From Rhizobiales bacterium 62-17 (lineage in GTDB: Bacteria; Pseudomonadota; Alphaproteobacteria; Rhizobiales; Beijerinckiaceae): a stretch of DNA of 64,000 nucleotides. The notes under the pieces are model-generated. The model saw nothing but the letters and a program-made list of their open reading frames with translations, had not been told where the DNA came from and made no database searches. Where the stretch lies: NCBI GenBank assembly GCA_001898965.1, contig MKVW01000004.1:110523-174522 (forward strand), written 5' to 3'. The position numbers were made by a program, and so were the translations under genes. Below, in pieces: positions 1-64,000 of the stretch (positions within the stretch are counted from its first letter, which is position 1; every line of letters begins with the position of its first letter).

Positions 1-666
1 TTCGTCATCCACCAGCGCCGCAAGGCCCGCCGCATAAGGCGTGGCGACCATGGCTTCGACGTCGAGATGGCAACGCTCGACCGCCAGCATTAGGTTGCGC
101 GCCGCCGCGATGTCGGAGCTGACCACATGCATGCCGGCGCTCAATTCCTCGCCAATCATGTCCTTGGGATCGCTGATCTGCGAGGTGTCGTCGACGGCGA
201 AACTGGTCGGCAGCGAATGCAGCACCATGCGGCCTTCGACCGCGGTGCGCGAAGCGGCAGCTTCCAGCACTCGATGAATTTCATATTCGCCGACGCTGAC
301 GCCGCCGATCGGAATCGAGGCGCTGTAGCGATGCGAGGTCAGCCGTCCGCCGGTGATATTGACGATGACGCTTTCCGCCTGCACGCCGGCCATCCGCTCA
401 GCCGCGTCGACCGCGTGCCGGATAGCCTGTTCGGCCTCGTCCATATCGACGACCGCACCGCCCTTCATGCCGCGCGAACGCTGATGGCCGATGCCCAGAA
501 TGCGGCAGCGATGGGTCCGCCCACGCAGCACATCCGAGGCCTCGATCGGCACGAGCCGTGCGATCAGGCAAGCAACCTTGGACGTTCCGACGTCAAGAAC
601 GCACAAAATGGCGCTCTTGCGCGCCGACAACGGTTTGATACGTGGCGCGACGCTATATCCGCTCAT
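1..666 (-). CDS. ftsA: Cell division protein FtsA, 3' end cut by window edge
   Basis: Actin-like ATPase that tethers FtsZ to the inner membrane and recruits the late divisome. I translated the 222 codons present. They begin MSGYSVAPRIKPLS and continue with the phosphate-1 segment CVLDVGTSKVACLIARL (the usual DxGTSK) and the 1C-domain segment VIVNITGGRLTS. The ATG at 666 overlaps the ftsQ stop as ATGA, typical of the ftsQ-ftsA junction. The frame stays open to base 1, so about half of the protein (normally about 440 residues in this order) lies outside. ftsZ is expected next but is not visible. It is the last gene seen of the minus-strand dcw cluster. Confidence 0.95.
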   Translation of the reverse strand, partial: MSGYSVAPRIKPLSARKSAILCVLDVGTSKVACLIARLVPIEASDVLRGRTHRCRILGIGHQRSRGMKGGAVVDMDEAEQAIRHAVDAAERMAGVQAESVIVNITGGRLTSHRYSASIPIGGVSVGEYEIHRVLEAAASRTAVEGRMVLHSLPTSFAVDDTSQISDPKDMIGEELSAGMHVVSSDIAAARNLMLAVERCHLDVEAMVATPYAAGLAALVDDE

Positions 667-1685
667 GCCGGCCCCCGCTTGTTCTTGCTGGTTTTGGCGA
701 GCGCTTCGGCGCGCTGAGCAGCGGCCTCTTCCGACAGTCGCAACACCACTTTGCCTGGCACGCGCATGTCGATGATGATGATGTCTTTGTCGAGCAATCG
801 ATAGTCATGAGCAAAATGAGCAAGACGGGCCATCGCCACTTCCGGCGCTTCTTCCGGCAATTTCACGTCAATGCCAGATGTCAGCTTCAAGTTCCAGCGC
901 CGTTGCGAAATCAAAACGCCGGCACGAATCCTCGAACGCATGTCGCCAGCGGCTTCGACGATCTTCTGATATTCATTGACGCGCTTGTTGGCACCATCGC
1001 CAACGACGAAAGGCAGATGCGCGAAACGATCATCCTTGACCGCATCGATGGCCGTACCGTCAGCGGCGATCACCGCGACCTCGCCGTCCTTCTGCCACAG
1101 CGCCGAAGCACCGCGCTCCTTGATGTCGAGCAGTAGGCGATCCGGATAGAGCTTGCGCACGCTCGCATCCTCGATCAACGGCACGAGCTTCAAACTGTCA
1201 CGCACTTGTCCGGCATTGAGGAACAGAACCGAATTGCGCTCGCTGATGCCGCTGGCCGCCAGAATTTCAGCAGCCGTCAATTCGCGCTGGCCGCTGATGG
1301 TGATGGCATGAACGCCAAATCCGAACACGCTGGCCACCGCATCCTGCAGGCTGCCGTTCTCGGCCACGAAACGATCATAGGCCCCACCGCGCAGCGCGCC
1401 GTAGATGCCGACGGAAAGAGCAAACACCAAAACCAGCACGGTGCCGAAGCCGCGCCGCGTCACGAACGCGACGATCCGGCCCAGCCGATCGCCGCGGCGC
1501 ACGCGACGGCGCTGCGCGACAACGGGCAACCGTCGTGGCGCGGGCACGAGCGCGTGCTCCCTGGCTTGGCTGCGGGCCTGACCTCGTTTTGACGCAGGCG
1601 CCGTGGCGACAGCCAAAGGCGCTGCAGGAGTCAACGAAGCCAGAACCTCCTCTACCGGCCGCAGGAGGCGTCTTCCACCATCCAT
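663..1685 (-). CDS. ftsQ: Cell division protein FtsQ
   Basis: Bitopic divisome protein linking the cytoplasmic ring to the periplasmic FtsL/FtsB/FtsW/FtsI complex. The 340-residue product has a long basic cytoplasmic tail, one membrane segment near residues 78-97 (GFGTVLVLVFALSVGIYGAL) and then the POTRA domain (ITISGQRELTAAEILAASG) and the FtsQ beta domain ending in a basic tail (KTSKNKRGPA). The ATG at 1685 lies inside the 3' end of ddl (34-bp overlap), and the stop overlaps the ftsA start. Synteny ddl-ftsQ-ftsA is canonical. The cytoplasmic tail is long compared with enterobacterial FtsQ but usual for alphaproteobacteria. A shorter internal start cannot be excluded. Confidence 0.93.
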   Translation of the reverse strand: MDGGRRLLRPVEEVLASLTPAAPLAVATAPASKRGQARSQAREHALVPAPRRLPVVAQRRRVRRGDRLGRIVAFVTRRGFGTVLVLVFALSVGIYGALRGGAYDRFVAENGSLQDAVASVFGFGVHAITISGQRELTAAEILAASGISERNSVLFLNAGQVRDSLKLVPLIEDASVRKLYPDRLLLDIKERGASALWQKDGEVAVIAADGTAIDAVKDDRFAHLPFVVGDGANKRVNEYQKIVEAAGDMRSRIRAGVLISQRRWNLKLTSGIDVKLPEEAPEVAMARLAHFAHDYRLLDKDIIIIDMRVPGKVVLRLSEEAAAQRAEALAKTSKNKRGPA

Positions 1686-2575
1686 TGAACAAGCTCACCG
1701 AACGAATAACCGGCATAAGCCGCAAGCTCGGGCACAAGAGAGGTCTCGGTCATACCCGGTTGGGTATTGACCTCCAGTACGACCAATTCGCCGGTCCCCC
1801 CGGGTCCATCGTCGTAACGGAGGTCGCTGCGACTCACGCCGCGACAGCCGAGAGCTTTATGAGCCCTTAACGCCAACTGTTGAATCGTTAGGTAAATATT
1901 TTCTTTAATTTTTGCCGGAAGGACGTGAATCGACCCACCTTTTGCATATTTTGCATTGTAGTCGTACCAGCCGCCGTCCGCCGCCCGGATATCGATGACG
2001 CCGAGCGCCTGATCGCCCATGACGGCGCAGGTCAATTCGCGCCCGCCAACAAATGATTCTGCAAGGATTTCATCGCCGTATGGCCAGTCCTCGCGGGTCA
2101 GCTCCTGAGGTGGGTGCTGGTGGTCGCGCCCGACGATGAAAACCCCGTAGGAAGACCCCTCGGCGATGGGTTTCAGCACATACGGCGGCGTTAACACATG
2201 TGACCGAGCTGCGTCGAAACGGTTAACGACTTTGCCCGTGGGAACCGGCACGCCGGCCGCCGCCATCACCGTTTTGGCCATCGGTTTGTTCATGGCGACC
2301 GCCGAAGCCAGGACGCCGGAATGGGTGTAGGGGATCTGCAGGACCTCCAGAATGCCCTGGATCGACCCGTCCTCGCCCGCCGGCCCGTGCAGGGCGTTGA
2401 ACGCCACATCGGGCTTCAGCTCGGTGAGGCGGTTGGCGACGTTGCGATCAACATCCACCCGCGTCACCCGATAACCCATACCTTCCAAGGCATTAGCGCA
2501 GGCCACGCCGGAGCGCATGGAGACTTCCCGCTCCGACGACCAGCCGCCCATCAGGACGGCAACATGCTTCGACAT
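1652..2575 (-). CDS. ddl: D-alanine--D-alanine ligase
   Basis: ATP-grasp ligase that joins two D-alanines for the UDP-MurNAc-pentapeptide made by MurF. The 307-residue product starts MSKHVAVLMGGWSSEREVS, the family N-terminus. It carries the glycine-rich loop EGSSYGVF and the metal- and substrate-binding C-terminal block LEVNTQPGMTETSLVPELA. Length matches DdlB (about 305). The start at 2575 is the first ATG after a 114-base gap from the cupin gene, the largest gap inside this part of the cluster. That gap contains a GTTAAC-type sequence near 2644-2649, so a local promoter is possible but unproven. The 3' end overlaps ftsQ. Confidence 0.97.
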   Translation of the reverse strand: MSKHVAVLMGGWSSEREVSMRSGVACANALEGMGYRVTRVDVDRNVANRLTELKPDVAFNALHGPAGEDGSIQGILEVLQIPYTHSGVLASAVAMNKPMAKTVMAAAGVPVPTGKVVNRFDAARSHVLTPPYVLKPIAEGSSYGVFIVGRDHQHPPQELTREDWPYGDEILAESFVGGRELTCAVMGDQALGVIDIRAADGGWYDYNAKYAKGGSIHVLPAKIKENIYLTIQQLALRAHKALGCRGVSRSDLRYDDGPGGTGELVVLEVNTQPGMTETSLVPELAAYAGYSFGELVQWMVEDASCGR

Positions 2576-2689
2576 TCCAAATCTCCGAGCCCGTCACGGG
2601 GCGAATCGCCCACCCAGAGTGCGACGCCGGGGTCTACAACTTGGTTAACGGAATGGAAATTTTCGCCGTCAGCACGCCGAAACGACGAC

Positions 2690-3175
2690 CTATTCGCGGT
2701 GAACCGGATCGATCCACTTCACCAATTCCGGCTTCTCCACCGGCTCGATGTCGAGATTGATCGCCACCGCCTGGCCATCGCTGCGCACGAGCACGCATTC
2801 CAGCACTTCATCAGGCGAGGCGTTGATTTCCTGATGCGGCACATAGGGCGGCACGAAAATGAAATCGCCAGGTCCCGCCTCGGCGGTGAATTCCAGCTTG
2901 TCGCCCCAGCGCATGCGCGCCTTGCCGCGCACCACGTAGATCACACTTTCCAGGTGGCCATGGTGATGGGCACCGGTCTTGGCGTCGGGCTTGATCGTCA
3001 CCGTGCCGGCCCAAAGCTTCTGCGCGCCGGCGCGGGCGAAATCGATCGCCGCCTTACGATCCATGCCGGTGGTCGAGGGAACGGCGCCCGCATCGAGCGA
3101 ATTCGCCGGGATGACGCGCACGCCATCATGCTTCCAGCGCGGCTCGTCGTGAGAATGATGATGGTGATCGCTCAT
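2690..3175 (-). CDS. Single-domain cupin protein inside the dcw cluster
   Basis: Small (161-residue) cupin of unknown substrate. The N-terminus is His-rich ([18 protein letters not shown]). The first cupin motif is seen as [24 protein letters not shown], split as GAHHHGHLE then the strand region, giving the metal ligands H-x-H and E. The second motif is [16 protein letters not shown], giving the last His. The ATG at 3175 overlaps the murB stop (ATGA), so it is translated with murB. A longer frame reaches 3226 but would run deep into murB, so I prefer 3175. Placement between murB and ddl suggests cotranscription with wall genes. A wall-related role is only inference; a metal-dependent isomerase, a dioxygenase or a binding protein are all possible. 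Confidence 0.9.
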
Positions 3176-4119
3176 GTAATGTTCTCCACGCCTGCCGCGG
3201 GCACGCCGATCCGGCGAATTTCCCACCGCAATTCAACGCCCGAATTGGCTTTCACCCGCCGCCGCACCTCTTCGCCGAGGCCTTCGATGTCGGCAGCGGT
3301 GGCGCTGCCTTTATTGATGAGAAAGTTGCAATGCATCTCGCTCACCTGCGCATCGCCCATCTTCAATCCACGACAGCCCGCCGCGTCGATGACCTTCCAC
3401 GCACTTTGCGGCTTTGGATTGGCGAAGGTCGAACCGCCCGTCTTTTCGCGGATCGGCTGCGAGGCCTCGCGCGCCGCGGTGATGCGCTCCATCTCAGCGG
3501 CGATGTCTTCCGGCTTGCCGGGACGGCCCTGAAACACGGCGCTGGTGAAAATCACGTCTTCCGGCGCCTCGCTGTGCCGATAGGAAAAGCCCATGTCGGC
3601 ATGGCTGAAGATGCGGATATTACCCTGGCGATCGACGCCACGGGCTTCGACCAGAACATCGGTGGTTTCGCCGCCATGCGCCCCGGCGTTCATGCGCAGC
3701 GCACCGCCGATGGAGCCGGGAATGCCGCGATAGAATGCCAGCCCGTCGATCCCAGCTTCCGCCGCCGCGCGGGCAAGACGCATGTCGGGCACGCCTGTGC
3801 CAGCGCGCACGCGATGACCGTCGAGCACCGTCACTTCGCCGAACGCCTTGCTCGTCAGCCTGATGACCACGCCTTCGACGCCGCCATCGCGCACGATGAG
3901 ATTGGAAGCAAGGCCGATCACCGTGACGGGAATGTCCGCCGGCAGCGCCTTCAAGAACGCGGCGAGATCTTCCTCGTCGGCCGGCGTGAACAGAACCTGC
4001 GCCGGCCCGCCGACGCGAAACCAGGTGTTCGGCCCCAGCGGATGATTGGCGACGAGTTTGCCGCGCAAATTTGGCACGCGGGCACGGATATCCGCCGTGA
4101 TGTCAGTGAACAGGGTCAT
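3172..4119 (-). CDS. murB: UDP-N-acetylenolpyruvoylglucosamine reductase
   Basis: FAD- and NADPH-dependent enzyme that makes UDP-MurNAc. The 315-residue product shows the FAD-binding segments [18 protein letters not shown] and [20 protein letters not shown], the motif SYRHSE, the catalytic-serine segment GGSTFANP and the C-terminal EMHCNFLIN block. The start is ATG 4119, which overlaps the murC stop as ATGA; an in-frame start at 4158 would lie inside murC and adds no conserved sequence. It forms a coupled murC-murB-cupin string. Confidence 0.96.
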
Positions 4120-5519
4120 TTGCGCGCCGCCAGTTCCGCCGGCAGAGATGCCGCCCATTGGGTGATATTGCCGGCGCCAAGCAGCACCACGTAATCGCCA
4201 GGCCCCGCCAGGCCCGCAATCATCTCGGGCAGTTTCTCCGGCGATTCGAGTGCCATGGCATTGCGATGGCCGTGCGCCCGCACGGCAGCGACGAGCCCCG
4301 CCTTATCGGCGCCCTCGATAGGCTTTTCGCCGGCCGCATAGACGTCGGTGATGATGACATCGTCGGCATCGTTGAAACAGCTGGCGAATTCATTGAACAG
4401 CGATTGCAGGCGGCTGTAGCGGTGCGGCTGTACGACGGCGATGACCTTGTTCTTGGTCGAGGCTCGCGCCGCGCGCAGCACGGCGGCGATCTCGACCGGG
4501 TGATGGCCATAGTCGTCGAAAATCTGCGCGCCGTTCCATTCACCCGTCTTGGTGAAGCGCCGCTTGACGCCGCCGAAGGAACCAAGCGCCTTGGCGATCG
4601 TCTCCGGCGTGACGCCCAACTCATAGGCCACCGCGATGGCGGCCGTGGCATTCAGCGCGTTGTGATGGCCGGGCATCGGCATCACCAGATTTTCGAGATA
4701 GGTCGCCTTCGACGTCTTGCGGTCACGCACCAGAACGTTGAAGCGCGACGAACCGCCGGACAGATCAACATCCAGCAAACGCACGTCGGCCTGCGGATTG
4801 ACACCATATGTAATAACGCGCCGATCCTCGACCCGCCCGACCAGCTCCTGCACGGTGGGATGATCGAGACACATCACCGCGAAACCATAGAACGGCAGGT
4901 TTTCCACCAGCGCGCGAAACGCATCCTTGACCGCATCGAACGTCTTGAAGTGGTCGAGATGTTCGGCGTCGATATTGGTGATCACGGCGACGTCGGCCGG
5001 CAGTTTCAGGAAGGTGCCGTCGCTCTCATCCGCCTCGACCACCATCCACTCGCCGGTGCCCAGACGCGCATTGGTGCCATAGGCATTGATGATGCCGCCA
5101 TTGACCACCGTGGGATCGAGACCGCCGCCATCAAGCAACGTGGCGATGATCGACGTAGTGGTTGTCTTGCCATGGGTGCCGGCCACCGCCACCGAGCGCT
5201 TCAGGCGCATCAGCTCGGCCAGCATTTCGGCGCGGCGCACCACCGGGATGCGGTTCTCGCGCGCCGCCACCAGTTCCGGATTGTCGCGACGGATCGCCGT
5301 GGAGACGACAAGCACTTCCGCCTTGCCGAGATTGTCGGCGCTGTGGCCGACGAAGACCTTGGCGCCACGCTCGCGCAGGCGCTGCACATTGGCATTCTCG
5401 CTCGCGTCCGAGCCCTGCACCGCATAGCCCTGGTTGAGCAGCACTTCGGCAATGCCCGACATGCCGATGCCACCGATACCGATGAAATGAATCGGACCAA
5501 GTTCACGAGGCAGTTTCAT
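4116..5519 (-). CDS. murC: UDP-N-acetylmuramate--L-alanine ligase
   Basis: Mur ligase that adds L-Ala to UDP-MurNAc in the cytoplasm. The 467-residue product (family usually 460-490) has an N-terminal Rossmann motif [17 protein letters not shown], the ATP-binding P-loop [14 protein letters not shown], the central-domain segment [14 protein letters not shown] with the magnesium-binding Glu, and the C-terminal domain with [14 protein letters not shown]. The start at 5519 follows a 78-base gap from murG, one of the few real gaps in the cluster. Its stop overlaps murB (ATGA). Confidence 0.97.
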
Positions 5520-5597
5520 GAAGGACTCTGGTGTTCCAGCGTTTCATAGGCCGGCGGGATCGCCGAACCCCATGAAGACGCATCGAGATAAAACAGT

Positions 5598-6695
5598 CTA
5601 GCCCGCCCGGACCGTCGCCAAAACGAGATCGGCGAGACGCGCGGCTGCGTCGGGAATTCCGGCGCTCTTGGCCTCTTGCGCCCGCCGCGTCAACCCCTGT
5701 GGGTCCGCCAGGGCGCTCTTCAAGGCATCCGCCAGCCATTCCGGGGTGAATTGCGGCTGCGGCACCACTTGCGCCGCCCCCGTCGCCCGCAAATGCTCGG
5801 CATTCGCCGCCTGATCCTGGTCGAGCGCGAAGGGAAACGGCACCAGGATGCTGGGCCGGCCAATCACCGCCAATTCGGACACGGTGGAGGCGCCCGAGCG
5901 GCCAATGATGATATGCGACCGCGCCATGCGCTCCGGCAGATCCTTGAAAAACGGCGCCACTTCGGCAGCGAAGTGCAATTGGCCATAGGCGTCGCGCACC
6001 CGCCCCTCGTCCTCGCCGCGCGCCTGCTGCGTCACCGCGAGCCGCGAACGCTGTTCATCGGATAACAGAGCGATGGCCGCCGGCACCACATCCGACATCA
6101 CCCGCGCCCCCTGCGATCCACCGGTGATCAGAAGACGCAAGGAACCATCAGCCGCTGGAAAAGGAATCTGCGCCGCAGCGATCACCGCCGGCCGCACCGG
6201 ATTGCCCGTATGCACGGTCTTCGCCAACAAGGCCGGCGCGACACCGCCGAGCGCCTGGAAGCCGGTGGCGATACGCGTCACGCGCTTGGCCATGAAGCGA
6301 TTGGCCCGGCCCATCACCGCATTCTGCTCGTGCAGGATGGTGGGCACGCCGAGCATGCTGGCGGCCAGCACCGGTGGCACGGTTGGATAGCCGCCAAAAC
6401 CGACGACACACAGCGGCTTCGCCTTGCCGATCAACGAACGAGCCTCGATCACGCCGAGCCCCAGTTGCACGGCGGCCAAGGCCTTCGAGACAATGGAACC
6501 GCCCGTCGGCGTCGCGGCGCGCACGCCATGAATGGCGCGCGCCGGAAAGTTCGCGCCGAATTTCAGCGCCCGCGTATCGGTGACGAGTTCGACCGGATAG
6601 CCACGCGCCGCCAGTTCCGCGCTCAGCGCCTCGGCCGGAAACAGATGGCCGCCGGTTCCCCCGGCGGCCACGAAAATCGCTCTGTCCGATGCCAT
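5598..6695 (-). CDS. murG: UDP-GlcNAc--lipid I N-acetylglucosaminyltransferase
   Basis: GT28 glycosyltransferase that converts lipid I to lipid II at the inner face of the membrane. The 365-residue product has G-loop 1 AAGGTGGHLFPAEAL, the segment HEQNAVMGRANR, the second G-loop GGSQGARVMSD, and the UDP-GlcNAc binding block GRSGASTVSELAVIGRPSIL followed by PFPFALDQDQAANAEHL. ATG 6695 overlaps the ftsW stop (TGATG), which supports the start and coupled translation. Confidence 0.97.
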   Translation of the reverse strand: MASDRAIFVAAGGTGGHLFPAEALSAELAARGYPVELVTDTRALKFGANFPARAIHGVRAATPTGGSIVSKALAAVQLGLGVIEARSLIGKAKPLCVVGFGGYPTVPPVLAASMLGVPTILHEQNAVMGRANRFMAKRVTRIATGFQALGGVAPALLAKTVHTGNPVRPAVIAAAQIPFPAADGSLRLLITGGSQGARVMSDVVPAAIALLSDEQRSRLAVTQQARGEDEGRVRDAYGQLHFAAEVAPFFKDLPERMARSHIIIGRSGASTVSELAVIGRPSILVPFPFALDQDQAANAEHLRATGAAQVVPQPQFTPEWLADALKSALADPQGLTRRAQEAKSAGIPDAAARLADLVLATVRAG

Positions 6696-7831
6696 CAGCT
6701 CAGACGCTCCGCGATTTCCGAGCGTGGCCGCCGCCGCGTCACCGCGATCAGGAAGCCCATCGTCAGTGCCAAGGAGAGCAGCGACGAACCGCCGTAGGAT
6801 ATGAACGGCAGGGTCATGCCTTTCGGCGGGATGACATGCAGGTTCACCGCCATGTTGATGATGGCTTGCAGGCCAAACAGCATGACGAGGCCCGCCGTCG
6901 CGAAGCGGCAGAAGCCATCTTCATTGCGCGAGGAGACGATCAGCCCGCGCAGCACGATGAAGGCGAAAACCGACAAGAGGAAGATGCAGAAGATGATGCC
7001 GAACTCTTCGCCGGTAACGGCGAAGATAAAGTCCGTATGCGAGTCCGGCAGAATGCGCTTCACCGTGCCCTCGCCCGGACCACGCCCGAACCAGCCGCCA
7101 TTGATGATGCTTTCCACCGCCGTATCGCTTTGGAAGGTCGCGCTCGGCCCACCGTTGGAAGCCGCCGGCGGCGGATCCAAGAACTTGTCGATGCGCAACC
7201 GCACGTGCGGCAAGGTTTTATAAGCGAAGAACACGCCGCCGGCGCCCAGACCGCCGATGCCAGCGACCCAGAACCAGTGCAGCCCGGCCATGAAGAAGAG
7301 ACCGGCCCACACCAGCGAGATCAGCATGGTCTGGCCGAAGTCGGGTTGCAGCATGAGAGGCACGATGGTTGCCGGCAGCAGCAGCAGCGCCAGGAACGTG
7401 CCCGGCATCTCCTTGCGCTGCGCCCCTTCGGCGAAAGCCCAGGCGGCCAGAATGACGAAGGCCGGTTTGACGAATTCCGACGGCTGAACGCCGAAAATCC
7501 AGCGGCGCGCGCCTTTGATCTCGGCGCCGAACTGCAAGCCCGCGAAAATCAGCACCATGCCGACGATGAAGACGACCAAGGCGGCGCGGCGCACCATGCG
7601 CGGCGACAGGAAGGAGGTCGCCACCATCAAAGCGATGGTGGGAACGAGATAGACCAGATGCCGGTTGACGAAATGGAAGGTCGACAACCCCAATCGTTCG
7701 GCGACGGCGGGCGAACCCGCCATGGTCAGCACGATCCCCGAGACCATCAAAATGGCGATGGCGGAGAGGATCCACCGATCGACGGTCCACCACCAGTCCG
7801 AGACGAATGTGCGTTCGGCGCGTGAAGACAT
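6695..7831 (-). CDS. ftsW: Peptidoglycan glycosyltransferase FtsW (SEDS family)
   Basis: SEDS-family polymerase that works with FtsI to build septal peptidoglycan. The 378-residue product begins MSSRAERTFVSDWWWTVDRW and is strongly hydrophobic with about ten membrane segments. Family marks include QPSEFVKPAFV, QPDFGQTMLI, the periplasmic loop HTDFIFAVTGEEFG and the C-terminal GMTLPFISYGGSSLL. I chose ATG 7831 because the frame upstream (to 8194) is antisense-free shadow inside mraY and carries no family sequence. It begins 5 bases after the mraY stop. Confidence 0.95.
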   Translation of the reverse strand: MSSRAERTFVSDWWWTVDRWILSAIAILMVSGIVLTMAGSPAVAERLGLSTFHFVNRHLVYLVPTIALMVATSFLSPRMVRRAALVVFIVGMVLIFAGLQFGAEIKGARRWIFGVQPSEFVKPAFVILAAWAFAEGAQRKEMPGTFLALLLLPATIVPLMLQPDFGQTMLISLVWAGLFFMAGLHWFWVAGIGGLGAGGVFFAYKTLPHVRLRIDKFLDPPPAASNGGPSATFQSDTAVESIINGGWFGRGPGEGTVKRILPDSHTDFIFAVTGEEFGIIFCIFLLSVFAFIVLRGLIVSSRNEDGFCRFATAGLVMLFGLQAIINMAVNLHVIPPKGMTLPFISYGGSSLLSLALTMGFLIAVTRRRPRSEIAERLS

Positions 7832-7836
7832 GGCGC

Positions 7837-8982
7837 TCACCTTACCTTCAGGGTCGCGAGGCCGATCAAGGCCAGCACGAAGGAAATGATCCAGAGACGG
7901 ATGACGATCTGCGGCTCCTTCCAGCCCATCTTCTCGAGATGGTGATGGAAGGGCGCCATCAGGAAGATGCGCTTGCCGGTGGCCTTGAAATAGCCGACCT
8001 GAATGATGACCGAGAGCGCTTCCATGACGAAGAGCCCACCGACGACAACCAGAACGATCTCGTGTTTCACCGCCACCGCGATGGTACCAAGCGTGCCGCC
8101 CAAGGCGAGCGAGCCGGTGTCGCCCATGAAGATGAGGGCCGGCGGCGCATTGAACCAGAGGAAGCCGATGCCCGCCCCGATCAAGGCGCCGCACACCACC
8201 GCGAGTTCGCCGGTGCCAGGCACGAAATTGATGCCGAGATAGGACGAGAAGATCGAGTTGCCCGCGAGATAGGCGATCATCGCGAACGTGCCGGCGGTGA
8301 TCATCACCGGCACGATCGCCAGGCCATCGAGACCATCGGTGAGATTGACCGCATTGCCGGCCGCGATGATGACGAAGGCGCCGAAGGCCAGGAAGAACCA
8401 GCCGAAATAGATAACCGCTTCATTGACGAAGGGCACGAACAGCCGCGCCGCCGGCACTTGCCCACGGAACGGCGCGCCGAACGCGTTGAAGAAATCGCCG
8501 ATCGTATTCACCGGCGGCGTCACGCTGGCGCACATCAGGAAATAGCAGGCGAGAATGCCGATGATGGCTTCGCCCGACAGGCGCATGCGGCCGGAAAAGC
8601 CTTTATGCGACTGCTTCGTCACCTTCAGATAGTCGTCATAAAAACCGATGGCGCCGAAGCCGACAGTGACGAAGAGAACGATCCAGACATAGACGCTCTT
8701 GGGATTCGCCCAGAGCAGCGTCGACACGATCATGCCCGACAGGATCATCAGGCCGCCCATGGTCGGCGTGCCCTTCTTGGTCAAGAGATGGCTTTCCGGC
8801 CCGTCTTCGCGGATCGGTTGGCCTTTGCCCTGCTTGGCGCGCAGGGCATCGATGATGCGCGGACCGAAGAGAAAGACGAACAACAAGGCCGTCGCCGTCG
8901 CGCCCGCCGTGCGGAACGTGATGTAGCGAAACAGATTGAGCCCGGACAGATAGGGAGAGAGGTCCGTCAGGAATGTCAGCAT
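7837..8982 (-). CDS. mraY: Phospho-N-acetylmuramoyl-pentapeptide-transferase
   Basis: Integral membrane enzyme that transfers phospho-MurNAc-pentapeptide to undecaprenyl phosphate, giving lipid I. The 381-residue product has the polyprenyl-phosphate-transferase marks [16 protein letters not shown] (Asp pair), [25 protein letters not shown] and the histidine motif [14 protein letters not shown] 8982 overlaps the murF stop by 7 bases. Its length is about 20 residues above the E. coli enzyme and normal for alphaproteobacteria. Confidence 0.97.
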
Positions 8983-10415
8983 GCGGCATCAACTCCCTGC
9001 GCCTTCGGCGCGTGGGCCTCCTTGAGTGCGGCTACGATCGGCGCCATGCGGCTGCCGTTCGAACCCTTGATCATCACGGCATCGCCGCCACCGACCGCTT
9101 CGAGCACCGCGTCGGTCAAACCCGCCGATGTCGGCGACCAGCGCGAACGCAGACGCTCGGGCAGCGCATCGAACAGATGTTTCATCATCGGGCCGGAGGC
9201 GAAGACGAGATCGATATTGGCGGCCTCGATATCGGCGGCGAGAGCGCGATGCAGATCGGCGGCCTGTGCCCCCAATTCCAACATGTCACCCAGGATCGCG
9301 ACACGCCGGCCATCCATCGCAACGGGCGTCTGGCCGAGCAACGCCAGCGCTGCGCGCATCGACGTCGGATTGGCATTATAGCTTTCGTCAATCAGCATGA
9401 CGTCGCCGCGCGGCGTCTTCAACGAGACGGTCTGTCCGCGCCCGGTCGGCGCCGAGAAGCTGGCCATCGCAGCCGCCGCGTCGTCGAGATCGAGGCTGAA
9501 GGCCTGGCTGGTCAGCAGCACGGCCAGGGAGTTCATCGCCAGATGCGTGCCCGGCGCGCCCACGAAATAAGTGATGTCGCGGCCGAGAATACGTGCTTGC
9601 ACCCGCGATCCGTCGCCATCGCGCTCGCTGGAAATCAACCGCGCATCGGCTTCCGCATGCAGGCCGAAACTCCAGACATTGCCGGTGGTCGCTGCTTGCG
9701 CCCGTGCGTTGAGCAGATCGAACTGCGCCACGTCGCGATGAATGATCGCCACGCCATTGTCTTCCAGCCCGCTGAAGATTTCAGCCTTCGCTTCGGCGAT
9801 CGCATCGACGGAAGCAAAATATTCCAGATGCACAGGCGCCACCGTGGTGACGATAGCCACATGTGGACGCACCATGTCGACCAGCGGCGTGATTTCGCCC
9901 GCATGGTTCATGCCGATCTCGAAGACGCCGAACTGCGCTTCGCGCGGCATGCGCGCCAAGGTCAGCGGCACGCCCCAATGGTTGTTGTAGGACGCGGCCG
10001 AGGCATGCGTCTCGCCGAAGCGCGAGAGCACCACGCGCAGCGCTTCCTTGGTGCTGGTCTTGCCGACCGAGCCAGTGACGGCGACGACACCGGCGGGGCT
10101 GCGCTCACGCGCGGCGCGGCCCAGCCGCTCCATCGCCGGCAGCACGTCATTGACCACATAGAACGAGCCAAGACCTCTGAGATCGTTGGCATGGGCTTCA
10201 TCGATCACCGACGCGGCCGCACCTTTATTAAAGGCCGTCTCGACATAATCATGCCCATCGCTGTTCTCGCCCTTGATGGCGAAGAACAGATCGCCCGGCT
10301 GCAAGGTGCGCGTGTCGATCGATATGCCACTGACGCCAGCGGGAATGGTGCCCGACATGCGCGCTTCCAGCGGCACGAACAGGCCGAGACCGGACCAGAG
10401 TTCAGGCGTGTCCAT
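8976..10415 (-). CDS. murF: UDP-MurNAc-tripeptide--D-Ala-D-Ala ligase
   Basis: Adds the D-Ala-D-Ala made by Ddl to the UDP-MurNAc tripeptide. The 479-residue product has the N-terminal motif [18 protein letters not shown], the P-loop [14 protein letters not shown], the segment [11 protein letters not shown] and the C-terminal [21 protein letters not shown] codon lies one codon upstream (10418), but ATG 10415 overlaps the murE stop as TGATG, the same arrangement as the murG junction, so I use the ATG. Confidence 0.96.
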
Positions 10416-11869
10416 CAAGCGGCCTCCGCGAGGGCGCGGCGCGCCTCCTCATGATCGGAGAACGGCAACACCGTGCCGCCGACGATCTGACCCGTCTCAT
10501 GTCCTTTGCCGGCAATGACCAGAACATCACCTTCCTTCAACATCGCAACCGCCTGGGCGATCGCCTGAGCGCGATCACCGATTTCAAGGGCGCCAGGCGC
10601 GGCGGCGAGAATCTCCGCCCGGATGGTCGCCGGATTTTCTGAGCGTGGGTTGTCGTCCGTGACGATGGCCACATCGGCATATTTCACCGCGATGGCCCCC
10701 ATGATGGGACGCTTACCCTTATCGCGGTCGCCCCCGCAACCGAAGACGACGATCAAACGGCTTTTCGCCAACGGCCGCAGCGCCTCCAGCACTTTCTCCA
10801 GCGCATCGGGTTTATGGGCGTAATCGACGAAAATCGGCGCTCCGTGGCGCTGCCCGACCCGTTCCAGCCGTCCCGGCGCGCCTTCAAGGCTCGTTAAAGC
10901 GGCAAAAACCGCATCGGGCTTGCCACCCGTGACCAAACAAATCGCCGCGGCAACCAAGGCGTTCGAGGCCATGAAATCGCCGGCCAGAGGCAAGGCGATG
11001 TCGAAACGGCGGCCCGCATGGCTGACAACCAGGCGCGTCGAAAGCGCCTGCGCCTCCACGGTTTCAATGTGAATAAATTCCCCTTGGCGCCCGACCGTGC
11101 AGACGCGCAAACCGGCCTCAGCGCAGGCGGCGGCGACACGCGGTCCATATTCGCCATCCACGTCAACGATCGCAGGCTGCCCAGCCTTGAGCAGCGTATC
11201 GAACAAGCGCAACTTGGCTTTCAGATAGCTTTCCATGTCGGGATGATAATCAAGATGATCCCGCGACAGATTGGTGAAAGCGCCGGCCGCCAGACGCACA
11301 CCGTCAAGGCGCTTCTGCTCGAGACCATGCGATGAAGCTTCCATGGCGAGATGGCTGATGCCATCGCCTGCCAGCCGATCGAGCACGTCATGCAGCGTGA
11401 TCGGATCGGGCGTCGTCAACGAGCCATAGGCAACGCCCTGCGCCGTCACCACGCCGGTGGTGCCGAGCGCCGCCGAAGGGAAACCGAGCTTCTGCCAGAT
11501 CTGGCGCACGAAGGACGCGGTGGAAGTCTTGCCGCTGGTGCCGGTGATCGCCGCGATCACATCAGGCTGGCGCGCGTGAAAGCGTGCGGCCGCCTGCGCC
11601 AACGCCGCGCGCACGTCCGCGACCTTTATATAAGTAGCGCCGGCAACTGGTGCTTCCGGCAGACGTTCGGCAACGATCGCCATCGCGCCATTGCTCTGCG
11701 CTTGCGCAGCGAAGCTCAGCCCGTCGGCCTTGGCACCTGGCACGGCGAAGAACACAAAGCCCGGGCGCACCGCCCGGCTATCGGCGGTCAATCCTGCAAC
11801 GTCGAGCGCCGCGACACCTTCAGGCATCGCGGCGGACGGCAGAATGTCACGCAATTTGCTCACCGCCAT
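10415..11869 (-). CDS. murE: UDP-MurNAc-dipeptide--meso-diaminopimelate ligase
   Basis: Mur ligase that adds the third stem-peptide residue. The 484-residue product has the uridine-binding motif LTADSRAVRPGFVFFAVPG, the P-loop ITGTSGKTSTASF, the segment EASSHGLEQKRLDG and the DNPR motif (VTDDNPRSENP) that marks enzymes specific for meso-diaminopimelate rather than lysine, as expected for a Gram-negative. ATG 11869 overlaps the ftsI 3' end by 10 bases. The C-terminus KGHETGQIVGG is typical. Confidence 0.97.
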   Translation of the reverse strand: MAVSKLRDILPSAAMPEGVAALDVAGLTADSRAVRPGFVFFAVPGAKADGLSFAAQAQSNGAMAIVAERLPEAPVAGATYIKVADVRAALAQAAARFHARQPDVIAAITGTSGKTSTASFVRQIWQKLGFPSAALGTTGVVTAQGVAYGSLTTPDPITLHDVLDRLAGDGISHLAMEASSHGLEQKRLDGVRLAAGAFTNLSRDHLDYHPDMESYLKAKLRLFDTLLKAGQPAIVDVDGEYGPRVAAACAEAGLRVCTVGRQGEFIHIETVEAQALSTRLVVSHAGRRFDIALPLAGDFMASNALVAAAICLVTGGKPDAVFAALTSLEGAPGRLERVGQRHGAPIFVDYAHKPDALEKVLEALRPLAKSRLIVVFGCGGDRDKGKRPIMGAIAVKYADVAIVTDDNPRSENPATIRAEILAAAPGALEIGDRAQAIAQAVAMLKEGDVLVIAGKGHETGQIVGGTVLPFSDHEEARRALAEAA

Positions 11870-13662
11870 GCGCTCCCGCTCGAAGGCAGCCCCACGCCCA
11901 GGCGCGCCACCGATGGAAAGACTTGCGTCATCGTCGGCGAGGCCACGCGCGGCGGCAGACCGAGCATCGGCGTCACCCGTTCAATGATCCGCCCCGTCGT
12001 CGCACCCGCATTGTAAGCGGCGGTGCGTGCGCCACCCGTTTCCGGCACGCCTTGCGGTTCGTCATAGACAGTCAGGAACAGATATCTCGGCTTGTCGGCC
12101 GGCGCGACGGCCGTGAATGTGGTGAACACGCGATCATTGGCATAACGACCGTTGACCACTTTGTTCGCCGTACCGGTCTTACCGCCCGGGAAATAGCCCT
12201 GCACGTTGATCGTCTTGGCCGACCCCACTTCGGCGTTGAGGCGCATCAGATAGCGCATGCTCTCCGACGTATCGGGGCGGATGACTTGCGGGGCGGTGGC
12301 GCGCGCCTCCTGTTCGGTGCGCGTCAGAAACGTCGGCTTGATCAACTGGCCGCCGTTGACCAGAGCGGACACCGCCATCATCGCCTGCAAGGGCGCCACC
12401 GCCAGGCCGTGGCCGAAGGCGATGGTCATCGTGTTCAAATCGCCCCAGTTGCGCGGCACGATCGGTTCAGCACTCTCAGGCAATTCGGTGCGCATGCGAT
12501 CGAGCTGGCCGATCTTGCGCAGGAACGCCTTGTGCCCCTCGACGCCGATCATCAAAGCCATACGAGCGGTGCCGACGTTCGACGAATAGGTGAAGACTTC
12601 CGACACGGACAACACCCGGTTCTGGGCGTGGAAATCGTTGATGGCGAAGCGGCCGTAGCGCAAAGCGCCGCGCGCATCGATCTTCGAATTGACCGTGACC
12701 TTGCGCGCATCGATCGCCATGGCCATCGTCAATGCCTTGAAGGTCGAGCCCATTTCGAACACGCCGACCGTCATACGGTTGATGCGATTGGGCTCCAGCG
12801 CGTCAACCGGATTGTTCGGATCATAGTCGGGCAATGAGGCGATCGCGATGACCTCGCCCGTATTGACATCCATGATCGCGGCGGCGGCGGCTTTGGCCTT
12901 GAATTTCTCCATGCCTCTGACGAGTTCGTCACGCACCGCATAGGTGGCCTTGATGTCGAGCGACAGCTTGATCGGCTTGAGATCTGTCGAGCGTGCGGTG
13001 AAGCCTGCCAGCGCGAGGTCATTGAGGCCGGTGCCATCGATATATTTCTCGACGCCGGCAATGCCGATATTGTCAGTGTTGGTGAACCCCAGCACGTGCG
13101 CGGCCACCGGACCGTTCGGATAGACGCGCTTGTGCTCCGGCAGGAAGCCGACGCCGGGCAGGCCGAGGCGGAAGACTTCTTCGCGCTCCTTCGGCGTGAT
13201 GCCGCGCTTGACCCAGATAAAGCCCTTGCGCGAGCCCAGCCGCTCGCGCAATTCGCGTGCGTTCACGTCGGGCAGAACGGCGGTGAGCAATTCCACCGCT
13301 TCGTCCTTGTCGATGATGCGGCGCGGCTCTGCGAAAACGGAATCGATCTTGATGTCAGTCGCCAAAATATCGCCGTTGCGATCGACGATGTCAGGGCGGG
13401 CGCGCGAACTGGCCTCAGTGGCCGCCCGCTTCAAACCGTTCTGCTCCGGCTTCATGCCGAGCCAGACGAGCTTGGCGCCGAGAAAAACGAACACCGCGCC
13501 AAACGCCAAGGTGATCAAGCGAACCCGCGAACCGCTCTTGCCGATGCGCGTGCCCAGCACGCCACGCAGAAACGGCATCAGCCAAGCGCCGATCGAACGG
13601 CGACGCGCGGGGGAAGCGACGTCCTGCATGTTGTCCTCAGGAAACGAATGCGGATGGGACAT
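11860..13662 (-). CDS. ftsI: Division-specific transpeptidase FtsI (PBP3)
   Basis: Class B penicillin-binding protein that cross-links septal peptidoglycan with FtsW. The 600-residue product has a basic cytoplasmic tail, one membrane anchor near residues 48-68 (VRLITLAFGAVFVFLGAKLVW), a PBP dimerisation domain (residues about 75-230) and a transpeptidase domain with the nucleophile Ser306 in MGSTFK, the SxN motif YSSNVG and the KTG motif FPGGKTGTANK. All active-site motifs are intact. It begins 2 bases after the ftsL stop and overlaps murE at its end. Confidence 0.96.
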   Translation of the reverse strand: MSHPHSFPEDNMQDVASPARRRSIGAWLMPFLRGVLGTRIGKSGSRVRLITLAFGAVFVFLGAKLVWLGMKPEQNGLKRAATEASSRARPDIVDRNGDILATDIKIDSVFAEPRRIIDKDEAVELLTAVLPDVNARELRERLGSRKGFIWVKRGITPKEREEVFRLGLPGVGFLPEHKRVYPNGPVAAHVLGFTNTDNIGIAGVEKYIDGTGLNDLALAGFTARSTDLKPIKLSLDIKATYAVRDELVRGMEKFKAKAAAAAIMDVNTGEVIAIASLPDYDPNNPVDALEPNRINRMTVGVFEMGSTFKALTMAMAIDARKVTVNSKIDARGALRYGRFAINDFHAQNRVLSVSEVFTYSSNVGTARMALMIGVEGHKAFLRKIGQLDRMRTELPESAEPIVPRNWGDLNTMTIAFGHGLAVAPLQAMMAVSALVNGGQLIKPTFLTRTEQEARATAPQVIRPDTSESMRYLMRLNAEVGSAKTINVQGYFPGGKTGTANKVVNGRYANDRVFTTFTAVAPADKPRYLFLTVYDEPQGVPETGGARTAAYNAGATTGRIIERVTPMLGLPPRVASPTMTQVFPSVARLGVGLPSSGSAWR

Positions 13663-13664
13663 GA

Positions 13665-14072
13665 TCAGCGCGCCTCCGCGTTCTGTTTCGGCGTGGCGCC
13701 GCGGATCGATCCGGTGATGTCGCGCGGCAAGGGCGTGGCTTCGCCCAGGCCCAGCAGGTCAAGCTTCTGGCCGATGCTGTCGACCTTGGGTGCCCGATCC
13801 GGCAGATCCTGCGGCTGGATGATCTGGTCAATGGAGAGCTGTTTCAGGTCGAGATGTTTGTCCGCCAGAGCCTGGATGCGGCCGGGGCGGATAAGATGGG
13901 CGAATTCCGCCCGCATCATGGCGATCTGATCGCGCTCCTGCTGGTTGGCATTCTTCATCTTCAAAATCTGTTCGGCGAAGAGGATGGTCTCGTATTTGAT
14001 CGAATAGGCGTAGATCGCCGAGCCGATCAGCGCCAAGATTGCGACCACGTTGAGAGTACGGAACATTTTCAC
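13665..14072 (-). CDS. ftsL: Cell division protein FtsL
   Basis: Short bitopic divisome protein. The 135-residue product has an N-terminal membrane helix (LNVVAILALIGSAIYAYSI), then a coiled-coil-prone stretch (ILKMKNANQQERDQIAMMRAE) broken for length, then FAHLIRPGRIQALADKHLDL, which is the typical FtsL region with the leucine-rich heptads. Sequence conservation in this family is weak, so position between rsmH and ftsI is the main support. A GTG at 14072 overlaps the rsmH stop as GTGA, matching the other coupled junctions; the ATG at 14066 two codons later is the alternative. Confidence 0.88.
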   Translation of the reverse strand: MKMFRTLNVVAILALIGSAIYAYSIKYETILFAEQILKMKNANQQERDQIAMMRAEFAHLIRPGRIQALADKHLDLKQLSIDQIIQPQDLPDRAPKVDSIGQKLDLLGLGEATPLPRDITGSIRGATPKQNAEAR

Positions 14073-15109
14073 CCTCTCTTGGGTTCGCGCACGGGCAGAG
14101 CCGCGAGGCGAAAAACATCATCGGAGACCGACCGGGACGGCACATCGTTGCGCACGGCCCAGCGCAATTTGGCCGAGCGTGCCCGCGGATTGCCGGTCAT
14201 TTCCGCCTCGGAGGGGCCGATCGGCTGTCCAGACGGCAGGTCGAATGTCGGTGGCGGCGGCACGGGCTCGCCGGGCAGCAGCCGCGAACGCGCCTGCCCG
14301 CGCCCAGAGCGCTCCGCCAGAAACTGTTTGACGATCCGGTCTTCGAGCGAGTGGAAGCTCACCACCACGAGCCGCCCGGCTGGCCGCAACAGCTTTTCAG
14401 CCGCGCCCAGCGCCCGCACCAATTCGCCAAGCTCGTCATTGACGGCAATCCGCAGTGCTTGAAACGTGCGCGTCGCGGGATGAATCTGCGTTGGCTTGGC
14501 TGGAGCCGCCTTCTGCACCAGATCGGCCAGAGCTCGCGTCGTCGCAATCGGCGCTTGCAGGCGCGCTGCGACAATGGCGCGGGCAATGCGCCGCGACTGC
14601 CGCTCCTCGCCATAATAATAGAGAATGTCGGCCAGCTCTTCGGCACTCGCCGTGTTGACGATATCGGCGGCGCTGCGTCCCGCCTGCGCCATGCGCATGT
14701 CGAGCGGCCCCTCGTGTCGGAAGGAAAAGCCGCGCGCACCATCGTCGATCTGCATCGACGACACGCCGATGTCGAGCACGATGCCATCGAAAGCCGCAAG
14801 GTCCAACCGCGCCGCGACCGCATCCATCTGCGAAAACTGCGCTGGCTCCAGCATCAACCGACCGCCCATGGCGGTGACCAAAGCCTGGCCGTCGCGGATC
14901 GCATTGGGATCGCGATCGAGCGCGAGAAGCCGCGTACCGGCAGTCGCCAAAATGGCGCGGCTATAGCCGCCCGCCCCGAACGTACCGTCGAGATAGAGCT
15001 GATCGGAAACCGGCGAGAGGGTTTGGAGAACCGCCTCGAGGAGTACGGGAATATGTCGGGTCAGTCCGCCATCGGGAACCGAAGATTCGTTCCCGCGACC
15101 CGATGTCAT
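14069..15109 (-). CDS. rsmH: 16S rRNA (cytosine(1402)-N(4))-methyltransferase RsmH
   Basis: Methylates N4 of C1402 in the decoding centre of 16S rRNA (old name MraW). The 346-residue product starts MTSGRGNESSVPDGGLTRHIPVLLEAV and has the SAM site YLDGTFGAGGYSRAIL, the segment DGIVLDIGVSSMQIDDGARGF in two parts, and the C-terminal block VSFHSLEDRIVKQFL. ATG 15109 overlaps the mraZ stop (ATGA). The same frame is open to 15739, but that upstream part lies over mraZ and has no family sequence. Confidence 0.96.
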   Translation of the reverse strand: MTSGRGNESSVPDGGLTRHIPVLLEAVLQTLSPVSDQLYLDGTFGAGGYSRAILATAGTRLLALDRDPNAIRDGQALVTAMGGRLMLEPAQFSQMDAVAARLDLAAFDGIVLDIGVSSMQIDDGARGFSFRHEGPLDMRMAQAGRSAADIVNTASAEELADILYYYGEERQSRRIARAIVAARLQAPIATTRALADLVQKAAPAKPTQIHPATRTFQALRIAVNDELGELVRALGAAEKLLRPAGRLVVVSFHSLEDRIVKQFLAERSGRGQARSRLLPGEPVPPPPTFDLPSGQPIGPSEAEMTGNPRARSAKLRWAVRNDVPSRSVSDDVFRLAALPVREPKRG

Positions 15110-15603
15110 TCCCGCACTCCCCGAGGCTGCGGTGGAACCGTCCCCGCGTGACTGGCGCCGATCTGCTTTCGAAGGTCGCGTACCCGGTTTCTGGCCTCGT
15201 CCAGATACGCTTCGAAACGCTTCGGCTCCCAGATCTGAAACTTGTATCCCTGCCCCACGAAGGTCGCCTCGGCCTCGATGCCCAACCAGACCTTCGAGGC
15301 TTCCGACAGAATGATCCGGCCCTCCGGATCGACCTTTAGAATCTCGCTCGTTCCCAACAGGGCCGTCGAATAGACGTCGTGATCGTCCGTATAGGTCGCG
15401 AAACGCCCCAGAACCCCGTCGATCTCCCGCATCAGAGCGTGGCCGCCGCAATCCAGCGCCTGCGCATCCAACGCGCGATGCACGTAGAGCCCCTCGAATC
15501 CATCCTTCGCCAGCAACGTCCGAAACGACGCCGGGATGGAAATCCGACCCTTGCTGTCGAGCCGGTTGGTGAAATTCGAGACGAACCGATCCAACGCATT
15601 CAC
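15106..15603 (-). CDS. mraZ: Transcriptional regulator MraZ
   Basis: DNA-binding regulator of the dcw operon with two AbrB-like swapped-hairpin repeats. Repeat 1 is FTNRLDSKGRISIPASFR and repeat 2 is LKVDPEGRIILSEASKVW; each carries the DxxGR core that contacts DNA. From the GTG at 15603 the product is VNALDRFVSN..., 165 residues, close to the family (about 150) plus a C-terminal tail. An in-frame ATG at 15642 would add 13 Arg-rich residues not typical of the family. The gene is first in the dcw operon and lies about 120 bases from the promoter described upstream, whose repeats fit its own binding site. Confidence 0.93.
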   Translation of the reverse strand: MNALDRFVSNFTNRLDSKGRISIPASFRTLLAKDGFEGLYVHRALDAQALDCGGHALMREIDGVLGRFATYTDDHDVYSTALLGTSEILKVDPEGRIILSEASKVWLGIEAEATFVGQGYKFQIWEPKRFEAYLDEARNRVRDLRKQIGASHAGTVPPQPRGVRE

Positions 15604-15721
15604 CCGGCGACGCAGACGCAGACATCGAACCGCGCGATGCAAAGGTGGGCGTCTCGGAAGACAGCCCCGACTGCGGATGCAGTCCGGTCGCTCCGTTACG
15701 CCAAATCACTGAAACGCGCGG

Positions 15722-15760
15722 TATGATTTGGGATAGCATGGGAAAATATGGGCGTCAACG
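15722..15760 (-). promoter_or_regulatory. dcw operon promoter with three phased MraZ-type repeats
   Basis: Read on the minus strand, TTGACG (15758-15753), a 17-base spacer and TATCCC (15735-15730) form a sigma70-like promoter pointing at mraZ. On the plus strand TGGG occurs at 15729, 15739 and 15749, exactly 10 bases apart, so the three repeats fill the spacer and touch both hexamers. MraZ of E. coli is known to bind TGGG-type repeats with 5-base spacers (10-bp period) at its own promoter. Repression by occlusion is inferred from the overlap. Confidence 0.75.
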
Positions 15761-15829
15761 AGCGAAGGATGAAGCAAGTGAATCGAAATGGGACGTTCCC
15801 ATTTCACCCTGCATTAGCTCTCGTTGACG
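15753..15829. repeat. Nested inverted repeats upstream of the dcw promoter
   Basis: CGTCAACGAG (15753-15762) is the exact reverse complement of CTCGTTGACG (15820-15829). Between them AAATGGGA (15786-15793) pairs with TCCCATTT (15797-15804) across CGT. The TGGG at 15789 is exactly 40 bases from the nearest promoter repeat, so it keeps the same helical phase. The outer right arm contains a plus-strand TTGACG, but no good -10 follows. The rest of 15,604-15,981 shows no gene on either strand. Confidence 0.6.
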
Positions 15830-15981
15830 TTAATGAATGGTTGAGAGATCGCGTTCACATTCCAATCAACTTAAGCGGATCAGTCGCTTCCTAGGATTTC
15901 CACCTATCGACACCACATCGGGCAGCCCTTAGTGGTAGCCGCTTCGCTCGCTCGCCGCATGGGAACCGGTTCGCCTTCAGC

Positions 15982-17112
15982 ATGAACGACGTTGCAGCCA
16001 CGGCCATTCGGGCCGCACCGCGAACAAAGTCGACGCGCGCGCCCAACGAGATCGATTTCTGGCGCGGCTTTGCGCTCGTCTCGATCTTCATGAATCACGT
16101 CCCCGGGCTCTGGTACGAGCAGTTTACCCACAAGAATTTCGGCTACACCGATTCCGCCGAGCTTTTCGTGCTCCTCGCCGGCTGGTCGCTGCGCATCCTG
16201 GTCGACAATCAGCCCCCGGGCATTTCGCCGATGCGCCTCACCCTGCGCCTCGGCGGCCGGGCGATGACGCTCTATTTTGCCCAGCTCGGAATTTCCGCCA
16301 TCGCCATCGCGATGATCGCCGCGACCGCCCTGCTGCTCGACAATGCCCTTATTCTACAATGGAATAACGCGGCTGCCGTGTTCGAGGCGCCGGGGCCGGC
16401 GCACATCGGCTTGGTCATCCTGTCCCATCAGCTCGGCTATTTCGACATCTTGCCGCTCTATGTGGTGCTGATGGCGTTCGGCCCCATCATCGCGCTGATC
16501 CATCGCTTCCTGCCGTCCGCGCTGCTGCCGCTCTCCCTGCTCATCTGGGCCGCGACTTTGGCTACCGGCATCAACATTCCGACCTATCCGGTCGAAGGCC
16601 GCTGGTATTTCAATCCCCTCGCCTGGCAGTTGATTTTCGTCACCGGGTTCGTCCTGGGCGGGCGAGGTCCGATCAAGTCAGCCATCGAGGATTGGAAGGC
16701 CCCCATCCGGGTGATCGGCGGCGCCATCGTCCTGGTCGGCTATATCGGCACCGTCCGCCACTGGTACCCTGAGCCTCTCGAAGTGCCTGAGCCATTTCTG
16801 TTTTTTGTCGCTGACAAGACCTTCCTGACGCCGCTGCGCTACATCCACGCCCTTGGTATTGTGGCCTTCGTTGGCGGCAGCTTCTGGCTCATCCTTAAAT
16901 ATGCGCAACCGCTGGCCCGCTTTTTCTCGATGTTGGGTCGCAATTCCCTCAACGTTTTCTGCGTAGGATCCCTGCTCAGCCTCGGCGGACAGATCGTCAG
17001 ATTCGCCGTTGCCCACAGTTTGTTAGTAGATACAATTGTGGTAATCGTCGGAATTAGCGCCATGAGCGCGACGGCCTGGGTGTCCGAATGGCGCACGCGT
17101 CTAAAGGATTGA
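15982..17112 (+). CDS. OpgC-family integral membrane acyltransferase
   Basis: The 376-residue product resembles OpgC, the inner-membrane protein that transfers succinyl groups to osmoregulated periplasmic glucans. After a short basic tail the family start is clear: NEIDFWRGFALVSIFMNHVPG, split at the first membrane helix, with the conserved early His in FMNHVPG, then YTDSAELFVLLAGWSLRIL. About ten hydrophobic helices follow. ATG 15982 is the first after a 378-base region without genes. The next gene, an exported SGNH hydrolase, overlaps its 3' end by 25 bases, so the two probably act together on a periplasmic or surface glycan. The acyl group and acceptor are not shown by the sequence. Confidence 0.85.
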   Translation: MNDVAATAIRAAPRTKSTRAPNEIDFWRGFALVSIFMNHVPGLWYEQFTHKNFGYTDSAELFVLLAGWSLRILVDNQPPGISPMRLTLRLGGRAMTLYFAQLGISAIAIAMIAATALLLDNALILQWNNAAAVFEAPGPAHIGLVILSHQLGYFDILPLYVVLMAFGPIIALIHRFLPSALLPLSLLIWAATLATGINIPTYPVEGRWYFNPLAWQLIFVTGFVLGGRGPIKSAIEDWKAPIRVIGGAIVLVGYIGTVRHWYPEPLEVPEPFLFFVADKTFLTPLRYIHALGIVAFVGGSFWLILKYAQPLARFFSMLGRNSLNVFCVGSLLSLGGQIVRFAVAHSLLVDTIVVIVGISAMSATAWVSEWRTRLKD

Positions 17113-17984
17113 AAGCGGGTATGTTTCTCGCCGCTGTTCTCTTCGTGGGAACGGCGCAGGCGCAGTCGACCCCTGTGGACAACAGCCAAGCTCCTGCCGC
17201 GACATCCTCCGCCACGAACGATCCTGCCGCAGCGATCGACGCCGCCGTCCCGACACCGGCCCCACCGGACCCCAACAATGCCGTCGTGCAATATGCGCTG
17301 AGTTCGCAATGTTCGGTGCCGAGCAAGGAGATCGCCTCGCCGGCGCCCCTATCGGCGATGGTGTCGAAGCTCGAAGCCGGCAAAGGGTTACGCATCCTGG
17401 CCATCGGCTCGTCGTCCACCTGGGGCATCGGCGCCTCGACACGCCAGAAGAATTATCCTTCGCAGCTCGAGACGATGCTCGAAAAGTCGATGCGCGGCGT
17501 CGATATCGAAGTCGTCAATCGCGGCGTGTCCGGCGAGACCAGCGAAACCACCGCTGATCGTCTGAAAACCGAAGCCGTCCTGATCAAGCCCGACGTCGTG
17601 CTCTGGCAACTGGGCACCAACGACGCCATTCAGCACGTCCCCGTCGACACCTTTGAACTGAACGTGCGCAAGACCATCAAAGCCTTGCGGCGCAAGGGGA
17701 TCGACGTCGTCCTCGTCGGCTTGCAATATACGCCGAACTACTCGCGCGACACCCATTACTTCGCCATTCGCGACGCCCTCAACCGCATCGCCGCCGATCT
17801 CAACGTGCTCTACGTCAAGCGCTATTCGGCGATGGAATTCATCGCCCGCACCAAGGCCAATATGAAGATGCTGGCCGATGACGGCTTCCATCTCAACGAT
17901 ATGGGCTATCAATGCATGGCCGAGCACATCGCCAATGCGGTGACGGCCAATCTGTTCGTGCGCCGCCGCAAGCCGGCCTCCTGA
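17088..17984 (+). CDS. Exported SGNH/GDSL hydrolase
   Basis: The 298-residue product has an N-terminal signal sequence (MFLAAVLFVGTAQAQS; alternative start ATG 17121), a low-complexity Ala/Pro linker to about residue 65 and an SGNH domain. Block I reads AIGSSSTWGIGAS, with Ser where the usual GDS has Asp; block II is NRGVSGETSE (Gly), block III is LWQLGTNDA (Asn), and block V is DGFHLNDMGY (Asp-x-x-His). The catalytic set is therefore complete. It overlaps the OpgC-like gene and is probably cotranscribed. SGNH proteins often remove or transfer acyl groups on polysaccharides; which applies here is unknown. The 229 bases after it hold no gene, only short palindromes at 18104-18115 and 18145-18154. 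Confidence 0.88.
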   Translation: MAHASKGLKAGMFLAAVLFVGTAQAQSTPVDNSQAPAATSSATNDPAAAIDAAVPTPAPPDPNNAVVQYALSSQCSVPSKEIASPAPLSAMVSKLEAGKGLRILAIGSSSTWGIGASTRQKNYPSQLETMLEKSMRGVDIEVVNRGVSGETSETTADRLKTEAVLIKPDVVLWQLGTNDAIQHVPVDTFELNVRKTIKALRRKGIDVVLVGLQYTPNYSRDTHYFAIRDALNRIAADLNVLYVKRYSAMEFIARTKANMKMLADDGFHLNDMGYQCMAEHIANAVTANLFVRRRKPAS

Positions 17985-18176
17985 AGCATCGCGAAACACG
18001 ATTTTGCTGACGGCGCTCGAGCGTCCGCCAGGCCCTTTCCCGATCCCGTATCAGCCGCCACCGCCCGCAATGGCGGCCCATTCGCATGCCTGGTGTTTTG
18101 ATGGGGCAATTGCCCACAATTCGGCGTCTTCCCGCTTTGGAGTGGGATATATCCTTGCATCTAATCCTGACGTAGT

Positions 18177-18192
18177 ATAAAGATATCTTTAT
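18177..18192. promoter_or_regulatory. Perfect 16-bp palindrome, probable operator of the met operon
   Basis: ATAAAGATATCTTTAT is its own reverse complement and lies 21 bases before the regulator ATG. TATAAA inside TAGTATAAAG could serve as a -10, with TTGCAT near 18155-18160 as a weak -35, so binding would block the promoter. The next gene is an ArsR-methyltransferase protein whose family (SahR) is known to bind palindromes before methionine-cycle genes; autoregulation is inferred. Confidence 0.75.
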
Positions 18193-18213
18193 GTCTTTCT
18201 GCGAAACCTAACG

Positions 18214-19218
18214 ATGCCAACCGATATCGCACCCCTGTCTCAGATTCTCGGCGCCCTGGAAGCGGCGGGCGAGCCGACGCGGCTGCGATTGCTCGCCCTT
18301 CTGGCGGAAGCGGAAATCACCGTCTCGGAACTCGTCGCCATTCTCGGCCAGTCACAGCCACGCATTTCCCGCCATCTGAAACTGCTGGCGGAAGCCGGCC
18401 TCATCGACCGCCACCGCGAGGGCGCCTGGGCCTTTTTCCATCTCGCCCAGTCCGGCGCCGTCGCCGCGCTCGCCCGCGACATCCTGCGCCGTATCGATCC
18501 CTCCGATCCGCAATTCGTTTCCGATCGCGGCCGCCTCGCCGAAGCGCGCCGCACCCGCGCCGAACAGGCCGCCCGCTATTTCGCCGAACAGGCCGACAAC
18601 TGGAACCGCATCCGCTCGCTGCACGTGTCCGAAGAGCAGCTCGAAGCGGCGATCCGCGACATCGTCGGCAAACAGGAGATCCGTTCGGTTCTCGATCTCG
18701 GCACCGGCACCGGCCGCATGCTCGAATTGCTGGCGCCGCGCGCCGAACGCGCCGTCGGCGTCGATCTTTCAACCGCCATGCTCGCCGTGGCTCGCGCCGG
18801 CATCGACAAGGCGGGCCTGCGCAACGTGCAATTGCGCCAGGGCGACATCTACGCCCTGCCCGTCGAGCGCGACAGCTACGATCTCGTGCTCGTCCATCTC
18901 GTCCTGCACTATCTCGACGATCCGCTGCGCGCCCTGCGCGAAGCGGCGCGCACCATGCGCCCCGGCGGCCGCCTGATCGTCGTCGACTTCGCCCCGCACT
19001 CGCTGGAATTCCTGCGCACCGATCATGCGCATCGCCGCCTCGGCTTCTCGCGCGAGGAAATCGAACAGATGATGCGCGACGTCGGCCTCGAAAACGTCAG
19101 CTACCGCAGCCTGACGCCGCGCACGCGCGATCCCGAAAAACTGACCGTGTCGCTGTGGGTCGCGCGCGACCCGCGCATCATTTCCGATCTCGTTCCAGCA
19201 ACCGTGAGTATTGCCTGA
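18214..19218 (+). CDS. ArsR-type regulator fused to a SAM-methyltransferase domain (SahR-like)
   Basis: Two domains: a winged helix of ArsR type (residues about 10-95; LAEAEITVSELVAILGQSQ then PRISRHLKLLAEAGLIDRHR) and a class I methyltransferase fold (residues about 140-290; DLGTGTGRMLELL, VGVDLSTAML, MRPGGRLIVVDF). This architecture matches SahR, described in Proteobacteria as an S-adenosylhomocysteine-sensing repressor of methionine-cycle genes. The methyltransferase domain is thought to act as the ligand sensor. Its stop overlaps the metF start (TGATG), so regulator, metF and metH form one operon behind the palindrome at 18177. No arsenic-sensing Cys pair is seen in the helix region. A plain regulator-methyltransferase with another ligand is the alternative. 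Confidence 0.88.
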   Translation: MPTDIAPLSQILGALEAAGEPTRLRLLALLAEAEITVSELVAILGQSQPRISRHLKLLAEAGLIDRHREGAWAFFHLAQSGAVAALARDILRRIDPSDPQFVSDRGRLAEARRTRAEQAARYFAEQADNWNRIRSLHVSEEQLEAAIRDIVGKQEIRSVLDLGTGTGRMLELLAPRAERAVGVDLSTAMLAVARAGIDKAGLRNVQLRQGDIYALPVERDSYDLVLVHLVLHYLDDPLRALREAARTMRPGGRLIVVDFAPHSLEFLRTDHAHRRLGFSREEIEQMMRDVGLENVSYRSLTPRTRDPEKLTVSLWVARDPRIISDLVPATVSIA

Positions 19219-20122
19219 TGAGCCTCGACGTTGTTCGCCCCAGCCGCCAGAGCAATCGGCCGCTTCGCGTCTCGTTCGAATTCTTCCCGCCGAAGACGGC
19301 GGAGATGGAAACCTCGCTCTGGCACGCGATCGAGCGGCTGGCGCCCATCGGCCCAAGCTTCGTCTCCGTCACCTATGGCGCAGGCGGCTCGACGCGCGAG
19401 CGCACCCACTCGACCGTTTCGCGCATCATCCGCGAGACCAACCTGAAACCCGCCGCGCACCTCACCTGCGTCGCCGCGACCAAGGATGAAGTGGACGACG
19501 TGGTGCGCGCCTATTGGGATGTCGGCGTGCGCCATGTGGTGGCGCTGCGCGGCGACCCCGTCGGCGGCATTGGCACGACTTACGCTGCCCATCCCGGCGG
19601 CTATGAAAATTCCACCGCCCTCGTCGCCGGCCTCAAGCGCCTCGGCGATTTCGAGATCAGCGTCTCCGCCTATCCGGAAAAGCATCCCGAAAGCGCCACC
19701 CTCGATGACGACATCGATGTGTTGAAGGCGAAGATCGATGCGGGCGCGACCCGCGCCATCACCCAGTTCTTCTTCGAGAACGATCACTATCTGCGTTATG
19801 TCGATCGCGTGCGCGCCGCCGGCATTCATATTCCGATCGTGCCGGGCATCGTGCCGGTGGAGAATTTCCGCCAGACCGCCTCGTTCGCCAAGCGCACCGG
19901 CGCCTATGTGCCGCAATGGCTTGCCGATCGTTTCGATGGCCTCGATGACGATGCGACGACACGCCGTCTCGTCGCCGCGGCCGTTGCCGCCGAACAGGTC
20001 TTCGATCTGCTCGATCGCGGCGTGCAGGATTTCCACTTCTACACCATGAACAAATCCGAACTGGTGTTCGCGATCTGCCATCTGCTCGGCCTCAAGCCGC
20101 AGCCGGCGCGCGAGGCCGCCTG

Positions 20123-20123
<1 letters not shown>
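19218..20123 (+). CDS. metF: Methylenetetrahydrofolate reductase
   Basis: FAD enzyme that reduces 5,10-methylene-THF to 5-methyl-THF, the methyl donor for MetH. The 301-residue TIM-barrel product has the N-terminal catalytic segment [13 protein letters not shown], the block [30 protein letters not shown] and [19 protein letters not shown] 19218 overlaps the regulator stop (TGATG), and its own stop overlaps the metH start in the same way. An in-frame start at 19155 lies inside the upstream gene and adds no family sequence. Confidence 0.97.
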
Positions 20124-23878
<3,755 letters not shown>

Positions 23879-23887
23879 CCGCGTCGT

Positions 23888-24577
23888 TCACCAGTTGAGC
23901 TGACGACCGGCGTAATTGCTGAAACTGCCGCTACGAGCCAGATCGAGCTTCTCGATCTGCTGCAACAAACCGCGCGCACTTTCTTCAACCGACAAGGTTG
24001 CACCTGGTCCGCCCATGGCGGTACGCACCCAGCCCGGCGAGTAAATGCCGACGGCCACGCCCTTCGGCCGCAGCGCCGACGCCAGACCATGAAACAGGCG
24101 GTTCACGGCGGTCTTCGACGTGCAATAGGCCATTTTCGAGGTTTCCTCGTAGCCGAAACTGCCCATGCCGCTGGAAATCACGATGACCTTGCCTTTAGTC
24201 GCTTCCAGATTGGGCAAAAAGGCCTTCGTCACGCGCAGGGGCGCGACGGTGTTGACCGCCAGCACCTTCGTCAGCACATCGAAATTCATATCCAGCGGCG
24301 ATTGCGGATCGTCGCCCATGATGCCTGCATTGTTGATGAGCACATGGATCGGCTTGGTGCCGATATGCGTCTTGGCTGTGCCAATTGAATTGGCCTCCGC
24401 CACATCCATGGGCACGACTTCGACATCGCAATCGTCCCGGGCTTCGAGCGCCTTCAGCTCCTTGGCACGACCGGGGCCTCGGCAAGCGGCCAATACATGA
24501 TGCCCGTCGGCCGCGGCTTGACGAACCAGTTCAAGGCCAATGCCGCGATTGGCCCCGGTGATCAAAAAGGTCGCCAT
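23888..24577 (-). CDS. Short-chain dehydrogenase/reductase
   Basis: Classical SDR of 229 residues. The N-terminal cofactor motif is FLITGANRGIGLELV, the structural motif INNAGIMGD is intact, and the catalytic Tyr-Lys pair is in MAYCTSKTAVNRL. A Ser pair (ISSGMGSFG) lies at the usual position. CRG-type residues after the second strand suggest NADP use. It is convergent with metH and probably independent of it. It starts 19 bases before the 3'... side of the amidase gene downstream order, that is, the amidase stop lies 23 bases upstream on the same strand, so the two may be cotranscribed. Substrate unknown. Confidence 0.9.
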   Translation of the reverse strand: MATFLITGANRGIGLELVRQAAADGHHVLAACRGPGRAKELKALEARDDCDVEVVPMDVAEANSIGTAKTHIGTKPIHVLINNAGIMGDDPQSPLDMNFDVLTKVLAVNTVAPLRVTKAFLPNLEATKGKVIVISSGMGSFGYEETSKMAYCTSKTAVNRLFHGLASALRPKGVAVGIYSPGWVRTAMGGPGATLSVEESARGLLQQIEKLDLARSGSFSNYAGRQLNW

Positions 24578-24600
24578 GGCGCTTTCTCCTAATTCATCGC

Positions 24601-25404
24601 TTAAGCGATCGTAGGCGCATCGAGCGCCGCGATCAGATTGCGCAAGGTGAGAATGGTCGAACTGTCGGCCACGCCATCGACGCGGGCCGGCCGGAAGTGC
24701 CGCTGAAAGGCCGCGACGACATTCTCGGTCGCTTCATCGAATTCCGGCTCGACGCTGATGCCATAGCCATACATGGCGAGCATGGCGCGCAGCGCTTCGA
24801 TCGGCTGGCCGCTGTCGCCACGCGCGAAGAAGCGCCCGCCGCTGATCGCTTCCGGCTTCACCCAATGCCCGACGCCCTGTTTATGCAATTCGTCCCAGGG
24901 AAAGCGCTCGCCCGGATCGATCTTGCGTCCGGGCGCGATATCGGAATGAGCGAGAACACGTTGCGGCACGATGCGATGGCGTGCCGATATATCCCGGCAG
25001 AGCGCGATGACCGCTTCGATCTGCTTGTCGGCGAACGGCGGCAGACCGCCATCATGTCCTGGATTGGCGATCTCGATGCCGATCGAAAAGGAATTGATGT
25101 CGGTTTCGCCCGCCCAGGACGAACGCCCCGCATGCCAGGCGCGACGCGCTTCGCGCACCAGTTGCACGATGCGCCCATCTTCATGAACGAGATAATGGCT
25201 CGAAACCTGCGAGACCGGATCGATCAGCCAGCGCAGCGCTTCGCCGCCGGGATCGGCGCGCCACGAGGCTTCCGCATCGCCTGTGCGCAAGCCAGTGTAA
25301 TGCAGAACGATGGCATCGGGGCCATCGCATCCACGCCGTTCGCCGTGGTTCGGCGAAGGGTGCAGGTCGCAGACTAAAAAACTATCGGGCGTGAAATCAT
25401 CCAT
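24601..25404 (-). CDS. N-acetylmuramoyl-L-alanine amidase with peptidoglycan-binding domain
   Basis: Amidase_2 (PGRP-like) zinc hydrolase of 267 residues that cuts between MurNAc and L-Ala. The zinc ligands are in IVLHYTGLR (first His) and LAHSDIAPGRKIDPG (second His), with SSHYLVHEDGRIVQLV and AWHAGRSSW between them. A peptidoglycan-binding_1 module follows (residues about 195-260, VVAAFQRHFRP). No signal peptide is seen, as in AmpD-type cytoplasmic recycling enzymes; the binding domain and layout are also like AmiD. ATG 25404 is used. Cytoplasmic anhydro-muropeptide recycling or a periplasmic lipid-anchored role cannot be separated by sequence alone. Confidence 0.92.
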   Translation of the reverse strand: MDDFTPDSFLVCDLHPSPNHGERRGCDGPDAIVLHYTGLRTGDAEASWRADPGGEALRWLIDPVSQVSSHYLVHEDGRIVQLVREARRAWHAGRSSWAGETDINSFSIGIEIANPGHDGGLPPFADKQIEAVIALCRDISARHRIVPQRVLAHSDIAPGRKIDPGERFPWDELHKQGVGHWVKPEAISGGRFFARGDSGQPIEALRAMLAMYGYGISVEPEFDEATENVVAAFQRHFRPARVDGVADSSTILTLRNLIAALDAPTIA

Positions 25405-25446
25405 GCCCGATAGCTAAGCTGAATAGCGCGATTTGAACAGTCCGCC

Positions 25447-25731
25447 TTAACGGACGCAGACGCGGCGGCCGTAATAGTTATACCCCCAGCGACGGCAACC
25501 ATATCCATAGCGCGGCGCTGTATTGGCTCCGATGACAGCACCACCCGCCGCGCCAATGGCCGCGCCCGCGAGCGTGCCGCCCGCCGAACCGCCGGAAACC
25601 GCCGCGCCGACGAGCGCACCGCCGGCACCACCGATCACCGCGCCACCCGCGGCCCGTTCGCCCGGAGTGTTACAGGCAGCCAGCGAGAGCACCGCGGCAA
25701 GCGCAGCACCTGCCAGGGCAAACTTCTTCAT
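25447..25731 (-). CDS. Glycine-zipper lipoprotein
   Basis: A 94-residue exported protein. The start ATG 25731 gives MKKFALAGAALAAVLSLAAC with the lipobox LAAC, so the Cys at residue 20 is the lipidated N-terminus. It is preceded by GAGG at a suitable distance. The body is a long glycine-zipper stretch (GGAVIGGAGGALVGAAVSGG and repeats) and a short Arg/Tyr-rich tail ending RRVCVR. Glycine-zipper proteins of this type sit in the outer membrane or periplasm; function unknown. The frame is open further upstream (to 25899) but that part has no signal-like sequence. Confidence 0.85.
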   Translation of the reverse strand: MKKFALAGAALAAVLSLAACNTPGERAAGGAVIGGAGGALVGAAVSGGSAGGTLAGAAIGAAGGAVIGANTAPRYGYGCRRWGYNYYGRRVCVR

Positions 25732-26149
25732 ATGAGCCTCCTTCATCAGAGCGAACGGACGCACCCTTGGACAATCCAACGAGCAAAGCCCGAACTGTTT
25801 CATGCGGCTATATGGAAATGCATGGGCCGCCGGCTTGGTTCCAGCCGCGTGTTCCACCAAGGTCCCTTCAACGCCAAGGACATGGATGAAACATGTCAAG
25901 TAACGGGCCCAAGCCCGTCAAATCTGCTTCTTTCCCGCGTCTTCAGCAAGCAAATCCGCCAAGATCCGATGCTGTGCCGCAATAATAAGAATTCGTCCGT
26001 ATTGATCTTCGATCGTGCGACAAGCAGCTTGACGGTGCCGCACGAGGCTCTTCCTCCGCGATGCTACGCAGTCTCGTGGACGCGTGACGCGCCGCCCGCA
26101 GCTTTGACACTGCCATTGTCATCCTTGGCCGGGTACCGTAGGAGTTGCC
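25732..26149. other. Gene-free region before rnpB
   Basis: About 420 bases without a convincing reading frame on either strand. A small hairpin ACGGGC-CCAA-GCCCGT lies at 25903-25918. TTGACA at 26104-26109 is about 40 bases before the RNase P RNA and could be part of its promoter, but I see no clear -10 at the right distance. The base composition near 25960-26020 is more AT-rich than the flanks. Confidence 0.5.
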
Positions 26150-26535
26150 CCGCCAGTCGGCCGGACGGCCGCTGCTCACGCAGAGGAAAGTCCGGGCTCC
26201 ACGGAGAAACGGCGCCGGATAACGTCCGGCGGGGGTGACCCCAGGGATAGCGCCACAGAGATCGAACCGCCTGATGGAGGCAACTCCGGACGGTAAGGGT
26301 GAAAAGGTGCGGTAAGAGCGCACCGCGCGTCCGGCAACGGACGCGGCATGGCAAGCCCCGCCGGGAGCAAAACCGAATAGGGGCGACGAGGACCTTCGGG
26401 TCCGGATCCTCTCCGGATCGTCGCCCGGGTTGGTTGCTTGAGGCGGCTGGTAACAGCCGTCCCAGAGGAATGGCCGTCACGTCGCAGCCTCGCGCTGCGG
26501 CCCTACAGAACCCGGCTTACAGGCCGACTGGCACT
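26150..26535 (+). ncRNA. rnpB: RNase P RNA (bacterial type A)
   Basis: The catalytic RNA that trims tRNA 5' ends. The universally conserved 5' segment GAGGAAAGTCCGGGCTCC is at 26183-26200 and the matching 3' segment ACAGAACCCGGCTTAC ends at 26520. The P1 helix closes the molecule: GCCAGTCGGCC (26152-26162) pairs perfectly with GGCCGACTGGC (26522-26532). Internal marks include GATAGCGCCACAGAGA near 26246 and the loop GCAAAACCGAATAGGGG near 26368. Size is about 385 bases. The exact ends are set from P1 and may be a few bases off. Confidence 0.97.
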
Positions 26536-26589
26536 ATTGTTCACTATTGGACTTATTGGCTCGGACGTGCAAAGGCTTCCGCTGCGGTC

Positions 26590-26976
26590 ATGAAAAGGGC
26601 CGCAGGGGAAACGACAAGGCGAACGGCCGATATGGTTTGGGGACACCGCATCACTGCTGCTTCGGGCAGGCCGTTGGCCTGGCTGGCCGGCTTTGCGCTT
26701 GTTCTCCTAGCCCTCACCAGTCTGCACTTCGATCGCGCCTCTCAATCTCCCTCACCCATCGTCTCCGTCATCGACAGCGCCATTCTCGCCTCGCTCGATA
26801 CGGATGGCGACGAGCCGCAACACCTTGATGGCGACGGCCTGCTCGTTGCGGATTTTACACCCGCACCCATTGTCGTCCACGCAGCATCCATAGATCTGCC
26901 GTCGCACGACGCGGGCCTCAAGCCGGTCTTCTTCCTCTCCGTCAGCGCCCGCGGCCCTCCGCCCGCGCGCATCTGA
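26590..26976 (+). CDS. Small hypothetical membrane-anchored protein
   Basis: A 128-residue product I do not recognise. From ATG 26590 it has a basic N-terminus, one hydrophobic helix near residues 30-47 (LAWLAGFALVLLALTSLHF) and a mainly periplasmic tail with acidic and His-containing segments, ending ARGPPPARI. A shorter start at ATG 26632 is possible. The frame is open further upstream into rnpB, which I reject as coding. It begins about 55 bases after the RNA gene; tctA follows 166 bases downstream. Codon use looks like the neighbours. It could be a species-level small protein of unknown role. Confidence 0.5.
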   Translation: MKRAAGETTRRTADMVWGHRITAASGRPLAWLAGFALVLLALTSLHFDRASQSPSPIVSVIDSAILASLDTDGDEPQHLDGDGLLVADFTPAPIVVHAASIDLPSHDAGLKPVFFLSVSARGPPPARI

Positions 26977-27142
26977 TCGCACCCGTTCTTCACGCCATCG
27001 CATTGCCGCGCGCGTGAGACGGAGCGCGTGAAGCGACGCGCCGCGTCGCAGTCTGCCAAAACATTCGCATGTCCCGCTTGCGCCTTCTGCCGCGCATCGG
27101 CGGCATCAATCGCAAGCGACTTTTCTGACTCAGGATTTGACC

Positions 27143-29221
27143 ATGGAAACCGACCTGCTCTCGACTGTCGGATCGGCCTTTCTCTCGATGATGGAATTAC
27201 ACCGCCTGATTTATCTCTTCGGCGGCGTGGTGATGGGCCTGGCGCTCGGCATCCTGCCCGGCATCGGCGGCGTGGCCGGCACAGCCCTGCTGCTGCCCTT
27301 TACCTACAATCTCGATCCCACCACTGCCATGGCCCTGCTTCTGGGTCTGGGCGCGACGACCACCACGGCCGACCCGATATCGGCCATCGTGCTCGGCGCG
27401 CCAGGCCATGCCGCGTCCGCCGCCACCGCCATCGACGGCTATCCGATGACGAAACGCGGCGAAGGCGGACGGGCCCTCGGCGCCGCTTACATGTCGGCGC
27501 TGATGGGCGGCATTTTCGGCGCCATTCTGATGGGCATCACTTTGCCGATCATCCGCCCGGCCATTCTCTTCATCGGTTCGCCGGAACTGCTCGGCCTTGC
27601 CGTCTTCGGCATTTCCATGGTCGCCGTTCTCTCCGGCAACACGCCGCTGCGCGGTCTCACCATGGCCTGTTTCGGCATGATGATCGCCATGATCGGCTCG
27701 GATCCGCAGACCGGCACGCTGCGCTGGACGATGGACAGCCTATATCTGTGGGAAGGCTTGCCGCTGGTGCCCGTCACCCTCGGCGTCTTCGCGCTGCCGG
27801 AACTGTGCGATCTCGCCGTGGCGCGCACCGCCGTGGTGAAGTCGGAGCAGATGATGGACACCAGCGCTGGCCTGTGGGCCGGCTGCAAGGACTGCTTCCG
27901 TCATTGGTTCCTGGTGCTGCGCTGCGCCTGGATCGGCTCCGTCATCGGCGCCATCCCCGGCATCAGTGCCTCGGTCATCGACTGGATCTCCTATGGTCAC
28001 GCGATCCGCACCGAAAAGGGCGCACAGCAGACCTTCGGCAGCGGCGACGTGCGCGGCGTGATCGCGGCTGAGAGCGCCACCAACTCCCGCGAAGGCGGCG
28101 CGCTGGTGCCCACCGTGGTCTTCGGCGTGCCCGGTTCCGCCGGCATGGCGATCCTGCTCGGCGCCTTTCTGATGCACGGCCTCGTGCCGGGCCCGGAAAT
28201 GCTGACCAAGAACCTCGGCCTCACCTATTCCATGGTGTGGAGCATCGCCATCGCCAACATTCTCGGTTCCGGCCTCTGCTTCCTGTTCTCGGGCCAGTTC
28301 GCGAAAATGGCGACGTTGCGCTACACGCTGATCCTCCCGGTGGTGTTGTGCTTCGTCTATATCGGCGCCTTCGAAGGCCACCGCAGCTGGGGCGATCTGA
28401 TTTCGCTGCTGTGCTTCGGCATCATGGCCTGGGGTGCCAAGCACTTCAAATGGCCGCGCCCACCGCTGGTGCTCGGCTTCATCCTGGGCAGCATTCTTGA
28501 ACGCTATATGTTCATCTCGATCCAGCGCTACGGCACGAGCTGGATGCTGCGGCCGATCGTCATCATTCTTTTCCTGATGTCGGCGATCAGCATCCTGCGG
28601 CCATTCCTGCAGGACGTGCGGCGTCATGGCGGGTTCCGCGGCATGATAGGAGAACTGTCCGCGCCGCGCCTGCGCCCCTCGCATATCTTCCCGATCGGGC
28701 TCTTGTGCCTGTTCGCGGTGATGATGATCGAAGCGGTGCAGTGGAACTTCTCGGCCAAGATCATTCCGGTGATCGTTGGCACGGGCGCGATCCTGTTCTG
28801 CTCGCTGTCGCTGCTGAACGAGATCTTCAAGCGTCCGGAGAAAGAAGCCGAGCCGATCAAGCCGGGAGAAATCAGCGAAATCGCATCGGACCCCAACGCT
28901 AAGGTCCATATGGACATCGCGTCCAACATCACCCATCTGCCGCCGCGCACCATCGTTCTGCGGGGCGCCATCTTCTTCGGCTGGATGGTCGGCTTCCTGA
29001 TCTCGATGGCCTTGATCGGGCTCATTCCAACGGTGCCGATCTTCATCGTCGCGTTCATGCGCGTCGAAGGACGCGAACGCTGGACGCTGACGCTGACCAT
29101 GGCGCTCATCATGATGCTGTTCGTCTATGGCCTGTTCGATCAGTTGCTGGCGATCCCGTGGCCCGGATCCCTGCTGGGCGACACCTTCCCCTGGCTGCGT
29201 GACAACATACCGTCCATGTAG
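27143..29221 (+). CDS. Tripartite tricarboxylate transporter permease, TctA-TctB fusion
   Basis: Membrane part of a TTT carrier that takes up carboxylates delivered by a periplasmic Bug/TctC protein. Residues 1 to about 500 are TctA: GVVMGLALGILPGIGGVAGTA in the first helices, the repeat GAIPGISASVIDW, and VPTVVFGVPGSAGMAILLGA. Usual TctA length is about 500, but here the frame continues for about 180 more residues (from about 510) with four hydrophobic helices and the loop LLAIPWPGSLLGD, which is what TctB looks like. No separate tctB is nearby. ATG 27143 is preferred to a TTG two codons earlier. A Bug gene (30322) lies close downstream, past a minus-strand SDR. Confidence 0.92.
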   Translation: METDLLSTVGSAFLSMMELHRLIYLFGGVVMGLALGILPGIGGVAGTALLLPFTYNLDPTTAMALLLGLGATTTTADPISAIVLGAPGHAASAATAIDGYPMTKRGEGGRALGAAYMSALMGGIFGAILMGITLPIIRPAILFIGSPELLGLAVFGISMVAVLSGNTPLRGLTMACFGMMIAMIGSDPQTGTLRWTMDSLYLWEGLPLVPVTLGVFALPELCDLAVARTAVVKSEQMMDTSAGLWAGCKDCFRHWFLVLRCAWIGSVIGAIPGISASVIDWISYGHAIRTEKGAQQTFGSGDVRGVIAAESATNSREGGALVPTVVFGVPGSAGMAILLGAFLMHGLVPGPEMLTKNLGLTYSMVWSIAIANILGSGLCFLFSGQFAKMATLRYTLILPVVLCFVYIGAFEGHRSWGDLISLLCFGIMAWGAKHFKWPRPPLVLGFILGSILERYMFISIQRYGTSWMLRPIVIILFLMSAISILRPFLQDVRRHGGFRGMIGELSAPRLRPSHIFPIGLLCLFAVMMIEAVQWNFSAKIIPVIVGTGAILFCSLSLLNEIFKRPEKEAEPIKPGEISEIASDPNAKVHMDIASNITHLPPRTIVLRGAIFFGWMVGFLISMALIGLIPTVPIFIVAFMRVEGRERWTLTLTMALIMMLFVYGLFDQLLAIPWPGSLLGDTFPWLRDNIPSM

Positions 29222-29229
29222 GCCCGCGG

Positions 29230-29394
29230 ATGAGATCGCAAGACGGTCCGCCCGTGCAAGGCGGCTGGTGGCACATGCCACTGGCCGCCTTGGTCATTGC
29301 AGCAATCGTTCTCTGTCTCGACGGCGATCGCCTCGCCGCTCTCGTCACGACGATCGCTAGCCTTTTGTTATGGGTCGTTGCCCTTCTGGAATGA
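29230..29394 (+). CDS. Possible 54-residue membrane protein after tctAB
   Basis: A short frame 8 bases after the tctAB stop: ATG 29230, MRSQDGPPVQGGWWH, then two hydrophobic stretches (MPLAALVIAAIVLCL and LVTTIASLLLWVVALLE) and stop at 29392-29394. A composition of a short hairpin of two helices and tight spacing to the transporter suggest a small accessory subunit. Its last 38 bases overlap the 3' end of the convergent SDR gene. No strong ribosome-binding site is visible, so coding status is uncertain. Confidence 0.4.
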   Translation: MRSQDGPPVQGGWWHMPLAALVIAAIVLCLDGDRLAALVTTIASLLLWVVALLE

Positions 29395-30208
29395 CTTCTT
29401 CCAATACGGGCGTGGCACTCCCCTTCACAGGCATCTCACCTTTGAAGGCGAGATAGCCGCCATCCACCAGAAGATCAGTACCAGTGATGAACGAGGCTTC
29501 GTTGCTGGCGAGAAAAGCCGCTGCGAAGGCCACTTCGTCGACGCGGCCCGTCCGGCCCAGAAGATGTGCCGGCCCGCGAATGCGCCTTGCATTCTCGCGC
29601 GAGCCATAGGCGCGACTGCTGCGATCGGTATCGATGGAGCCGGGCGAAATCGTATTGGCGCGAATGTTGTCGGGCGCCAACTCCACCGCGATACATTTGG
29701 TCAATTGAATCAAACCGGCCTTTGTCGTCGCATAAGCCGAGCGCTGCGCCACGCCAATATGGCCAAGCTGCGAAGCGATGTTGACAATCGATCCGCCACC
29801 CGCATTGCGCATGTAGGATGCAGCATATTTCACTGTCAGAAAGGTGGCGGTGAGATTCACGGCCAAAGCTTCGGCCCAATCGCTGATCGCCAGCTCTTCG
29901 ACGGTCTTCGTCGGTGTCACCGCCACGGCCACATTGGCCAATGTTGTCAGTTTACCGAATAAATCCACCGCTTTGGCGCAGGCGCGTTCGCAGGCTTCAG
30001 GACTGCCAACGTCGATGGCGATGGAACCTGCATTGCCGCCACCTGTGCGAATATCATCGGCCACGGCTTCGGCAGACGCCAAACGCAGATCGGCAACGAG
30101 CACGCTGGCGCCTTCATAGGCAAAGCGGCGGGCAATCGCACCGCCGATTTCGCCACCGCCACCGACGACAAGTGCAACTCGTCCATGCAATCGTTTGTCC
30201 CGAGTCAT
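29357..30208 (-). CDS. SDR-family oxidoreductase with variant cofactor motif
   Basis: A 283-residue SDR. The catalytic residues are present (IVNIASQLGHIG for Ser, SAYATTKAGLIQL for Tyr-Lys), as is the C-terminal SFITGTDLLVDGGY. The glycine motif is VVGGGGEIGGAI instead of TGxxxGIG, and the structural NNAG is replaced by ANVAV. A 30-residue tail follows the normal end. It sits on the opposite strand between tctAB and the Bug gene and diverges from the latter (113-base gap). It may oxidise the transported compound, but that is inference. Confidence 0.88.
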   Translation of the reverse strand: MTRDKRLHGRVALVVGGGGEIGGAIARRFAYEGASVLVADLRLASAEAVADDIRTGGGNAGSIAIDVGSPEACERACAKAVDLFGKLTTLANVAVAVTPTKTVEELAISDWAEALAVNLTATFLTVKYAASYMRNAGGGSIVNIASQLGHIGVAQRSAYATTKAGLIQLTKCIAVELAPDNIRANTISPGSIDTDRSSRAYGSRENARRIRGPAHLLGRTGRVDEVAFAAAFLASNEASFITGTDLLVDGGYLAFKGEMPVKGSATPVLEEVIPEGQRPITKG

Positions 30209-30321
30209 CCGTCGCTCCTATTTGCGCAGGGCCCGATTGTACAAACCGTCAAGGGACAGTATATCGCCAGACATAGCTGTCGTGAAACAGCATCAAAATC
30301 ATTCCCCGGAGGAAACCTCGT

Positions 30322-31365
30322 ATGGCACGATTCCCGCGCCTGTCGTTCGTAACGGCACTTGCCGTCCTCAGTGCATGGCCTGCCGCGGCCCAGTCTCCCG
30401 AAGCTTTTTACAAAGGCCGGAAGATGGACATGATCATCGGCTATTCGAGCGGCGGCACTTACGATCTCTACGCGCGCCTGATGGCCCGGTTCCTGGCGAA
30501 TTATATTCCCGGCAATCCGGTGATCGTGCCGCGCAACATGCCGGGCGGCGGCAGCCGTACCGCAACAGCCTGGGTCTATTCCGCCGCCCCGAAGGACGGC
30601 TCCGTACTGGCGACGGCCGATCAATCGCTCGCCATCGCGCAAGCCCTGGGCGATCCGCAGATCCGCTTCGATGTGAACAAGCTGATCTATATCGGCAACC
30701 CGAGCCGCGAAAATAATACCACAGTCGCTTGGCACACGTCAGGTATTCGCACCATCGAAGATGCGACGAAGCAGGAAGTCACGGTCGGCGCCACCGGCGG
30801 CTCGACGTCGTCGCAATATCCCAAGGCGATGAACGCCCTCCTCGGCACCAAGTTCAAAATCATCCTCGGCTATCCCGGCGGCAACGACATCAACATCGCG
30901 CTCGAACGCGGCGAGGTCGCGGTGCGAGGATCCAACACCTGGCAATCGTGGAAGTCGACGCGCGCCGATTGGCTGCGCGACAAGAAGATCAACATTCTCG
31001 TGCAGATCGGCCTCAACAAGGCCGAGGATCTTCCCGACGTCCCGCTCTTGATGGACCTTGCCAAGAACGATCAGGACCGCGCCGTCCTGAAACTGCTCTC
31101 ATCGCCCACCGAAATCGGCCGGCCGATTTTCACCACGCCGGATACACCGGCGGATCGCGTCAAGATTCTGCGCGACGCCTTCGACACCATGGTTGCCGAT
31201 CCGAAATTCGTCGAGGAAGCCAAGCGCGAGAAATTCGAGATCGATCCGGTGAGCGGTGCGCAAATGCAGAAGATCGTCGCCGATATCGTCGCCTCGCCGA
31301 AGAACATCACCCAGCGCCTCAACGAGATCATTGGCGAAGTCGAACAGAACACGAGTTCAAAATAA
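30322..31365 (+). CDS. Bug/TctC-family periplasmic substrate-binding protein
   Basis: A 347-residue exported protein (signal RLSFVTALAVLSAWPAAAQS). The mature part begins PEAFYKGRKMDMIIGYSSGGTYDLYARLMARF, given here in two pieces; the phosphate-like loop GYSSGGTYD matches the Bug carboxylate-binding loop, and VPRNMPGGGS matches the second contact. It belongs to the divergent subgroup in which AFYKGR replaces the usual WPARP. A strong GGAGG lies before ATG 30322. It is followed 23 bases later by a class II aldolase gene, so the two form an operon. Ligand unknown, likely an organic acid. Confidence 0.92.
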   Translation: MARFPRLSFVTALAVLSAWPAAAQSPEAFYKGRKMDMIIGYSSGGTYDLYARLMARFLANYIPGNPVIVPRNMPGGGSRTATAWVYSAAPKDGSVLATADQSLAIAQALGDPQIRFDVNKLIYIGNPSRENNTTVAWHTSGIRTIEDATKQEVTVGATGGSTSSQYPKAMNALLGTKFKIILGYPGGNDINIALERGEVAVRGSNTWQSWKSTRADWLRDKKINILVQIGLNKAEDLPDVPLLMDLAKNDQDRAVLKLLSSPTEIGRPIFTTPDTPADRVKILRDAFDTMVADPKFVEEAKREKFEIDPVSGAQMQKIVADIVASPKNITQRLNEIIGEVEQNTSSK

Positions 31366-31388
31366 GCGATCTAGGGAATGAAACGACC

Positions 31389-32141
31389 ATGACTGGCACA
31401 CAATCGACATCGAATTCACTGGCGCGCCTGCGGCGCGAAGTGGCAATCACCTCGCGCATTCTGGTGATGGAAGGCATGCTGGACTATTCCGGCCACGTCA
31501 GCGTCCGCATTCCGGGCCAGGATGCTTATTACATTCAGCCGTCGACCGACCCGCGTTCCCATATCGATCCGGAACGGCTCATCATGGTCGATTTCGAGGG
31601 CAATATTCTCGGCGATCACAATCGCAAGCCGCCGGTGGAAATCCCGATCCACGGTGAAATCTACAAGGCGCGGCCAGACGTGCAGTCGCTCGTTCACTGC
31701 CACATGGAACTCGCCATCATGTTCACCATGATGGAAGACGTGCAGCTCGTGCCGATGCGCTCGCGCGCCGCCCGCTGGGCGAGCGGCATCCCGACCAGCA
31801 ATGATCCGACCCACATCAAGACCAAGAAACAGGGCAAGATTCTAGCCGACGACCTCGGGCCCCATCATGCCGCGCTGATGCGCGCCCATGGTCTCATCCT
31901 GGTGGCGGAATCAGTGCCGGCCCTTCTGGTCGATGCCGTCCATTTCGACGAAAACGCCCGCGCGCAGATGCAGGTGATGCAGGCTGGCCGCAAGATCAAG
32001 CCGCTGACGCCGGAAGAACTCGACCTCCTGGAAAAATCCGAGATGCGCGAATTCCACGTCGGCAAGCTCTGGAAATACTATCTGAACAAGGCCGAGAAAG
32101 TCGGCATCATTCCGCCGGAATGGGCGGAAGAAACCGCCTGA
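31389..32141 (+). CDS. Class II aldolase/adducin-fold protein
   Basis: A 250-residue zinc enzyme of the class II aldolase fold. Zinc-binding signs are IHGEIYKARPDVQSLVHCHM (split between the HGE helix and the HCH pair) and LMRAHGLIL for the third His. Members include L-fuculose- and L-ribulose-phosphate enzymes as well as aromatic-acid decarboxylases such as 3,4-dihydroxyphthalate decarboxylase; no phosphate-binding sugar signature is evident, and the neighbouring carboxylate-binding protein makes a decarboxylase or lyase of an organic acid more likely. The start ATG 31389 follows the Bug stop closely. The same frame is open upstream but overlaps the Bug gene in another frame. Confidence 0.88.
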   Translation: MTGTQSTSNSLARLRREVAITSRILVMEGMLDYSGHVSVRIPGQDAYYIQPSTDPRSHIDPERLIMVDFEGNILGDHNRKPPVEIPIHGEIYKARPDVQSLVHCHMELAIMFTMMEDVQLVPMRSRAARWASGIPTSNDPTHIKTKKQGKILADDLGPHHAALMRAHGLILVAESVPALLVDAVHFDENARAQMQVMQAGRKIKPLTPEELDLLEKSEMREFHVGKLWKYYLNKAEKVGIIPPEWAEETA

Positions 32142-32144
32142 AAC

Positions 32145-33371
32145 TTAGCGTTGAGCCCACTTTGCCGCAGCTTCGCCCGCGGCAAAGCCGGTGGCAAAAG
32201 AAGCCTGCAGCAGATAGCCGCCGGTCGGGGCTTCCCAATCGAGCATCTCACCGGCAACGAACACGCCAGGCAGGCGCTTGAGCATCAGTTGCTCATTGAC
32301 CTCATCGAAACTGATGCCGCCGGCGCTGGAAATGGCGCGTTCGATCGGTCGTGGACGCAGCAGGCGCAAGGGCAATGCCTTGATCCGCTCTGCAAGCGCC
32401 ATGGGCTCACCCGGCAACGCACCCGCTTCATAGAGCAGAGCCGAAGCAAGCGGCGGCAATCCGGCGGCTTTACGCAAATGCGATGACATCGACGCCTTGC
32501 CGCGCGGCGCAGCGAGACGCGTGGCGAGCTGCCCAGCCTCGAGATCGGGACGCAGATCGATGTTCAGCATCGCCTGTCCATCGCGCGCGATCGCCTCACG
32601 CAACAAGGGCGACAGGGCATAGACCACCCCGCCCTCGATGCCATAATCGGCGACCATCGCTTCGCCACGCACACGCTCGCCGTCGAACTCAAGTGCGATA
32701 TTCTTCAGCGGCGTTCCAGCGAAGCGCTGCCGCAGATGCGCCGACCAGTCGATCTCAAAGCCGCAATTGGACGGCCGCAACGCAGCGACGGCGAGCCCTT
32801 GCCGCTCGAATATCGGCGCCCACGCGCCATCGGAGCCGAGACGCGGCCAGGAGCCACCGCCGAGCGCCAGAACGGTCACATCCGCCGTCAGCTTGAGGGC
32901 CTGGCCGGACGGACCGTTCAGCAGCACGGCGCCATCGGTGACACCCGTGAACACATGGCGCGGCCGCAACACTACGCCCAGCTCATCCAGCCGGCGCAGC
33001 CAGGCGCGCAGCAGCGGCGACGCCTTGAAACTTTCGGGAAACACCCGCCCGCTTGATCCGACGAAGGTCGGCACACCCAATTCCGCACTCCAATCGCGCA
33101 GGGCTTGCGGCGGGAACCCTGCCAAAATCGGCCGCAAAACCTCGGCCGCCGCGCCATAGCGCATGACGAAACGCTCGAAATCCTCGCTGTGGGTCAGATT
33201 GAGGCCGCCCCGCCCGGCGAGCAGGAATTTGCGCGCCGGCGAGGCCATGCGGTCGAAAACGGTCACGGCAAGGCCGGCGCGAGCCAGACGTTCCGCCGCC
33301 ATCAGCCCCGCGGGGCCCGCCCCGACGACAAAAGCGCTTTTCTGGCCCAATCCACTGCCCTGCTGATTCAT
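32145..33371 (-). CDS. HI0933/YhiN-like NAD(P)/FAD flavoprotein
   Basis: A 408-residue flavoprotein of the family named for HI0933 (TIGR03862-type subgroup in alphaproteobacteria). The dinucleotide fold starts FVVGAGPAGLMAAERLARAG; the family marks KFLLAGRGGLNLTHSE and LALGGGSWPRLGSDGA follow, and the C-terminal FAD block is GVFVAGEMLDWEAPTGGYLL. Function of the family is unsettled. It is convergent with the aldolase gene (3-base gap) and divergent from rluD (46-base gap). Confidence 0.92.
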   Translation of the reverse strand: MNQQGSGLGQKSAFVVGAGPAGLMAAERLARAGLAVTVFDRMASPARKFLLAGRGGLNLTHSEDFERFVMRYGAAAEVLRPILAGFPPQALRDWSAELGVPTFVGSSGRVFPESFKASPLLRAWLRRLDELGVVLRPRHVFTGVTDGAVLLNGPSGQALKLTADVTVLALGGGSWPRLGSDGAWAPIFERQGLAVAALRPSNCGFEIDWSAHLRQRFAGTPLKNIALEFDGERVRGEAMVADYGIEGGVVYALSPLLREAIARDGQAMLNIDLRPDLEAGQLATRLAAPRGKASMSSHLRKAAGLPPLASALLYEAGALPGEPMALAERIKALPLRLLRPRPIERAISSAGGISFDEVNEQLMLKRLPGVFVAGEMLDWEAPTGGYLLQASFATGFAAGEAAAKWAQR

Positions 33372-33417
33372 GCCAAAGCCTTAGTCCGATCGGTGCCGCT
33401 GTGCTATCCCTCCGCCC

Positions 33418-34530
33418 ATGAACCAGCATGCCAAGCGCCGCCACCAGGCGGGTATTTTCGATCTGCCCGACGACGATGACGATCTGCCGCGGCCGCCGCC
33501 GCGCCTGTTGGCGACGCCGGAGGCCGGCCAACGCAGCCACACCGTCGATGAAGCAGGCGCCGGCCAGCGGCTTGATCGCTATCTGGCGGGGCTGGCCGAC
33601 GCTGCCGGCGAAGCCCTGTCGCGCACGCGCATCCAGGCCTTGATCGAAGACGGCCAGGTCACCATCGACGGACAGGCCGCCCGCGACACCAAATCAAAGG
33701 TCCGCGCCGGACAGACCGTCACCATCGACGTGCCGCCCCCCGTGGCGGCCGAGCCGGAAGGCGAGAACATCCCGCTCAACATCGTCTTCGAGGACGAACA
33801 TCTCATCATCGTCGACAAGCCGGCGGGACTGGTCGTGCATCCCTCCGCCGGCCATGAGACGGGCACGCTCGTCAACGCCCTTATCGCCCATTGCGGCGCC
33901 TCGCTGTCGGGCGTCGGCGGCGTCCGACGGCCCGGCATTGTCCATCGCATCGACAAGGACACATCGGGCCTGCTCGTCGTCGCCAAGACCGATGCCGCCC
34001 ATCAAGGGCTTGCCGCGCTCTTTGCCGATCACGGCCGCACCATGCGGCTCGAACGCGAATATCTGGCGCTCGTCTGGGGCGCCCCGCAACGTGGCCACGG
34101 CACCATCGAGACCGCCATCGGTCGCCATCCCACCCATCGCGAGAAACAGGCCGTCGTGCACGGCGATCGCGGCCGCGAAGCCATCACCCATTGGGAATTG
34201 CAGGAGACCTTCGGCAAGCGAGAGGCGCCGATCGCCGCGCTGATCGCCTGCCAACTCGAAACCGGACGCACCCACCAGATCCGCGTTCACATGACCCATA
34301 TCGGCCACCCTCTGATGGGCGACCCGGTTTATGCCACGGGCTTTCGCACCAAGGCCGCCCGGCTCGACGAAGAACCACGTGAGCGCCTGGAACAGCTCGG
34401 CCGGCAAGCTTTGCATGCCGCCGTGCTGGGCTTCGACCATCCGATCACCGGCGAGGCCCTGACCTTCGAAAGCGAACTGCCGCAAGACATGGCCTTGCTT
34501 CTCGAAGCGCTGCGGACGCAAGCGGAGTGA
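33418..34530 (+). CDS. rluD: 23S rRNA pseudouridine synthase, RluD type
   Basis: Makes pseudouridines in helix 69 of 23S rRNA. The 370-residue product has an acidic N-terminal tail of about 40 residues, an S4 RNA-binding domain (RLDRYLAGLADAAGEALSRT, IEDGQVTIDGQAA) and the catalytic domain with the aspartate motif HRIDKDTSGLLVVAK. Further marks are VDKPAGLVVHPSAGH and ETGRTHQIRVHM. The start is ATG 33418, divergent from the flavoprotein gene. RluD and related RluA-family enzymes are hard to separate, so the symbol is probable rather than certain. This housekeeping gene splits the accessory region. Confidence 0.92.
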   Translation: MNQHAKRRHQAGIFDLPDDDDDLPRPPPRLLATPEAGQRSHTVDEAGAGQRLDRYLAGLADAAGEALSRTRIQALIEDGQVTIDGQAARDTKSKVRAGQTVTIDVPPPVAAEPEGENIPLNIVFEDEHLIIVDKPAGLVVHPSAGHETGTLVNALIAHCGASLSGVGGVRRPGIVHRIDKDTSGLLVVAKTDAAHQGLAALFADHGRTMRLEREYLALVWGAPQRGHGTIETAIGRHPTHREKQAVVHGDRGREAITHWELQETFGKREAPIAALIACQLETGRTHQIRVHMTHIGHPLMGDPVYATGFRTKAARLDEEPRERLEQLGRQALHAAVLGFDHPITGEALTFESELPQDMALLLEALRTQAE

Positions 34531-34541
34531 CGAGCGCAATT

Positions 34542-34682
34542 CCGTCATTGCGAGCGAAGCGAAGCAATCCAGGGGCAAAGTGTAGAGTCTAGGATGCAGA
34601 TATGCCTGGACGGCAGGATCTTTCTGGACATTCTAGCGCGCGCCCCTGGGTTGCTTCGTCGCTGCACTCCTCGCAATGACGG
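34542..34682. repeat. Pair of dispersed palindromic repeats between convergent genes
   Basis: A 34-base unit at 34542-34575 starts CCGTCATTGCGAGCGAAGCG and ends CAATCCAGGGG. An inverted relative lies at 34643-34682, starting CCCCTGGGTTGCTTCG and ending TCGCAATGACGG. The transcript could fold into a long hairpin with a 67-base loop. The same unit occurs at 38352-38421. This type of CATTGCGAG...CAATCC element is dispersed in many proteobacterial genomes. Both copies here fill gaps between converging genes. Confidence 0.8.
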
Positions 34683-34689
34683 AAATGCT

Positions 34690-35724
34690 CTAGTTCTTCG
34701 TCCGGATCGCGTCTCTGATTTTGCCCAGCAAAGCCGGCGACGCTGAGTAAATTTTTTCCAACAGCTTTTGCAGGTCTTCGCCGGAGGTCGGGTCGACCTC
34801 AAGCCCCATGCGCTTGGCTTCCGCCTGCAACTCCGGCGCCTGCCATGTGTCCATAAAGGCCTTGCGCAAAACAGCGACGCGTTCGCGCGGCACGTCCGGC
34901 GCGACGAAATAAGGCCGCGCGAATATCTCCTGCGCGTAGAGCGTGTTCAAGATGGTGCGCTGTTCCTCGGTCTTGGCGAATTCCAAGGTGCGCGGTACGC
35001 CCTGCTTGTCGAGTTCATCGACACCCCGGGCATTTTCCTGCGCAATCACACGGAGCTTCTTTTCGGCAAGCAGCGGCGCATATTGCGCGGAAAGGCTCGT
35101 CCAGTTCATGCCGCACATGCCGTGAATTTCGTTTTTCTCGATGGCCGCCATGATCTCGCGACTGCTGGGATAGCCGAGCACCGGCTTGAATTTCGCACCC
35201 AGCACGTTGTTGAGCAGAATAGGCAGATAGCCCGTCGCTTCGGTCTCGCTCGTGCCACCGACGACCAGTTCCGCCTTGAACGTATCGGCGAACGTCTTGG
35301 CCGGCGCATCGGGACGCGCCACACAGACGAAGAGATCGGCGCTCGCACTGCCAAGATAGTGCAAGCGCATCGGATCATAGCGCAACCGCGTCGCATCTTC
35401 GAGAATGGCGGCAAGCGGTTGTGACGAAAAGGCGGCACCGATAATGGTTCCATCTTTCACAGCCGTCGTCGCCACATGCGCCGCCATCACATTGCTGGCA
35501 TTTCCCGGCATATTGGACACGACGACATTGGGCGCACCGGGCACATGCGCGCTGAGAAAACGCGCCATCAGCCGTGCATAGACATCATAGCCGCCACCGG
35601 CCGACGTCCCGACCAGAATGGCGATCGTACGACCCTTGTAGAATTGTGCGACCGCCTCTTGTGCGCCAGCCGGTTGAAAGGCGGCCGTGATCACGAAAAC
35701 AGCCGCAACGAGGAACCTGCCCAC
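34690..35724 (-). CDS. Bug/TctC-family periplasmic substrate-binding protein
   Basis: A 344-residue exported protein. GTG 35724 gives MGRFLVAAVFVITAAFQPAGA, a good signal peptide, and is preceded by AAGGAG 6 bases upstream. An upstream in-frame extension to 35994 lacks a signal and crosses the divergent gene, so I reject it. The mature protein starts QEAVAQFYKGRTIAILVGTS, then the binding loop GTSAGGGYDVYARL and VVSNMPGNAS. It is of the same FYKGR subgroup as the Bug protein at 30322. It diverges from the FAD oxidoreductase gene (173-base gap). No permease of its own is adjacent. Confidence 0.9.
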   Translation of the reverse strand: MGRFLVAAVFVITAAFQPAGAQEAVAQFYKGRTIAILVGTSAGGGYDVYARLMARFLSAHVPGAPNVVVSNMPGNASNVMAAHVATTAVKDGTIIGAAFSSQPLAAILEDATRLRYDPMRLHYLGSASADLFVCVARPDAPAKTFADTFKAELVVGGTSETEATGYLPILLNNVLGAKFKPVLGYPSSREIMAAIEKNEIHGMCGMNWTSLSAQYAPLLAEKKLRVIAQENARGVDELDKQGVPRTLEFAKTEEQRTILNTLYAQEIFARPYFVAPDVPRERVAVLRKAFMDTWQAPELQAEAKRMGLEVDPTSGEDLQKLLEKIYSASPALLGKIRDAIRTKN

Positions 35725-35897
35725 TGCAATCTCCTTCTGTTTCGCCTGTATCAAAACCGACACCGCCCCGTGAGGTTCCTGTTGCAAGACCATTCGGAAG
35801 GACAAAATCGCCTGCACAAATCTCTTGCTTGCCCTGGTTACGCCGCTAACCTGCCCGGCCAAGAACAAAAGAGACAGGAACATAAAGAGGACGTCTG

Positions 35898-37262
35898 ATG
35901 GGGCTTGCGCATTCTGAACATTCCAATCCAGAGACGGTTGGTGAAGTCGCGACGGGAACGCGCATCGTCCGCCGCGACGCCCATGCGCCCACACAACGGG
36001 TTTCCTGTGACATTTGCGTGATTGGCTCCGGCGCCGCCGGCATTTCCGCGGCTCTCGAAGCCGCGCGTTTGGGCCGGCGCGTCATTCTGGTCGATTCCCT
36101 GCCGGTGCTTGGCGGACAAGCCGTCAATTCGATCATCGGCACGTTCTGCGGCCTCTTTTCCAACGGCGATTACGGCTATCAATTCACCCACGGCATCGCC
36201 GACGATATTCTCAGTGATCTTGGCGCCATGGATAAGGCGCTCTTCTATCGCCACGGTCCGGTAACGACCGTCGTCTATTACGATGAAGTGGCGCTCGGCC
36301 GCTGGGTCGAAGAGAGCGTGCGCAAGGCTGGCATCGTCACCATTCTCGGCGCCATCATGCGCAAGGTCGAACGGAACGGACGACGCGTCAAATCGATCGA
36401 ACTGGCGACGCGCTATGGTGATGTCATCGTCGAAGCGACAGGTTTCGTCGATGCTTCCGGCGATGCAGCGCTCGCCTGGCTCGGCGGCTTCGCCTGCCGC
36501 GAGCCCTCTGGCAATCCCGTGTTCGGCACGCAAATGGTGGTCGTCGAGAACATCGATGAATCAGCCCATCCGACGCGTGCGCAATTGGCGCAGAAGATGG
36601 AGGAAAAGGGCGAGGCCTATGGCCTGCTGCGCCGCAATTGCGTGTCCTTCGTCATCCCCGGCCGCAATATCGCCGCGCTCAACATGACCCATACGGAGAC
36701 GCCGCTCGAACCGCTCGCCGCCTCCAAGTCGACGCTCGACGGCAAGGCGCAGGCCGATCTCTCTGTCAAATTCCTGATGGAACAATTTCCCGACTGTTTC
36801 GGGAAAGCGAAAATCCGCAGCTATGGCATGCCGGGCATAAGGCAGACGCGCTGGATCGTCGGCAAGCATCAGCTCTCGCTCGATGAAGTGCGCCAAGGTT
36901 TTCGTCATCCCGATGCCATCGGCCGCACCGCCTGGCCGGTGGAGCTGCATGACCACGGCGCCGGCTATGCCTGGCAGACCTTTCCGGAAGATCACGCCCA
37001 TTACATTCCGCTCGGTTCGCTCATCCCGGAAGAGGCTGACAATCTCTGCGCCGCCGGCCGCTGCATCGATGCCGATCTCGCAGCACTTTCGAGCGTGCGC
37101 GTGATGGGGCCTTGCATGGCCATGGGAGCCGCTGCCGCCCACGCGCTGGATCTCGCGGGTTCCGGCAGCGTGCAACAGATCGATGTGGGCGCCTTGCAGA
37201 AGCGCCTCAGCGATAATCTCGACCGCACCGACGGCGGCGGAAAGGATAGAAACCTGAACTAG
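35898..37262 (+). CDS. FAD-dependent oxidoreductase
   Basis: A 454-residue flavoprotein of the FAD-dependent oxidoreductase family that includes succinate-dehydrogenase-like and thiazole-type folds. The dinucleotide motif is CVIGSGAAGISAALEAARLG near residue 40, followed by the FAD ribose Asp (ILVDSLPVLGGQA). The C-terminal FAD block is NLCAAGRCIDADLAALSSVR followed by MGPCMAMGAAAAHAL. The ATG at 35898 is the first codon of a clear family frame; the first 35 residues are less ordered. It is followed 26 bases later by a periplasmic binding protein gene, so both may belong to one catabolic operon. Substrate unknown. Confidence 0.87.
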   Translation: MGLAHSEHSNPETVGEVATGTRIVRRDAHAPTQRVSCDICVIGSGAAGISAALEAARLGRRVILVDSLPVLGGQAVNSIIGTFCGLFSNGDYGYQFTHGIADDILSDLGAMDKALFYRHGPVTTVVYYDEVALGRWVEESVRKAGIVTILGAIMRKVERNGRRVKSIELATRYGDVIVEATGFVDASGDAALAWLGGFACREPSGNPVFGTQMVVVENIDESAHPTRAQLAQKMEEKGEAYGLLRRNCVSFVIPGRNIAALNMTHTETPLEPLAASKSTLDGKAQADLSVKFLMEQFPDCFGKAKIRSYGMPGIRQTRWIVGKHQLSLDEVRQGFRHPDAIGRTAWPVELHDHGAGYAWQTFPEDHAHYIPLGSLIPEEADNLCAAGRCIDADLAALSSVRVMGPCMAMGAAAAHALDLAGSGSVQQIDVGALQKRLSDNLDRTDGGGKDRNLN

Positions 37263-37288
37263 GGGACAGACTGGAAGGGAGGGAACAG

Positions 37289-38332
37289 ATGAAGACGATC
37301 AGAAAGAAGGGAACGGCCTTGATGGCCTTCGCCATGGCGCTGTCGCTGACGGCGCCAGCAGCCTTGGCCCAGAACGCCGCTTGGGACAAAGTGATCGCCG
37401 ACGCCAAGAACGAGAAGGAACTCGTTCTCTACACGGCGCTCGTCGGCGACCCAACTTTGAAAGCCATCGTCCAGGGCTTCCAAAGTAAATACGGCATTAC
37501 GGTCAACGTTCTCGAAGGTCGTGGTTCCGACATCCGCGAACGTGCCCGCGTCGAACAAGGCGCCGGTCGCTTCATCGCCGATGTCACCTATACGTCGGAA
37601 GGCCAGGCACGGCTGATTGCCCGCGAGGACAAGAGCTATGTGCAGCACGAGGCGGTGCCCAACATCACCACCTTGAAGCCCGAATTCGCCAAGATGACGA
37701 GCGACAATCTCTTCGCCCCGTCGATGACCATCCCTTACGGCATTCTCATCAATGCCTCGATGGTCAAGCCGGAGGATGAACCCAAGAGCTGGGCCGATCT
37801 CGCCAATTCGAAATGGAAGGGCAAGATTCTCTCCGACGACGTGCGCGCCGTTGGCGGCGGCTATCTGATGTTCTTCGCCCAGCTCAATGCACCGGGCCTT
37901 GGCGAAAAATATCATCAGGAGCTGGCGAAGAACGAACCGTCCTTCACCCGCGACATGCGGGAGGCCGGCCGCCGCGTCGCACGCGGCGAATATCCTATTT
38001 ATGTGCCATTCATCCTCACCGACATCGCCAATCTGAAGGGATTGCCCGTCAAGCCGATCATTCCGACCGAAGGCGTGCCCTTCGTGCTTTATGGCAATGT
38101 GCTGATGCGCAATGCGCCGCACCCCAATGCGGCGCGCCTCTATATCGATTACGGCATGTCGGAAGAAGCGCAATTGCTCTGGGCGAAAACTGGCATGGGC
38201 GTCGTGCGTGACGGTTTGGCCGATAAGATTCCGCCGGAGGTGAGGCCCTTCGCCAATGCCAAACTGCTCGGCACCACCGATCCCGATCGACAAAACGAGG
38301 GCATCGCTCTCGCCAAGAAGATTTATCAGTAG
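37289..38332 (+). CDS. ABC-type extracellular solute-binding protein (family 1/8)
   Basis: A 347-residue exported protein (signal MKTIRKKGTALMAFAMALSL then TAPAALAQ). The mature part has WDKVIADAKNEKELVLYTAL and ILINASMVKPEDEPKSWADL, typical of the binding proteins that resemble iron(III) and putrescine/spermidine carriers, with a C-terminal WAKTGMGVV block. AAGGGAGGG precedes ATG 37289. No ABC permease or ATPase gene is in the window, so the membrane partner must lie elsewhere or be lost. The ligand is not predictable; the upstream FAD oxidoreductase suggests an organic compound rather than iron. Confidence 0.9.
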   Translation: MKTIRKKGTALMAFAMALSLTAPAALAQNAAWDKVIADAKNEKELVLYTALVGDPTLKAIVQGFQSKYGITVNVLEGRGSDIRERARVEQGAGRFIADVTYTSEGQARLIAREDKSYVQHEAVPNITTLKPEFAKMTSDNLFAPSMTIPYGILINASMVKPEDEPKSWADLANSKWKGKILSDDVRAVGGGYLMFFAQLNAPGLGEKYHQELAKNEPSFTRDMREAGRRVARGEYPIYVPFILTDIANLKGLPVKPIIPTEGVPFVLYGNVLMRNAPHPNAARLYIDYGMSEEAQLLWAKTGMGVVRDGLADKIPPEVRPFANAKLLGTTDPDRQNEGIALAKKIYQ

Positions 38333-38351
38333 GTCAGTCAGCTTCCGGCGA

Positions 38352-38421
38352 CTGGATTGCTTCGCTGCGCTCGCAATGACGGTCTCGTCATTGCGAGGAG
38401 CGGAGCGACGAAGCAATCCAG
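38352..38421. repeat. Second locus of the CATTGCGAG palindromic repeat
   Basis: An arm at 38352-38381 (CTGGATTGCTTCGCTGCG... to GCAATGACG) is followed after 4 bases by its inverted partner at 38386-38421 (CGTCATTGCGAGGAGCGG... to CAATCCAG). The pair forms a near-perfect hairpin with a tiny loop. It begins 19 bases after the binding-protein stop and lies before the converging cupin gene, so it may act as a two-way transcription end or as an mRNA-stabilising element. Arm order is the reverse of that at 34542. Confidence 0.8.
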
Positions 38422-38446
38422 AGCTTCTGGTCTTAGCCTTCAAGCA

Positions 38447-39064
38447 TCAAAGAGTCTTGCCCTTGCGCTCACCGCGCAGGAACTCGCGGATCACCTGCTC
38501 GTTCAGGGTCACGGTCGGATCATATTCCGGCGCATCTTCCATCTGATCGAGCGTGTTGAGCCCCATCTGTTTGAAAATGCGGGCGGTCGAGGAGATCAGC
38601 CGCACCGGCTGCTTCGGATCGGCATTGAAATGCTGATGAATGGTATTCGGCGGAATGTAGATATAGTCGCCGGCCTCCCATTCGAGCTTCTTGATTTCGT
38701 CCTGTGGTGTCCAGGAGAACACGTCGGTGATCTCGACATCGCAATCCTGATGCAGGTCGTAGCCGTGGCCTTCGAGCACATAGACGCATTCCTCGGCCAG
38801 ATGCCGATGCTTGCCCGAGCGTGAGCCCGGGGGAATGATCTGCATATAAGCATCGACCGTCTCGATACGGGTGTTCATCTGCTCGTTAAGGAGATGTTTC
38901 AGCAGCCCCTGCCTCGACATCTCCCAGGGCATTTCATGGGGATGAACGACCTTCTTGCGGCGTGCATTGCGTGATGGCGCGTCGCGCGCATCGTCCAGCA
39001 GGCGCTGATAGAGATGTTCGTTGTTCTGGCCGGTGAGCCAGCTTGCGCTTTCGCCCCAGGCCAT
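38447..39064 (-). CDS. Cupin-domain protein, second of a coupled pair
   Basis: A 205-residue cupin. ATG 39064 (MAWGESASWLTGQNNEHLYQ) overlaps the stop of the upstream cupin gene as TGATG. Metal-binding motif 1 is SGKHRHLAEECVYVLEGHGY (H-x-H, E) and motif 2 is GDYIYIPPNTIHQHFNAD (His). Fold and length resemble ring-cleavage-type cupins such as gentisate 1,2-dioxygenase fragments, but single-domain. It could form a hetero-oligomer with its neighbour, which has matching motifs. Enzymatic activity is not predictable. Confidence 0.88.
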   Translation of the reverse strand: MAWGESASWLTGQNNEHLYQRLLDDARDAPSRNARRKKVVHPHEMPWEMSRQGLLKHLLNEQMNTRIETVDAYMQIIPPGSRSGKHRHLAEECVYVLEGHGYDLHQDCDVEITDVFSWTPQDEIKKLEWEAGDYIYIPPNTIHQHFNADPKQPVRLISSTARIFKQMGLNTLDQMEDAPEYDPTVTLNEQVIREFLRGERKGKTL

Positions 39065-39702
39065 CAGTAACCTCCCTTGGGATGGTTGAAATCGTCCTCG
39101 ATCTCGCGCGCCTCGAAACCTTCGCATTCGGGCGTCACGTCGACGGGACGTTCCTTCACCGTCTTCTGGAACAGCATGTTGAGGAAGAGATACATCGGCT
39201 TCGTCTTGATCACGAGCGCGCGCGCCGGCTTATCCTTCGACGCATTGAAATGCTGATGCACGCAATTGTTGTGCACGATGGCGATGTCTCCGGCCTTCCA
39301 ATCGTAACGCACGCCGTCGTGAATCTCGTAGCCTTCGCCGTCGAGAATATAGAAAGCCGCTTCGTTGACGTGACCATGCTTCTGCGACGAGGCGCCCGGC
39401 GCATATTCTTCCAGATGCATGTGAAAGGTCTGGGTGATGCCGTCCTTCGGTTCGACATAGTGGCGGCTGAACGCCTGCGGCCCGTCAACGAACTTGATGT
39501 CCTTGGCCTTGCGCACGCGCGGCACCGAGCGCAACCGATCGAGCTCTTGCTTGACGTTATATTCGCCTTGAATGCCGCGTACGAAAACGCGGTCTTTTTT
39601 GCGGTGATAGAGCGTCTCGCGCTTCTCTTCGAGCACCGCCGAATTGTGTCCGATGTCGGCGGGTTGCGCACCGCCTTTTTGTACTCTGGAATCCGTCGTC
39701 AT
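39064..39702 (-). CDS. Cupin-domain protein, first of a coupled pair
   Basis: A 212-residue cupin. ATG 39702 (MTTDSRVQKGGAQPADIGHN) has a strong GGGAGGAA before it; an open extension upstream to 40170 has a random Gly/Ala-rich sequence and lies over another gene. Metal-binding motif 1 is SSQKHGHVNEAAFYILDGEG (H-x-H, E), and motif 2 is GDIAIVHNNCVHQHFNA (His). The two cupins share the motif PNTIHQHFNA/NNCVHQHFNA and the basic overall layout, so they are likely paralogues kept as a pair. They diverge from the sorbosone-dehydrogenase-like gene (187-base gap). Confidence 0.88.
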   Translation of the reverse strand: MTTDSRVQKGGAQPADIGHNSAVLEEKRETLYHRKKDRVFVRGIQGEYNVKQELDRLRSVPRVRKAKDIKFVDGPQAFSRHYVEPKDGITQTFHMHLEEYAPGASSQKHGHVNEAAFYILDGEGYEIHDGVRYDWKAGDIAIVHNNCVHQHFNASKDKPARALVIKTKPMYLFLNMLFQKTVKERPVDVTPECEGFEAREIEDDFNHPKGGY

Positions 39703-39889
39703 TGGTTCCTCCCGCGCCAAGGCTGAAGCTCGGCTTGCGTTTGCAAGCCTGTCTATACGCGCGCCATCACGCGATGTCATGTGTCGACCTTTGGCCCATT
39801 GCCACTGCGGAGCGAGCCCCCTAAGTTGCTGATGGGGCCGGTAAATTGCGCAAAAACTTGCAGCCGGCTGAAGCGGAGGAGGAACTATC

Positions 39890-41188
39890 ATGCATCGCAC
39901 GATTGCATTCACGGCGCTTTCCCTGTCGGCAACGCTGGCATTCAGCACTGCGGTACTCGCCCAGCAACCCGCTCCAGCCACACCGCCAGCGCCGCCTGCG
40001 GCACCACCTGCCGCCGCGCCGGCCGGTCCACCGGGCCTGAGCCAGATGGATCTCTCGAATCCCACTGCGAGCAAACAGGATACCAAGCTCGCGCCGATTC
40101 CCGTTCCGCCGCTCGCCACTGCGGTCGATCGCCTGCCGCTCGACAAGATCAAACTGCCGCCGGGCTTCAAAGCGGAAGTGTGGTCGAGCGGTCATCCAGG
40201 CGGGCGCACCATGGTCGTCGGACCCAAAGGAACCATGTTCGTTGGCACGCGCACGCTCGGCCGCGTCTATGCGATCACCGACAAGGACGGCAAGCGCGAG
40301 GTGAAGACGCTGCTCACCGGCCTCACCCAGCCGAACGGTCTCGTCGTCAAGGATGGCGCGCTCTATGTGCTCGCGATCAATCGCGTGCTGCGTTACGACA
40401 ACATCGAGGACAAGCTGGCCAGTCCCGGCGATCCCGTCGATCTCACCGACAAGTTCAAACTGCCGCCGGAAGTTCATCACAATTGGAAATATGCCGCCTT
40501 CGGTCCGGATGGAAAGCTCTACATCCAGGTCGGCGCCAATTGTAACATCTGCGAGATCAACCCCGGCGTTCACGGCCAGATCCGCCGTTACAATCCCGAT
40601 GGCTCGGGCATGGAAATCGTGGCGCGCGGCGTGCGCAACACAGTCGGCTTCGATTGGCATCCCGTCACCGGCGAATTGTGGTTCACCGACAACGGCCGCG
40701 ACTGGGCCGGCAATGCCGGACCGGAAGACGAGCTGAACCGGCTGCCCAAGAACATGGTCGGCGCCAATTTCGGCTTCCCCTATTGCCATGCCAACGGCAT
40801 TGCCGATCCCGACATCAAGAAGCCCAATGCCTGCGCCGGCGTGATTCTGCCCGCCGCGCTCACCGGGCCGCATTCGGCCGGCCTCGGCATCCGCTTCTAT
40901 ACCGGCTCGATGTTCCCGGCCGCCTACAAGAATGTCGCCTTCATCGCCCGGCACGGGTCGTGGAACCGCGAACAGAAATACGGCTACGACGTGGTCGTCG
41001 CCCGTATTTCCGGAAGCCGGGCGAAGATCGAACCGTTCATGACCGGTCTGCTCGACGCCAAGGACAACAAGTTCTACGGTCGCCCAGCTTATGTGTTGCC
41101 GATGCCCGACGGCGCTTTGCTCGTCTCCGACGAACAGAATGGCGCGATCTATCGCATCAGCTATGCGGGCCGGTCTGCCAGACGGTGA
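39890..41188 (+). CDS. PQQ-dependent sugar (sorbosone) dehydrogenase-type beta-propeller
   Basis: A 432-residue exported protein: signal FTALSLSATLAFSTAVLAQQ, a Pro/Ala-rich linker to about residue 50, then a six-bladed propeller of the glucose/sorbosone dehydrogenase family. Marks are LPPGFKAEVWSSGHPGGRTM, HHNWKYAAFGPDGKLYIQVG, RGVRNTVGFDWHPVTGELWF and the PQQ-side segment FTDNGRDWAGN. GGAGGAGG lies before ATG 39890. Members oxidise sugars or alcohols in the periplasm with PQQ and pass electrons to cytochrome c. The next gene is a cytochrome c two bases away, which fits. Confidence 0.93.
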   Translation: MHRTIAFTALSLSATLAFSTAVLAQQPAPATPPAPPAAPPAAAPAGPPGLSQMDLSNPTASKQDTKLAPIPVPPLATAVDRLPLDKIKLPPGFKAEVWSSGHPGGRTMVVGPKGTMFVGTRTLGRVYAITDKDGKREVKTLLTGLTQPNGLVVKDGALYVLAINRVLRYDNIEDKLASPGDPVDLTDKFKLPPEVHHNWKYAAFGPDGKLYIQVGANCNICEINPGVHGQIRRYNPDGSGMEIVARGVRNTVGFDWHPVTGELWFTDNGRDWAGNAGPEDELNRLPKNMVGANFGFPYCHANGIADPDIKKPNACAGVILPAALTGPHSAGLGIRFYTGSMFPAAYKNVAFIARHGSWNREQKYGYDVVVARISGSRAKIEPFMTGLLDAKDNKFYGRPAYVLPMPDGALLVSDEQNGAIYRISYAGRSARR

Positions 41189-41190
41189 GG

Positions 41191-41775
41191 ATGATGCAGC
41201 GATTGAACGGCATGTTCGGATTGGCGGCCCTCGGTTGGGTCGCCAGTTTTTCCGCTCTGCCCGCGGCGGCGCAGGCGCTCAACGAGCGCCTGCAAACCTG
41301 CGCCGCCTGCCATGGCGAAGACGGCAATTCCAAAATGGAGAAAATCCCCTCTCTCGCCGGCCAGCCGGAATTCTTCGTGCTCAACCAATTGGTGCTGATG
41401 CGCGAGAACGTGCGTCAGGTCGAGCAGATGATGTCCTTCGTCAAGGACCTGAAGGACGAGGAAATTCAGGGCCTGGCGCAGCACTATGCCGGCCTCAAGC
41501 CCATGCCGACAGATGAAACGGTCGATCCCGCTCTGGTCAAGCGCGGCGCCGAACTGGCGCAGCGGCTGCGCTGTGCGTCTTGTCATGGCGACGGGCTGGA
41601 AGGACGCGAGCAGATGCCGCGCCTCGCGCGCCAGCGCATCGACTATATGTTCGAAGCCATGCAGGCTTTCCGCGACAATCGCCGCAGCGGTGCCGACACC
41701 GCCATGACGGCGGTGATCGTCGGCGTTTCCGACCAGGATCTTCTGGCCCTGGCCCATTACGCCAGCACGAAATAG
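41191..41775 (+). CDS. Dihaem cytochrome c
   Basis: A 194-residue exported cytochrome (signal MFGLAALGWVASFSALPAAAQ). Two class I haem sites are seen: CAACHGEDGN in the N-terminal half and CASCHGDGLEG in the C-terminal half, each in a domain of about 90 residues, as in the cytochrome c4 layout. Likely electron acceptor of the upstream PQQ-type dehydrogenase, which it follows after 2 bases. I use the first of two adjacent ATG codons (41191, 41194). Confidence 0.94.
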   Translation: MMQRLNGMFGLAALGWVASFSALPAAAQALNERLQTCAACHGEDGNSKMEKIPSLAGQPEFFVLNQLVLMRENVRQVEQMMSFVKDLKDEEIQGLAQHYAGLKPMPTDETVDPALVKRGAELAQRLRCASCHGDGLEGREQMPRLARQRIDYMFEAMQAFRDNRRSGADTAMTAVIVGVSDQDLLALAHYASTK

Positions 41776-41866
41776 GCCGGCAAAAAAGATCGTCCATACA
41801 CTCTCGACGGAAGGCTGGAACCGAGGCAAACTGCCCTCCGGAGGATAGATTGCGCATCGCGCCCTA

Positions 41867-41880
41867 GAGCGTGATCGCTC
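41867..41880. repeat. Small inverted repeat before a binding-protein gene
   Basis: GAGCG (41867-41871) and CGCTC (41876-41880) flank TGAT. The sequence starts with CTAGAGC and lies just before the GGGAGGA ribosome-binding site of the next gene. It could be a remnant of a dispersed CTAGAGC element or a short 5'-UTR hairpin. Confidence 0.35.
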
Positions 41881-41896
41881 TTGAAGGGAGGACTTG

Positions 41897-42871
41897 ATGG
41901 CATATCGCACGAGATATGTGCCGGCCTATCTGCCTGCGCTTTTCAGCCTTGTTGTTGCAACCGCTCTGCCTTCGCTGGCCAGCGCTCAGGATGTAGTCAA
42001 GGTTGCCATTCCGCAACGCGGAAACTGGGAGACCTCGGTCGCAGACGTCGGCCAGCAGGCCGGCATTTTCGCCAAACACGGCATCAAGGTCGAAGTGCTC
42101 TACACGTCGGGCGGCGGCGAAACCTTGCAGGCCCTGATTTCCGGCAGCGTCGACGTTGCCATCGGCACGGGCACCGCCTCGATCATGGCCGCCTTCGCCA
42201 AGGGCGCACCGATCCGGCCCATCGCCTCGTCCACATCGGGCGCCCGCGACATCTTCTGGTATGTGAATGCCAGTTCGCCGATCAAATCGCTGAAAGACGG
42301 CGCCGGCAAAACCATCGGCTTCTCGGCCGGCGGCTCATCCTCGAACATCGCCACCTTGAAACTCATCAAGCAGTCCGGCACGGCGATGAAACCGACCGCC
42401 ACCGGCACGTCGCAAGCCACTTACGCACAAGTCATGTCCGGTCAGATCGATATCGGCTGGTCGGCGGTGCCTTTCGGCATCGATCTTCTCGAGGACAAGA
42501 AGATCCGCCTCTTGGCGCGCTACGACGACATTCCCGAATATCGCAACATGACGGCGCGCATGCATGTCGCCAATCTCACCTTCATCGAGAAGCGGCCGGA
42601 TGTGCTGAAACGTTTCCTCGCCGCTTACGACGAAACGCTCAACTGGATGTACAAAGGTGACGAGGGATTGCTGACGTTCTGCAAGATCTACAATCTTCCG
42701 GAGAAAGAAATCCGCATCGCGCGCGATCAGTTCACCCCCAAGGAAGCTCTCGATCTCAAACGTCGCGTCGGCATCGACGTCGCCATGGAAGACGCGCTGT
42801 CGCTGAAGTTCATCAGCAAACCGCTAACCCAAGCCGAACAGGACGAGCTATTCAAATATTACTACAAGTGA
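41897..42871 (+). CDS. ABC-type substrate-binding protein, NMT1/TauA-like
   Basis: A 324-residue exported protein (signal LFSLVVATALPSLASAQ). The mature part begins DVVKVAIPQRGNWETSVADV, then GIFAKHGIKVEVLYTSGGGE and IGTGTASIMAAFAKGAPIRP, the layout of the NMT1/TauA family that binds sulfonates, nitrate-like anions, pyrimidine precursors or aromatic acids. ATG 41897 is preferred to a TTG one codon upstream because of GGGAGGA spacing. No ABC permease or ATPase genes are adjacent. Ligand unknown. Confidence 0.9.
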   Translation: MAYRTRYVPAYLPALFSLVVATALPSLASAQDVVKVAIPQRGNWETSVADVGQQAGIFAKHGIKVEVLYTSGGGETLQALISGSVDVAIGTGTASIMAAFAKGAPIRPIASSTSGARDIFWYVNASSPIKSLKDGAGKTIGFSAGGSSSNIATLKLIKQSGTAMKPTATGTSQATYAQVMSGQIDIGWSAVPFGIDLLEDKKIRLLARYDDIPEYRNMTARMHVANLTFIEKRPDVLKRFLAAYDETLNWMYKGDEGLLTFCKIYNLPEKEIRIARDQFTPKEALDLKRRVGIDVAMEDALSLKFISKPLTQAEQDELFKYYYK

Positions 42872-42973
42872 AGAAAGCACGGGTATCGGCTTCACTTGAG
42901 AGAGCTGTAGGCGTCGCCGTCGATAGCTAAAGAGCTTCGGCGCAACAAGGATCGTTTCATCAATCAAAACGCA

Positions 42974-43035
42974 CCTGCAAATTGCGTGTTTGCAAGAGAG
43001 ATTTTATAGTCGTGCGATAACAAGCAATTTGCAGG
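42974..43035 (+). promoter_or_regulatory. 12-base inverted repeat next to a ribosome-binding site
   Basis: CCTGCAAATTGC (42974-42985) is the exact reverse complement of GCAATTTGCAGG (43024-43035), separated by 38 bases. The right arm ends on the GGGG of the probable ribosome-binding site of the Bug gene at 43050. Either a dimeric regulator binds the two arms, or the mRNA folds and hides the site. The rest of 42,872-43,049 holds no gene. Confidence 0.6.
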
Positions 43036-43049
43036 GGAATGGTGAAACC

Positions 43050-44033
43050 ATGCTGGGGGAAAAGATCGCCAAAGGCATCATCGCGCTATCCGCATCCATT
43101 GTTGTCGGCTTGCTATCTGGCGTCGCAAACGCACAAGACTTCCCAACGCGCCCTCTTAAATTCGTCGTCGGCTTCGGCCCCGGCGGATTGGGCGACATCG
43201 CCGCGCGCGCCGTCGCGCAAAAAATGGCTATTTCGCTCGGCAAGCCCGTGGTGATCGAAAACATGCCGAGTGCCGGCGGCATGCAGGCTGCAGGCATGGT
43301 GGCGCGCGGCGAGGCTGATGGCCACACGCTGCTGCTCGTCAGCGGCCAGAACGCCATCTCGCCCTCGCTGTTCAAATCCGTGCCGTTCGATTGGAACAGC
43401 GATTTCGCGCCGGTGGCGACGATCAGCGTCTTCGATTTCGTCATCGTCACCGGCAAGGACAGTCCGCTGAAACAGGTGTCCGACCTGTTGCAGCGCGCCA
43501 AGGCCAATCCGGCCGCCTTCAACATGGGAACGATCAGCACCGGCAGCGCGCAGAACCTCGCGGCTTTGCTGTTCTCCTCCATGGCCGGCGTCAAAATGCA
43601 GATCGTGCCGTTCCGCACGACCGGCGACGTCACCACCAACGTCCTGTCGGATCAGATCCAAGTGGCCTTCGAAACGGTTCCCGGCGTCATGGGGCAAATT
43701 CAGTCCGGCAGCCTGCGGGCGCTCGCCGTATCATCCGATAAACGGGTTTCGTTCATGCCGGACGTGCCAACCGTCGTGGAAGCCGGCATTCCCGGCTACA
43801 CGCTGATCTCGTGGAACGGCGTCGTCGTGCAGAAGAAGACGCCGCCGGCGATCATCGCGCGCCTCAACAGCGCCATCAACGAGGCGTTGAATGCCCCAGA
43901 TGTCAGCAAGATGTTCTCCGGCATCGGCATCAACCCGCGGCCGGGCCCGCCTGAAGCCCTGCAGGCGATTTACGACACCGATCTTGTGCGCTGGCGCAAA
44001 GTGATCGCCGATGCCAATATCCCCCAACAATAG
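43050..44033 (+). CDS. Bug/TctC-family periplasmic substrate-binding protein
   Basis: A 327-residue protein of the classical Bug type. From ATG 43050 the signal is GIIALSASIVVGLLSGVANA; the mature part begins QDFPTRPLKFVVGFGPGGLG, which is the standard FPTRPI...PGG loop with Asp (GDIAARAVA), then VVIENMPSAGG and ADGHTLLLVSG. It is followed 12 bases later by a class II aldolase gene, repeating the Bug-aldolase order at 30322-32141. An earlier in-frame TTG (42990) lies inside the inverted repeat region and is not favoured. Confidence 0.94.
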   Translation: MLGEKIAKGIIALSASIVVGLLSGVANAQDFPTRPLKFVVGFGPGGLGDIAARAVAQKMAISLGKPVVIENMPSAGGMQAAGMVARGEADGHTLLLVSGQNAISPSLFKSVPFDWNSDFAPVATISVFDFVIVTGKDSPLKQVSDLLQRAKANPAAFNMGTISTGSAQNLAALLFSSMAGVKMQIVPFRTTGDVTTNVLSDQIQVAFETVPGVMGQIQSGSLRALAVSSDKRVSFMPDVPTVVEAGIPGYTLISWNGVVVQKKTPPAIIARLNSAINEALNAPDVSKMFSGIGINPRPGPPEALQAIYDTDLVRWRKVIADANIPQQ

Positions 44034-44045
44034 GGGTTCGCGACC

Positions 44046-44849
44046 ATGAATACCGATCCACGCATCGACAGCCGTTCGGCCAGGCCGGCGCATATCGACG
44101 AAGCCGAATGGCAAGTCCGCGTCGATCTCGCCGCCTGCTATCGTCTCGTCGATCATTTTGGCATGTGCGATCTGCACCTCAACCACATCTCCGCCCGCGT
44201 GCCGGGCAAGGAGGAGCATTTCCTCATCAATCCGTTTGGCATGATGTACGAGGAAATCACCGCTTCATCGCTGATCAAGATCGATCTCGACGGCAATATC
44301 ATCGCCAATTCCAACCCGGATTATTCGATCAACCTGCCGGGCTATGTCATTCACAGCGCCATCCATGGCGCCCGGCACGATGTCACCTGCATCGTCCACA
44401 CCCATACCGATGCCGGCATGGCGGTCTCGTCGCTCAAATGCGGCCTGCTGCCCTTGACGCAGACGGCCATGCGCTGGGGCAAGATCGCCTATCACGACTT
44501 TGAAGGCGTGGTCGTCGATCTCGACGAGCGCGGCCGCCTCGTCGCCAATCTCGGTGACAGCGAGGTGATGATCCTGCGCAACCATGGACTGCTCGCGACC
44601 GGCGCCAGCATTCCCCAGGCCTTCAGCAATATTTACCGATTGGAACGCGCGTGCCGCACGCAGCTCCTGGCGCTCTCCTGCAATTCTGAGTTGAATATTC
44701 CAGAACGCGATATCATTGCGCGTTCCAACCAGCAGCTCGCCGTTTCGCCGACGCGCGATGCCAAAGGCCAGGTGCGCGCCCAGGGCGCGATCGAATGGCC
44801 GGCTTTGAAGCGCATGCTCGATCGCCGCGATCCCTCTTATCGCACGTGA
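44046..44849 (+). CDS. Class II aldolase/adducin-family protein
   Basis: A 267-residue protein of the adducin-like branch. Zinc ligands are seen as IVHTHTDAGMAV (two His) and ILRNHGLLATG (third His); the N-terminal LACYRLVDHFGMCDLHLNHI is given here as two adjacent parts of the family start. This branch differs clearly from the 31389 paralogue (different zinc motifs and length). It follows a Bug gene and may act on the compound taken up. Reaction unknown: aldol cleavage, decarboxylation or dehydration are all possible for the fold. The next 204 bases (44,850-45,053) show no gene, only CTAAC-GGC-GTTAG at 44952-44964. Confidence 0.9.
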   Translation: MNTDPRIDSRSARPAHIDEAEWQVRVDLAACYRLVDHFGMCDLHLNHISARVPGKEEHFLINPFGMMYEEITASSLIKIDLDGNIIANSNPDYSINLPGYVIHSAIHGARHDVTCIVHTHTDAGMAVSSLKCGLLPLTQTAMRWGKIAYHDFEGVVVDLDERGRLVANLGDSEVMILRNHGLLATGASIPQAFSNIYRLERACRTQLLALSCNSELNIPERDIIARSNQQLAVSPTRDAKGQVRAQGAIEWPALKRMLDRRDPSYRT

Positions 44850-45053
44850 TGATCGCGCCTGATCGCAAAACCTGACATGGAACCGCGATGAGGTCTGGCC
44901 ATCGCGGGCGAGCGCGATTATTCCTTAAGGCTACGAAAGCGTGATGATTCGCTAACGGCGTTAGGGATTTGTTCACCAGATTTCCGCCATTTTGACAGTC
45001 TGCGTCCGGCCGTCGCTGGTCGTCTGTCTCATCGCAGCCATTGGGATTTTCAC

Positions 45054-45713
45054 ATGCCGACCTTTTCGCTCGACGCTCTCGATCTGGCCGCCCTGCTCTG
45101 TTCCAAGGTCTGCCACGACGTCATCAGCCCGGTTGGTGCCATCATCAACGGTCTGGAAGTCCTCGAAGAGGAAAAAGACGCGGAGATGCGGAAGTTCGCC
45201 AATGATCTGATCCGCAAGAGCGCCCATACCGCCTCCGCCAAGCTGCAATTCTGCCGCCTCGCCTTCGGCGCCGCCGGATCGGCGGGCGCCTCCATCGACA
45301 CCGGCGATGCCGAACAGGTGGCCCGCAATCTCCTGGCCGACGACCGGCTGAAGTTCGAATGGGTCGGCACCCGTCAGCTCATGCCGAAGAACAAGGTTAA
45401 GCTGATCCTCAACCTCTGCCTGATCGCCTCCGCCTGCATCCCCCGCGGCGGTCTGCTGCGCGTCGTCATCAGCGGCGAGAACGACACCACCAACGTGGCG
45501 CTCGAAGCCTCCGGCCCCAATCTGCGGCTGGCCAATGGTGTTCCCGCCCTGCTCGCCGGGGAACCGGAGACGGGCAATATCGATGCCCACGGCATCCAGG
45601 CCTATTACACCGGCCTCGTGGCGCGGGCGTGCGACATGCACGTCGAAATCGCCGTGACCCCGGAAAAGGTGTCCATCGACGCCCGCCCAGCCACCATGGC
45701 CGCCGCGGCCTGA
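45054..45713 (+). CDS. chpT: Histidine phosphotransferase ChpT
   Basis: Phosphorelay protein that moves phosphate from CckA to CtrA and CpdR. The 219-residue product has the dimerisation helices with the phospho-acceptor His21 in LCSKVCHDVISPVGAIINGL and a degenerate Bergerat-like C-terminal domain (LILNLCLIASACIPRGG) without an ATP-binding G box. Length fits the family. It precedes the cheA-like gene by 81 bases in the same direction, with ctrA 5 kb downstream on the other strand. In Brucella chpT and ctrA are close neighbours, so the che genes look inserted into or associated with that pair. Confidence 0.93.
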   Translation: MPTFSLDALDLAALLCSKVCHDVISPVGAIINGLEVLEEEKDAEMRKFANDLIRKSAHTASAKLQFCRLAFGAAGSAGASIDTGDAEQVARNLLADDRLKFEWVGTRQLMPKNKVKLILNLCLIASACIPRGGLLRVVISGENDTTNVALEASGPNLRLANGVPALLAGEPETGNIDAHGIQAYYTGLVARACDMHVEIAVTPEKVSIDARPATMAAAA

Positions 45714-45794
45714 TAAGGCCCTGACAACCAGGCCTTAACCCATTGTGTGCTCTGTTCTACGGCCGCATGAACCGCGGCGGGATAGGCGTGCGTA

Positions 45795-48329
45795 ATGGAC
45801 GAACTGCTCAACGAATTCATTGTCGAGACGAACGAGCAGATCGAAGCTGTTGCCTCGCAGCTCGTCGCCTTCGAACGCACGCCGTCTAACTTCGACACCA
45901 TCACCGCCATCTATCGCCTGATTCACACGATCAAGGGCACTTGCGGCTTTCTCGACCTGAACCGCCTGGCGCGCCTGAGTCATGCGGCCGAAACCCTTAT
46001 TTCGCGCATTCGCGACGATCGTGTCGCCACGCCCGCCGCAGTCTCCCTGATCCTCTCCACGGTCGATCGCATTCAATCGATCCTCGAAGGGCTGGAAAAG
46101 ACCGGCAAGGAACCGGTTCAAGACGACAGCGAACTGATCGCCGCCCTCGAAGGCCTGGCGACCGTGACCGCACCTGGCGAGGACCCGAAGGCCGAAGCGC
46201 CGGCATCACCCGAACCGGCGAGCGAAAGCTCCCCCGCCGCAAAGCCCGCCGCCGCGCCCGCGCCGAACCGCGACAGCGCCAGCATCCGCATTGCGGTTGG
46301 CACCGTCGAACGGCTGATGCGCCTGGTGTCCGAACTGGTGCTCACCCGCAACCAGCTCTCCGAAATCAGCCGCCACGGCAACACCGGCGAACTGGCGCTG
46401 TCGATGCAACGCCTGTCGACCATCACGACCGATCTGCAAGATGGCGTGATGCAGGTACGCATGCAGCCCATCGACCGGCTGTTCTCAAGCCTGCCGCGCC
46501 TCGTGCGCGATTTGAGCCACGAACTCGACAAGAAAATCGATCTCATCGTCGAAGGCTCCGATACCAATTTCGATCGCCAGCTCGTCGAGCTGCTGCGCAC
46601 GCCGCTCGTCCACATCATCCGCAATTGCGCCGACCATGGCATCGAGCCGGCCGCTGAACGTCTCGCCGCCGGCAAGTCGGCGGTCGGGCGCATTCGTGTT
46701 TCGGCGGCCCATGAAGCAAGCCACGTCACCATCGAAATCGCCGATGATGGCCGTGGCCTCGACGCCGACAAGATCCGCGCCAAGGCGTTGTCGCTTGGCC
46801 TCGCAAGCTCTGCCGATATCGCCACCATGACGCGCGATGAAATCTACAATTTCATCTTCGCGCCGGGCTTCTCGACCGCGCGCCGTGTGACGCAGGTGTC
46901 CGGTCGTGGCCTCGGCATGGACATCGTCCGGCAGACGGTGGAATCCATCGGCGGGCGGATCAACATGTCGAGCCAGCCGGGCATCGGCAGTGTCTTCAAG
47001 CTGAAACTGCCGCTGACATTGGCGATCACACCGGCCCTCGTCGTCACGTCGCGCGGCCATCGCTTCGCCGTGCCGCAAAACGCCGTCATTGAAGCCGTCG
47101 CCTGCCAGCCTGATGGATCCTGCCGCCTCGACCTGATGCAGAATGCCCCTGTCCTGCATTTGCGCGATGAGATTCTGCCCGTCATCGACCTCGCCAGCAA
47201 CTTCGATCCCTCAGCACCGCCGATCCAAATCGACCGCGAACAGTTGGTCATCGTTCTGCGCTCGGGCACCGCGACCTTCGCCGCCACCGTCGATACGATC
47301 GCCGACATTCAGGAAATCGTCGTCAAGCCGCTTGGCCCCTCGCTGGCGCATATCGCCGGTTTCGCCGGCAATACGATTCTGGGCGACGGCTCAGTGGTGC
47401 TGATCCTCGACATCGCCAGCCTCGCCACGACGCTGGGTCTATCGACGTCGACCAACTTCAGCCCGAAGCAACGAGACGACAGCGCCTATGTCAAGGAAGC
47501 GACGCGGATGATCGTCTTCCGCGCGGGCCCCGGCCCGCGCAAGGCGGTGCCGCTGTCGCAGATTTCGCGCATCGAGAACGTCGCCACCGCCGATATCGAT
47601 CAATCCGGCGGCGCCTATGTCCTCAAGCGCGGCAGCTCGATCATTCCGCTCGCCGCCTGCTGGGACGCCGATTTCTCCACCCAGGTGCAATGGCCGGTCT
47701 TGATCATCGGCGTCGGCGGCGAGCCCATGGGGCTCGCCGTGTCCGAGATCATCGACGTCGTCGACGAGCCGCTGAACATCAACATTCCCGCATCCGTCCC
47801 CACCGTGCTCGGCTCGACGGTCCTGGCTGGGGAAGCGACGGAGATCGTCGATCTCGCCCATTACATGCAGCTCACCCTGCCCAAGGCCTTCCAGCGCGGT
47901 CATGCGCGCAAGTTCAATATTCTCCTGGTCGACGACAAGCAGTTCTTCCGCGATCTGCTCGCGCCCGTCATTTCCGCCGCCGGCTATGACGTCACCTCCG
48001 TGGCCAGTGGCGCAGAAGCGCTCGGCCTCGTCGAGCGCGGCCACGACTTCGACGCCGTGATCTCCGACATCGATATGCCGGGCATGACCGGCTATCAGTT
48101 GGCGCAGACCTTGCGCGCCGACCATGCATTCGGATCGCGGCCGATCATCGCCATCGATGCTTACGCGGGTCCCACCATCGCCGCCGCGGCTAGGAAAGCC
48201 GGTATGACCGATGTGATCGGCAAGTTCGATCGCACCGCCCTGATCGACAGACTGAGCGCGGCGCTGGAAGCCGATACTTTCGGCGCCTCGTCCATCGAAG
48301 GCAGCGCCATGAACGGAGCGGCCGCATGA
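45795..48329 (+). CDS. cheA: CheA-like hybrid histidine kinase with C-terminal receiver
   Basis: An 844-residue chemosensory kinase. Domains: HPt P1 (residues about 1-105; phospho-His44 in RLIHTIKGTCGFL), a Pro/Ala-rich linker (about 115-165) with no clear P2, dimerisation P3 and ATPase P4 (HIIRNCADHGIE, DDGRGLD, GRGLGMDIVRQTVE), a CheW-like domain (about 410-540), a second CheW-like segment (about 570-695) and a receiver (about 708-830). The receiver has Asp713-Asp714, phospho-Asp758 in SDIDMPG and Lys810, but the usual Thr/Ser is Asp788 (IIAIDAYAG). The stop overlaps cheW (ATGA). No receptor gene lies nearby. It may feed CheY-like proteins or regulate development rather than swimming. Confidence 0.93.
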   Translation: MDELLNEFIVETNEQIEAVASQLVAFERTPSNFDTITAIYRLIHTIKGTCGFLDLNRLARLSHAAETLISRIRDDRVATPAAVSLILSTVDRIQSILEGLEKTGKEPVQDDSELIAALEGLATVTAPGEDPKAEAPASPEPASESSPAAKPAAAPAPNRDSASIRIAVGTVERLMRLVSELVLTRNQLSEISRHGNTGELALSMQRLSTITTDLQDGVMQVRMQPIDRLFSSLPRLVRDLSHELDKKIDLIVEGSDTNFDRQLVELLRTPLVHIIRNCADHGIEPAAERLAAGKSAVGRIRVSAAHEASHVTIEIADDGRGLDADKIRAKALSLGLASSADIATMTRDEIYNFIFAPGFSTARRVTQVSGRGLGMDIVRQTVESIGGRINMSSQPGIGSVFKLKLPLTLAITPALVVTSRGHRFAVPQNAVIEAVACQPDGSCRLDLMQNAPVLHLRDEILPVIDLASNFDPSAPPIQIDREQLVIVLRSGTATFAATVDTIADIQEIVVKPLGPSLAHIAGFAGNTILGDGSVVLILDIASLATTLGLSTSTNFSPKQRDDSAYVKEATRMIVFRAGPGPRKAVPLSQISRIENVATADIDQSGGAYVLKRGSSIIPLAACWDADFSTQVQWPVLIIGVGGEPMGLAVSEIIDVVDEPLNINIPASVPTVLGSTVLAGEATEIVDLAHYMQLTLPKAFQRGHARKFNILLVDDKQFFRDLLAPVISAAGYDVTSVASGAEALGLVERGHDFDAVISDIDMPGMTGYQLAQTLRADHAFGSRPIIAIDAYAGPTIAAAARKAGMTDVIGKFDRTALIDRLSAALEADTFGASSIEGSAMNGAAA

Positions 48330-48853
48330 ATCGTCCCGACATGAACCGCCCCGAACTGCAACGACGCACCGGTGCCCCCGTTTCATCGGCGCTCGCGCAG
48401 CGCATCGATAGCGTTTCCTCGCTGCTCGTCTTCGTCGTGACCATCAACGGTGAAACGTTCGGCCTGCCGATCGAGCATGTGCGAACGGTGTTTCGCGTCA
48501 TCGACGTCACCCCCGTGCCTCTGGCCCCGCCTTACGTGGTCGGATTGATCAATCTGCGCGGCAAGATTCTCACCGCCGTCAGCCTGCGCCAAAGACTCGG
48601 CCTGCCCACCGATACCGTGAACAACGCTTTCGCCGTATGCCTGAAATACGAGGACGAGGATTTCGCTCTCATCGTCGATACAGTCCGCGACGTCGTTGAA
48701 GTGCGGGAAGCCGATCGCCTTCCCGCTTCCCCGCATATCGCCGATGCGCGGGCGCAGCTTACGCTTTCCATCTATCGGCAGGGCGAAACGCTTCTGCCTG
48801 TGCTCGACATAGCGAAAACAGTTTTGGCCGGCACAGCGGCGCAAGCCGCCTGA
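48326..48853 (+). CDS. cheW: Chemotaxis coupling protein CheW
   Basis: Couples receptors to the CheA kinase. The 175-residue product has an Asn/Arg-rich head of about 30 residues (MNRPDMNRPELQRRTGAPVS) and one CheW SH3-like domain: FVVTINGETFGLPIEHVRTV, PYVVGLINLRGKILTAVSLR and FALIVDTVRDVVEV. The start ATG 48326 overlaps the cheA stop (ATGA), so both are made together. No receptor for it is in the window. Confidence 0.94.
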   Translation: MNRPDMNRPELQRRTGAPVSSALAQRIDSVSSLLVFVVTINGETFGLPIEHVRTVFRVIDVTPVPLAPPYVVGLINLRGKILTAVSLRQRLGLPTDTVNNAFAVCLKYEDEDFALIVDTVRDVVEVREADRLPASPHIADARAQLTLSIYRQGETLLPVLDIAKTVLAGTAAQAA

Positions 48854-48878
48854 CCGGTCAAATGGACGGAGACCTATT

Positions 48879-49244
48879 ATGAAGCACATCCTGATCGTCG
48901 ACGACTCTACCGTCATCCGCAAGATCGCCAAGCGCATTCTGGAATCGCTTCACTTCGAGACCTCGGAAGCCGACGATGGTGAAAAAGCCCTGGCGATGTG
49001 CATGGAGCGCATGCCCGACGGCATCCTGCTCGATTGGAACATGCCGGTGATGGACGGCCTGACCTTCCTGCAGAACCTGCGCAGCCGCCCCGACGGCACC
49101 CACCCGAAAGTCATTTTCTGCACGACCGAGAATGACGTCTCCCATATCGCCCGCGCGCTGCATGCCGGCGCCGACGAATACATCATGAAGCCCTTCGACA
49201 CGCGCATCGTTCAATCCAAGTTCGAGGAAATCGGCCTCGCCTGA
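48879..49244 (+). CDS. Single-domain response regulator (CheY-like)
   Basis: A 121-residue receiver with no output domain: acidic pocket Asp8-Asp9 (ILIVDDSTVIRKI), phospho-Asp52 (LLDWNMPVMDG), the Thr switch (IFCTTENDV) and Lys (YIMKPFD). All active-site residues are intact, unlike the receiver of the neighbouring kinase. It sits between cheW and cheB and is probably the direct phosphate acceptor of the CheA-like kinase. A flagellar-switch CheY or a DivK-like cell-cycle regulator are both possible; DIWNMP-type sequences alone do not decide. Confidence 0.93.
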   Translation: MKHILIVDDSTVIRKIAKRILESLHFETSEADDGEKALAMCMERMPDGILLDWNMPVMDGLTFLQNLRSRPDGTHPKVIFCTTENDVSHIARALHAGADEYIMKPFDTRIVQSKFEEIGLA

Positions 49245-49263
49245 CGGCGCGGCTCAAGCCGGC

Positions 49264-49908
49264 ATGACCAAAGAAAGCGCCAAAGCGAAATCCAGTAAGT
49301 CCGCCGCGATCGCGCAGCCGCGCGCCATCGTCATCGGCGCATCCGCCGGTGGTCCGGAGGCCTTGGCCACGCTTTTCGAAGCGCTCGTCGATTGCAATAT
49401 TCCCGCCCCGATCTTCCTCGTCCTGCACATGCCGACGGATTTCTCGGCCATGGTCGCCGCCTATATCGAACGCGTCAGTGGCCGGCCGACCAGCACCGCG
49501 ACCGACGGAGCGCCTCTCCCGGGCCATATCTATGTCGCGCCCGCCGGCCGGCATTTACGGATCACGGGCCGCCCAAGCCGCGCCATGATGCGCCTCGATG
49601 ACGGCGACAGCGAAAATTTCTGCCGGCCGGCCGTCGACGTGCTCTTCCGTTCGGCTGCCGCGACCTACGGCCATGGCCTGCTGGCGCTGGTGCTCACGGG
49701 CACCGGTCACGACGGGCTCGCGGGCGCCGCTGCGGTCGCTGCGGCCGGCGGCACGATCATCGCCCAGGACGAGAAGTCGAGCGCCGCCTGGGGCATGCCC
49801 GGTGCCGTCGTCGAACACGGCCATGCGACGCTGGTCCTGCCCATCAAAGTCATGGGCCTGAAGATCGCCTCGTTGTTTCGCGCCACCGAGCCCGGATGCG
49901 CCGCATGA
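49264..49908 (+). CDS. cheB: Receiver-less CheB-type methylesterase
   Basis: Removes methyl esters from (or deamidates) chemoreceptors. The 214-residue product contains only the catalytic domain: nucleophile Ser27 in VIGASAGGPEAL, the His in LVLHMPTDFSAM and the Asp in LVLTGTGHDGLAG. Canonical CheB (about 350 residues) has an N-terminal receiver that gates activity; it is absent here and the protein begins with a short Lys/Ser-rich tail, so activity would not be controlled by phosphorylation in cis. It overlaps cheR at the stop (ATGA). Confidence 0.92.
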   Translation: MTKESAKAKSSKSAAIAQPRAIVIGASAGGPEALATLFEALVDCNIPAPIFLVLHMPTDFSAMVAAYIERVSGRPTSTATDGAPLPGHIYVAPAGRHLRITGRPSRAMMRLDDGDSENFCRPAVDVLFRSAAATYGHGLLALVLTGTGHDGLAGAAAVAAAGGTIIAQDEKSSAAWGMPGAVVEHGHATLVLPIKVMGLKIASLFRATEPGCAA

Positions 49909-50747
49909 GCAACCGGTTCGATCAATTCCGGACCTTTCTCAAAGCCACCACCGGTGTCGCGCTTGAAAACGATCAATGGCAAGCGGCCGAACAGCGCCTG
50001 GCCCCGCTGGCGGGGCGCCTCGGGCTTTCGGTCGACGATCTGATCGATCGCTTTCTGCGGCATAGCGATCCAAAACTGTCCGCCGCCGTCATCGACGCGA
50101 TGATGACCAACGAAACCTTCTTCTTTCGCGACCGCAAACCGTTCGAACTGTTCCGCGACGTCATCCTGCCGCGACTACTCGAGCGCAAACGAGACGATCG
50201 TCGCCTGCGCATCTGGTCGGCCGCCTGCGCCACCGGCCAGGAACCCTATTCCCTCGCCATGGTGCTCGACGAGGAAGCCCGGCGCTTCGAGGGCTGGACC
50301 ATCGAAATCGTCGCTTCCGACATCTCCGCTTCCGCTTTGGAGAGCGCGCGCGGCGGGCTCTACAATCAGTTCGAGGTGCAGCGCGGCCTGCCCGTCGCCT
50401 TGTTGCTGCGTCATTTCCAACGCGACCTGGAGAAATGGCGGATCGCTCAGCACCTGCGCGCGCAGGTGCAGTTCCAGCAAGTCAATCTGATCGACGACTT
50501 CACCCGGCTCGGTGCGTTCGATGTGATCTTTTGTCGAAATGTCTTGATGTATTTCGATCAGGCGACCCGCAGGTCCGTGCTCAATCGCCTCGCCAGGACC
50601 CTGATGCCGGAAGGCATTTTGATGCTCGGCGCGACCGAATTCACGCCCGGCGACTGCGCGTTTGCACCCCTGCCGGAAAGCCCGGCCCTGCTGCGGCGGC
50701 GCAAACCCAAGCCCGAGGCACCCGCTGGCCACCTCGCCATCGCTTAG
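49905..50747 (+). CDS. cheR: Chemoreceptor glutamate methyltransferase CheR
   Basis: SAM-dependent methyltransferase acting on receptor glutamates. From ATG 49905 the product is 280 residues with an all-alpha N-terminal domain (LIDRFLRHSDPKLSAAVIDA, MTNETFFFRD) and the SAM domain (RIWSAACATGQEPYSLAM, VASDISASALESAR, FDVIFCRNVLMYFDQATR). An ATG three codons earlier (49896) is possible, but ATGA overlap with cheB supports 49905. With CheB it forms an adaptation pair, although no receptor gene is seen. Confidence 0.95.
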   Translation: MSNRFDQFRTFLKATTGVALENDQWQAAEQRLAPLAGRLGLSVDDLIDRFLRHSDPKLSAAVIDAMMTNETFFFRDRKPFELFRDVILPRLLERKRDDRRLRIWSAACATGQEPYSLAMVLDEEARRFEGWTIEIVASDISASALESARGGLYNQFEVQRGLPVALLLRHFQRDLEKWRIAQHLRAQVQFQQVNLIDDFTRLGAFDVIFCRNVLMYFDQATRRSVLNRLARTLMPEGILMLGATEFTPGDCAFAPLPESPALLRRRKPKPEAPAGHLAIA

Positions 50748-50751
50748 CGTC

Positions 50752-50776
50752 CTCACCGTTTCTTTGAAACGGTGAG
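50752..50776 (+). terminator. Hairpin after cheR
   Basis: CTCACCGTTTC (50752-50762) pairs perfectly with GAAACGGTGAG (50766-50776) around a 3-base loop, starting 5 bases after the cheR stop. A T-rich stretch comes only about 20 bases later (TTGTTTTTGA), so it is either a weak intrinsic terminator or an end-protecting hairpin of the chemosensory operon. Confidence 0.55.
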
Positions 50777-50867
50777 AGACTCCTGGCTCTTGTTTTTGAC
50801 GCGTTTTCTTGACGCGAACCGAAACCCGCTTCGCTCGAAAACGCTATGGCGCCAATCACCGTTGCAT

Positions 50868-50897
50868 AAAAAAAGCCCCGGCACGCCGGGGCTTTTC
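50868..50897 (-). terminator. Rho-independent terminator of ctrA
   Basis: A GC-rich stem, GCCCCGGC (50875-50882) with GCCGGGGC (50885-50892), is followed on the minus strand by seven T residues (A-run at 50868-50874 on the plus strand). It lies 21 bases after the ctrA stop at 50918. On the plus strand a shorter T-run (50893-50896) follows, so it may stop both directions. Confidence 0.88.
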
Positions 50898-50917
50898 GAT
50901 CGAGATGAACCTGCCGG

Positions 50918-51619
50918 TCAGGCCGTGATGCGTTCGTCCGCATCGCTGGGTTCACGCAGCACATAGCCACGGCCCCAGACGGTTTCGATATAGTTGCGGC
51001 CTTCGCTGGCATTGGCGAGCTTCTTGCGCAGCTTGCAGATGAAGACGTCGATGATCTTCAGCTCCGGCTCGTCCATGCCGCCATAGAGGTGGTTGAGGAA
51101 CATTTCCTTGGTAAGCGTCGTTCCCTTGCGCAGGGAAAGCAGCTCCAACATCTGATATTCCTTGCCGGTGAGGTGCACGCGGTTGGCGCTGACCTCCACC
51201 GTCTTCTGGTCGAGATTGACGACCAGATCGCCGGTCGTGATGACCGACTGCGCATGTCCCTTCGAACGGCGCACGATGGCGTGGATACGCGCCACCAGTT
51301 CGTCCTTGTGGAAAGGCTTGGTGAGATAATCGTCGGCACCGAAGCCGAGACCCTTCACCTTGTCCTCGATGCCGGCCAGACCCGAAAGGATCAGGATCGG
51401 CGTCTTCACCTTGGCGACGCGCAATGTGCGCAGCACCTCATAGCCGGACATGTCCGGCAGGTTCAGATCGAGAAGGATGATGTCGTAATCATACAGCTTA
51501 CCCAGATCGATCCCTTCTTCGCCGAGATCGGTCGTGTAAACGTTGAAATTCTCAGATTTAAGCATCAGTTCGATGCTTTGAGCCGTCGCGCTGTCGTCTT
51601 CGATCAGTAATACGCGCAT
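50918..51619 (-). CDS. ctrA: Cell-cycle master response regulator CtrA
   Basis: OmpR-family regulator of cell cycle, division and flagellar genes in alphaproteobacteria. The 233-residue product starts [20 protein letters not shown] and has phospho-Asp51 ([13 protein letters not shown]), the receiver Lys in [10 protein letters not shown] and a winged-helix DNA-binding domain with the nearly invariant CtrA stretch [15 protein letters not shown] and [13 protein letters not shown]. An in-frame start at 51682 adds 21 residues not found in CtrA, so ATG 51619 is used. The C-terminal tail ends ERITA, without the Ala-Ala that ClpXP recognises in Caulobacter. It faces the che operon and lies on a separate transcript. 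Confidence 0.97.
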
Positions 51620-52152
51620 GTCGTGTCCCCACCTTGTCCCGCAACTTCGACCACCCAACTGGAGCGTCGCGGCCGCAGACAAATCGCCAACGGAGCAATC
51701 CCGTGTCTTCTACCGGCTTGGTAGTGTTAACGGCGATTGGTTAACAAAGCGTGTTTTTCGCCTGACTCATTCATACATAGAAAACGATTGATCGTGCAAA
51801 TCTTTCAGAATCAGTGAGTTCGCATGTGAATTCGAATTAAAGTTTTGGATGAACAAAGCCCTATAAGGGATTCTGCGGACTCATCCTGGTAACGAATGGC
51901 CTGATCGCGCTCGTCTGGCCGCTTCCAGGGACATCTAAAGAGACACGAGGGCGGATCGCGCAAATCGCGCGAATCGCTTGTCGAAATCGCACTCGAAATC
52001 TGTTGCCGCCACCTGCGAAATCCACCCAGCGGTAACGAAGCGGTTACGATGCTGTGGCATGGTGAATCTGTCTCGCGGTAAAAAGTAAACAGCCAGTGAA
52101 AACCCTGGGGGGATCACTGGCATGGCGTTCGTCAGCGTTTGGAGTTCGCGTA
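51620..52152. promoter_or_regulatory. ctrA-fliJ divergent regulatory region
   Basis: 533 bases with no gene on either strand. Four GANTC (CcrM methylation) sites lie at 51764, 51808, 51869 and 51878, well above the one expected per 256 bases. Two GTTAAC sequences lie at 51726-51731 and 51740-51745; they contain TTAA half-sites of the CtrA box, but the distance between the TTAA cores is 10 and not 7 bases. Together they fit cell-cycle-controlled, autoregulated ctrA transcription. Confidence 0.6.
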
Positions 52153-52548
52153 ATGAAATCGCGGGATACCCTCATTCGACTCAAGAGATTTCAAGCGGAC
52201 GAGAAGCGTCGCCGCGTCAGCCAGATTGAGGCGATGATCGCCGAATTCTCGCGCATGCAGACCGAACTCGACCGCGAGATCGCGACCGAAGAGCAGCGCT
52301 CCGGCAATGCCGATCCGAGCCATTTCGCTTATTCCACCTATGCCCGCGCCGCGCGCGGCCGTCGCGACAACATCACCAATTCCGCCAACGAACTGCGGGC
52401 CCAGCTCGAGGAAGCAAAGCTCCAGCTCGACGCCGCCGTGGAGGAATTGTCCAAGGTCCAGAACCTCGAAGGCCGTGACAAAAGCGGCGAGCGCCTTGTC
52501 GACGTTCCGCGACCGGATGCGATGATGCTGCGCCCCGCCGGCGCCTGA
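52153..52548 (+). CDS. fliJ: Flagellar export chaperone FliJ
   Basis: Coiled-coil stalk protein of the flagellar type III export ATPase complex. The 131-residue product is almost all helical with heptads: MKSRDTLIRLKRFQADEKRR, then VSQIEAMIAEFSRMQTELDR, then LRAQLEEAKLQLDAAVEELS. Length and Arg/Glu pattern are typical for alphaproteobacterial FliJ. ATG 52153 is chosen because the upstream frame (to 52096) shows no helical continuation. Its usual partner gene fliI is not upstream or anywhere in the window. A strong terminator follows 22 bases after the stop, so it forms a single-gene unit. FliJ sequences are weakly conserved. Confidence 0.75.
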   Translation: MKSRDTLIRLKRFQADEKRRRVSQIEAMIAEFSRMQTELDREIATEEQRSGNADPSHFAYSTYARAARGRRDNITNSANELRAQLEEAKLQLDAAVEELSKVQNLEGRDKSGERLVDVPRPDAMMLRPAGA

Positions 52549-52569
52549 TTTTTCACCTTTTTGCCTCTC

Positions 52570-52612
52570 GCACGGCCCGAACCCACCTGGGTCCGGGCCG
52601 TGCTGCGATTTT
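52570..52612 (+). terminator. Terminator of fliJ
   Basis: A long stem joins GCACGGCCCG (52570-52579) with CGGGCCGTGC (52594-52603), extended by ACCCA/TGGGT with one unpaired base on each side and a 2-base loop. A short T-rich run (GATTTTA) follows. It lies 22 bases after the fliJ stop. Confidence 0.7.
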
Positions 52613-52745
52613 ATGGCGCATTTTCCGCAATTTCCGTCGGAATGTCTTGCATCGGTCACGAAGTCATGCACGGATCGCATGACTTCGGCGCGGCCTCGGC
52701 CCTGCCGGATGAGGGGCGCCCCAGGGACTGCGCACGAGAGCGAAT

Positions 52746-53801
52746 GTGAAACAACTGAAGAAATTTTTTTGGCCCGTCATCGGCTTGGTGGCGGTCGTCT
52801 GGTCGCTCAAACTGCTCTACGCGAAACTTCTCGCGGAAGTCGCGACCGATCCATCCGTAAAGGCCATGCTCAAGACGAGCGGCTTTTTCAGTGATCTCAG
52901 CATCATCGCCACGTCGATCGGCAGCAAACTGTCCGCCATTCCCGCGCACAGTTATTTGCTTGCCGCTCTCTCCACCCTCGTCGCCTATGCCGCCTTGGCC
53001 TGGTACGACCGCATTGCCCTCATCCATCTCGATCGACAGAAGGGCATTTCCTGGATTTACGTCTCGGTCTGTTCGTTCGTCACCTATGCGCTGTCGCACA
53101 ACATCGGCGCCTCGGTGTTCTCCGGCGGCATGGTGCGCTTCCGCGCCTATACGGCCAAGGGACTGACTGGCGCCGAGGTTGCCATCCTCGTCGCGCTCTG
53201 CTCGTTCACCTTCGCATTCGGCACGATCATCCTGCTCGGCTGGGTGCTGCTATGGGAGCCGCAGATCCTCAAGCCGCTGACCAGCCTGTCGGCGAAATTC
53301 GATCTCGGTGAAACGCCGGCCCGCATCATCGGCGTCGGCCTGCTGGTGCTGTGCGCGCTCTACACCATCGGCGCATGGCTGCACTTCAAGCCGCTGCAGA
53401 TCGGCGGCTTCAAACTGGTCTATCCGCGCATGCCCGTCGTGGCCCGCCAATATCTCGCGGCGCCGCTCGAACTCGCTGGCGCCGCCGGCATCATCTATTT
53501 CGCGCTGCCGGCCGACGGCAATCCTGGCTTCGCCATCGTGCTGGGGGCTTTCCTGCTGTCGTTCTCGGCCGGCCTCTTGTCGCAGGTGCCCGGCGGCGTC
53601 GGCGTGATGGAAGCCGTCTTCCTCGCGATCATGCCGCAGATCCCCGCGACATCGGTCTTCGCGGCCTTGCTCGTCTGGCGGCTGTTCTATCTGATCATTC
53701 CGCTGATCCTGTCGCTGCCGGTCATTCTTCTGTTCGAGCGCTCGCAACTTGGACAGGCGACGAAGGATATCGAACCGCCGAGCTCGATTCTCAAGCACTA
53801 G
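52746..53801 (+). CDS. YbhN/LPG-synthase-type integral membrane protein
   Basis: A 351-residue membrane protein with about eight helices, of the UPF0104 family related to the flippase part of lysylphosphatidylglycerol synthase. Marks are YALSHNIGASVFSGGMVRFR, then YTAKGLTGAEVAILVALCSF, then LLSQVPGGVGVMEAVFLAIM. There is no cytosolic synthase domain, so no aminoacyl transfer is expected. GTG 52746 is the best start; an ATG two bases earlier is out of frame. The family function is unsettled, possibly lipid translocation. It stands alone; the 258 bases after it are AT-rich and gene-free. Confidence 0.88.
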   Translation: MKQLKKFFWPVIGLVAVVWSLKLLYAKLLAEVATDPSVKAMLKTSGFFSDLSIIATSIGSKLSAIPAHSYLLAALSTLVAYAALAWYDRIALIHLDRQKGISWIYVSVCSFVTYALSHNIGASVFSGGMVRFRAYTAKGLTGAEVAILVALCSFTFAFGTIILLGWVLLWEPQILKPLTSLSAKFDLGETPARIIGVGLLVLCALYTIGAWLHFKPLQIGGFKLVYPRMPVVARQYLAAPLELAGAAGIIYFALPADGNPGFAIVLGAFLLSFSAGLLSQVPGGVGVMEAVFLAIMPQIPATSVFAALLVWRLFYLIIPLILSLPVILLFERSQLGQATKDIEPPSSILKH

Positions 53802-54059
53802 AGTCTTTCACGCGACATCGGTCCAGAATTCTCTTATTGCGAATCGTCTTCGTGGTATTCGCCTCCATCAAACGCTGAATCTCCGTGCGGCACAGCCAAG
53901 CTGCGCCGCATTTGTCTTTAAAAAATCTCATTATTTCCAACTTTTACGAGCAGATGGATCGAACATGCGCCTTTGCGCGTTGTGATTTTGACCATACTGC
54001 CCGAACACGTTTGGACGGCCGCCACGGCCCCCGTTTCAGGCATCGGCCTGTGAGGAGAC

Positions 54060-55772
54060 ATGGCGGTTATTTTAAGCGTTCACTGGGGCGTTCACGATTC
54101 GAGCGCAGCCCTGTTCGACGATTATACCCTTCTGGCAGCGGTGCAGAAGGAACGTCTGACCCGCGTCAAGAAGGATGGCGGCGACCCAACCATCTGCATT
54201 GATGAAGTGCTCAACATCGCCGGCCTCGATCGGTCCGCTATCGACGTGGCCGTGTTCAGCCGCATGCTGGTCGCGCGCGGCATGTTGCGTCAGCCGCTGC
54301 TGCGCGCGTTGGGCGAGAAGCTGCAAGGCAAATCCAACAAGACGACCGATCTCGCCGCGCGCATGCAGCGCGCCGTCAGCATGGATGTCACGCGCGTAGT
54401 CAATGTCGCAGCTCTGCGCCGGCATTTCGGCCTGCCGCGCCACACCACGATTCATTTCGCCAATCATCACGAAGCCCACGCCCTGCCGGCGCTGTTCCAC
54501 ACCGACTGGGACAATGCCCTGCTCTACACGGCCGACGGCTATGGCGACAACGTCAACTACAGCCAACGCATCTTTCGCTACGAGCAGATCGATTGCCTGT
54601 TCGGCGACGATCGCTGGCTTCTCACGCCCTATCGCCACGACAGCATCGCCCGCGCCTATATGTATGTGACCGAGGCGCTCGGTTTCAAACCGCTGCATCA
54701 CGAAGGCAAGATCACGGGCCTGGCGGCTTTCGGCGAACCGGCCCTGGCGGAGACGTTCAGAAAGCCGTTCACCGTCGATAAGCGCGGCATCATCTCGAGC
54801 ACGTTCAGCAGCGCGCACGAACAGCGCGCCTATTATGTCAAGGCCTGTGCCGATCAACCGCGCGAGGTCTGCGCCGCCTCCATTCAGGTGGCGACGGAAT
54901 CGGTCATTCTTGAATCGATCAATCGCATTCTGGAACGCGAGCGGGTGTCGCACATCGGTCTCGCCGGCGGCCTTTTCGCCAACGTCAAACTCAATCAGCG
55001 CATTGCCGAGGAAACCGGTATCGCCGAGGTCTTCGTCGTTCCGCCCATGGGCGACGAGGGACTGACCATCGGCGGCGCGCTCGATTACCTTCTGCGGCGC
55101 GACGGCATGCCGGCATGGCTGCGCCAACGCCGTCGCCTCGACAGCATCTATACCGGTCGCGATTTCAGCGACCAGGCGACAGCCCGCATCCTGGCCCATG
55201 ACAAGCGCATTCGCGTGATCGAAGGCTCGCCTGCGGCCACGTCGGCCCGCCTCATTGCCGATGGCCAGGTGGTCGCGACCTTTCTCGGAGCGATGGAATA
55301 TGGCCCGCGCGCGCTGGGCGCGCGCTCGATCATGGCCTCGCCACATCGCCGCGACATCAACGATTCCATCAACAAGCGGCTCAACCGCACGGAGTTCATG
55401 CCCTTCGCGCCCGTGGTGCCGGAAAGCGATGCCGCCGGTGTCTTCGACGTCACGTCGGCCAATGCCTATGCCAGCCGCTTCATGACCATCACCTGCAACG
55501 TCAAGGCGCAGTGGGCGGAGCGTATTCCCGCCGTCGTCCATGTCGACAATACCGCCCGGCCACAGATCATCAGCCGCGCGCCCAATCCACTCTATTTCGA
55601 CATTCTCGACGCCTTCAAACATCAGACCGGCACACCCGTGCTGATCAACACCAGCTTCAACGTTCACGAACAGCCGATCATCAACACGCCGGAAGAAGCG
55701 GCCACCGCTCTCATCGACGATCGCATCGACTTCCTGGTCACGGGTGATGCGGTTCTCATGGCGAACAGGTGA
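54060..55772 (+). CDS. NodU/CmcH-family carbamoyltransferase
   Basis: A 570-residue enzyme that moves the carbamoyl group of carbamoyl phosphate to a hydroxyl of a sugar or secondary metabolite. The N-terminal ASKHA domain has ILSVHWGVHDSSAALF and the metal-binding HHEAHA site (IHFANHHEAHALPALF); the C-terminal YrdC-like half has FLGAMEYGPRALGARSIMAS and GTPVLINTSFNVHEQPI. GAGGAG precedes ATG 54060. An SGNH-type protein follows 3 bases later, so both likely modify the same glycan or oligosaccharide. The acceptor is unknown; no nod genes are here. Confidence 0.93.
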   Translation: MAVILSVHWGVHDSSAALFDDYTLLAAVQKERLTRVKKDGGDPTICIDEVLNIAGLDRSAIDVAVFSRMLVARGMLRQPLLRALGEKLQGKSNKTTDLAARMQRAVSMDVTRVVNVAALRRHFGLPRHTTIHFANHHEAHALPALFHTDWDNALLYTADGYGDNVNYSQRIFRYEQIDCLFGDDRWLLTPYRHDSIARAYMYVTEALGFKPLHHEGKITGLAAFGEPALAETFRKPFTVDKRGIISSTFSSAHEQRAYYVKACADQPREVCAASIQVATESVILESINRILERERVSHIGLAGGLFANVKLNQRIAEETGIAEVFVVPPMGDEGLTIGGALDYLLRRDGMPAWLRQRRRLDSIYTGRDFSDQATARILAHDKRIRVIEGSPAATSARLIADGQVVATFLGAMEYGPRALGARSIMASPHRRDINDSINKRLNRTEFMPFAPVVPESDAAGVFDVTSANAYASRFMTITCNVKAQWAERIPAVVHVDNTARPQIISRAPNPLYFDILDAFKHQTGTPVLINTSFNVHEQPIINTPEEAATALIDDRIDFLVTGDAVLMANR

Positions 55773-55775
55773 AAC

Positions 55776-56528
55776 ATGTTCACCGCGCGCGAAATCATCA
55801 TTTTCTGCGTCGGTCTAGCGCTGGCCTTGGCCATCTGTCTCATGGTCGGCTGGATCCTCAATGCGCGGCGCAAGCGCAATCTCATCCGCCGCGATGCCAA
55901 TCGCGCGACGTTGAACGCACGCGCGCGCCTCAGCCAGATCGACGGCGAATTCGTGCTCTTGGCCGGCGATTCCACGGTGGCACATCTGGTCTTGAACCCG
56001 ATCGCCGACCTGCCTGTCATCGAGGTGGCCCTGCCGGGCCTCACCAGCGATCAATTCCATGCCCGCATCGCCAGCATTCTCGCCGGCCGCCGCCCCCGCA
56101 TCACCGTTCTGTCGATCGGCGCCAATGATGCCCTGCAGAACGGCGCGGGCGAAACGACACGCAGCCATTTCCGCGACAATCTCGCCAGGATCGCCCGCAC
56201 GGTCGCCGGCACGCACGCTACCTTCATCCTCTCCTTGCCGCGCATCGACGCGGCCTCGCCCGACTATTCGCATCGCGCCACCGCGATGGATCGCCTCAAT
56301 CGGGAGGTCAGCGCCTTTGCCCGCGAGCAGCGCTGGATCTATATCGACGGCGCCCAGATCTGCGACGCGGCCGCCCGCGAAGGCCAGCCCATGGCCTCGC
56401 TCGACGGTTTACATCTGACGCCGGATGCATCCCGGGAAATCACCCAGGCGCTGCGCCAGCGCATCACCAGTGTCCTGGAGCCAGACAGCAAAAAGCCGGC
56501 CCCTGCGGACCGGCCTTTCCAAGCTTGA
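55776..56528 (+). CDS. Membrane-anchored SGNH hydrolase-fold protein
   Basis: A 250-residue protein with an N-terminal membrane helix (IIIFCVGLALALAICLMVGW) and an SGNH domain facing the periplasm: block I LLAGDSTVAHLVL (GDS with Ser), block II around VALPGLTSDQ, block III LSIGANDALQN and block V DGLHLTPDASR (Asp-x-x-His). The full catalytic set is therefore present. It starts 3 bases after the carbamoyltransferase stop. Its last 40 bases contain the hairpin that ends the converging sciP transcript. Confidence 0.85.
   Translation: MFTAREIIIFCVGLALALAICLMVGWILNARRKRNLIRRDANRATLNARARLSQIDGEFVLLAGDSTVAHLVLNPIADLPVIEVALPGLTSDQFHARIASILAGRRPRITVLSIGANDALQNGAGETTRSHFRDNLARIARTVAGTHATFILSLPRIDAASPDYSHRATAMDRLNREVSAFAREQRWIYIDGAQICDAAAREGQPMASLDGLHLTPDASREITQALRQRITSVLEPDSKKPAPADRPFQA
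56490..56514 (-). terminator. Terminator of sciP inside the SGNH gene
   Basis: Read on the minus strand, GCCGG/CCGGC with an inner CC/GG step (56495-56514) is followed by five T residues (A-run 56490-56494 on the plus strand). It lies 30 bases after the sciP stop and within the last codons of the SGNH gene, so the convergent genes share this end. Confidence 0.7.
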
Positions 56529-56543
56529 AACGCTGTGGGAGCG

Positions 56544-56819
56544 TTACTGGCGATATTGCTGAATGCGAGTGGTGCGCAGACCGGCCAGACCGTGCTGATC
56601 GATCGACATCTGCCAGCTCAGGAACTCGTCCACGGTCAAGGTGTAGCGGGAGCAGGCCTCGTCCAGGGACAGGAGACCGCCGCGCACCGCGGCCACGACC
56701 TCGGCCTTGCGCCGGATCACCCAGCGCTTGGTGGTCGGCGGCGGGAGATCGGCAATCGTCAGAGGACTTCCATCGGGCCCGATGACATATTTGACCCTCG
56801 GGCGGTGGGGCTCGGTCAT
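56544..56819 (-). CDS. sciP: CtrA inhibitor SciP (DUF1153)
   Basis: Small helix-turn-helix protein that binds CtrA and limits CtrA-dependent transcription in Caulobacter. The 91-residue product has the family start MTEPHRPRVKYVIGPDGSPL, then LTIADLPPPTTKRWVIRRKA and the helix-turn-helix GLLSLDEACSRYTLTVDEFL. ATG 56819 is used; an upstream in-frame start at 56852 adds 11 residues not typical of the family. It is a single-gene unit with a terminator inside the neighbouring gene. Together with ChpT and CtrA it makes the window rich in CtrA-pathway genes. Confidence 0.93.
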   Translation of the reverse strand: MTEPHRPRVKYVIGPDGSPLTIADLPPPTTKRWVIRRKAEVVAAVRGGLLSLDEACSRYTLTVDEFLSWQMSIDQHGLAGLRTTRIQQYRQ

Positions 56820-57179
56820 GTTACTCACTCGCGTACTAAATGGTGACCTCAACTGAAGAGAAAGCTACCGCCGCCGATTTAAAATTTGCCTAAGTGAGGC
56901 GCGGATTTTTACCGTAAAAATCGCCTAAAACCCTGCCATTTATTGCCAATTTCTTTCCACACCCCATGAAAGCGTGCCCCTTCGGAACAGGCGCAAACGG
57001 ATGGTTAACCATACGGAAGGGCAGCCAGATTTTTGCCCCAATCTGGCGGCGGTTCCCGGTGCCTTGCCTGACGCGGCCATCGTCCCCAAATAAAACAGAG
57101 CGCGAGCCTGACTGTTTGGCGGTTGCATTTGCGGCCGGAATGGTCTTTGACATCGACCTGTTCCACGAGTTTTGACCCC
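56820..57179. promoter_or_regulatory. sciP-mnmA divergent regulatory region
   Basis: 360 bases without a gene. GATTTTTAC (56904-56912) and GTAAAAATC (56914-56922) form a 19-base inverted repeat with a one-base centre, 85 bases before sciP. ATGGTTAACCAT (57001-57012) is a perfect 12-base palindrome containing the CtrA-type octamer TTAACCAT on both strands. Either could control sciP, mnmA or both. Confidence 0.6.
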
Positions 57180-58370
57180 ATGTTTTCCGCCCGAAGCCTC
57201 GCAGAAGCATCCGGCGCCCCGCTGAATTCGCTTGGCCTGCCCAAGCCGGCGGGGGAAACGCGCGTGGTCGTCGCCATGTCGGGCGGGGTTGATTCGTCGG
57301 TGGTCGCGGCGCTGCTCGCCCGCGAGGGCTATGACGTCATCGGCGTGACCTTGCAGCTTTACGACCATGGCGCCGCCACCCACCGCAAAGGCGCCTGCTG
57401 CGCCGGCCAGGATATCAACGACGCCCGCCGGGTGGCCGAGCGCATCGGCATTCCCCACTACGTCCTCAATTATGAGGGGCTGTTCCGGGAAAAGGTGATC
57501 GACGCCTTCGCCGATTCTTATCTCGCCGGCGAGACGCCCATTCCCTGCGTCGCCTGCAACCAGCACATCAAATTCGCCGATCTGTTCGACACCGCCATCG
57601 ACTTGAATGCCGATGTGCTGGCGACCGGCCATTACATTTCCTCACGGGCCACCGACGGTTCTGACGCGCGCGCGCTTTATCGCGCCGCCGATGCCGACCG
57701 CGATCAGAGCTATTTCCTGTTCGCCACCACGCGCGAGCAGTTGCGCATGCTGCGCTTCCCGCTCGGCGACCGGCCGAAGGCCCAGGTGCGCGACCTGGCG
57801 CGTGAATTCGGCCTCGTCGTCGCCGACAAGCCCGACAGTCAGGACATCTGCTTCGTACCCTCGGGCAAATACACCGACATCATCGCCCGTCTGCGGCCCG
57901 AAGCCGGCGAGCCCGGCGACATTGTCCACATCGACGGCCGCGTGCTCGGCCGCCACACCGGCATCGTCCGCTACACCATCGGCCAGCGCCGCGGCCTCGG
58001 CCTTGCCGACCACGCCCAGACCGGTGGTACGCCGCTGTTCGTCGTGAAACTCGATCCTGCCAAGCGTCAGGTGATCGTCGGACCGCGCGAAGCTCTGGCC
58101 ACGCGCTCCGTATATCTACGTGACGTCAATTGGATCGGCGACGGCGATTTCTCAACGATTCCCGATGCCGGCATTGAAATCGCCGCGCGTTTGCGCTCGA
58201 CGCGCGCACCGGCGCCCGCGGTTCTGCGTCGCGACGACAAGGGCGCCGCCATCGTGGAACTTTTGTCCGGCGAGGATGGTGTGTCGCCCGGCCAGGCCTG
58301 TGTTTTCTATGAAGACGCTTCACCCCGCGCCCGCGTGCTCGGCGGTGGTTTCATTCGCGCCACCGCTTAA
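57180..58370 (+). CDS. mnmA: tRNA-specific 2-thiouridylase MnmA
   Basis: Makes 2-thiouridine at wobble position 34 of Glu, Gln and Lys tRNAs. The 396-residue product has the PP-loop [20 protein letters not shown], the first catalytic Cys in [12 protein letters not shown], the second Cys in [13 protein letters not shown] and the central and C-terminal barrel blocks ([12 protein letters not shown]). ATG 57180 is chosen; an in-frame ATG at 57123 adds 19 residues with no family match. Confidence 0.96.
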
Positions 58371-58442
58371 GACAAGCCCAAGCTTGCGTGTAACGCCTGT
58401 GCAAGGCAAGCATGCCACGGTAGATTGGAAGACCACCACATC

Positions 58443-59102
58443 ATGCCCGGGGGCGACGACAAGCGCGTGCAGACCATTACCAGTTCCAATGTCGAGGACG
58501 CCTACGCGCGCTGGGCGCCGATCTACGACAATGTCTTCGCGCTGATCATGCGGCCCGGCCGCCAGGCTGCCGCCGATGCGGTCAATCGGCTGAGCGGCCG
58601 CGTGCTCGACGTGGGCATCGGCACAGGCCTCGAACTGCCGATGTTCTCCGACCAGGTGAAGATTTCCGGCATCGACCTCTCCGCGCCCATGCTCGACATC
58701 GCCCGCCGGCGCGTCGCCGATCTCGGCCTGCGCAATGTCGAAGAGCTGCGCGTCATGGACGCGATGAACCTCGAATATGCCGATCACACGTTTGACGCGG
58801 CGGTCACCCCTTACGTCATCACCACGGTGCCGGATCCGGCGCGCACGCTCGACGAGATGGTGCGCGTGGTGCGCCCTGGCGGCGAGATCATCATCGTCAA
58901 TCACATCGGCGCGGAAAGCGGCCCCGTTTGCTGGATCGAGGCGGCGATGAGCAATCGCGCCGCCAAACTCGGCTGGCGGCCGCAATTTCCCTGGTCGATC
59001 ATTGGCGATTGGATCGCCGCGCGGCCGCAGGTCGAACTGCTTGAGCGGCGCACGCTAGCGCCGCTCGGTCTGTTCACGCTCGTGCGGCTGCGGCGGAAAT
59101 AG
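58443..59102 (+). CDS. PmtA-like SAM methyltransferase
   Basis: A 219-residue class I methyltransferase. Marks are AYARWAPIYDNVFALIMRPG, the SAM loop VLDVGIGTGLELPMF, the acidic residue in ISGIDLSAPMLDIARRR and VRVVRPGGEIIIVNH. The N-terminal YARWAPIYD and overall length resemble the phosphatidylethanolamine N-methyltransferase of Rhodobacter type, which makes phosphatidylcholine in alphaproteobacteria; a ubiquinone-type methyltransferase is the alternative. ATG 58443 is used rather than a TTG at 58425. It follows mnmA by 72 bases and overlaps the converging hxlR-type gene by 29 bases. Confidence 0.8.
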   Translation: MPGGDDKRVQTITSSNVEDAYARWAPIYDNVFALIMRPGRQAAADAVNRLSGRVLDVGIGTGLELPMFSDQVKISGIDLSAPMLDIARRRVADLGLRNVEELRVMDAMNLEYADHTFDAAVTPYVITTVPDPARTLDEMVRVVRPGGEIIIVNHIGAESGPVCWIEAAMSNRAAKLGWRPQFPWSIIGDWIAARPQVELLERRTLAPLGLFTLVRLRRK

Positions 59103-59502
59103 GCTCAGGCACCGGGGAACGTTGCTCAGGCTCCCGTGCCGTCTGGCCATCGTAACGACGACGCGCATCCTCGACCAAGGGCTGATGGGTGAAGGCCCAC
59201 TCGCCCAAGGCCCGCACGGGCGCCTGCAACGACACGCCGAGCGATGTCAGCTCATAATCGACCTGCGGCGGCACCGTCGGCCGCACGGTACGCGTCACGA
59301 AACCGTCGCGTTCGAGACCACGCAGGGTCAGCGTCAACATCCGTTGCGAAACGCCCTCGATCGACCGGCGCAGTTCGTTGAACCGCATCGGACCACGACC
59401 GAGCGTCATGATGACCAGAACCGACCATTTGTCGCCGATACGGGTCAGGGTTTCCCGGACGTGCTGACAGCCGCCGGTGACACTCATGTGCCTTCGTTCC
59501 AT
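59074..59502 (-). CDS. HxlR-family transcriptional regulator
   Basis: A 142-residue winged-helix regulator. The HxlR signature is clear: CQHVRETLTRIGDKWSVLVI with the N-terminal Cys often used for thiol or quinone sensing, then MRFNELRRSIEGVSQRMLTL and RDGFVTRTVRPTVPPQVDYE. ATG 59502 is used; ATG 59487 is possible. It diverges from an NADPH-dependent FMN reductase gene (99-base gap with a repeat), the common arrangement of HxlR regulators that control a detoxifying reductase. Confidence 0.92.
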   Translation of the reverse strand: MERRHMSVTGGCQHVRETLTRIGDKWSVLVIMTLGRGPMRFNELRRSIEGVSQRMLTLTLRGLERDGFVTRTVRPTVPPQVDYELTSLGVSLQAPVRALGEWAFTHQPLVEDARRRYDGQTAREPEQRSPVPEPISAAAARA

Positions 59503-59540
59503 GTCTGTGCCTTCTTGCGTCAAGATCGCGCGGAAGCTAG

Positions 59541-59555
59541 GTAACATTTAGTAAC
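59541..59555. promoter_or_regulatory. Probable HxlR operator between divergent genes
   Basis: GTAAC occurs at 59541-59545 and again at 59551-59555, exactly 10 bases apart, in the 99-base gap between the HxlR regulator and the FMN reductase. AT-rich sequence lies between the repeats. A regulator bound here could reach both promoters. Confidence 0.5.
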
Positions 59556-59601
59556 TGGGGTTCAAGCCCAGGAACTGCCTTTTCCGCAATTGGAGCATCC
59601 C

Positions 59602-60165
59602 GTGCCGTCGAAACTTCACGTTATCATCACCAGCACCCGCCCCGGCCGTGTTGGCCCCGCCGTCGCCAAGTGGTTCCATAGCTATGCGCAAAAGCATGGC
59701 GGGTTCGACGCGACGCTGGTCGATCTGGCGGAGTTCAATCTGCCGGTTTTCAACGAGCCGATGCATCCGCGCATGCAGAAATATGAGCACGCGCACACGA
59801 AGGCGTGGAGCGAAAGCGTCAAGTCGGCCGACGCCTACGCTTTCGTCATTCCCGAATACAACTACAACCCGCCGCCGTCCTTCTTCAACGCGCTGAACTA
59901 CGTCTACAACGAGTGGAACTACAAGGTCGCCGGCTTCATCAGCTATGGCGGCGTGTCGGGCGGCCTGCGCTCGGCGCAAGTGGCGCGCTCGATGGCCACG
60001 ACGATGAAACTGGTGACGCCGCCGGAAGGCGTGCCTGTTCCCGCCGTCGGCACGCTTCTCGATGACAAGAAAGAATTCAAGGCCAACGACGCCATCGAAC
60101 TGTCGGCCAAGACTTTGCTCGACGAAATGGTCAAGTGGGACTCGGCGCTCAAGACGCTGCGCTGA
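59602..60165 (+). CDS. NADPH-dependent FMN reductase
   Basis: A 187-residue flavodoxin-fold reductase. GTG 59602 gives MPSKLHVIITSTRPGRVGPA, with the FMN phosphate loop STRPGRVG, then YAFVIPEYNYNPPPSFFNAL and FISYGGVSGGLRSAQVAR. GGAG lies 8 bases upstream; the TTG at 59590 is not favoured. Such enzymes reduce quinones, azo dyes or nitro compounds. It is divergent from the HxlR gene and ends in a strong terminator. Confidence 0.93.
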   Translation: MPSKLHVIITSTRPGRVGPAVAKWFHSYAQKHGGFDATLVDLAEFNLPVFNEPMHPRMQKYEHAHTKAWSESVKSADAYAFVIPEYNYNPPPSFFNALNYVYNEWNYKVAGFISYGGVSGGLRSAQVARSMATTMKLVTPPEGVPVPAVGTLLDDKKEFKANDAIELSAKTLLDEMVKWDSALKTLR

Positions 60166-60190
60166 TCTTTTAGATCGCAGAAAGCCCTCG

Positions 60191-60229
60191 ACACTCCCGG
60201 TCATAAGGCCGGGAGTGTTTTATTTTTTC
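60191..60229 (+). terminator. Rho-independent terminator of the FMN reductase gene
   Basis: ACACTCCCGG (60191-60200) pairs with CCGGGAGTGT (60209-60218) over an 8-base loop, followed by TTTTATTTTTT (to 60229). It begins 26 bases after the reductase stop, and its T-run overlaps the ligD 3' end. Confidence 0.92.
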
Positions 60230-62874
60230 TTCATCCGCTTGAGCACATCGGCCAGCGACCCACGGGCCTCATCATAGCCTTCCCAGGGTTTGATCTTCTT
60301 CAGCAAGGCCGGCGCCGTGCGCACTGTGAAGGCTTTCGGGTCGAGCCCCTTGCGCACCCGCGTCCACGGCAATGGCATCGACACAGGCGCACCCGGACGC
60401 GCCCGCGGTGATAGAACGGCGACCGCCGTCGACTTGCGATCATTGCGCAGATAATCGAGAAAAATCCGTCCGCCGCGTTTCGCCTTCGCCATATTGACCA
60501 CGTAGCGCTCGGGCGCATCGGCCTCCATCGCCAGGCACAGCGCATAAGCGAAATTCTTCGCCGTCGGCCAATCAGCAACACCGCGGCCTTTTTCGACCAG
60601 CGGCACGACCACATGCAGCCCCTTACCGCCCGTGGTCTTGCAGAAACTTTCCAGCTTCACCGCCGCGAGCCGTTCCTTCAAATCCTTCGCCGCCTCGATC
60701 ACCGCATCGAAAGGCACGTCAGGCCCGGGATCGAGATCGAAGACCAGGCGACCCGCATGCAGGGGATCGCCAGGCACGCCGTTCCACGGATGCAGTTCAA
60801 GCGCTGCCACCTGCGCCAATGCGGCCAGCGCGTCCTTGCGATCGATGGTGACATAAGGCGCTTTCTCGCCCGACACTTTCATCAGATCGATGAGATCGGA
60901 CATGCCTTGCATGGCATGGCGTTGAAAGAAACTCTCGCCGCCGATGCCATCGGGCATGCGCACGATGGAACACGGCCGGCCGACAAGATGCGGCATCATC
61001 CAATCGCCGACCTCCTCGAAATAATGCGCCAGATCGAGCTTCGTCACAGGCTTGCCGTCGCCGCCATCGGGCCACAGCGCCTTGTTTGGCTTGGAGATGT
61101 CGACGCCCATCACCCGCGACGGTGAGCCGGCGCGTGGCAAGGGCTGCGCCACGGGCGCGGCGACAGCATGTTGCGCAGGCTTGGGCATTTCGACCTCCAC
61201 CTCTTTCGCCGGCTTGTCCGTGCGCAGTCCCTTGAATGCCGCCTGCCGGACCATGCCGTCGTCGGTCCAGCCGGCGAATTCGATCTCGGCGACCAGCTCC
61301 GGCTTCAGCCAATGGATCGTCTTATCGGCCTTCGGCGCATTCTTGCCGCTGAATGGGCTGCGCCGCGCCGCATGGGCTTTCAACACCGGCATCAGCTTCT
61401 GCACGACGCTTTGGCCATAGCCCGTACCGATCCGCCCGACATAGGCCAGTTTACCGTCGCGATAGACGCCACCGAGCAGGGAGCGGAACGCTTTGCCGTT
61501 CGACGTCCAGGCACCGATGACGACTTCATGCCCGGCGCGGCATTTGATCTTGCGCCACAGATCGCTGCGGCCGGACCGGTAAGGGGCTTCCAGACGCTTC
61601 GACACGATGCCTTCGAGATGCAGCTCGCGCGCCGATTGCAGAACATCCGCGCCATCGGACAAAAAATGTTCGAGATAACGTAGCCGATCGTCTTTCTGAT
61701 CCTTCAGGAAAACGCTCAATCGATGTTTGCGTTCCTGCAACGGCTCCGCACGAAAATCTTCGCCCTTGAGGAACAGCAGGTCGAAACCGAAAAACACCAG
61801 TTCCCCGGTATCGGAAGCCCCCAGCGCCGCCTGCAACATGGGGAAGTCGGTTCGGCCATCTGGGTCGAGCGCGGCAATCTCGCCGTCGATCATGCAATCG
61901 GGCAACGCGCTGGCCGCCTCGGCGATTTCGGGAAAACGCTTCGACCAGTCGAGCCCCGTACGCGTCAAAACCGTGGCTTTCCCCGCTTCGACGCGCAGGA
62001 TGACGCGATAGCCGTCGAGCTTGACCTCATGCGCCCAGCCTTCACCCGCAGGCGGTTGCTCGAATGCCGCGCAGAGCTGCGGCTCGACGAAAGGCGGCAT
62101 CGGCCCGTTCTCGCGATGCTTCGCCAGCTTGCGCGCGCCCGCGGTCTCCTTCGGCTTCGAATGCCAGATCGCATCGGGCGAAGGCCCTTTGCGCGTCATG
62201 AACGCGTCCGGCGCCTTGCCGCGCCCAGCCGCAATCGTTTTCATCGATCGCCCGGAGGCGGCCGAGCGATCGTCTTCCAGCAAGGCATCGTCGTCGCCCT
62301 CAACCGCATATTCGTCGCGATGTTTGATCAAGAGCCAGTTGGTGCGATTGCTGCCGTTGCGATCGTGTTTCATGCGCACGAGCACCCAGCCGCCCTTCAG
62401 CCGCTTGCCCTCGAGCACGAATTTCAGATCGCCCTTCAGCAATTCCTTGTGCGGATCGGCCGAGAGCCAATAGCCCCGATCCCAGATCTGCACCGTGCCG
62501 CCCCCATATTCCCCTTTGGGAATCGTGCCTTCGAAATCGCCATAGTCGAGCGGGTGATCCTCGACCTCGACGGCCAGCCGCTTCACCGAAGGATCACGCG
62601 AGGGGCCGCGCGTCACCGCCCAGGACTTGAACACGCCGTCGAGTTCGAGGCGCAGATCGTAATGCAGCCGCGTGGCGGCATGTTTCTGGATGACATAGCG
62701 CAGCGCTTTCGACGGCACCGTGCCGGCCGCGCCGCGCGGTTCTTGCCCCTGCGGCTCCTTTGTCTTCGAGAAATCGCGTTTGGCGCGATACGTCTTGAGC
62801 TTGCCTGACGCCACCAGCCGGCCTTTCCGCAACAGGCGATCGGCCTCCAGAGCCCAATCGACCAAGCGCCGCAC
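60220..62874 (-). CDS. ligD: ATP-dependent DNA ligase D (PE-Lig-Pol)
   Basis: Repair enzyme of bacterial non-homologous end joining. The 884-residue product has three modules in order: 3'-phosphoesterase (residues about 45-200; [20 protein letters not shown]), ATP-dependent ligase (about 265-560; adenylated Lys in [38 protein letters not shown]) and AEP-type polymerase (about 600-860; [20 protein letters not shown] with the metal Asp pair). The GTG at 62874 has no good ribosome-binding site; GTG 62814, just before [10 protein letters not shown] and preceded by GGAAAGG, is a good alternative. The partner gene ku is not in the window. Confidence 0.96.
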
Positions 62875-63087
62875 GATAGCTCAGAAACGGTTAAGCAGAG
62901 AAACCGTTGCAGAAGCAGCTCGCAACCTGCCGTCTTGACGCTGCAATTTTACTACATTAAATGAAGTTATCTGAATAAGGCGAAAACTGTCGTGTGGAAG
63001 GGCGCGACTGAGTTTGCAGCTTGTTCGTTGGAAGCTTCGACTCTGCGTGTGCCATCCGACCGGCTTCTGGTGAGGAAAGGCCCTGTC
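62875..63087. other. Gene-free divergent gap between ligD and a Bug gene
   Basis: 213 bases with no coding frame I can support. The stretch 62945-62985 is AT-rich (TTTTACTACATTAAATGAAG), unlike its surroundings, and is a likely place for the two divergent promoters. Confidence 0.4.
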
Positions 63088-64000
63088 GTGCGTTCAAACC
63101 TCTTTGCGCAACGAAGCTGCAAGCTCCGTTGGCTTCAACGTTTTGCAACCGTCGTCCTGCTCGCATGCTGGCCGCTGCTGGGACATGCGAACGACTGGCC
63201 GGCCCGCCCGGTCCGTCTGCTTCTGCCATTTTCGCCCGGCGGCCCCTCGGACGTGATGATGCGCATCATTTCCGAAGAAGCAGGCAAACGGCTGGGACAG
63301 CCCATCGTCGTTGACAATCGCCCTGGCGCCGCCGGCCGCATCGCCTTCGACGCGCTGCGGCAAGCCGCGCCCGATGGCTATACCGCCGGTTATCTCAGCA
63401 CGAGCGCGCCGATGCTGGCGGCCATCAATCCGAAACTGCCTTTCGACTTCCAGACGAACTTCATCCACGTGGCCTTGCTCGCCGAATTCTATGGCGTGCT
63501 GGCCGTCCATCCCACCCTCGGCGTCAAGACAACAGCCGATTTCATCGCCTATGCGAAAGCCCGGCCGAAGGAAGTTTCCTACGGCAGCTATGGCCTCGGC
63601 AGCGTCAATCACTTGATGTTCGAGCAGCTCTCGCAGATCACGGGCATCAGCGCCGTCCACGTGCCTTACAAAGGTGAATCGGCGACGCTGCAAGATCTGC
63701 TGGCGGGCCGCATCCAGGCGGCCTTCCTGGGTCTGCCGCCGAACGAATTCGTTCAGGCCGGCCAATTGGTCATGCTCGCGACGGTCGGGCCGAACCGCTG
63801 GCACACGGCCCCCGATGTGCCGACCCTGCGTGAAGCCGGTCTCGACATGGTCTTCCGCGTCTGGTCCGGCATTTCCGTCCCGGCAGGCACGCCAGTTGGC
63901 GCCGTCGATAAACTGGCGGAAGCCTATTTGGCGGCGGTGCAGGCCCCCGCCGTCAGAGCCCGGCTGGAACAGATCGGCTACGTGGTGCTGGCGCAGCCCG
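63088..64000 (+). CDS. Bug/TctC-family substrate-binding protein, 3' end cut by window edge
   Basis: I translated this frame from GTG 63088, preceded by GAGGAAAGG. It stays open to base 64000, giving 304 codons, so only the C-terminus (about 20 residues) is missing. A signal sequence (FATVVLLACWPLLGHA) is followed by NDWPARPVRLLLPFSPGGPS with Asp in the carboxylate loop, then IVVDNRPGAAGRIAFDALRQ and VPYKGESATLQDLLAGRIQA, all standard Bug motifs. It is the fourth Bug protein of the window and, like the second, has no adjacent permease. Confidence 0.92.
   Translation, partial: MRSNLFAQRSCKLRWLQRFATVVLLACWPLLGHANDWPARPVRLLLPFSPGGPSDVMMRIISEEAGKRLGQPIVVDNRPGAAGRIAFDALRQAAPDGYTAGYLSTSAPMLAAINPKLPFDFQTNFIHVALLAEFYGVLAVHPTLGVKTTADFIAYAKARPKEVSYGSYGLGSVNHLMFEQLSQITGISAVHVPYKGESATLQDLLAGRIQAAFLGLPPNEFVQAGQLVMLATVGPNRWHTAPDVPTLREAGLDMVFRVWSGISVPAGTPVGAVDKLAEAYLAAVQAPAVRARLEQIGYVVLAQP

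Follow-up and report, generated by a model that had tools for sequence, protein, structure and literature searches.

The 64,000-nucleotide stretch of DNA analysed here (hereafter the window) contains a block in which chpT, a hybrid cheA, cheW, cheY, cheB and cheR are followed by a convergent ctrA and by a fliJ-like gene. Indeed, the block encodes a histidine phosphotransferase ChpT (45054..45713, + strand; Pfam PF10090, E 3.4e-34; NCBIfam ChpT equivalog, 300.4 bits for a cut-off of 240), an 844-aa hybrid kinase CheA (45795..48329, +) with Hpt, dimerisation, ATPase, CheW-like and receiver domains, a CheW protein (48326..48853, +; PF01584, E 1.8e-27), a single-receiver protein CheY (48879..49244, +; PF00072, E 4.5e-30) sharing 68% identity with the CheY found at the same place in relatives, a CheB with a methylesterase domain only (49264..49908, +; PF01339 as sole Pfam match), a CheR (49896..50747, +; PF01739, E 2.9e-58) and, on the opposite strand, a CtrA regulator (50918..51619, -; NCBIfam CtrA equivalog, 422.7 bits for a cut-off of 350). 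ChpT and CtrA both lie above the equivalog cut-offs that define membership of their families. The next gene (52096..52548, +) adjoins ctrA as in many relatives and is called fliJ-like here: its position is conserved, it matches TIGR02473 (E 9.4e-12) with 45.5 bits, below the cut-off of 50.45, and it gave no Pfam match.

The positions that a preliminary description had given for the seven genes from chpT to ctrA were confirmed in 7/7 cases, and the domain matches of the locus genes agree with its statement that no receptor, cheD or cheZ lies among them. Its term "receptor-less" applies to the locus but not to the genome, in which one chemoreceptor, lacking a sensor domain, is encoded on another contig. 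No match to CheZ was obtained anywhere in the genome.

Altered parts of CheA and CheB

The CheA of the window has the Hpt, dimerisation, ATPase and C-terminal receiver domains of the F5 class according to Pfam, which reported no P2 family in it. Pfam finds one CheW-like domain; a second such region is seen by alignment only, as the stretch carrying the second CheW domain in two relatives (L037 and L045) aligns along the window protein. The usual size of CheA across the order is about 930 aa. In the receiver, Asp replaces the usual Ser/Thr (an altered switch residue), an observation that speaks against a role of this domain in phosphate removal.

The CheB of the window (214 aa) consists of the methylesterase alone and has no N-terminal receiver, whereas the CheB proteins of most relatives are 345-440 aa long and carry an N-terminal stretch about as large as a receiver. 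A receiver-less CheB is encoded in 20 regions, after removal from the 22 flagged of L048, where the gene lies in two frames and is not a clean loss, and of L129 (Acetobacteraceae), a separate case; the CheB of L201, whose start is doubtful, was counted as full-length. Within the window family (L192-L231), 11 regions had no cheB match, the count being made on seven and repeated with the other four. Since its CheB has no receiver, the window lineage would be expected to show adaptation without phosphorylation feedback.

A conserved motif in the CheA linker, between the Hpt and dimerisation domains, was considered as a dock for the CheB receiver or for CheZ and was rejected. It is present in about 10 of 14 aligned CheA proteins and absent from those of the window, L035 and L036. 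The idea was dropped because the motif is also missing from loci whose CheB is full-length (as scored by a loose regular expression, some doubtful cases being taken as lacking it).

Conservation of the neighbourhood and CtrA-like boxes

CheA matches were obtained in 112 genomes of an order-wide sample, and 12 genomes with only a weaker CheA of another class were left out by hand. The remaining 100 include four short CheA proteins of another genus (f41), partial matches at contig ends and two genomes (G030 and G139) in which the match ends before the receiver; three regions (L053, L067 and L144) contain CheA though it falls under one score threshold. Among these 100 genomes, chpT lies at most 3 kb from this cheA in 78, taking ChpT places from among the matches listed, where G091 has none. 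Counted regardless of contig ends, 74 of 161 regions (window included) have both chpT just upstream and a convergent ctrA downstream, and the same block is also present outside this order, in Azospirillum and Sneathiella. The gene order is in this respect more than a chance neighbourhood. No report of a chpT-che-ctrA linkage was found in the open-access literature.

A cheA of this type is encoded away from chpT in 22 genomes, 11 of which keep chpT and ctrA at most 1 kb apart with cheA elsewhere, an observation against an obligatory linkage of chpT and cheA. More generally, chpT often directly adjoins ctrA where the che genes are absent or relocated. The relocated operons form one clade, and remnants with only cheY or only cheA point to erosion of the block, which would offer natural experiments, its states ranging from full through moved, cheY-only and cheA-only to empty. 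Three genomes (G165, G235 and G260) have a second, unlinked cheA in addition to a copy between chpT and ctrA, the unlinked copies of G165 and G260 belonging to the relocated-operon clade. The possibility that the window CheA is itself a paralogue beside an order-type CheA was rejected.

In the four f41 genomes, the only gene between chpT and ctrA codes for a CheA without CheW domain, stripped to Hpt, dimerisation, ATPase and receiver domains, and no match to CheW-domain genes was obtained in these genomes. The dN/dS ratio of the stripped CheA is low (0.16-0.26), and the acidic pair of its receiver varies among the four proteins. Such a kinase, kept without an array partner, speaks against a fixed tie of CheA to the array.

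Upstream of cheA, the sequence TTAA-N7-TTAA (at most one mismatch, within 200 bases) occurs in 38 of 82 thinned loci, compared with 5-10 loci for 17 of 19 other spacings; the other raised spacings are N6 (24/82) and N15 (15/82). A control with the reversed string was uninformative because TTAA-N7-TTAA is palindromic and reads the same on both strands. Boxes in front of ctrA and fliJ were dropped as evidence, since the spacings N9 and N10 are equally high or higher there. In the window, the 300 bases upstream of each of chpT, cheA, ctrA and fliJ contain no CtrA-like box with at most one mismatch, and this includes the chpT-cheA gap (45714..45794, +), the very place where boxes are enriched in relatives.

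Probable function of the locus and proposed tie to CtrA

The locus is probably, and with good confidence, a flagellar chemotaxis operon of the F5 type, set within an old block of motility control, chpT-cheAWYBR-ctrA-fliJ. This assignment is judged by the architecture of CheA, the class names of studied CheA proteins being those used in excerpts of PMC10782961 and PMC6759762. According to the first, the hybrid architecture found here is that of the F5 flagellar class, and nearly all CheA proteins with two CheW domains belong to F5. Moreover, no CheW-domain genes were found in the genome other than those of the locus, and the genome encodes FlhA and a flagellar cluster with FlgA, FlgI, FlgH, FliP, flagellin, FliF, MotB, FlgE and FlgK.

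In such an operon, the single receptor encoded elsewhere would control CheA, from which phosphate would pass to CheY and so to the motor. The CckA-ChpT-CtrA relay could set, by transcription, the timing of che operon and flagellum production, and the link to CtrA would therefore be mainly transcriptional. As no CheZ was found, the receiver of CheA may help in phosphate removal: in the excerpt of PMC10782961, chemotaxis phosphatases are missing from 811 of 871 genomes that encode a single CheA with receiver. Against this, according to the same excerpt, the CheA receiver of Azorhizobium caulinodans is seemingly no phosphate sink, though it is needed for dephosphorylation of the Hpt domain.

The preliminary description had suggested an alternative-function Che pathway coordinated with CtrA. 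The absence of a receptor from the locus and of a sensor domain from the sole receptor of the genome would fit a function other than motility. However, this reading was set aside as very improbable because the only CheW-domain genes found sit here, in a flagellated genome, and it fits poorly with the F5 architecture of CheA; an indirect test did not find a system apart from flagellar chemotaxis. Coordination with CtrA, the other half of the suggestion, is plausible given the conserved neighbourhood and the box enrichment in relatives, and the arrangement most likely ties the chemotaxis genes to the CtrA regulator. Because boxes are enriched in relatives and none was seen in the window, we can only infer transcriptional coupling here. 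In Caulobacter, the major chemotaxis operon reportedly depends on CtrA, going by the title of a 2001 paper by Jones et al. in the reference list of PMC2877005. In Rhodobacter sphaeroides, mcpB of cheOp1 is under direct CtrA control (excerpt of PMC9430884).

The order could also be an ancestral arrangement kept by inertia that does not couple chemotaxis functionally to the relay, since chpT and ctrA keep their place where the che operon has been relocated or eroded, and since the relocated operons are a single clade. We regard this as rather unlikely: the arrangement is kept over many families and several orders, and CtrA-like boxes are enriched before cheA. A more direct tie would exist if CheA served the CtrA relay as a further input kinase, with its receiver exchanging phosphate with ChpT, and ChpT passing it to CtrA; the cell cycle would then be informed of the chemosensory state, besides or instead of steering. 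The conserved adjacency of chpT and cheA is in its favour, as are the low dN/dS of the f41 kinase kept between chpT and ctrA and the reported effect of Che1 mutations on cell length in Azospirillum brasilense (excerpt of PMC8561660), the likeness being that of the F5 class. Nevertheless, the window genome still encodes a receptor and flagella besides CheW, CheY, CheB and CheR, chpT remains next to ctrA in half of the unlinked cases, in which cheA lies elsewhere, and the receiver acidic pair is variable in the stripped proteins; such a role is distinctly unlikely. Taken together with the f41 genus, which would have shed the array-binding domains and kept CheA as a stand-alone relay kinase, a phosphate trade that would couple the cell cycle to swimming signals is unlikely. 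The CheW-free CheA at the same place gives indirect support for some receptor-independent role and is the sharpest natural case for asking whether the kinase feeds ChpT; with four relatives having only the stripped kinase, a direct signalling link is therefore worth testing. The flagellar F5 operon remains our preferred reading.

Comparison with known systems

ChpT and CtrA of the window, both above their family cut-offs, resemble those of the CckA-ChpT-CtrA phosphorelay, in whose literature, as far as available excerpts go, no CheA input to ChpT was found described. Like the F5 systems of A. caulinodans, Rhodospirillum centenum and A. brasilense (Che1), the locus has a cheA-W-Y-B-R cluster and a hybrid CheA composed of Hpt, kinase, CheW-like domain(s) and C-terminal receiver; unlike them, its CheB has no receiver and the second CheW-like region of its CheA is unrecognised by Pfam. 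In A. caulinodans, where CheA is F5 (excerpt of PMC10782961), the single cheA-W-Y-B-R cluster is required for normal chemotaxis and an orphan cheZ is present (excerpt of PMC7750401), whereas no CheZ was found in the window genome. Disruption of the CheA receiver in R. centenum abolishes chemotaxis and phototaxis (excerpt of PMC10782961).

The A. brasilense Che1 system was not established as the same locus. The plasmid cheA copy of strain Sp7 has an open frame that reaches only about 37 codons ahead of the conserved part, and because of this short lead the transmembrane domain of CheA1 (excerpt of PMC8561660) is not fused in that copy. According to the excerpt of PMC13390405, Bradyrhizobium diazoefficiens has a CheA of 949 aa in its che1 and che2 clusters, near the size usual in the order, and che2 drives chemotaxis; it differs in having two near-identical CheA proteins and two flagellar systems.

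Plasmid AZO_p4 of Azospirillum lipoferum 4B is annotated with the series phosphotransferase-CheA-CheW-response regulator-CheB-CheR...CtrA-fliI-fliJ. Its CheB is annotated as response regulator and methylesterase, against a methylesterase only in the window, two small genes and one cold-shock gene precede its ctrA, and a fliI stands ahead of its fliJ, whereas in the window the interval from ctrA to fliJ contains no frame of fliI size; the whole block has the same gene order and the same orientation in both.

Gene order of the locus and its conservation in relatives

The preliminary description placed chpT, a hybrid cheA, cheW, a single-receiver gene (cheY), cheB, cheR and a convergent ctrA in this order, and all seven genes were confirmed at those places, ChpT and CtrA passing the family cut-offs. 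The genes are closely spaced, with 81 bases from the end of chpT to cheA, a 4-base overlap of cheA and cheW and a 13-base overlap of cheB and cheR. The encoded CheB has no receiver domain, a point absent from that description, and the cheY-cheB spacer (19 bases) is too short for one. The convergent ctrA is followed by a fliJ-like gene (45.5 bits, slightly below the NCBIfam cut-off). Azospirillum lipoferum 4B carries the block, annotated as far as fliI and fliJ, with fliI between ctrA and fliJ; in contrast, the window has no fliI there, as positions 51620-52095 leave no space for it and fliJ directly follows ctrA.

A sample of 150 genomes across the order gave a CheA match in 112, of which 100 were kept (window-like CheA or the short form of family f41). 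Within these 100, chpT lies at most 3 kb from such a cheA in 78, and ctrA within 12 kb of cheA in 58 and within 25 kb in 65, all figures being lowered by contig breaks. A set of 161 regions was also compared, namely the window and 160 regions all selected by CheA match (the order sample supplied 40, named genomes 80 and the window's family 40). Here, chpT immediately upstream and a convergent ctrA downstream occur together in 74, including regions of Azospirillum (L111, L114), Sneathiella (L132), Zavarzinia (L135, in which no cheW match was found), a Parvibaculaceae genome (L125), Nitrobacter (L084) and Methylobacterium oxalidis (L140). The neighbourhood is thus conserved, and a chance order is ruled out.

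A stable chpT-ctrA pair with variable che genes

Of 48 genomes without a window-like cheA, 24 have chpT and ctrA within 3 kb and 6 have them at a greater distance on a single contig; in the other 18 they are on different contigs or one is unmatched. Where cheA lies away from chpT (22 genomes), the pair is within 1 kb in 11 and within 3 kb in 13. Four regions have only a cheY-like gene between chpT and ctrA: L238:8910-9395 and L239:9861-10220 (divergent, at 36% and 32% identity with the CheY of the window), L240 at about 9763-10200 and L249:9901-10305 (closer, 53% and 61%). Regions L232-L235 have only cheA there. Since genomes in which cheA is missing or moved often keep the pair, with these intermediate states, chpT and ctrA are a stable pair whose intervening che genes are kept, moved or eroded; we infer that the remnants come from erosion and not from gain. 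In the CheA tree, which was built by a quick method without bootstrap and leaves 34 of 87 inner branches open, a single clade (SH-aLRT 99) holds five relocated operons together with two second copies.

The cheA-only regions belong to f41, sampled by five genomes of one genus, not that of the window. One (G264, L275) keeps the full block and a CheA with its CheW domain. In the other four, the lone cheA (L232:9697-11436, L233:9091-10905, L234:9292-11106, L235:9109-10947) encodes a CheA of 580-613 aa in which the Hpt, dimerisation, ATPase and receiver domains are present and both CheW-like regions gone, and searches of these genomes gave no CheW-domain match. All four retain the Hpt His, the ATPase residues checked (Asn, Asp and Gly) and, in the receiver, Asp, Ser and Lys; the acidic pair of the receiver is variable. 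Pairwise dN/dS is 0.16-0.26, with dS close to saturation in L232 pairs and 0.17 in the cleanest pair, L233/L234 (dS 0.44). Extracts of a survey of 13,673 CheA proteins report a CheW domain in all (PMC10782961); because CheA was recognised there largely by that domain, the survey may have been unable to detect a CheW-free form.

Adaptation, receptors and flagellar genes

A receiver-less CheB is encoded in 20 regions, window included, and 11 of the regions from the window's family have no cheB match near cheA, some being cut or also without cheR. At the Ser/Thr switch site in the receiver of CheA, 25 of these 31 regions have Ala or Asp, five another residue and one a gap; among 128 other loci, the four f41 loci being left out, eight have Ala (six of them from the window's family) and none has Asp. 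CheZ was unmatched in 25 of 29 family-subset genomes vs matched in 34 of 40 from a mainly order-wide set. These counts are not independent, because inherited changes are counted many times. Elsewhere, L129 (Acetobacteraceae) has a short CheB (237 aa) positioned after cheR, possibly an independent loss of the receiver, and cheB of L048 is split between two frames. A linker motif between the CheA Hpt and dimerisation domains (approximately PGEVSLDxLERAF, columns about 205-245 of alignment A1) is conserved in most aligned relatives; the window, L035 and L036 do not have it. The closest named CheA (53% identity) is from a Beijerinckiaceae metagenome assembly (L075).

In the window's genome (5.66 Mb, nine contigs, 99% complete), the cheA and cheW of the locus are the only CheW-domain matches, and the search for CheZ gave none. 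A single chemoreceptor was found, on another contig (G000:C1:228252-228725; regions L003 and L243:8355-9812), against 1 to 39 per genome in the family subset. It comprises a HAMP domain, a signalling domain and two predicted membrane helices separated by a few residues; with almost no loop between the helices, no sensor domain was found. FlhA and a cluster with FlgA, FlgI, FlgH, FliP, flagellin, FliF, MotB, FlgE and FlgK point to a flagellated organism.

The preliminary description suggested an alternative-function Che pathway coordinated with CtrA. The favoured interpretation is a flagellar chemotaxis operon of F5 type (a class with a hybrid, receiver-bearing CheA) within an old CtrA-linked motility block, its adaptation loosened lineage-specifically. 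Direct phosphate exchange with ChpT is possible.

CtrA-like boxes upstream of cheA

Within 200 bases upstream of cheA, the box TTAA-N7-TTAA (at most one mismatch) was found in 38 of the 82 loci left after thinning to <68% CheA identity. Nineteen other spacings were tried: 17 gave 5-10, N15 15 and N6 24. Unthinned, it was present in 71 of 158 loci vs 8.4 in shuffled sequence, the control upstream of cheR giving 2 of 148 vs 3.7. Upstream of chpT, N7 occurred in 7 of 63, not above N6. All four stripped cheA genes have a one-mismatch box about 70 bases upstream; the search upstream in the window gave none with at most one mismatch, and there control of che by CtrA is presumed. Across the group, the enrichment upstream of cheA is consistent with CtrA controlling che transcription, as for Caulobacter, according to the title of Jones et al. 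2001 (cited in PMC2877005), and for R. sphaeroides, as reported in passages of PMC9430884.
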